IMG/VR virus record: IMGVR_UViG_3300047491_000751
Location: 1 to 24,348 of that record
DNA from: a virus
Direction: 5' to 3' (one strand)
DNA length: 24,348 nucleotides
Of this stretch, positions 1 through 24,348 are shown piece by piece. Both the position numbers and the translations under genes were made by a program. Numbering within the stretch: position 1 is the first letter of the stretch; each line of letters opens with the position of its first letter. Under the pieces are notes generated by a model that was given only the letters and a program-made list of their open reading frames with translations, ran no database searches and was not told the origin of the DNA.

Positions 1-65
1 AGCCGTCTCTTCAATTCCTCAACCTCATTCTTCAAACTTTCCTTATCACGAACCATACCTAACAT
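1..65 (-). CDS. Partial coiled-coil protein, runs off left edge
   Basis: Only the first 21 residues are in the window. The start is an ATG at 65-63, two bases after the stop of the ligase-like gene, with a GGTGAT ribosome site that lies inside the last codons of that gene. The visible residues (MLGMVRDKESLKNEVEELKR) have heptad-like Leu/Val spacing and many charged residues, as expected for the start of a coiled coil. It would be the last visible member of the leftward operon. Function unknown; the reading frame cannot be tested further here. Confidence 0.55.
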   Translation of the reverse strand, partial: MLGMVRDKESLKNEVEELKRR

Positions 66-66
66 A

Positions 67-1401
67 CTAATCACCCATCACCAACTTCTTCCACAAAGTA
101 CGCTTCAACCAGCCATCATCCTCAAGATTCAAGTTCTCCGGCTTTTCAACATCGAAAATCTTCGCAACCTCATCCCAATCATGGCCAAAACCCAAATCAG
201 GACGGTGCCTTATTATTCGTCCGCTCTTATCAACCTCAACAATCCGGTCCTGATTCTTAACACCAACATTCTGGCCACCAAAATGGAAAACATCCACATT
301 ATCCCGGGTACGGAGCGTCCAACTAATCTTATCACCCCGTCTTACACGTGAAACCCGTAACTGAGCCGTAAAGCCAATACTGTAATCAATCCAAGCACCC
401 CGCAAATACGGGTCATACTCCGAGTTCAAATTCTTCACAACAACCGGCTCCTCAACAACGCCCATAAAAGACTTCAGCTCGCCCTCATTCCAGACGACCA
501 AATTATCGACCACATGCGGTGCAATACGCCACAACAACGGATGACGCTGCGACAAACTATTGCCATACAGCCAAACATCATTCAACTGCACAACATCCCA
601 AGCATGGAAAAAATCAATACTATGGTCCTTATCCCAGACCACAAAACCGTCAAACACGCCATCATGCGGCAAATTATCATACAAAATCGGCTTCACATCC
701 AAAAGCTCGTTATGCGGCCCAAAAACACGAACATCCGGTCCAGACTTATGCAACTGCGCACGCACGCCTTCAGGCATGCACATAGCCAGAGCAGGATACC
801 GAATCTGGTCAATGCGGCCATTCACTTCCATAAGACGGATAGGGAAACCCGCAGCAGGAGTAATCCGCTGAACAGACACATTATCCTTTGCCTTCTTCGT
901 ATACTCCGACAACATCGCAAAAGCCATAGCCTCACTATGCGGTTGCAACAACCAAGCCCGATACGTATCATCAGCATCAAAACTCCGAATCTTACTAAAC
1001 TCACGAACAACATCCCGAGCACTAATCCCTTCAGGATGCCCGCCCTGAGCAATAGAATCCAGATAATGCCGACCATTCTTCGACAAAGCCATCAAAACCG
1101 GCAGCCAATCAGTATCCGGGTCATGCAAAAACTCCCAAACATCCTTACAAGTAAACTCATTCGAAACAGTATCACTACCCGCAATACCCCGAGGAAGCTT
1201 AACCAACGGCCCCATGATACCAAACAACAACATCAACGCATAAGGGTCGTCAATATGCTGTAAATAATCATGTTCCTTCGTTGCATGTATTGTGTCTAAT
1301 AAATTCACAAAATCCTCAAACTTCGTAGAATGCACAATACGAGAAGGTCTTTTATACTTACGATGCCTCTTACTACTAAGCAACATACCATCTCTAAACA
1401 T
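67..1401 (-). CDS. ATP-dependent DNA ligase-like protein lacking the catalytic lysine
   Basis: A 444-residue protein whose order of motifs follows archaeal/viral ATP-dependent ligases. Residues 179-192 read like the linker before the adenylation domain (ITPAAGFPIRLMEV). Residues 201-227 (YPALAMCMPEGVRAQLHKSG...VRVF) match the motif I region, but the KxDG signature is MPEG, so the lysine that would be adenylated is Met209. FDGF at 250-253 stands where motif III has DGE. WDVVQLN...L.QRHPLL at 268-290 resembles motif IIIa. EPVVVK (318-323) with NSEY following matches motif IV. WIDYS at 337-341 replaces the WxKxK motif V. Residues 20-175 may correspond to the N-terminal DNA-binding domain and 350-415 to the OB fold. 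ATG 1401 is preferred over TTG 1404 because GGAGG ends six bases before it. The start overlaps the upstream stop. It is probably a catalytically dead, perhaps DNA-nick- or end-binding paralogue; homology is from pattern only. Confidence 0.6.
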   Translation of the reverse strand: MFRDGMLLSSKRHRKYKRPSRIVHSTKFEDFVNLLDTIHATKEHDYLQHIDDPYALMLLFGIMGPLVKLPRGIAGSDTVSNEFTCKDVWEFLHDPDTDWLPVLMALSKNGRHYLDSIAQGGHPEGISARDVVREFSKIRSFDADDTYRAWLLQPHSEAMAFAMLSEYTKKAKDNVSVQRITPAAGFPIRLMEVNGRIDQIRYPALAMCMPEGVRAQLHKSGPDVRVFGPHNELLDVKPILYDNLPHDGVFDGFVVWDKDHSIDFFHAWDVVQLNDVWLYGNSLSQRHPLLWRIAPHVVDNLVVWNEGELKSFMGVVEEPVVVKNLNSEYDPYLRGAWIDYSIGFTAQLRVSRVRRGDKISWTLRTRDNVDVFHFGGQNVGVKNQDRIVEVDKSGRIIRHRPDLGFGHDWDEVAKIFDVEKPENLNLEDDGWLKRTLWKKLVMGD

Positions 1402-1624
1402 CAAAATCCTCCAAAGGACACCAAGTTGGAATAATACTTAAATTATCCAAAGTCGGTCTATGCGGACCATAAACAGGGTCAATCTTTTCATACATAAACG
1501 CAAAACAAAAAGGCTTGCGAATAATGAAATCATCACCCAAACCATCCAAAGTGGAAGGGATATTTGTCGTTTCATACTTCAAAAACGGACAAACAGCACA
1601 TTTCTTAATCTTCAAGACCTTCAT
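1394..1624 (-). CDS. Small Cys-containing protein, unknown function
   Basis: A 76-residue protein with CAVCPF near the N-terminus (residues 9-14), a middle Cys and a C-terminal WCPL. This arrangement of a CxxC pair, a third Cys and a final PxWCPL recurs in small virus proteins of unknown function, and it may bind a metal through the four cysteines. The start at 1624 was chosen because GGTGG lies five bases upstream; an in-frame ATG at 1645 would need a longer overlap and has no ribosome site I can see. The frame overlaps the previous gene by 20 bases and the next by 8, so the operon is translationally coupled. No function is assigned. Confidence 0.65.
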   Translation of the reverse strand: MKVLKIKKCAVCPFLKYETTNIPSTLDGLGDDFIIRKPFCFAFMYEKIDPVYGPHRPTLDNLSIIPTWCPLEDFDV

Positions 1625-1829
1625 CCGCACCACCAATCGTATCAATTAATAACTGCCTGTACTCAACCGGGTAACGCTCATCAACATCACGCATACCCTC
1701 TAAAATCCAGTTAAGAACAGTAGCCAAACCCATACCAGTCTCAATAAGCCCATGCTTATCGGTAACTTCTTTTATTCGTCCGCTTAAATCTTCTAATAAT
1801 ATTTCAAACTCCTTATCATCAGTATTCAT
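1605..1829 (-). CDS. Small acidic protein, unknown function
   Basis: A 74-residue, strongly acidic protein (MNTDDKEFEILLEDLSG...), predicted largely helical, with no Cys and no membrane segment. Its ATG overlaps the stop of the upstream gene in an ATGA arrangement, and GAGGTGA stands four bases before the ATG, so both the start and coupling look firm. I do not recognise a family. Its position in a leftward operon with a winged-helix-like protein and a ligase-like protein points to an early or DNA-related function, but this is context only. Confidence 0.65.
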   Translation of the reverse strand: MNTDDKEFEILLEDLSGRIKEVTDKHGLIETGMGLATVLNWILEGMRDVDERYPVEYRQLLIDTIGGADEGLED

Positions 1830-2107
1830 AATTTCACCTCAGTTTTTCTGAATTCCTTCAACTTCGCCATATGCGGATTTTTCAAAGACCATAAACATGC
1901 CGAATGTGGCACAATATGTTTCTTAAAGACATCCGTATGGCCTTTCATCAGCATTCCCAGAGCCAAGCCATTTGCATAAACATTATTCTTTAAATGGCCA
2001 TTATCAACCATATAAACATAAATCTCATTCGCTCGTGCCTTTGGCTTCACATTCTGGAGATACCATTTACAATATTCAATACGGTCTCTCTTCTTTGTGA
2101 TGTTCAA
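1826..2107 (-). CDS. Small winged-helix-like protein, first gene of leftward operon
   Basis: A 93-residue basic protein starting at TTG 2107. A GTG at 2116 is also in frame but has no ribosome site, whereas GGTGA at 2117-2113 sits five bases before the TTG, the spacing used by most genes here. The middle (ARANEIYVYMVDNGHLKNN) followed by helix-like GLALGMLMKG and a terminal CLWSL resembles a small helix-turn-helix with a wing ending in W-x-L. It directly follows the leftward promoter, so a regulator or DNA-binding accessory protein is plausible. It could also be a small terminase, since it lies beside the large subunit gene, but it is transcribed in the opposite direction and I have no motif to support that. 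Confidence 0.6.
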   Translation of the reverse strand: MNITKKRDRIEYCKWYLQNVKPKARANEIYVYMVDNGHLKNNVYANGLALGMLMKGHTDVFKKHIVPHSACLWSLKNPHMAKLKEFRKTEVKL

Positions 2108-2140
2108 ACAAATCACCTAATACTATATTCGCAACACATC

Positions 2141-2156
2141 CTATATAAAGTTTTCG
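2141..2156 (-). promoter_or_regulatory. Archaeal promoter (BRE/TATA) for leftward operon
   Basis: Read on the minus strand the element is CGAAAACTTTATATAG: a purine-rich TFB-recognition element followed by a TATA box. A start of transcription about 25 bases downstream would fall near 2120, just before the GGTGAT site of the first leftward gene, leaving a leader of only about 13 bases. Confidence 0.6.
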
Positions 2157-2211
2157 GTCATAGCAGTTGCCTTTTATATAACAAAAAACCGATAATACTA
2201 AATACCGATAA
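2151..2211. repeat. Repeated ACCGATAA motif in the divergent promoter region
   Basis: ACCGATAA occurs at 2188-2195 and 2204-2211, 16 bases apart start to start, directly before the terminase ATG. A near copy in inverted orientation (TTTTCGGT, one mismatch) lies at 2151-2158, over the TFB element of the leftward promoter. The placement on both promoters suggests binding sites for a regulator, but the motif is short and could be chance. Confidence 0.35.
2171..2180 (+). promoter_or_regulatory. Archaeal TATA box for the terminase transcript
   Basis: TTTTATATA at 2172-2180 lies 36 bases before the terminase ATG. Transcription would begin near 2203, giving a leader of about 13 bases without a GGTGA or GGAGG match. 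The upstream bases are not clearly purine-rich, so the TFB element is weaker than that of the leftward promoter. Confidence 0.5.
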
Positions 2212-2215
2212 AATT

Positions 2216-3727
2216 ATGATTAACGACATCACACCCGACCAAATGCGAGAATTCGTAGAAACATGCCGACAAGACCCAGTATTCTTCGTCGAAAGCATGC
2301 TAATCGCAGAGGACGGAAATCCATACGATCTGGAAGACATACAGGCAAAGTTCCTACGATGCCCCCACCCATACCGACAACTCTTCCTAGCAAGACGTTT
2401 AGGTAAATCAGCCACCACACGTATGGACATACTACACAAAACAATATTCGAACCATCCCTAAGAGCATTAGCCGTGCTACCAAGCTGGTCACAAGCCCAA
2501 GACTGGGGAGGCGAAATGCAAGACCTAATCGCACGAAGTGAACACATAACACCATTCTTCATGAAACAAAACGTAACCACAATGCGATTAGAAAACAACT
2601 CACGAATAAATCTCGCATCCGCGGGACGTGACGGAGTAACCCAATTAGGGAGAGGTGCACGATACTTAGTTTTTGATGAAGCACAACAAATACCAGACCG
2701 AACATTCGGATTCCTATTACCAGTAATGAGAGGAACACCCGGCCAAAAATGGCAAGTATTCGCAGGGACACCATTAGGAAAAATAGGAATGTTCTGGGAA
2801 GTCTACAACGACGCATTTCAATATGTTGAGACACAGGGAACCCGCGAAATAGAAGATATATTAGAGAAAGAAACAGACCAAAAATTCGTAGTATTCCAGC
2901 GCCAAACCGCATATCTCGATGATTCAGGAGAGATAATCGAATCAGGAACCCGCAGAATCAACATAGATGAATTGGCCGCAGACAGACGTAAAATGTCAGA
3001 AACCGATTTCCTCAGAGAATACTGCCTAAGATGGTTAGACTCAATAGGAGAAGTCTTCCCAAAAGAACTAGTCGATGCAATAATGTTAACAAACGAAAAA
3101 CCGCAATTCTCAAGCGACGAAGAAGTAGTAATAGGAGTAGACCTCGGAAAATACCGACATAATTCAGTAATATGCGTAGCAGAGCGAGAAAGTGGCGGGA
3201 ACATGCGCATTATATTCATCAAATCATTCCCATTAGGAACAGAATACAAAACAGTAGCCAACTACTTACTCAACAACATACCGCTAAACTTTCCAAACAT
3301 CCGGAAATGTGTAATAGACCAAACCGGGGTAGGCGAAAAGTTCGTAGAAGACGTAGAACGCGAAGCAACATTCAAAGTAGAAGGGTTCAACTTTGCAGGC
3401 GGACAGAAAAAAGTGCAATTAGTAGAAAACGGATTATACCATTTAGAACGGGATAAAGTAAAAATAATATATAACCAAAGCCTCTATACAGAAATGCTTG
3501 ACTACCGAAGAGAAATCAACGAAAAAACAAATAGATTCCTTTACGGAAAAAGCTCAGGAGGCTCAGACGACTACGTAGATGCAATGCTACTATGTATAGA
3601 AGCCAACCGAAGTACACTCGGAGTAGTAGGAGATTTTAACGTAGTAAGTATAGGAAAATCAATAATGAACCGATTTGGAGGCAGATCATCAATCAGACAG
3701 CCCCAAAGGGTAGGAATATTCAGATAG
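2216..3727 (+). CDS. Terminase large subunit (packaging ATPase and nuclease)
   Basis: A 503-residue DNA-packaging motor that pumps and cuts viral DNA at the portal. Residues 60-68 (RRLGKSATT) are the Walker A loop; YLVFDEAQQ at 150-158 is Walker B with Asp154 and Glu155; FAGTP at 182-186 is the coupling motif. The RNase H-like nuclease begins at 305 with IGVDLG (Asp309), continues with CVIDQTGVGE (Asp368), and ends with DDYVDAM at 451-457. Length is typical. The frame stays open upstream to 1994, but ATG 2216 is chosen because the ATPase fold starts there and the promoter lies at 2172-2180. There is no clear ribosome site, so translation may be near-leaderless. No small terminase is recognisable in the window. 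Confidence 0.95.
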   Translation: MINDITPDQMREFVETCRQDPVFFVESMLIAEDGNPYDLEDIQAKFLRCPHPYRQLFLARRLGKSATTRMDILHKTIFEPSLRALAVLPSWSQAQDWGGEMQDLIARSEHITPFFMKQNVTTMRLENNSRINLASAGRDGVTQLGRGARYLVFDEAQQIPDRTFGFLLPVMRGTPGQKWQVFAGTPLGKIGMFWEVYNDAFQYVETQGTREIEDILEKETDQKFVVFQRQTAYLDDSGEIIESGTRRINIDELAADRRKMSETDFLREYCLRWLDSIGEVFPKELVDAIMLTNEKPQFSSDEEVVIGVDLGKYRHNSVICVAERESGGNMRIIFIKSFPLGTEYKTVANYLLNNIPLNFPNIRKCVIDQTGVGEKFVEDVEREATFKVEGFNFAGGQKKVQLVENGLYHLERDKVKIIYNQSLYTEMLDYRREINEKTNRFLYGKSSGGSDDYVDAMLLCIEANRSTLGVVGDFNVVSIGKSIMNRFGGRSSIRQPQRVGIFR

Positions 3728-3740
3728 GAAGGTAGAAAAA

Positions 3741-5063
3741 ATGGAAATATTTGGCTATGAAATAAAGTTTGCAAAAGCCACAAAAACGATACCGACATCA
3801 CCAGTAAGTCAATATCCGGTAACAACACAATCACAAGGATTCACAAGATATGTTGGTCCAACAGGAGATATGGCACTATCATATGAGATAATTGATAGTT
3901 TATATGAAAAAACCATCATGAAACGTATAATTAATAAAGTAGTCGGTGATTGTAGCCGAATGAACTATACGGTCAAATGTACCGACATAGATGGTGTAAT
4001 GATACCAGAAATGAACGAAACAATCAAATCAATAGATACAAAACTAACAAGAAAAAATATGAGAGGAATATTCCGAGACTCAATAAAATACGGTACAGCC
4101 TTCCTATACGTACAATTCGGACCAGACGGAATCCCCCTTCGATTCGTAAACGTCCACCCAAAATATTTAACACCAGTCATAGCCGACGATGGAACACTAA
4201 CACAATGGAAATACAGTTCAGGCGGAAACGAAATAATCCTAACCCCACAAGAAATATTATGCTTTGCAGATGACCCAAAAACAGGAGAACTATATGGAAA
4301 CTCATGGTTCGGGCCCATAATGCAAATATTAGAATTATTATTCAATGCACAACTCAACGTATCAACAATACTCGACAGAATAGCCATACCAATACTTGTA
4401 TGGAAATTAGATTCAATGATAGAAGGAACAAGGACTGCACCAGAAGATATACTCGCATTTATGAACAGCCTTATTGCGCAACTTGAAATAGGAAACGATG
4501 TAGGAATAGATGCCTCCATCCAACCCGAAATATTAACACCATCAGAAACACTAATAGACTTCGTACCCATCATAGACAACCTATTAATGACACTTGGAAT
4601 GCAAGTCGGAATACCAATGACGCTCATGGGAATGAAAGGAGATAATCTAAGCGTTTCAAGAATACAAAAACAATCATACCTCGAACTAATCAGAGACAAA
4701 CAAGACGCAATAGGTGACGACTTAGTAGAACAATTATACAAGCCACTATTTGCTGCACAAGGCTATGAAGAAGGAATAGACTATTACGGAGTTCATACCG
4801 TCTTCCCAATATTAGCCGTAGAAGAAGGTGCAGATGCTATAAAATGGATAAACCCATCCGTAAACCTCGGACTAATAGACAGAGACGAGGGAAGACAAGC
4901 ATTAGGATATATAGGTCGCGCAATAGCAATAGATGACATAGAAGTACCAGATATACAACCAGAAGTACAACGACCCGGCGCACAGAAACCATCAGACCCA
5001 TCAGACGTAAAAGAACCAACAGCCGAACCAGAAGAAGACCGAGACCACGACCCTAATGGTTAA
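3741..5063 (+). CDS. Portal protein
   Basis: A 440-residue protein of the size and position of portal proteins, forming the dodecameric ring through which the terminase packages DNA. It follows the terminase by 13 bases, with GGAAGG before the ATG. Features seen: an N-terminal region with IIDSLYEKTIMKRIINKVVGDCSR (helical clip/stem part), a middle segment FLYVQFGPDG and FVNVHPKYLTP typical of the wing, GNSWFGPIMQ, and a long helical region ending in MQVGIPMTLMGMKGDNLSVSR, like the 'Ip..llG' segment of many portals. The C-terminal 35 residues are rich in Pro, Glu and Asp and are probably disordered. Family assignment from pattern and gene order is secure. Confidence 0.9.
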   Translation: MEIFGYEIKFAKATKTIPTSPVSQYPVTTQSQGFTRYVGPTGDMALSYEIIDSLYEKTIMKRIINKVVGDCSRMNYTVKCTDIDGVMIPEMNETIKSIDTKLTRKNMRGIFRDSIKYGTAFLYVQFGPDGIPLRFVNVHPKYLTPVIADDGTLTQWKYSSGGNEIILTPQEILCFADDPKTGELYGNSWFGPIMQILELLFNAQLNVSTILDRIAIPILVWKLDSMIEGTRTAPEDILAFMNSLIAQLEIGNDVGIDASIQPEILTPSETLIDFVPIIDNLLMTLGMQVGIPMTLMGMKGDNLSVSRIQKQSYLELIRDKQDAIGDDLVEQLYKPLFAAQGYEEGIDYYGVHTVFPILAVEEGADAIKWINPSVNLGLIDRDEGRQALGYIGRAIAIDDIEVPDIQPEVQRPGAQKPSDPSDVKEPTAEPEEDRDHDPNG

Positions 5064-5082
5064 ATAAATAGGAGATGATAAA

Positions 5083-5328
5083 ATGGACAAAAGAGTAGTA
5101 GATTATGGTTCATTCGTAGTTGCAGCAATAATATTTGCAATTACACAATATGCACCACAAATAAACCAATACTTTGCAAACGACCCAACAAAAAGCCTAA
5201 TAGTAGGAATAGTCTTACTATTCGTATCCCAATTAGGTAGTTACTTTGCTGTTAAACAAGCAGAAGGAGAAGTACCCGCAGGATACGTACCTGAAGAGGT
5301 AGAGGCGGACCCAGAAATCATGGCGTAG
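5083..5328 (+). CDS. Small two-helix membrane protein
   Basis: An 81-residue protein with two hydrophobic segments, about residues 10-27 (FVVAAIIFAIT...) and 39-57 (LIVGIVLLFVSQLGSYFAV), a short polar loop between them, and an acidic C-tail ending EEVEADPEIMA. GGAGATGATAAA precedes the ATG. Size and topology would fit a holin, which forms pores in the host membrane at lysis, but the position between portal and head genes is not the usual lysis location, and no endolysin lies next to it. A membrane protein involved in head assembly or host membrane remodelling is equally possible. Confidence 0.7.
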   Translation: MDKRVVDYGSFVVAAIIFAITQYAPQINQYFANDPTKSLIVGIVLLFVSQLGSYFAVKQAEGEVPAGYVPEEVEADPEIMA

Positions 5329-5340
5329 GTGAACAGAATT

Positions 5341-5712
5341 GTGGAGCTTTCAGAATACGTGATACTTCAACAAGTACCAGAAGAGGAATATGGGAATATA
5401 TTTGAAAAATTCTCATGGGGATTAGGAAATTTTTTATCTAACGAAACCCATCCTTATCGTAAATTTAAAACAGAAGACCTGTTACAACTCCTGAATCATA
5501 TCGCGAGACAATTTAATGACGAATATGAAACATCCCTAAGTTTCCATATCAAAGATGGCCAATTAGGAATAAGTTCAGACAGAATGGATTATGAAATAAG
5601 CTTATTACCACATGTGTATAAGCAATTCAAAAGATGTTATAAATGTAGTGAAAGGTGTTATGAGAATGATAATGGACGATGCCCAAGATATAATACAGGA
5701 AGCAATAAATGA
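5341..5712 (+). CDS. Unknown protein with C-terminal Cys cluster
   Basis: A 123-residue protein read from GTG 5341; GGTGA at 5328-5332 stands eight bases before it. A GTG at 5329 is in frame but is itself part of that ribosome site. The first 95 residues are mixed helix and strand with no recognised motif. The end carries Cys99, Cys102, Cys106 and Cys114 (CYKCSERC...RC), a spacing that suits a small zinc site. It abuts the membrane-protein gene and overlaps the next small frame by 53 bases. I do not recognise a family. Confidence 0.6.
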   Translation: MELSEYVILQQVPEEEYGNIFEKFSWGLGNFLSNETHPYRKFKTEDLLQLLNHIARQFNDEYETSLSFHIKDGQLGISSDRMDYEISLLPHVYKQFKRCYKCSERCYENDNGRCPRYNTGSNK

Positions 5713-5794
5713 AGGTCTAATTGAGACACCAACAATTCAATGTTTCCTATATGATGAAGAGGGTGCTTTTACAACGATACTAATAGCAACATAG
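5660..5794 (+). CDS. Small 44-residue protein, unknown
   Basis: Starts at ATG 5660 (alternatives at 5666 and 5672) after AAGGTG and ends eight bases before the glycosyltransferase gene. The product (MRMIMDDAQDIIQEAINEGL...) begins with an amphipathic helix and ends with a short strand-like FTTILIAT. The 53-base overlap with the Cys-cluster gene is long, so this could be a spurious frame; the ribosome site and tight fit to the next gene argue for it. No function suggested. Confidence 0.45.
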   Translation: MRMIMDDAQDIIQEAINEGLIETPTIQCFLYDEEGAFTTILIAT

Positions 5795-5801
5795 GTAAAA
5801 T

Positions 5802-6500
5802 ATGACAATTCAAATTGGTTGTCCAGTCCAAAGGAACAGGGAGTTCATTATAAAAGACTATCTGACATGCTTATCTAATCTAGATTATCCAAAAGAAGAC
5901 ATACACATGGCATTTCTTATAAACGGTGAACAAAAAGACAATACTGAAGAACATATTTTTAATTATATGTACGAAAATGGAGAATATTGTCACTTTGATA
6001 TATGGGTAATGGATGATAATGGTGATGATACAGGACGAAATAATAGAGACTACCGACACTTTGCAGAAATACGTAATTCATGGTTATCAATGAGAAGAAA
6101 AACAGATACACATATACTATCAATAGACTCAGACATACTTACTTCACCAAATACAGTTAAACAGTTATTAAAAACATCAACACATGGTATGTCAGCCGCA
6201 CCAGTATTAAATCTTGATATTCCCGGAAGAAAAGTATGGAACTTTCTATTTGACAGCGGACATCTCCGAGATGATGGATATAAAGAATATATCTCAGGAT
6301 GGCGAGTTCCGGATAGAGAAAAAAAAGTCGATGCAACGGGCGCATGTGTAATGATACGAGAAGAAATTCTAAATGATGGCATAGATTATGGCTACCACCC
6401 CCAAGGAGAAGACTTATATTTCTGTGAAAAAGCACAAGATAAAGGATATAAAATTTATATAGACCCAAAAGTTAAAACAGAACATATAATGGTGAGATAA
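5802..6500 (+). CDS. GT-A family glycosyltransferase-like protein
   Basis: A 232-residue protein with the layout of GT-A (family 2-like) glycosyltransferases, which move a sugar from a nucleotide sugar to an acceptor. It opens with a strand and RNREFIIKDYLTCLSNLDYP, like the nucleotide-binding start. It has a metal-binding DxD in LSIDSDI (Asp109, Asp111), an acceptor-side GACVMIREEIL at 180-190, and GEDLYFCEKA at 202-211 with the Glu-Asp pair typical of the catalytic loop. A late His (EHIM, 228) could be the third metal ligand. AGGTAAAAT precedes the ATG. Placed between portal and capsid genes, it may decorate a structural protein or modify host surface glycans or glycoproteins. Acceptor and sugar cannot be read from the sequence. 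Confidence 0.75.
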   Translation: MTIQIGCPVQRNREFIIKDYLTCLSNLDYPKEDIHMAFLINGEQKDNTEEHIFNYMYENGEYCHFDIWVMDDNGDDTGRNNRDYRHFAEIRNSWLSMRRKTDTHILSIDSDILTSPNTVKQLLKTSTHGMSAAPVLNLDIPGRKVWNFLFDSGHLRDDGYKEYISGWRVPDREKKVDATGACVMIREEILNDGIDYGYHPQGEDLYFCEKAQDKGYKIYIDPKVKTEHIMVR

Positions 6501-6501
6501 A

Positions 6502-6630
6502 ATGAAAGCATTAATTAAATGTTTTAAATGTAACTATGAATGGTACGAAGACTCAGAAGAAGTCAAAAACTGCCCAAAATGTCATGAGTGGCAAGTCGCG
6601 TACAAAACGCGCGAGAAGATGACGTTATGA
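6502..6630 (+). CDS. Zinc-ribbon miniprotein
   Basis: A 42-residue protein with two CxxC knuckles: CFKC (residues 7-10) and CPKC (24-27), 13 residues apart, the classical arrangement of a zinc ribbon. A GGTGA site overlapping the end of the glycosyltransferase gene stands five bases before the ATG. The stop overlaps the next start as ATGA, which couples it to the HARE-HTH-like gene. The pair may act together as small nucleic-acid- or transcription-associated factors, but no partner can be shown from sequence. Confidence 0.75.
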   Translation: MKALIKCFKCNYEWYEDSEEVKNCPKCHEWQVAYKTREKMTL

Positions 6631-6854
6631 AAGTGAACACCTATGATACACTGGAAAAGGCCGCGATAGTGGTATTAAAAAAATCAAAGAAGCCACTAAC
6701 TGCAAAAAATATAAATAACGAAATAATAAAAACACATAAAGTGGTCAATATAAGACCAACACCCAAGAAACTGGCACCAAGACTGAAAAAGAACCCTCAA
6801 ATACGGACAACAAAGCATTCCAAGCAAGTTCTTTATTCATTGTTTTCGGTGTGA
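6627..6854 (+). CDS. HARE-HTH-like small DNA-binding protein
   Basis: A 75-residue, strongly basic protein. Residues 6-40 (DTLEKAAIVVLKKSKKPLTA followed by KNINNEII) match the pattern of HARE-HTH domains: an initial helix with AA..VL, then KPLT and a recognition-type helix. The later TPKKLAPRLKKNP and the closing VLYSL fit the rest of the domain. The family is known as a helix-turn-helix module in chromatin, polymerase (RpoE delta) and restriction-related proteins. Start ATG 6627 overlaps the zinc-ribbon stop. It directly precedes the promoter at 6871-6893 and might regulate it; this is inference. Confidence 0.7.
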   Translation: MKVNTYDTLEKAAIVVLKKSKKPLTAKNINNEIIKTHKVVNIRPTPKKLAPRLKKNPQIRTTKHSKQVLYSLFSV

Positions 6855-6866
6855 ACACAGGGTGTT
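6854..6866. promoter_or_regulatory. Short inverted repeat after the HARE-HTH gene
   Basis: AACAC-AGG-GTGTT, a perfect 5-base palindrome with a 3-base spacer, starts within the stop codon and lies just upstream of the TATA element. It could be an operator or a weak RNA hairpin; short enough to be chance. Confidence 0.3.
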
Positions 6867-6870
6867 TATT

Positions 6871-6893
6871 AAGAAAGGGTAAGCATATATATA
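6871..6893 (+). promoter_or_regulatory. Archaeal promoter for the capsid-gene transcript
   Basis: A purine-rich stretch AAGAAAGGGTAAGC is followed by TATATATA (6886-6893). Transcription about 25 bases on would start near 6915, giving a leader of about 40 bases before the protease gene. The 99-base gap here is by far the largest in the rightward genes apart from the frameshift region, which supports a promoter. Confidence 0.55.
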
Positions 6894-6905
6894 CCTAGTA
6901 TTACT

Positions 6906-6929
6906 TTTCTTCAAATTTTTAAGAAGAAA
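6906..6929 (+). other. Hairpin with T-rich segment before the capsid operon
   Basis: TTTCTTC (6906-6912) and GAAGAAA (6923-6929) form a perfect 7-base stem with a 10-base A/T loop. The T-rich run around it could end the upstream archaeal transcript, or the hairpin could lie at the very 5' end of the new transcript and affect stability or translation. Confidence 0.4.
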
Positions 6930-6953
6930 TAAGACAGTTACAAAGCAAGGAGA

Positions 6954-8183
6954 ATGATGAAATTGACAAAAGAACCTGATGCCATTACTTTCTCCCCAGA
7001 AGAACCAATCGGATTCGAAAGAACAGCCGATGGGAAGCTTATAATTTCTGGATATAGTGTCCACACCGGAATCTACCAGAATGATACTGTCGAAATCCCT
7101 TACTCCGAACTCTCAAATATCCGTGATACCCTTAAAGGGCAAAAGATATTAAAGAATCACGATGCAGGGGATGTTGATGCGCTTATAGGGCGTATCACCG
7201 ATACAAAAATAGGCTTAGACAAGAATGTAGGCAAAAAGGGCGTTAAATATAAGGGTGTCATCAGGGATACCAATACAGAGTCAAAGATACAAGATGGTTT
7301 TGTTGATAACGTTTCAATCGGATTCGAGTTAGACCCGATTTGTTCAGAATGTGGAAAGGACTTCAGGTATTGTGAACACTGGTTCGACGAAGCACATGTA
7401 ATAGCGAAAAATTGCAGGTGCTATGAACAATCAATCGTTCCATTCGGAGCGGATGAAAACACAACAGTTGAACCGGGCGCAAGCTTTTCACATGGCACAG
7501 ACTTCACACTACAATTTGCTTATAAAAACGATAACGATTTTAAAGCACAATTAGAACCAAAATTAGAAGTCAGTCATTATTCAGGAACTTGGACAGACAA
7601 AACAACATCTACAACCTTTGATTATGATTATTCCTATCCATCTATAACGCCTCCGATTGTAACTTATACAACGCTATCAAGCGATGGTGATAAAATGGAA
7701 CATGAAGAAAGAATAGCAGAACTTGAGGCTGAAGTTAAAGCACTTCAAGACACAATTGATGCACAAGATGCTGAAATTGAAACCTTAAAGACTGAAATAA
7801 CTGCTAAAGAAGACCAAATAGGAGAACTGACCGGAATCATACAAGAATATAAAGATGCCGAAGAAGCTACTATTGAAGATGAAAAAGATTCTTTAGCTAA
7901 GAAAATTGCCGGAATCGAATTAGAAAAAGGCAAAATAACAGAAGAAGACATTGACGCAAGAGTAGAATCGTTGAAAGAAAAATTCGATGTTGAAACATTA
8001 GAAGCTTTATTAGACGCACACAAAACGTCAACCCCAGAACCAAGTGCAAAACCAAAAATTGGTGGAGTAACCGACACCCAAACTGGCGAAAGCGCATTAG
8101 AAAGCTCAAAGGTTGACCCAGAAGAAGAAAGGATTCAAGCTCTAAGTAAAATGTTTAATATGAAGATTCAAAAAAGAGAATAA
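6954..8183 (+). CDS. Prohead protease with C-terminal scaffold domain
   Basis: A 409-residue fusion. The N-terminal part (about 15-175) reads like HK97-type prohead proteases: ISGYSVHTGIYQN, a His in ILKNHDAGDVDALIGRITD (His69, likely catalytic), NVSIGFEL with Ser121 (likely nucleophile), and EQSIVPFGADENT. Between them lies a Cys/His cluster CSECGKDFRYCEHW (130-143) with CRC at 154-156, which may bind zinc. Residues 176-245 are a low-complexity linker rich in Thr, Tyr, Asp and Ser, a likely cleavage zone. Residues 249-380 form a long charged coiled coil, as in scaffolds that template the procapsid and are then degraded. GGAG stands before tandem ATGs; ATG 6957 has the better spacing. An internal start at 7695 would give the scaffold alone. 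Confidence 0.88.
   Translation: MMKLTKEPDAITFSPEEPIGFERTADGKLIISGYSVHTGIYQNDTVEIPYSELSNIRDTLKGQKILKNHDAGDVDALIGRITDTKIGLDKNVGKKGVKYKGVIRDTNTESKIQDGFVDNVSIGFELDPICSECGKDFRYCEHWFDEAHVIAKNCRCYEQSIVPFGADENTTVEPGASFSHGTDFTLQFAYKNDNDFKAQLEPKLEVSHYSGTWTDKTTSTTFDYDYSYPSITPPIVTYTTLSSDGDKMEHEERIAELEAEVKALQDTIDAQDAEIETLKTEITAKEDQIGELTGIIQEYKDAEEATIEDEKDSLAKKIAGIELEKGKITEEDIDARVESLKEKFDVETLEALLDAHKTSTPEPSAKPKIGGVTDTQTGESALESSKVDPEEERIQALSKMFNMKIQKRE
7695..8183 (+). CDS. Nested scaffold protein from an internal in-frame start
   Basis: Within the protease-scaffold frame, GGTGA at 7686-7690 lies four bases before ATG 7695, the same sequence and spacing that open the next gene and the tape measure gene. The product would be 162 residues, exactly the coiled-coil scaffold (MEHEERIAELEAEVKALQ...) without the protease. 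Lambda C/Nu3 uses this arrangement to make excess scaffold relative to protease. What is seen is the site and its position at the domain border; its use is inferred. Confidence 0.6.
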   Translation: MEHEERIAELEAEVKALQDTIDAQDAEIETLKTEITAKEDQIGELTGIIQEYKDAEEATIEDEKDSLAKKIAGIELEKGKITEEDIDARVESLKEKFDVETLEALLDAHKTSTPEPSAKPKIGGVTDTQTGESALESSKVDPEEERIQALSKMFNMKIQKRE

Positions 8184-8192
8184 GGTGATTTG

Positions 8193-8618
8193 ATGCAAAC
8201 ACAAAGAGGAATCGCTATAAGATACTTCGCTACCGCAGCAATCACTGATGCCGTTGATGCAAACGGTGTTGGTAAAGCAGTTATCCACTCAGGAGATGCT
8301 GAAGAAGTAGCAGAAGGTACAGAAGCAGGATATGCTGATTTCGCTGGAGTTATTAAATCCGTACGAGGAGGAAAAACAGACGCAGAATTAGGCGATGAAG
8401 TCGGTGTAGATAACGACAAAGTTGTCGAAGTTAAAATGTCTGGAGCATCCGCCTACAAAGACCTCATCACAACTGATGACGACGGTAAATTCCAAAAATT
8501 GACATTATCCGCAACCCCAACAGCAGAAGAAATTCTTAAAATCTGTGGCCGAATTTTAGGTTCAGGTACGGAAGAAGATGGGGACACAACTACAGCACTC
8601 ATATGGGTGAGGAAGTGA
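8193..8618 (+). CDS. Capsid decoration-like protein
   Basis: A 141-residue protein rich in Ala, Gly, Asp and Val. The pattern of short strands (GDEVGVDNDKVVEVKMSG, then DLITTDDDGKF, then ending TTTALIWVRK) resembles the small beta-rich cement or decoration proteins that bind the outside of HK97-fold capsids (DUF2190/gpD-like). The position between scaffold and major capsid protein is where such genes usually lie. Start ATG 8193 follows GGTGATTTG; a TTG at 8190 is inside that spacer. The assignment rests on size, composition and order. Confidence 0.7.
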   Translation: MQTQRGIAIRYFATAAITDAVDANGVGKAVIHSGDAEEVAEGTEAGYADFAGVIKSVRGGKTDAELGDEVGVDNDKVVEVKMSGASAYKDLITTDDDGKFQKLTLSATPTAEEILKICGRILGSGTEEDGDTTTALIWVRK

Positions 8619-8622
8619 TAAC

Positions 8623-9468
8623 ATGGAACCTATAGTTAATTTAGCAGACGGTGGAAACACAACCGCAACCGTACGATGGGAACCATATTTAGAAAAAGAA
8701 ATTGAAGGATATTTAGAATCCAACTCTATTTTAAGACAGTTTTGTTACATTTACAGACTAAATAACACTTTTACCGCAAATTTACCAAAAAGTAACAGTA
8801 CAGGAATGGCAGTAGAAATTGTAGAAGGAGCAGAAATTCCTGCCGTAAGGCAAGTATTAAGCACCGTTGACGTTAAAGTCGCTGCAAACGGTACCGCAAT
8901 TGAAATGACTGACGAATCTAAAATGGTAGATTGGTATGGTGACTTAGCACAGCGTGAATTACAAGAAGCTGGAAAAAGAATGCTCCGTAAAGAGAACAGT
9001 GACATAATGACCACTCTCTTAGCAGGTGCAGGAACCAGTACAGACAGTTACGAAGATGACAAATTCCAATTTGAGGATGTTGTTGACTCCGCCACCTACA
9101 TGGAAAACAGTATATACCAAAGACCGGATACCGTATTTGTAAACCCAATTCAATACGCTGATATCGTAAAAGATGAAAGATTTAGAGATTATTCACAATC
9201 TAATACATTAGCACCACTACGGGAAGGAACTGTCGGTGGGCAAATTGCAGGCGTTAACGTAGTTAAGCTCCCTGAAATCCCTGACAGAACCGTTATGGTG
9301 GCCGCAATGGACATGAGACCATTATGGTTAGTTGTACTTCAAGATATGAAGACTGAAGCATTCAGAATCCCCGATGAAAGAACTGACAAAGTTCAAATGT
9401 GGGTATACGAAAAACCAGCAGTCTTAAAACCAGAAGCACTACGTAAAATAACAATAACAGAAGCATAA
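8623..9468 (+). CDS. Major capsid protein (HK97 fold)
   Basis: A 281-residue protein that forms the head shell. Recognisable parts are the start of the E-loop region (NNTFTANLPKSNSTGMAVEI), GAEIPAVRQVLSTVDV, then a spine helix WYGDLAQRELQEAGKRMLRKENSDIM, DTVFVNPIQYADIVKDERF, GTVGGQIAGVNVVKLPEIPD and a C-terminal VYEKPAVLKPEALRKI, all standard in encapsulin-like capsid proteins. It is short, with no N-terminal delta domain, which agrees with a separate scaffold just upstream. The start follows GGTGAGGAAGTGAT. One of the safest calls here. Confidence 0.93.
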   Translation: MEPIVNLADGGNTTATVRWEPYLEKEIEGYLESNSILRQFCYIYRLNNTFTANLPKSNSTGMAVEIVEGAEIPAVRQVLSTVDVKVAANGTAIEMTDESKMVDWYGDLAQRELQEAGKRMLRKENSDIMTTLLAGAGTSTDSYEDDKFQFEDVVDSATYMENSIYQRPDTVFVNPIQYADIVKDERFRDYSQSNTLAPLREGTVGGQIAGVNVVKLPEIPDRTVMVAAMDMRPLWLVVLQDMKTEAFRIPDERTDKVQMWVYEKPAVLKPEALRKITITEA

Positions 9469-9479
9469 GGTGATTAAAA

Positions 9480-9824
9480 ATGGCAGCTAAAAATACAGCG
9501 AAAGCGGGGAAGAGGAAAGTCAGATATGAGCCAATAACTGCCGCAACCGAACATACCTTGACTTTAACAAAAACCGAATACATTCAGAACAAAAAAGACT
9601 TTGTGGCCAAATATGAAGACCTTCCAAAAAAGATAACCTTCAAAAAAGGCGAAACCAAAGAGTTACCTGAAGAAGTAGTCGCAGATTTGTTAAGTCGTGG
9701 AAAAATCAGGTCAAAAAAGGATTTAGAGCGAAAGGAAAAATTAATCGCAGAAAAGGTACCACTCAATGAAATGGATACCCGCGACCAAGCTCTACTACTC
9801 TTTGACCTTCCATACGAAGTATAG
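9480..9824 (+). CDS. Small basic head-region protein, unknown
   Basis: A 114-residue protein with a Lys-rich N-terminus (MAAKNTAKAGKRKVRYEP), a middle segment ITFKKGETKELPEEVVADLLSRGKIRSKKDLERK, and a hydrophobic end DQALLLFDLPYEV. The KKGET..LPEEVVADLL pattern is seen in small proteins encoded between capsid and connector genes of tailed viruses, but I cannot name a role. GGTGATTAAAA precedes the ATG. It may be a minor head or neck protein; evidence is position only. Confidence 0.6.
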   Translation: MAAKNTAKAGKRKVRYEPITAATEHTLTLTKTEYIQNKKDFVAKYEDLPKKITFKKGETKELPEEVVADLLSRGKIRSKKDLERKEKLIAEKVPLNEMDTRDQALLLFDLPYEV

Positions 9825-9833
9825 GTGATTTAG

Positions 9834-10232
9834 ATGGCGGAGTTCGCAGACTTAGATGAAGTTAAATCATTCTTTAACATAACAGATGAAGAAATAGATG
9901 AACTCCTCCAAACACTTATCGAACACTATACAGCAACATTCATCGAAAACGACATAACTGACGAAACTCAAGAAACAAAAGAGCTCTTATATACAGCAAT
10001 AGGGTGTCATCTGACAAGAATACATATTGAAAAGATAATGCCAACAATAGCATATACTATTGGAAGCGTAAAGGAAAGATTTCAATCACCCTCAACAGCA
10101 GACCGTTCATGGTGTTCTGAATTCGAAAACCGTTTCAACGAAATCATAGGACGACAAACCACATCAACATTCATAGTTTCTAAAAGAAGAAAAGGAATCC
10201 GTGATTTAAGTGAGTTTCGAAGCCCTTATTAA
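9834..10232 (+). CDS. Head-tail connector (adaptor-like) protein
   Basis: A 132-residue protein, mostly helical, beginning with FADLDEVKSFFNITDEEIDELLQTLIEHYTATF. This pattern of short acidic helices in a protein of this size, after the capsid gene, is typical of adaptor proteins (HK97 gp6/SPP1 gp15-like) that dock under the portal after packaging. The C-terminal SKRRKGIRDLSEFRSPY is basic and could contact DNA or the portal. GGTGATTTAG precedes ATG 9834. Fold family is inferred from size, composition and order. Confidence 0.65.
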   Translation: MAEFADLDEVKSFFNITDEEIDELLQTLIEHYTATFIENDITDETQETKELLYTAIGCHLTRIHIEKIMPTIAYTIGSVKERFQSPSTADRSWCSEFENRFNEIIGRQTTSTFIVSKRRKGIRDLSEFRSPY

Positions 10233-10599
10233 GAGACAAGACCAAGGACACACATTCGAATTGGAACAGGAAACACATGACACAATACAAGATTCTATCG
10301 GAGATACTGGAGTAGAATGGGTAAAAGTCGCTGATTTAACAGGAATAGTACAAAATGAAGATGTATTAGTTGAATCATTTAAAGGACAACTAGAATCTCC
10401 CGGATACCGAGGATTTTTCGTTGCAGATTTCGAAATACCCATAGATGACATTTCAAAATATCGAATAAAACAAACCATTCCCTATCTATATCCACTCGTT
10501 AGATATTATAAAGTGAAGGAAATTGTCCGAAATTTCATTCTAAACAAAAAACGACATCATTACGAGATAGTATTAGAAATTAATAAGAAGTGGTCATAA
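10210..10599 (+). CDS. Head closure (stopper-like) protein
   Basis: A 129-residue protein starting at GTG 10210 after GTGATTTAA, overlapping the previous gene by 23 bases. Predicted beta-rich (VKVADLTGIVQNEDVLVES, YRGFFVADFEIPI, HHYEIVLEI), which fits the beta-barrel stopper proteins that sit below the adaptor and close the head. The recurring order adaptor, stopper, gp10-like, tail terminator in tailed viruses supports this. No catalytic motif. Confidence 0.6.
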   Translation: MSFEALIKRQDQGHTFELEQETHDTIQDSIGDTGVEWVKVADLTGIVQNEDVLVESFKGQLESPGYRGFFVADFEIPIDDISKYRIKQTIPYLYPLVRYYKVKEIVRNFILNKKRHHYEIVLEINKKWS

Positions 10600-11048
10600 T
10601 GGGCGCTTATGGGTTCAAACCAGCATATAAAGCTTCAGGTGTAAAGCCGCCAATCGGCGAAAAATATCAATATTATGCTTGGAGAAAAGACGCACGTACA
10701 AGACCATTAGCGCGTGGACGATTTAGTTTAGATATGGTAGGAGACCCACAACAGGTATTAAGGGTAATGTCTAGAAATATAGACACATTAAGCACAGTCG
10801 AACCATATAGAATTGCAAAAGCAGTAGAAGTATATGCCAAAGAATTTGTACCAAAAGACACATGGCATCTGCACGATAACATAAGGGCAGAAGGACATCG
10901 TGTAGTAGCAGATACAGAATACGCATGGTACGTAGAATATGGAACAAAAAAAATGAAAGAGCAACCATATATGCGACCAGCAATCGAAGCCGCAAAACAA
11001 TTATTTGACACAACAAGCGTTACCGCAGCATTTGGTGCAGGAATGTGA
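10599..11048 (+). CDS. HK97 gp10-like neck/tail completion protein
   Basis: A 149-residue protein. Residues 81-90 (KEFVPKDTWHLHDNI), then VVADTEYAWYVEYGTKKM and KEQPYMRPAIEAAK match the signature of the HK97 gp10 family: 'TP.DTG.L..S', then 'YA.yvE.GT', then 'QPFmrPA'. Such proteins link head and tail. The ATG at 10599 overlaps the previous stop (TAATG) and is preferred over GTG 10590. The family match is clear by motif, and the exact structural role is inferred from better studied viruses. Confidence 0.82.
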   Translation: MGAYGFKPAYKASGVKPPIGEKYQYYAWRKDARTRPLARGRFSLDMVGDPQQVLRVMSRNIDTLSTVEPYRIAKAVEVYAKEFVPKDTWHLHDNIRAEGHRVVADTEYAWYVEYGTKKMKEQPYMRPAIEAAKQLFDTTSVTAAFGAGM

Positions 11049-11052
11049 TTAA

Positions 11053-11826
11053 ATGGACGATGCTGAACTGATTAAAATAATAAGGAATGTATGTGGTGAT
11101 TGGATAACAGATAATTATTACGTCCCATATGAAGACGGAGTACCCATATTTGTAGGAGAATCACACGATGCAACAGTTCCCGAAGTTTTAATTAGACCAT
11201 TCATCGACTCCAAATTTATTTTAAATGAAGTTTCCATATTCGACGATGCAGCAACACCAACTAAGGAATTTCTAACCTATAAAAGTATTGATTTTCAGAT
11301 AGATGTTTACGGGTCAACCATTTCAGAAGTAATAGATATAAAAAATCTTATTGAGAGACGTATAACTGGATTTAATGAAGTAGACCTTGTAGCATATAAT
11401 GACCCATTCAATTGGGAATCATATGAGTCTGTGACATATGTAAGTGAAGAATATGATTCCACATGCCAAATTTTATCAATTTGTGAACCGGGTCACATGT
11501 ATTCACGTGAAGACAGTATTAGCGGCGTAATTGCCGAGAATGGCTCATGGTTTTTAGATGATTCAGGTCTTTATGTTAATCCGTTAACAAGTCTTGATGA
11601 TATGATAATTAGGGAAGTTATTAATGGATTAGCCTTTATTGATGGTGACACACTTTATGATAAAAAGGTGAATGGTATTATTCTTAGGAGTTCACAGAGA
11701 AGTCGTGATAAGAATCCAAAACTTGAAAGATGGATGTTAGAGCTTACTGTTAATTATATGGAGATAAACAGTATTCCAGCAGGACCAAAAGTCGAGGAGT
11801 TTGATATAAATGTCCAAGAAAGCTAA
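11053..11826 (+). CDS. Tail terminator-like protein
   Basis: A 257-residue acidic protein between the gp10-like gene and the small gene before the sheath, where contractile-tail viruses usually encode a tail terminator or completion protein that caps the tail tube. The N-terminal half (RNVCGDWITDNYYVPYEDG..IFVG and FLTYKSIDFQIDVYG) and the C-terminal MLELTVNYMEINSI are strand-rich. It is longer than usual terminators (about 140-200 residues), with an insertion-like middle (ICEPGHMYSREDSISGVIAE...). GTGATTAA precedes ATG 11053. No firm family motif, so the role rests on synteny. Confidence 0.5.
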   Translation: MDDAELIKIIRNVCGDWITDNYYVPYEDGVPIFVGESHDATVPEVLIRPFIDSKFILNEVSIFDDAATPTKEFLTYKSIDFQIDVYGSTISEVIDIKNLIERRITGFNEVDLVAYNDPFNWESYESVTYVSEEYDSTCQILSICEPGHMYSREDSISGVIAENGSWFLDDSGLYVNPLTSLDDMIIREVINGLAFIDGDTLYDKKVNGIILRSSQRSRDKNPKLERWMLELTVNYMEINSIPAGPKVEEFDINVQES

Positions 11827-11989
11827 AGTTAAAGTTAAAAAATTTGACGCTCTCGAACTTGGTGCGGTTTTAATGTTGCAAAAACATAAAGTACGCACTT
11901 TACTTCGTAAAGAAGGTTTAAATGAGAACGAAAAAATTACCGAAGAACGATTATTAAAATTATATAAAAAATATTATGGAGGAGATTAG
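11810..11989 (+). CDS. 59-residue basic miniprotein before the sheath
   Basis: A small protein with a Lys-rich start (MSKKAKVKVKKFDALELGAV), a helix and a Lys/Tyr-rich end (LYKKYYGGD). It overlaps the previous gene by 17 bases; GAGGAG precedes it by ten bases. The following sheath ATG begins on the base right after its stop, and its last codons contain the GGAGGAGAT site of the sheath. Mu-like viruses also carry a tiny gene (DUF2635, gp38) directly before the sheath, but the sequence does not resemble that family. Function unknown. Confidence 0.65.
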   Translation: MSKKAKVKVKKFDALELGAVLMLQKHKVRTLLRKEGLNENEKITEERLLKLYKKYYGGD

Positions 11990-13534
11990 ATGGTTTCAGG
12001 AATACCATCCATAACCTTACAAACCGCATATCAACAAAGCGTGCCATTGGCAGATATCGAGAATACGTGGGGTATATGTCTTGAGTGCACAAAAGGAACA
12101 CCATTCGAACCTGTAGTAGTTGATAGCCCTGATAAGCTAAAGAGACTATTTAAAGTAACAAGATTAGACGGATATTTCGGAGTCGGTGGCCGTGAACTTT
12201 TGGTTACGAGAGTAACCGCAGGAACACCGGTTGCTGCTGTCCATTATCTAAAAGATAGAACAACCCCAACAGCACTTAATGTTTTAAAGCTTACAGCTAA
12301 AACTGTTGGCTCATACCCAATTTATGTTAGTGCAGGAATTAACATAGATGGTGTTAGTACATTAACAATAGAAGAAAGTGGAATGGCGACAGAATATTAT
12401 TTAGGAGTCCCAACTATTGCTAAACTGATTGCAAGAATTAATGCAACATCTGAAATAGTAACTGCTGAAGCAGTTATGAGTGACGATGCTACACCAGTGA
12501 AACAGTATGGTACAAATACATTAGCTACTTTAACAAGAACTAAATTAGGTTCTGGTGGTGGAGATAATGTTGCTGGAAGTAATGGTACCGGAAATGCAAC
12601 AACAGGAGAATTAACATCTGAAACTGCACCAGTAGCACATAAAACCGGATTGGCCATGTTTGCTGATTATCCAATTAATGGAGTGTTCTCAATTAGTGGT
12701 TATGACACAGTTCAGGATGAATATGTAGCACATGCTATTGAAATGAATGCAGAAGACGCTCACAAATTCAGATTCGCAATTATTGGTGCTAATGGTGGGG
12801 ATGATAAAGCAACAATGCTTACACGGACTAATGAAATTAACAGTGAAAATGTTATGTATGTTGGACAAGGATTAGTTGATTTAGATGGAAATCATTATGG
12901 ACCAAATTTAGCTACAATGGCCGTAGCAGGAAAAAGGTCTATGTTACCATATCAAGTGCCTATATGGGGTGGACAGTCTAATAAAAGATTTGGAACAGTA
13001 ACTCCGGATGGATATATGAATTTCTTTGTCGAAACATTGCCAATTGTGGACAGTAACACTATAACTACAAAAAGTGATTTAATAGAATACAATGAGAAAG
13101 GAGTTATTACATTTACTGAAGACCTTGATGGGGTCAGAATCAGAGAAGCGGTAATGACAACCCAACCTTACAACGAAGACGATGAATTAGAAGAAGACGA
13201 AATTTTGGTGACACAGGAAACTGAGGAAGCCATAATGAGCATTATACAGAGGGTCAAACTAAGAATCTGGCAAGCAGTATTTGCAATGCAAGGACGAACA
13301 ATAACATCAGATTATAAAACAACATTAGAAGAAAGTATTAAATCTAAACTTGAGTACATGAAAAACACTGAAAAATCACTGATCGAATTATCATCAGAGG
13401 GATTACCAGCATATACGGTCTCTGCGACTGTAGTTCCAAGATCAAACCAGAAAAAAGGTTATGTGGCAATAGAAGCTTCAATAACTCCGGTACATGCAGC
13501 AAGACAGATTTCAGCAACCATATACGTGAGGTAA
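11990..13534 (+). CDS. Contractile tail sheath protein
   Basis: A 514-residue protein that forms the outer, contracting layer of the tail. The N-terminus (SGIPSITLQTAYQQSVPLAD, followed by ENTWGICLECTKGTPFEPVVV and FGVGGRELLVTRVTAGT) is the sheath-type domain that handles passage and tube contact. The central Gly/Asn-rich stretch near residues 185-200 looks like a surface loop. The end (LRIWQAVFAMQGRTITSDYK, then YTVSATVVPRSNQKKGYVAIEASITPVHAARQISATIYV) is the conserved C-terminal sheath domain that forms the interlocked mesh. Strong GGAGGAGAT site. Its presence defines the tail as contractile. The DNA is richer in T and G than the terminase-portal region. Confidence 0.92.
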   Translation: MVSGIPSITLQTAYQQSVPLADIENTWGICLECTKGTPFEPVVVDSPDKLKRLFKVTRLDGYFGVGGRELLVTRVTAGTPVAAVHYLKDRTTPTALNVLKLTAKTVGSYPIYVSAGINIDGVSTLTIEESGMATEYYLGVPTIAKLIARINATSEIVTAEAVMSDDATPVKQYGTNTLATLTRTKLGSGGGDNVAGSNGTGNATTGELTSETAPVAHKTGLAMFADYPINGVFSISGYDTVQDEYVAHAIEMNAEDAHKFRFAIIGANGGDDKATMLTRTNEINSENVMYVGQGLVDLDGNHYGPNLATMAVAGKRSMLPYQVPIWGGQSNKRFGTVTPDGYMNFFVETLPIVDSNTITTKSDLIEYNEKGVITFTEDLDGVRIREAVMTTQPYNEDDELEEDEILVTQETEEAIMSIIQRVKLRIWQAVFAMQGRTITSDYKTTLEESIKSKLEYMKNTEKSLIELSSEGLPAYTVSATVVPRSNQKKGYVAIEASITPVHAARQISATIYVR

Positions 13535-13546
13535 GGAGGTTAAACT

Positions 13547-13966
13547 ATGACATATTTCGATACTGGATTAATTAAAATCGGAAACACAACAGTCAAAGTG
13601 CAGGAGATTACGGTGAATGTAACTCGCGAAGTAAACGAAGTATATACTTCAGAAAAGTTAGAAACCGACGAATTACGCCACGGAAGAAAAAAGATAGATT
13701 TTACAATCAAAAGAGCATTAGATAATGGAAGATTGTCCCAAATTTTTGAAACCGGGTGTGTATTTCCAATATTACTTTACAATAATGATACCACTCCACC
13801 AACACCATTAATGGTTTTGGAAGGGTGCAGACTGAGTAAAGATTCAATTGGAAATTTTGACGGAAGTAAACCGGTAACCCAAGACATTGACGGAAAAGCA
13901 ATACGAAGAAGGTTATTATTAAGTAGCTCCCAGAATCAAAGCACTGATGATAACTGCAAAATATAA
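13547..13966 (+). CDS. Tail tube protein
   Basis: A 139-residue, strand-rich protein immediately after the sheath. It starts FDTGLIKIGNTTVKVQEITVNVTREVNEVYTSEKLETDELRHGRKKIDFTIKRA, the pattern of tube proteins of contractile tails (IpA/gp19/XkdM-like): two long strands, a loop, then a strand hairpin. AAGGAGG seven bases before the ATG is one of the strongest ribosome sites here, fitting a protein needed in hundreds of copies. A hairpin plus T tract follows. Family by order and strand pattern. Confidence 0.85.
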   Translation: MTYFDTGLIKIGNTTVKVQEITVNVTREVNEVYTSEKLETDELRHGRKKIDFTIKRALDNGRLSQIFETGCVFPILLYNNDTTPPTPLMVLEGCRLSKDSIGNFDGSKPVTQDIDGKAIRRRLLLSSSQNQSTDDNCKI

Positions 13967-14000
13967 GTGAGAATGACTTTTCTCACTATAAAATTTTTTT
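13966..14000 (+). terminator. Hairpin and T tract after the tail tube gene
   Basis: AGTGAGAA (13966-13973) and TTCTCACT (13980-13987) form a perfect 8-base stem with a 6-base loop, followed by ATAAAA and seven T (13994-14000). It lies between the tube gene and the chaperone gene, so partial termination or a 3' end that protects the upstream message would raise sheath and tube over the downstream tail genes. Confidence 0.6.
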
Positions 14001-14012
14001 AGAGGTAATATT

Positions 14013-14543
14013 ATGAATAAAGAGGTAAATGCTCGGGAAGAGCAAGAAGAAATTCATTTATCAGAAGATGATACAGAATACACTACTTTTACAGATGAAG
14101 AAATCGAAGCCCTTCAACCAAAAGCGCAGGAGCTCAAAGAAGAGACTGACGATTATAAAAATAAGAAGGTTGAAGAAGTAACACTTACAAGAGATTTATT
14201 ATTAAAACGAAAGGACACTCCCTTTACTCTGCAAGTTCCATTAGATAAGAAAAAAGTTGGAACGGTTAAAGTAAGGCGAATGATGGAACAGGATAGAGTA
14301 AACTTTCAAAAATTAGCAGCATTACAGATGAAAGATGTTAAGGATATGACTGATGAAGAAATGACTATGATTGTTAATCAGAGTTATGAATTGATGGCTT
14401 CTTTGATAGTTGAACCTAAGATGACGGTTGATGAGTGGAAAGATACCGTAGACTTACCAATGCTGAGTTTTTTATCAAATAAGGTATCTGTTTTATCATA
14501 CGAGAAAGATGATGAAAAAATTAAGAGGAATTTTCGGATTTAA
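14013..14543 (+). CDS. Tail assembly chaperone, short product
   Basis: A 176-residue acidic protein in the place of the tail assembly chaperone (gpG/XkdN-like), directly before the tape measure gene. Such proteins coat the tape measure and recruit tube subunits. The first 50 residues are very acidic and probably disordered; residues 55-170 (LTRDLLLKRKDTPFTLQVPLD..., TVKVRRMMEQDRVNF..., LMASLIVEPKMTVDEW..., LPMLSFLSNKVSVLS) look like the folded domain, close to 'm......lI..pk.t.e.~~dl......l...I'. AGAGGT precedes the ATG. The frame ends inside a second open frame that lacks a start codon, as expected when a minority of ribosomes shift frame. Confidence 0.82.
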   Translation: MNKEVNAREEQEEIHLSEDDTEYTTFTDEEIEALQPKAQELKEETDDYKNKKVEEVTLTRDLLLKRKDTPFTLQVPLDKKKVGTVKVRRMMEQDRVNFQKLAALQMKDVKDMTDEEMTMIVNQSYELMASLIVEPKMTVDEWKDTVDLPMLSFLSNKVSVLSYEKDDEKIKRNFRI

Positions 14544-14710
14544 TCAAGGACTATCCTGAATTACAGTTAGATTATTTAGTAACACGAGTTTTAGGTAGAC
14601 CCCCATCGGAATGGAAGAAATTACCTAAAATAGAGATAGAATTCATAAAAGCGGGAATAATATGGGAACAAGAGTTAGCCGCTGAAAGAGGCCCATTATT
14701 TATGTTTTAA
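14525..14710 (+). CDS. Frameshift extension of the tail assembly chaperone
   Basis: A 61-codon open frame in -1 relative to the short chaperone, with no ATG, GTG or TTG until its second-last codon, so it cannot be translated on its own. It reads EEFSDLIKDYPELQLDYLVT... and then RPPSEWKKLPKIEIEFIKAG..., which resembles the extension domains (gpGT-type) that bind the tape measure: a helix, a 'p.e....P..e.e....a' segment and an acidic helix. It must join the upstream frame between 14525 and the stop at 14541. Slipping at UUU 14532-14534 gives a fusion of about 232 residues. The tape measure ATG begins 36 bases later. Confidence 0.75.
   Translation, partial: EEFSDLIKDYPELQLDYLVTRVLGRPPSEWKKLPKIEIEFIKAGIIWEQELAAERGPLFMF
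14531..14535 (+). promoter_or_regulatory. Candidate -1 frameshift site (U UUU C)
   Basis: Between the last -1 frame stop (14522-14524) and the zero-frame stop (14541-14543), UUU at 14532-14534 is the only codon whose tRNA can re-pair perfectly one base back (14531-14533). The next zero-frame codon is CGG, likely rare in this AT-rich genome, which could cause a pause. It is not a classical XXXYYYZ heptamer. Confidence 0.45.
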
Positions 14711-14746
14711 AGCATTTAAATATGTCAAGAATTGTTAGGTGAGTGA

Positions 14747-17700
14747 ATGACGGAAGCTTCAAGAGTAGTTGGTGGAATACCCGGTGCTGGTTCTAGAAAA
14801 ATTACTAATCCATCGCAACGTGTAGAATTTATTATAGGTGCGGTTAACGAGGCTGCTCCCGGTATTGCAGCGGTTTCAGCAGGTTTTGCCAACCTTACGG
14901 CCATTGGTATGCGTACTATGGCCGAACTTAATGCATCAATGGGAGCAATGGAAGCTGGTGCAATGGCGGCTGGTGCCGGAGCAGCATTAGCACTTGGGTA
15001 TGCAACATATGAAGCTGCACAATTTGAAAAACAAATGAAGCAAGTACAAGCTGTTTCTGATTCTATGTCAAAAGCAGATTATTCGAATATGAGTAATCAA
15101 ATAAAAGCAATGTCCGTAAAATATGGTGAGGACCCCGGTTCGACTGCTGAGGCAATGCAAACAATTGGTCGTGCAGGTATAAAAGACTCCGCCGCACAAA
15201 TGTCTCTTTTTGAATCGGCTCTAAAAATGGCTAAAATTGAAGGAATGGATTTAAAAGATGCCGTTGATGGTATAATTAAATCTACTTCAATGTTTGGAGC
15301 TGAAATGGATAATCCTAAAGAATTCGCTAAATATGCTGAATTTATCACAGAAAAACTTACCCAAGCCTCACAACTTTCACCTACTGACGTTCCTGATATT
15401 CTTATGGGCACTAAATATGTAGGTGGAACTGCCAAAGAGGCTGGTTGGAGCCCCGAGGAAACGTTTGGTGATATAGCTTATATGGCGAGTAAGGGTGTTC
15501 CGGGCGAAACTGCTGGTACAGCATTAAGGGGTCTCTTACAGAAAGGTTCGATGGAACAAACTAATTTTATTAAAGCAGCTCAATCAGTAGGTCTTGATTC
15601 TAAATTTATGTGGACAACTGATGCTACTGGAAAAGAAGTAATGAAACCTCTTGCGGATATAGTTGAGCAAGTAAATGCTGCTGCTGATGCCAAATGGGGA
15701 AAACAAGATACTCAAGAGCGATTAAAATTATGGACCGGTATTGGGATGCAAAAAACATCTCAACAAATTCTCAAAATTAAACCCGAAGAATTACGTAGAT
15801 TTAATGAAGAAATGCAACAACAGTTTGACCTTGATTCAAAGGTTGCAATTGTAATGGAATCGCTTAGTGCGCAAGTTGATAGGTTAATTTCCGCATTTAA
15901 GGTTTTAGCTATTAATGTAGGGGAATATTCTTTACCGATAGTAAAACTTTTAGTTGCTGCACTTGAAGGATTGGCTAATTTTGTTGGAACAAATCCATTC
16001 GCACCATTTTTAATCTTTTTGACATTGGCCGGGGCGATGGTTCTTGGCCTTGGTATTGCATTTAATTGGTTAATGATAGGAATTAAGTCTGCTGCAAGCG
16101 GATTTATGCGAATGCGTAACGCTGGAATGTCATTAGGACAAATGTTCAAGTATAATACACAAACAGCAAATGAAGTGTCAGCATCACAAGGTAGAGTCAA
16201 AACTAATACCGATTTAACTACTGTCTCAGTTATTAGGTTAGCTGAAGCTTTTAACGCTTTGGCTATAGCTCAACAACGTGCTGCTGCTTCAGGTTTTGTA
16301 GGTGGTGGAGCCGGTGGTGGATGGAGAGACCGTCCGGGGTCTATGACTGTAATTGGGGCAGGAAGTAAACAAGAGAAAATTCCGATACCTACTGGTAAAG
16401 ACTTAGTTAATTCTAATATGGAAAAATCGTTACAGAATCAAGCAAGCCAAGGTGCAATAATTACGAATGCAAATATTCAAAAAGCTATAAACGCAAAGAC
16501 GAATCCTAGTTTGTTTAGCCGAATTTCACAAAGTAGTACATTAGGAATGTTAGGTGGTCCTGCGGGTATTGGATTGATGGGTGGGTTAATAGGGTTGACT
16601 GCACTTTATGGATATCTTAGCGAAGAAAAACCGGGAGAAGATGAACAAATTGAAAAAGTAACAAAACAGATGGAAGGTTTGTCAAATACCAAAGAAAAAT
16701 ATCAAGGGTTATTGAATGAAGAACAAAATAAGTTAAAAAGTTTAAATCCAAAACAACAAGAATATTGGACTACATTAGCTAAAGTCGCTGATTATCAAAA
16801 TAAAGTTAATGATGCTACTGATGCATATAATGGGCTAAGTTCTTCATACGCGACTCACCTAAGAACAGTAGAACAAGTAACCGAACGAGTTTCAAATAAT
16901 CAAGCACAAATATTAATAGATACAAAAGCATATAATGAATATGTCAAAAATTTATCACCTCCGGATATTGAAGGGCCGATAGGGAAAACACGTAAACCTC
17001 CAACATATAAACCACCCGAAAGTGAGATCAACCCACTAAATCCTTTTGATTATGCCTTTAGTATGTTTGGCGGGGCATCACAATCGGGTGCAGACGCACT
17101 AAGAGTAGCTAAAGACCGTGTAATGAATGAGAATTCTGTATTAATGCAAAACTTGAGAGATGACCCGGCTGCCGCCAATCGTAGGTTGGAGTTGGTAAAC
17201 AAAAAATATGGCTATAGAGACGCTAAATGGGGTACGTATGATAGTCAAACAGGAAAATTTACTCAGTCAAGTGATTGGGATTGGGCTAAAAATTCCCTAC
17301 TCGAATATACCACTGGAGCAGAATTAGCTCTTTTTGATTGGACGCATAGTGTACCTACTGGATTTGAAAATAAGGCGGAATCACCTATAAGTAATTTGGT
17401 CAAACAAATTTTTGGAGGAAAAGATACTGTTGGTTCACCATATGTAAAACCTCCGGAACCACCAACTAAAGATGGTACTGATAATATTGTTTCAAGATTT
17501 ATGAAAAGTATATTTGGTGGTGGCAAAGATGATGGTGAAAAATCTGGTGGTGGGCCAAAAGTCTCTGCATTTGGAATTGGGTGGATAGAACAATTAGCAA
17601 AAAACAAAGATATAAATAAAGCTGAAAAGAATGTAAACGGATTAACAAAAATAATAGAAGGAATAAATCCAGCCTTAGCTTCAATCATACCCCAATCTCA

Positions 17701-18325
17701 ACAAACAGGCTCACAATTAAACACAACGTTCACAAACACTAATTCAGGCGCAAATACATACCTAACCCCCATTCCCGGAATGTTTGGATTAATCCCACAG
17801 GGCATAATTGATGCTTATAATAATTCCGTAGGCCCAGTAAATGCGTTTATAACTTTATTAGGTCAAATATGGGCGGCTGTAAATGGTGGAGTTGCAAGCA
17901 CGGTCGGAGCAGCGGCAGGTTTTACAGCTACAGCAGTGTCTAAGGCTGCACAAGATTTTAATACTAAAAATGTCACAATCCCGGGAACAACCCCCGCAAA
18001 TATTGGCGGAGCGGTAGTACAACCGGGTAAACAAGTTACAATTAATCCTGAAACGGGGACCATAGATACAAAATCACCTGTTAAAATATGGAAGGGCGGT
18101 CCATCAAAAAAACTTTCAGGATTTGGTGATACTATTACTTTTCCAGAATTAGACCCTGACTTATTCAAGAAACGGGCGATAGAAACAGGCCAAGCATTTG
18201 GAAGTAACAATTCCGGCTTAACAATTGGAGCTATTCATATAACTGCTAACACTAAACATGATGCGAAAGTTATAAGGACTGAATTGAGGAAGGAATTGAA
18301 TAAAATTGCTAAGATGGTGAGTTAA
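14747..18325 (+). CDS. Tail tape measure protein
   Basis: At 1192 residues, by far the longest gene in the window, right after the chaperone. It sets tail length and is ejected ahead of DNA. Residues 80-380 match the conserved tape-measure core (YEAAQFEKQMKQVQAVSDSMSK, QTIGRAGIKDSAAQMSLFESALKMA, MASKGVPGETAGTALRGLLQKG, QERLKLWTGIGM, QVDRLISAFKVLAINVGE). Hydrophobic segments lie near 416-447 and 598-626, and a third near 1035-1065, which may enter the host membrane. Residues 630-720 are helical and charged. The 800-950 region is Gly/Pro/Lys-rich with a repeated IFGGKD/IFGGGKDD motif. At about 0.15 nm per residue the tail would be near 180 nm. GGTGA stands four bases before ATG 14747. Confidence 0.92.
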   Translation: MTEASRVVGGIPGAGSRKITNPSQRVEFIIGAVNEAAPGIAAVSAGFANLTAIGMRTMAELNASMGAMEAGAMAAGAGAALALGYATYEAAQFEKQMKQVQAVSDSMSKADYSNMSNQIKAMSVKYGEDPGSTAEAMQTIGRAGIKDSAAQMSLFESALKMAKIEGMDLKDAVDGIIKSTSMFGAEMDNPKEFAKYAEFITEKLTQASQLSPTDVPDILMGTKYVGGTAKEAGWSPEETFGDIAYMASKGVPGETAGTALRGLLQKGSMEQTNFIKAAQSVGLDSKFMWTTDATGKEVMKPLADIVEQVNAAADAKWGKQDTQERLKLWTGIGMQKTSQQILKIKPEELRRFNEEMQQQFDLDSKVAIVMESLSAQVDRLISAFKVLAINVGEYSLPIVKLLVAALEGLANFVGTNPFAPFLIFLTLAGAMVLGLGIAFNWLMIGIKSAASGFMRMRNAGMSLGQMFKYNTQTANEVSASQGRVKTNTDLTTVSVIRLAEAFNALAIAQQRAAASGFVGGGAGGGWRDRPGSMTVIGAGSKQEKIPIPTGKDLVNSNMEKSLQNQASQGAIITNANIQKAINAKTNPSLFSRISQSSTLGMLGGPAGIGLMGGLIGLTALYGYLSEEKPGEDEQIEKVTKQMEGLSNTKEKYQGLLNEEQNKLKSLNPKQQEYWTTLAKVADYQNKVNDATDAYNGLSSSYATHLRTVEQVTERVSNNQAQILIDTKAYNEYVKNLSPPDIEGPIGKTRKPPTYKPPESEINPLNPFDYAFSMFGGASQSGADALRVAKDRVMNENSVLMQNLRDDPAAANRRLELVNKKYGYRDAKWGTYDSQTGKFTQSSDWDWAKNSLLEYTTGAELALFDWTHSVPTGFENKAESPISNLVKQIFGGKDTVGSPYVKPPEPPTKDGTDNIVSRFMKSIFGGGKDDGEKSGGGPKVSAFGIGWIEQLAKNKDINKAEKNVNGLTKIIEGINPALASIIPQSQQTGSQLNTTFTNTNSGANTYLTPIPGMFGLIPQGIIDAYNNSVGPVNAFITLLGQIWAAVNGGVASTVGAAAGFTATAVSKAAQDFNTKNVTIPGTTPANIGGAVVQPGKQVTINPETGTIDTKSPVKIWKGGPSKKLSGFGDTITFPELDPDLFKKRAIETGQAFGSNNSGLTIGAIHITANTKHDAKVIRTELRKELNKIAKMVS

Positions 18326-19143
18326 TGGTAGGGACTATAGCATTAAATAATTTGGTTTTAAAAGCTAAAGATGTAGAGGTTACGCCTCACCGAGCTAAGT
18401 ATGAGGATTGGGAGAGTGAGGACGGTTATTTTCAAGTAAGAGTTGCTGATGAGATGAAAGAGGTATCATTTAAATCTGATGTTCTAATTAAAAAGGAAGA
18501 CCTTTTGTTAAAGCTCAATGGCAAGGTTGTATTAGCAAAATCTGGAATGTTCAAACCTTTCTATTGTGTCGTTACCACGCAGAGTTATGAAGTTCCAGCC
18601 GGTGAACTCTGGGCTGAATATAATATTACATTGAGAGAGACTACTAAGGCAGACCCAATTGCACCTAAAAAGGAACCCCTTTTATCAAAAAATAAGGGTG
18701 GAAAAGAAACCACACCTAAAACTGCAAAAGAGGCAAATCTTAAAATTAATATAAAAATAACTGAGATGGTCCCGGGATTAGCTGGTAAAAAAGGATATGA
18801 GGCTCTCAAAATATTATATGAGTGGTTGGATAGTAAATTAGGGTCTCGAAGTTTCTCGAATAGTGAATTTACTACTTTTCCTAGTGGTAGTGAAGGTCAA
18901 ATGATTGGCGACTATAATGCGGTCATGAAAAAGATTAAGACCCTCGGTCATTGGAACTCGAATTGTGTGACCTCAAATGGCACATTAGCTATTGCCGCAA
19001 GACAATTGGGTTTTCAAACATACACACAAACTGCATCATGCCCCGGATTTCAACCGAATCATCATAAAAATGCGGTAATCATTATAAATAATGTGAATAT
19101 TGTAGGGGACCTTACCTGTAAAGAATTAAATGAAATAAAGTGA
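18325..19143 (+). CDS. Tail protein with candidate cysteine-peptidase domain
   Basis: A 272-residue, two-part protein. Residues 1-105 are strand-rich (IALNNLVLKAKDVEVTPH, YFQVRVADEMKEVSFKSD, ELWAEYNITLRE) and sit where contractile tails encode a baseplate hub-adaptor after the tape measure. Residues 106-140 are a Lys/Pro/Thr linker. Residues 155-270 look like a transglutaminase-fold peptidase: LKILYEWLDSKL, then NSNCVTSNGTLAIAARQLGF with Cys214 as candidate nucleophile, QTASCPGF, and HHKNAVIIINN with His246/247, and Asn255/256 or Asp262 as third residue. Pseudomurein endoisopeptidases of methanogen viruses use a Cys-His-Asp triad in this fold, so local wall opening is a reasonable guess. The ATG overlaps the tape measure stop (TAATG) after GGTGA. 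Confidence 0.6.
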   Translation: MVGTIALNNLVLKAKDVEVTPHRAKYEDWESEDGYFQVRVADEMKEVSFKSDVLIKKEDLLLKLNGKVVLAKSGMFKPFYCVVTTQSYEVPAGELWAEYNITLRETTKADPIAPKKEPLLSKNKGGKETTPKTAKEANLKINIKITEMVPGLAGKKGYEALKILYEWLDSKLGSRSFSNSEFTTFPSGSEGQMIGDYNAVMKKIKTLGHWNSNCVTSNGTLAIAARQLGFQTYTQTASCPGFQPNHHKNAVIIINNVNIVGDLTCKELNEIK

Positions 19144-19147
19144 TACC

Positions 19148-21031
19148 ATGTTTAAAAATCATTTGGTTATCTATGAGAATGTTTCAAAAGAAAATCCAAC
19201 CAAGGACAGGAAAGATTCTAAGGATAAGGAGAAAGAATATACAACAACCACCACAATAATAAACGATACATTTATTAAATCAGGTGATTTTAGTAAATCT
19301 CAGGATGATGTATTAGGGACTTTAAATATAACCGTTCCGTTTAGTAAGGAAAATCTTTCAAAATGGGCACCATTGAAAAGAAATGTTAAAATAGTAGGTG
19401 GAGTTTTTGATTCTGAGAACCTGTTTCACGGAAGAACCAATGAAATAAACCAAAATGGAGTAGAATTAGAAGTCACACTTGAAGACCCGGGATGGAAGTT
19501 AAAAGAGGATTATGACGGTGCCGATTATGATGCTGATATACATGAAGTTTTAACTACAATAATAAAAAAGGCCCGATTAAAACCAATTATAAATGATATC
19601 CCGGATGAAAAAATAAATCGTACTGATATTTGGGCTTCAAATACAGGAGGGGAAGCTGGAAAAGGTTGTGTTGGTGGTCCGGGGAAATGTAGTTGTGGTA
19701 AATTTTTAGCCGGGTCTGGTGTATCAAACCATTATTGGAAAAACTATTGTCCAATTTGTGGAAAGAGTGGAACACTAAAATACACTGGATTAAATGATAA
19801 TACCGACCCTTGTGGAGGAAAGGCAGGAAATGTTATAGTAGAAGGACACATTTGGTGCTGTCCATCATGTGCAGATTATTGCGTTACATGTGGATGGGAC
19901 CACAGAGACCGAGCCGGTCCGCACCGGCTAATACCTTGTTCTGCTGATGTTCAAACTTCAAGTGATAAAACTTCGACTGATACTTCATCAGATACTACTT
20001 CAACAGATACCACAAAGAAAACTGAGAGTACAGCCGCAGATTCTACTGGAACTGTTCCTACTGGAGAGACTGAAACTCCTGAAACCCATACATATGAAGA
20101 AGAACTTAGAAAGATTTGTGACTCACGTGATTATCAAATTATAGTAAATCAAAATGAAGAATGTATAATCAGGCCCTCACAATTACCAAAAAAACCAGAC
20201 TATGCAATTGAAAAATGGATGATGGAAAAAGACTCATTCGAATATAATTTTAAAATGCCAACCGGAGATTATGTCATTGCAACAGAAGCCACTGTTACAT
20301 ATGACAAGGGCACAAGCACAGTAAGAATTCAGGAATTATATGATATTTACGGTTCAAAAACTCCTATAAAAATGAGCCTTCCAAAAATGCACAAAGAAGA
20401 AGCAGAGTTAGAAGCAAAAAGGGCATTATATGCAGTACTAAGGGAAACAAGTTCAGAAATGTCATTCAATATGCTAACTACCGGAAAAATACATCCCGGA
20501 ATGTGGATAGAAGTTTTTAACCCAAAATTAGGAATAAAAGAAGTAGTATGGGTAAATAGTATAGATATGCAGTTAGATATAACGACCCCCTTTACAACCG
20601 AAGTAACCTGTAAATATATGCCTGAAAATCCTGAATTAGAGGATTTAGCAGGTGGAAAAACTGGGAATCTTGGTTCATTGGAAGCAATAGGGAAAGAAGA
20701 AGCAAAATTCAGAGATTGCCAAATAGGTCATTGTGGAATACCCGGAAATGACCCATCATATCCTTGGTCCAACGAAAAATGGGGAGCAAGTGATTGTTGG
20801 GGGGATAGTTTTTGGTTGTATGATAAATTCTATGCTGCTGGAATCCCTTGCCGTATTTTAGGAAGCGGAAAACATAGATGGGTTGAAATAGACATGGGAC
20901 AAGGATGGATAGAATTTCCCGGATATATTGAAACTGGACGTAAATGGGGAGGATATCATCATGGAAGTGGTGGTAAGAGAGGAACTTTAATTGTCGGACC
21001 TAATGACCCGAATTCACATCCGGGGTTATAA
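19148..21031 (+). CDS. gpD-like tail hub with zinc insertion and transglutaminase-like domain
   Basis: A 627-residue, four-part protein. Residues 35-165 and 313-495 resemble the late control D/gp27 hub (SQDDVLGTLNITVPFSKENL, LFHGRTNEINQNGVELEVTLEDPGWKL; then EEELRKICDSRDYQIIVNQN, LEAKRALYAVLRETSSEMSF, GKIHPGMWIEVFNP). Residues 174-264 are a Cys-rich insertion (C174, C181, C183, CPIC 201-204, C222, CC 237-238, C241, C245, C248, C264) able to bind two or more zinc ions. Residues 266-312 are a Ser/Thr/Asp linker. Residues 520-592 match a transglutaminase-like protease: GASDCWGDSFWLYDKF with Cys550, AGIPCRIL, KHRWVEI with His576, and WIEFPGY. Placing the protease at the tail tip suggests wall cleavage during entry. 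Starts at 19148 right after the previous stop. Confidence 0.78.
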   Translation: MFKNHLVIYENVSKENPTKDRKDSKDKEKEYTTTTTIINDTFIKSGDFSKSQDDVLGTLNITVPFSKENLSKWAPLKRNVKIVGGVFDSENLFHGRTNEINQNGVELEVTLEDPGWKLKEDYDGADYDADIHEVLTTIIKKARLKPIINDIPDEKINRTDIWASNTGGEAGKGCVGGPGKCSCGKFLAGSGVSNHYWKNYCPICGKSGTLKYTGLNDNTDPCGGKAGNVIVEGHIWCCPSCADYCVTCGWDHRDRAGPHRLIPCSADVQTSSDKTSTDTSSDTTSTDTTKKTESTAADSTGTVPTGETETPETHTYEEELRKICDSRDYQIIVNQNEECIIRPSQLPKKPDYAIEKWMMEKDSFEYNFKMPTGDYVIATEATVTYDKGTSTVRIQELYDIYGSKTPIKMSLPKMHKEEAELEAKRALYAVLRETSSEMSFNMLTTGKIHPGMWIEVFNPKLGIKEVVWVNSIDMQLDITTPFTTEVTCKYMPENPELEDLAGGKTGNLGSLEAIGKEEAKFRDCQIGHCGIPGNDPSYPWSNEKWGASDCWGDSFWLYDKFYAAGIPCRILGSGKHRWVEIDMGQGWIEFPGYIETGRKWGGYHHGSGGKRGTLIVGPNDPNSHPGL

Positions 21032-21032
21032 A

Positions 21033-21611
21033 ATGATATCAGACCAACAAGCAATAAAAGTTTTAAAAAACATAACGGGTACACGTAACATTGAATCCGT
21101 AGACCTTAAGGAATGGGAATTAGGATTACATCGAGCAACACTCTTAAAAGTTGATTTATCACGATTGAATCAAGATGGATGGGGCATAAAAATAGATAAA
21201 ATAGACGAAATGAAGAATGCCTTTTATTCCGGTGATTTAAAAATTCCATATGGTGAAGTAAAAGAAAATTTTGTATATATCAATCCACCATTATCTGGCT
21301 ATGCTTGGATGAACGATGATGGCCAAAGTTGGACTTTTCAACTAAAAGAAGATTTTACAGGAGTACAAGTTGGCCAAAAAGTCGTTAGAATGGGAAATTC
21401 AACTGTAATATTATCAAATGAAAAAATAGAAATTCGAAACGGACAATCATTAATAACATTATCGAACGATGAAGTGAGTATTGCCTTGGTAGAAGCTGGC
21501 GGTGATGGTGTTAACATAGGTTCAGGGGACTCAGAAATTGAATTATCTGATACAGAAATTAATATAAACTCAGAAGAGGTTTATGTAGATGGTGCTAAAC
21601 TACAATTATGA
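21033..21611 (+). CDS. Baseplate spike (gpV/gp5-like) protein
   Basis: A 192-residue protein after the hub, in the place of the baseplate spike that pierces the cell envelope. The middle (KIPYGEVKENFVYINPPLSGYAWMNDDGQSWTFQL, QVGQKVVRMGN) is OB-fold-like. The C-terminal third (STVILSNEKIEIRNGQSLITLSNDEVSIALVEAGGDGVNIGSGDSEIELSDTEININ) is a run of short repeated strands, as in trimeric beta-helix needles. Start ATG 21033 is two bases after the hub stop; no strong ribosome site is seen, so reinitiation is likely. An in-frame upstream ATG at 20991 would lie inside the hub gene. Confidence 0.75.
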   Translation: MISDQQAIKVLKNITGTRNIESVDLKEWELGLHRATLLKVDLSRLNQDGWGIKIDKIDEMKNAFYSGDLKIPYGEVKENFVYINPPLSGYAWMNDDGQSWTFQLKEDFTGVQVGQKVVRMGNSTVILSNEKIEIRNGQSLITLSNDEVSIALVEAGGDGVNIGSGDSEIELSDTEININSEEVYVDGAKLQL

Positions 21612-22008
21612 TATAAAATATGAAACAACTGATGGCTTCTATGAAACATTAGACCCTATTCCATCTGATGCACAACCAACAGAAGGATATGAAGGATTAT
21701 GGCAAGCAATAGTTGGAGAACTAAAAACATGGATAGGAGAAGTGGACTGTAAACATTTAGCCAATTATGGTTCTAATTTACATAAACTCCTTGGAGAAAA
21801 CATTGATGACGATTTTAAATCCCAATTAGAATTTTATATCGAAGAAGTCATGGATAATTATCCTGAAATAGACACTTGGAATCTTAAAAATATCAAAAAC
21901 GACAGAAAAGATTATCGGGAAAAATTACTAACCGCTGAAAGTTATAATTTTACCTTAGAAGTAATCGTTAATAATAAACGTATATCGGGGGTTGTAAATA
22001 TTGGCTAA
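21589..22008 (+). CDS. gp25-like baseplate wedge protein
   Basis: A 139-residue protein between spike and gpJ-like genes, where contractile-tail viruses encode the gp25/gpW wedge. Seen: GLWQAIVGELKTWIGEVDCKHLANYGSNLHKLLGENID, helices and strands, and a closing ESYNFTLEVIVNNKRISGVVNI that fits the final strand pair of the gp25 family. Its start ATG overlaps the spike gene by 23 bases, and no other ATG is in frame nearby. It overlaps the next gene by 8 bases. Wedge proteins link the hub to sheath and tail fibres. The family is named from order and fold pattern. Confidence 0.7.
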   Translation: MVLNYNYDIKYETTDGFYETLDPIPSDAQPTEGYEGLWQAIVGELKTWIGEVDCKHLANYGSNLHKLLGENIDDDFKSQLEFYIEEVMDNYPEIDTWNLKNIKNDRKDYREKLLTAESYNFTLEVIVNNKRISGVVNIG

Positions 22009-23104
22009 AACAGAAGAAGAATTTTTAGAATCATTCAGGCAACGAACAAATAATTCAGACCTTTTACCGGGCAACATTCAAGAAAGAGGGCGGTTGGACA
22101 TACTATATGGTATAATGTCAGCCGAATTGTCCAATCACGAGGAAAGAATCGAACAAGAATTAATAAATACAAATTTAATTACAGCAACAGACCCAATTGC
22201 TATAAAGAACTTATCTGCACCATATTATACCGGTGCACAGGCTACATATGCGCAAACAATCCTAACCATTACTCGAAATGGAATTACAGGAGATATTTAC
22301 ATTCCGGCAGGAACATATGTGGAAACAAGTGGAAAAAACCCAATTCAGTTCACCACATTCAATTCAGTATACTTATACGCTCCTCAAAACTCAGTTAAAG
22401 TAAAAATTAAAGCGGTTAAAAAGGGAGTATCAAGTATGGTTAGTGCTAACACCATTAACCAAGTCACAGGTGGACGAATAGCTGGAATCAGTGTTAAAAA
22501 TAGTCAACAAACATGGGGAGGATATAATGATGAAACATCGTCAAAAATCAAATCACAGGCACTTAGTGCTCGATTTTCAATGGCAAAATGCACGAAAAGA
22601 GCATTAGACGCAGCGATGTTTCATTTGCAAATCGAACCATATAGGTACAACTTAGTAGAGTTCCCTTATGGAATAGGTAGCGCTGTTATATATTTTGATG
22701 CTTATAGTGAGGAAGAATTGAAATTTGTTCAAGGTTTAATGAATAGAGAATTCGCATTTGGTATATATCATAGAATTGAACAAGCAACAAACGTAGATAT
22801 TACATTTAAAATTGATACAGAGGTCTTTGTCGATTCGGGAATATTAACTCCAAGCCTTAAAGCAACAATTCAAAAAACCATAGAAAAAAGTTTAAAAGAA
22901 TATATATCCATAAACGGGGTCGGAAAAAGATTTATTAGAGCAAGGGCCATAAGATATTTATTACATGAATTAGATTCTTATGGAGTACAAGATATAGAAA
23001 TAGCCACAGCAGGGTATCCTACTGATTCAAAAGGAAATATTACAATAAAACCACAGGAAGTATTTAATGCTGAGGCAATCTCGGTGAGCGTAAATGTTGC
23101 GTAA
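22001..23104 (+). CDS. Baseplate J-like wedge protein
   Basis: A 367-residue protein of the gpJ/gp6 family that forms the baseplate rim. Seen: ERGRLDILYGIMSAELSNHEERIEQEL, then ATDPIAIKNLSAPYYTGAQATYAQTILTITRNG, the Ala/Gly-rich IYIPAGTYVETSGKNPIQFTTFNSVYL typical of the J domain, VKIKAVKKGVSSMVSANTINQV, and a C-terminal half with IDTEVFVDSGILTPSLKATIQKTIEKSLKEYI. Starts at TTG 22001 after GGGGGT, eight bases upstream. This is the usual partner of the gp25-like gene. High confidence. Confidence 0.88.
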   Translation: MAKTEEEFLESFRQRTNNSDLLPGNIQERGRLDILYGIMSAELSNHEERIEQELINTNLITATDPIAIKNLSAPYYTGAQATYAQTILTITRNGITGDIYIPAGTYVETSGKNPIQFTTFNSVYLYAPQNSVKVKIKAVKKGVSSMVSANTINQVTGGRIAGISVKNSQQTWGGYNDETSSKIKSQALSARFSMAKCTKRALDAAMFHLQIEPYRYNLVEFPYGIGSAVIYFDAYSEEELKFVQGLMNREFAFGIYHRIEQATNVDITFKIDTEVFVDSGILTPSLKATIQKTIEKSLKEYISINGVGKRFIRARAIRYLLHELDSYGVQDIEIATAGYPTDSKGNITIKPQEVFNAEAISVSVNVA

Positions 23105-24348
23105 AAGATGGCCAAGATACTTAAACGAAGATGATGAGTTCTGGATTGCTCATTACGAAATAGATGAATTAGAATTTCGTAAATATTGGGATTTCCTTCG
23201 GAGTTTTCCTAAACAACCATTACAAGTGTGGACAAAAGTTACTTGGTCCAATGAGATAATGGTTTATGAATGGTGTATATTAGGCCGTGCCCAAATGTAT
23301 CCAGATGGCTATGGAGGTTTTTGCACAATAGAACGAATTGAGGTTTATAATAGGTATGATGAATTGATTGATTATCGAGATTATTCACAAGAAGAAATGA
23401 CGACTCATACACATTGGACTATACCAAACCAGTCAGATGATAAATTTTATGCAAGAATATATTATTACGGATATGACGATTATAAAGACGTTGGATTTCC
23501 TCAAGAAGAAGACCCGGTAGATGACGTTTATCAGACAAACTCTTATTTAGATGAATTTGCAAGCGAATTAGGACTTAAAAGAAGGGAGTTTGCTGTGGTT
23601 CCATTATCAAAAATAAAAGAAACCCATCCAAAAGGTTATTTATATCTAATAGAACAAGATTATTGGTTTGAAAAACGTCTCTTATCAGAATACAATGTGC
23701 GTAATACAACAAGAATAACAAATTCAAGGAACAAATTAACTTCAAATGTAGCTACGTGCACAAACGATTCAAATAGTATAATAGGTTTTTTAGCTTTTGG
23801 TGATTCAGAATTAGAAATAGATACAAGTGTTCATAAGATGGGAGAACAAAGTTTAAAGGTCTTATCACCCGGAATCGAAGGACATCATGGAATACGGATT
23901 ATGGTCACAACTGGAATGTTAAACAGCTATACATTTTCAGGATGGGTACTTATACCAGAAGACAAAACCATAGAAATTGTTGCTTATTATTCAAATGATA
24001 TAAATCCTTATCCAGAACATACAATAACTGGAACCGGTGATTGGTATCCTTTCGAGTATTCTTTCACTAATTCAAGCAGAAATAATGTAACAAGTTTGGT
24101 TATTAAAACTGGTGAAACTGATGAGTTTGAATTTAATATCGGTCAGTTACAATTTGAAACTGGCATGATTGCGAATGATTTTGAGTTCCCAAGAAAAATA
24201 GTGGATAAAGAGGTTAGGTTTAGTGAAACTTTGTTAGACAGTTATGGTAGAAGAATCATGGGATTAAATATTATAGTTCCAGAATCAAGACGTGTAGATG
24301 TGTTGGTGCATGATAAAACTGTATATCTTACTGGATATGAAGTTAATG
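23094..24348 (+). CDS. Partial tail-tip/fibre protein with carbohydrate-binding-like domain
   Basis: Starts at ATG 23094 after GGTGA, overlaps the gpJ-like gene by 11 bases, and runs off the right edge; 418 residues are visible. It lies where P2-like viruses encode gpI and fibre genes. Residues 1-100 are Trp/Tyr/Glu-rich (MLRKRWPRYLNEDDEFWIAH) without a clear gpI match. Residues 225-363 look like a CBM-type beta sandwich: QSLKVLSPG, YTFSGWVLIPEDKTIEIVAYY, then the W-centred TGTGDWYPFEYSFT and FNIGQLQFETGMIANDFEF, a common pattern in phage fibres. The remainder continues as strands. It probably binds host surface sugars; the true C-terminus and fibre type are unseen. Confidence 0.7.
   Translation, partial: MLRKRWPRYLNEDDEFWIAHYEIDELEFRKYWDFLRSFPKQPLQVWTKVTWSNEIMVYEWCILGRAQMYPDGYGGFCTIERIEVYNRYDELIDYRDYSQEEMTTHTHWTIPNQSDDKFYARIYYYGYDDYKDVGFPQEEDPVDDVYQTNSYLDEFASELGLKRREFAVVPLSKIKETHPKGYLYLIEQDYWFEKRLLSEYNVRNTTRITNSRNKLTSNVATCTNDSNSIIGFLAFGDSELEIDTSVHKMGEQSLKVLSPGIEGHHGIRIMVTTGMLNSYTFSGWVLIPEDKTIEIVAYYSNDINPYPEHTITGTGDWYPFEYSFTNSSRNNVTSLVIKTGETDEFEFNIGQLQFETGMIANDFEFPRKIVDKEVRFSETLLDSYGRRIMGLNIIVPESRRVDVLVHDKTVYLTGYEVN

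Follow-up and report, generated by a model that had tools for sequence, protein, structure and literature searches.

A transglutaminase-like domain on the tail hub of a contractile-tailed virus and its recurrence among viruses of Methanobacteriales

Introduction

The closest described enzymes are the pseudomurein endoisopeptidases PeiW and PeiP (Peptidase_C71) of psiM100 and psiM2, viruses of pseudomurein methanogens. Both carry a transglutaminase (TG) triad and cleave Ala-epsilon-Lys links, and PeiP needs a divalent metal and a reductant (PMC4592898). Pseudomurein enzymes of methanogen viruses have been treated as lysis (release) enzymes (PMC4456609, PMC12596118), and the same two sources describe no answer to how a tailed virus enters through a pseudomurein wall. 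Virion-associated lysins are a familiar feature of bacteriophages, where they occur on tail tips and tape measures (PMC6116005), as in the tape measure of mycobacteriophage TM4 (PMC1796659).

Here we describe a TG-like domain at the C-terminus of a predicted tail hub. The hub is encoded in IMG/VR record IMGVR_UViG_3300047491_000751, the whole of which (24,348 nt, probably a genome fragment) was analyzed and is called the window below. Like PeiW and PeiP, the domain presents the Cys-His-acid order of the TG superfamily; however, PeiW and PeiP are separate enzymes of ~305 aa with pseudomurein-binding repeats (PMBRs) and are not tail proteins, whereas the window domain has Glu at the acid place and gave no C71 match. 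It also resembles the gp5 lysozyme of T4 and further virion-associated lysins, in which the tail tip or tape measure carries a wall-degrading domain that serves entry, although those belong to viruses of bacterial hosts, act on murein, and have other enzyme folds. The parallel with gp5 drawn in the preliminary description of this DNA is a loose one: it extends to a candidate wall enzyme placed on the tail tip for entry, but the T4 enzyme sits on the gp5 spike, while that of the window belongs to the hub chain and the spike-like protein has its own, adjoining gene. Finally, as in the PBSX XkdQ/YqbQ hubs (PF24032), the hub gene follows the tape measure/XkdP-like gene and precedes the spike and wedge genes; relative to these hubs, the window appears to encode an archaeal-virus version with a Cys-rich insert and a C-terminal TG-like enzyme.

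Results and Discussion

A hub of the XkdQ/YqbQ type within a contractile-tail module

The window encodes head and contractile-tail genes of the myovirus type, namely terminase, portal, major head protein, sheath, tape measure, hub, and spike-like, gp25-like, and wedge J proteins (Table 1). The window hub itself gave a weak match to PHROG tail proteins (phrog_1887, E 0.024), and single-sequence profile and PDB sequence searches with this protein returned no convincing match. Similarly, tblastn with only the window hub as query detected nothing related in viral or genome contigs, and a second scan of GTDB genomes yielded no relative. Relatives were reached only when viral contigs were searched with the Cys-rich motif of the hub as a pattern, and orthologues from there. 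Three distinct orthologues, on contigs L036 (= L007), L041, and L049, are 24-28% identical to the window hub (BLASTP). All three match PHROG tail proteins, and that of L036 exceeds the cut-off for the YQBQ-like family PF24032 (E 9.3e-9). With sheath, tape measure, gp25-like protein, and J around it, the window hub is assigned to the XkdQ/YqbQ type within a contractile-tail module. Around residues 265-315 the hub has a long linker of low complexity. A full-length hub model made from three sequences was useless (pLDDT 31) and was discarded.

Table 1. Predicted features of the tail module in the window (positions in nucleotides)
Feature	Position	Strand	Basis
Tail sheath (contractile tail)	11990..13534	+	phrog_279 tail sheath, E 5e-19
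Tape measure protein	14747..18325	+	PF10145, 1.9e-25; PHROG tape measure
272-aa gene in the tape measure/hub interval, position like the XkdP-like gene of relatives	18325..19143	+	placement
Baseplate/tail hub, 627 aa, XkdQ/YqbQ-type, with internal Cys-rich module and C-terminal TG-like domain	19148..21031	+	ORF; orthologues
Cys-rich, zinc-ribbon-like module of hub, residues ~174-262, WKNYCPICGKSGTL...CPSCADYCVTCG	19667..19933	+	common to vir249, MSTV1, Drs3, and many viral contigs
TG-like (transglutaminase-like) domain of hub, residues ~510-615	20675..20990	+	leave-one-out HMM, orthologue PF01841, model
Spike-like gene, 206 aa	20991..21611	+	ORF/frame; function from position and repetitive sequence only
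gp25-like baseplate/sheath-initiator protein	21589..22008	+	phrog_975, 2.8e-6
Baseplate wedge protein J	22001..23104	+	phrog_6, 2.3e-18

Several features of the surrounding genes were also observed. The listed TTG start of the spike-like gene (20991) overlaps the hub, and an ATG at 21033, just past the hub stop, is probably the real start. The protein after wedge J (23094-24347) contains a carbohydrate-binding-like stretch (CBM_4_9, E 1.8e-4, slightly below the cut-off). Head genes of contig L022 are 34% (terminase), 32% (portal), and 36% (head protein) identical to those of the window. A second TG-like domain is possible in the 272-aa neighbor of the hub, whose C-terminal Cys214/His246-247/Asp262 pattern resembles the TG domain; its score as a TG domain (8.5 bits) was matched by 4 of 5,000 shuffles, and support varied with the profile used (E 0.013 with one, nothing with another). 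A search for relatives of this neighbor found none.

Fold of the C-terminal domain

The preliminary description had proposed a TG-like domain in the tail hub of a contractile-tail virus, and this proposal is borne out by an orthologue HMM, a structural model, the hub profiles, and the neighboring sheath and J genes. When all six frames of the window were scanned with the HMM, built from the three orthologues only and with the window left out, the window domain was recovered at E 2.3e-18 (60.9 bits), the next best match being at E 0.99. As a control, the domain was shuffled 5,000 times; the best shuffle scored 8.2 bits, against 65.6 for the real domain. The domain is somewhat wider than first proposed (Table 1) and is followed by a low-confidence tail to residue 627. 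The profile search suggested earlier as a check succeeded in a relative but not in the window protein itself: Transglut_core (PF01841) has no match in the window hub, passes its cut-off of 23 in the L049 orthologue (25.7 bits), falls slightly below it in the L036 domain (22.3), and is below the cut-off in L041. The hub is the sole PF01841 match in the records of these three contigs.

A model of the TG domain, made with relatives, reached a pLDDT of 80.6 and a pTM of 0.78. In it, a helix (domain residues 41-54) begins at Cys550 (domain residue 41), the second strand after the Cys (67-73) begins at His576, and a further strand (78-80) holds Glu589, which is the topology of the TG superfamily, where the Cys opens a helix, the His opens a strand, and a strand with the acid follows. 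The top rows of the VIA-align comparison were TglA (Z 7.4), LapG (7.3), and TGase (6.5), together with arylamine N-acetyltransferases (NATs), PNGase, and vasohibin; Foldseek gave E values of 0.02-0.1 at best. Because the VIA-align Z scores are under 8, this list of neighbors, most of them from the TG superfamily, carries the fold argument by its consistency and not by score. A neighbor in BFVD, A0A5Q2W658, was found at E 2.7e-5 with 26% identity. We regard the TG-like fold of residues ~510-615 as supported at the level of a predicted structure.

Putative catalytic residues

Cys550 (codon 20795-20797), His576 (20873-20875), and a WIEFPGY segment starting at W587 follow the TG order as the preliminary description stated, with the qualification that the window has Glu589 (20912-20914) as its third residue, where Asp is usual (Transglut_core '.lDp.'). 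None of the four sequences (window, L036, L041, and L049) varies at Cys550 or His576, or in the neighboring motifs DCW.DS..WLY and H.WV, while the orthologue domains are 34-44% identical to that of the window. The expected conservation in relatives is therefore found among the orthologues, where neither absence of a TG fold nor loss of the Cys or His occurs. At the acid column L041 also has Glu; L049, vir249, and L025 have Asp; and L036 has Thr, with Glu one residue earlier. Precedent for a Cys-His-Glu set exists in the superfamily: 4dmo, a TG-like-fold enzyme among the structural matches, carries it in its title. We consider Cys550-His576-Glu589 a putative catalytic set.

The domain might instead be a structural or wall-binding module without catalysis, its Cys and His kept for the fold or by recent descent. 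We judge this unlikely, although some features of the family would fit it. The hubs of L002 (L002:9564-9842) and L003 (L003:9552-9830) keep the domain but have lost the Cys, and that of L003 lacks the His too, so the domain can serve without catalysis. In addition, the acid position is not strictly Asp, and inactive TG-like proteins exist; menin is one, and it appears among the Foldseek rows. However, at 34-44% identity the Cys, the His, and both motifs are unchanged in the orthologues, while much else has changed. Further, the viruses whose hubs have lost the Cys carry an intact TG domain with Cys-His-Asp in their tape measures, which suggests that the activity has moved rather than become dispensable.

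Tail-borne TG domains in related viruses

To judge from the sequences, the hub TG arrangement recurs, unannotated, in other viruses of Methanobacteriales and is not unique to the window virus. Two members of Caudoviricetes that infect Methanobacteriales of the human gut, vir080 and vir249 (BK063677, BK063678), resemble the window in having a TG domain in the tail hub, in their case with Cys-His-Asp, and both of these proteins are annotated 'hypothetical protein'. The vir080 genome has contractile-tail genes as in the window (sheath and wedge J), but its hub is split in two genes, both homologous to the single hub of L036 (E 5e-14 and 3e-8), and its TG domain (Transglut_core, 41.5 bits) lies within the hub, at the site of the Cys-rich module of the window. 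The vir249 hub, which is much longer than that of the window, aligns with it over the Cys-rich module as well as the TG domain. In the hub of L022, too, the Cys-rich module is accompanied by a TG-like domain, which lies at the C-terminus and has Cys-His-Asp.

C-terminal TG domains were also found on tape measures, in MSTV1, Drs3, vir249, and contigs L002-L004. The Drs3 protein annotated 'prominin' (Drs3_00031, L054:1-4212) occupies the place of the tape measure and has a TG-like domain at its C-terminus. In psiM2, PeiP was found and no tail TG domain was recognizable; the feature is thus not required by all such viruses. Our literature search, with the genome papers of vir080/vir249 and MSTV1 outside its scope, found no description of TG-like domains in archaeal tail hubs.

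The Cys-rich module and the probable host

The Cys-rich module (WKNYCPICGKSGTL) is shared with MSTV1, vir249, and Drs3 and is seen in many hub proteins; it is possibly a signature of Methanobacteriales viruses. Among 50,697 phage records, matches to the module and hub all fell in viruses of this order (vir249, vir080, MSTV1, and Drs3), and the TG domain alone matched vir249 only, apart from chance-level matches. Mainly because of the former result, the window virus probably has a pseudomurein methanogen as its host. The module may serve to retain or place the hub at the wall. In contigs L009, L011, L012, L016, L030, and others, proteins of ~370-400 aa combine this module with a hub-like middle part and a TG/C71-like domain at the C-terminus, in a compact version of the hub architecture.

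The preliminary description went further in calling the domain a protease suited to pseudomurein, and this wording is not supported: identity with C71 (PF12386) was rejected, there being no Peptidase_C71 match in the window at E <= 10, and the host is assigned only via the Cys-rich module. Nor did the records of L036, L041, and L049 contain a C71 match, and PMBRs were absent both from these records and from the window. The lack of C71 and PMBR matches in the window, together with the indirect host assignment and a terminase weakly like those of haloarchaeal viruses, cyanophages, and one Thermus phage, would suit an enzyme whose target is a different surface polymer or glycoprotein (an S-layer or peptidoglycan of bacteria) in a host other than a pseudomurein methanogen. 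We consider such a substrate improbable, as the phage-record matches described above point to Methanobacteriales viruses throughout.

A proposed role in entry rather than lysis

Each of the four complete genomes with a tail-borne TG domain (vir080, vir249, MSTV1, and Drs3) also has a separate lysis-type enzyme: vir249 and MSTV1 encode a C71 Pei, and Drs3 a PMBR protein with a C71/TG core. In vir080, the unannotated vir080_00065 (L051:2509-3435) has a weak PMBR match and a Cys/His pattern that is C39-like by eye only; its sequence makes it probably the lysis enzyme of this virus, of the PeiR kind. Because complete genomes with a tail TG domain carry a separate enzyme of this type as well, an entry-stage role is the better reading for the tail-borne domain. 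For the window, a 24-kb fragment in which no lysis enzyme of its own is seen, the entry role proposed earlier is supported by way of its relatives rather than directly.

A profile made from the tail TG domains alone recovers PeiP of psiM2, a biochemically characterized pseudomurein endoisopeptidase (E 9.9e-9); hhalign comparisons of the window TG alignment with the Pei of vir249 and with the siphovirus TG group were not significant. That the enzyme acts on protein, in hub self-processing or in cross-linking (true transglutaminase activity) during tail assembly, is quite improbable: true transglutaminases and LapG-type proteases do have this fold and appear in the list of structural neighbors, and the hub linker is long and low in complexity, but the same domain type occurs in different tail proteins (hub and tape measure) of viruses facing one kind of host wall, the profile that recognizes the tail domains also recognizes the wall enzyme PeiP, and the orthologue hub alignment has no obvious conserved cleavage site.

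We therefore favor, with moderate confidence, the reading in which the hub C-terminus carries a TG-superfamily cysteine hydrolase that acts as a virion-associated lysin at entry, on a wall that is most likely pseudomurein. Its fusion to the hub would place the domain in the virion. Contraction of the sheath would bring the hub against the cell surface; there the TG domain would cut peptide or isopeptide links of the wall, and the tube could then reach the membrane; release would be served by a separate lysis enzyme, as in the related complete genomes.

Implications

The feature is real and common to several viruses, and the public records examined do not annotate it. A conserved TG-like enzyme on hubs and tape measures offers a concrete, testable candidate for the entry step, and the tail TG enzymes are potential new reagents for opening methanogen cells. 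More tentatively, and with rather less confidence than in the reading for the window hub, we suggest that tailed viruses of pseudomurein methanogens may have an entry-enzyme class of their own: TG-like cysteine peptidases that shuttle as modules between hub and tape measure, are paired with a Cys-rich module particular to these viruses, and stand apart from the C71/C39 lysis enzymes. If so, this class would be the archaeal counterpart of the virion-associated lysins of bacterial viruses.
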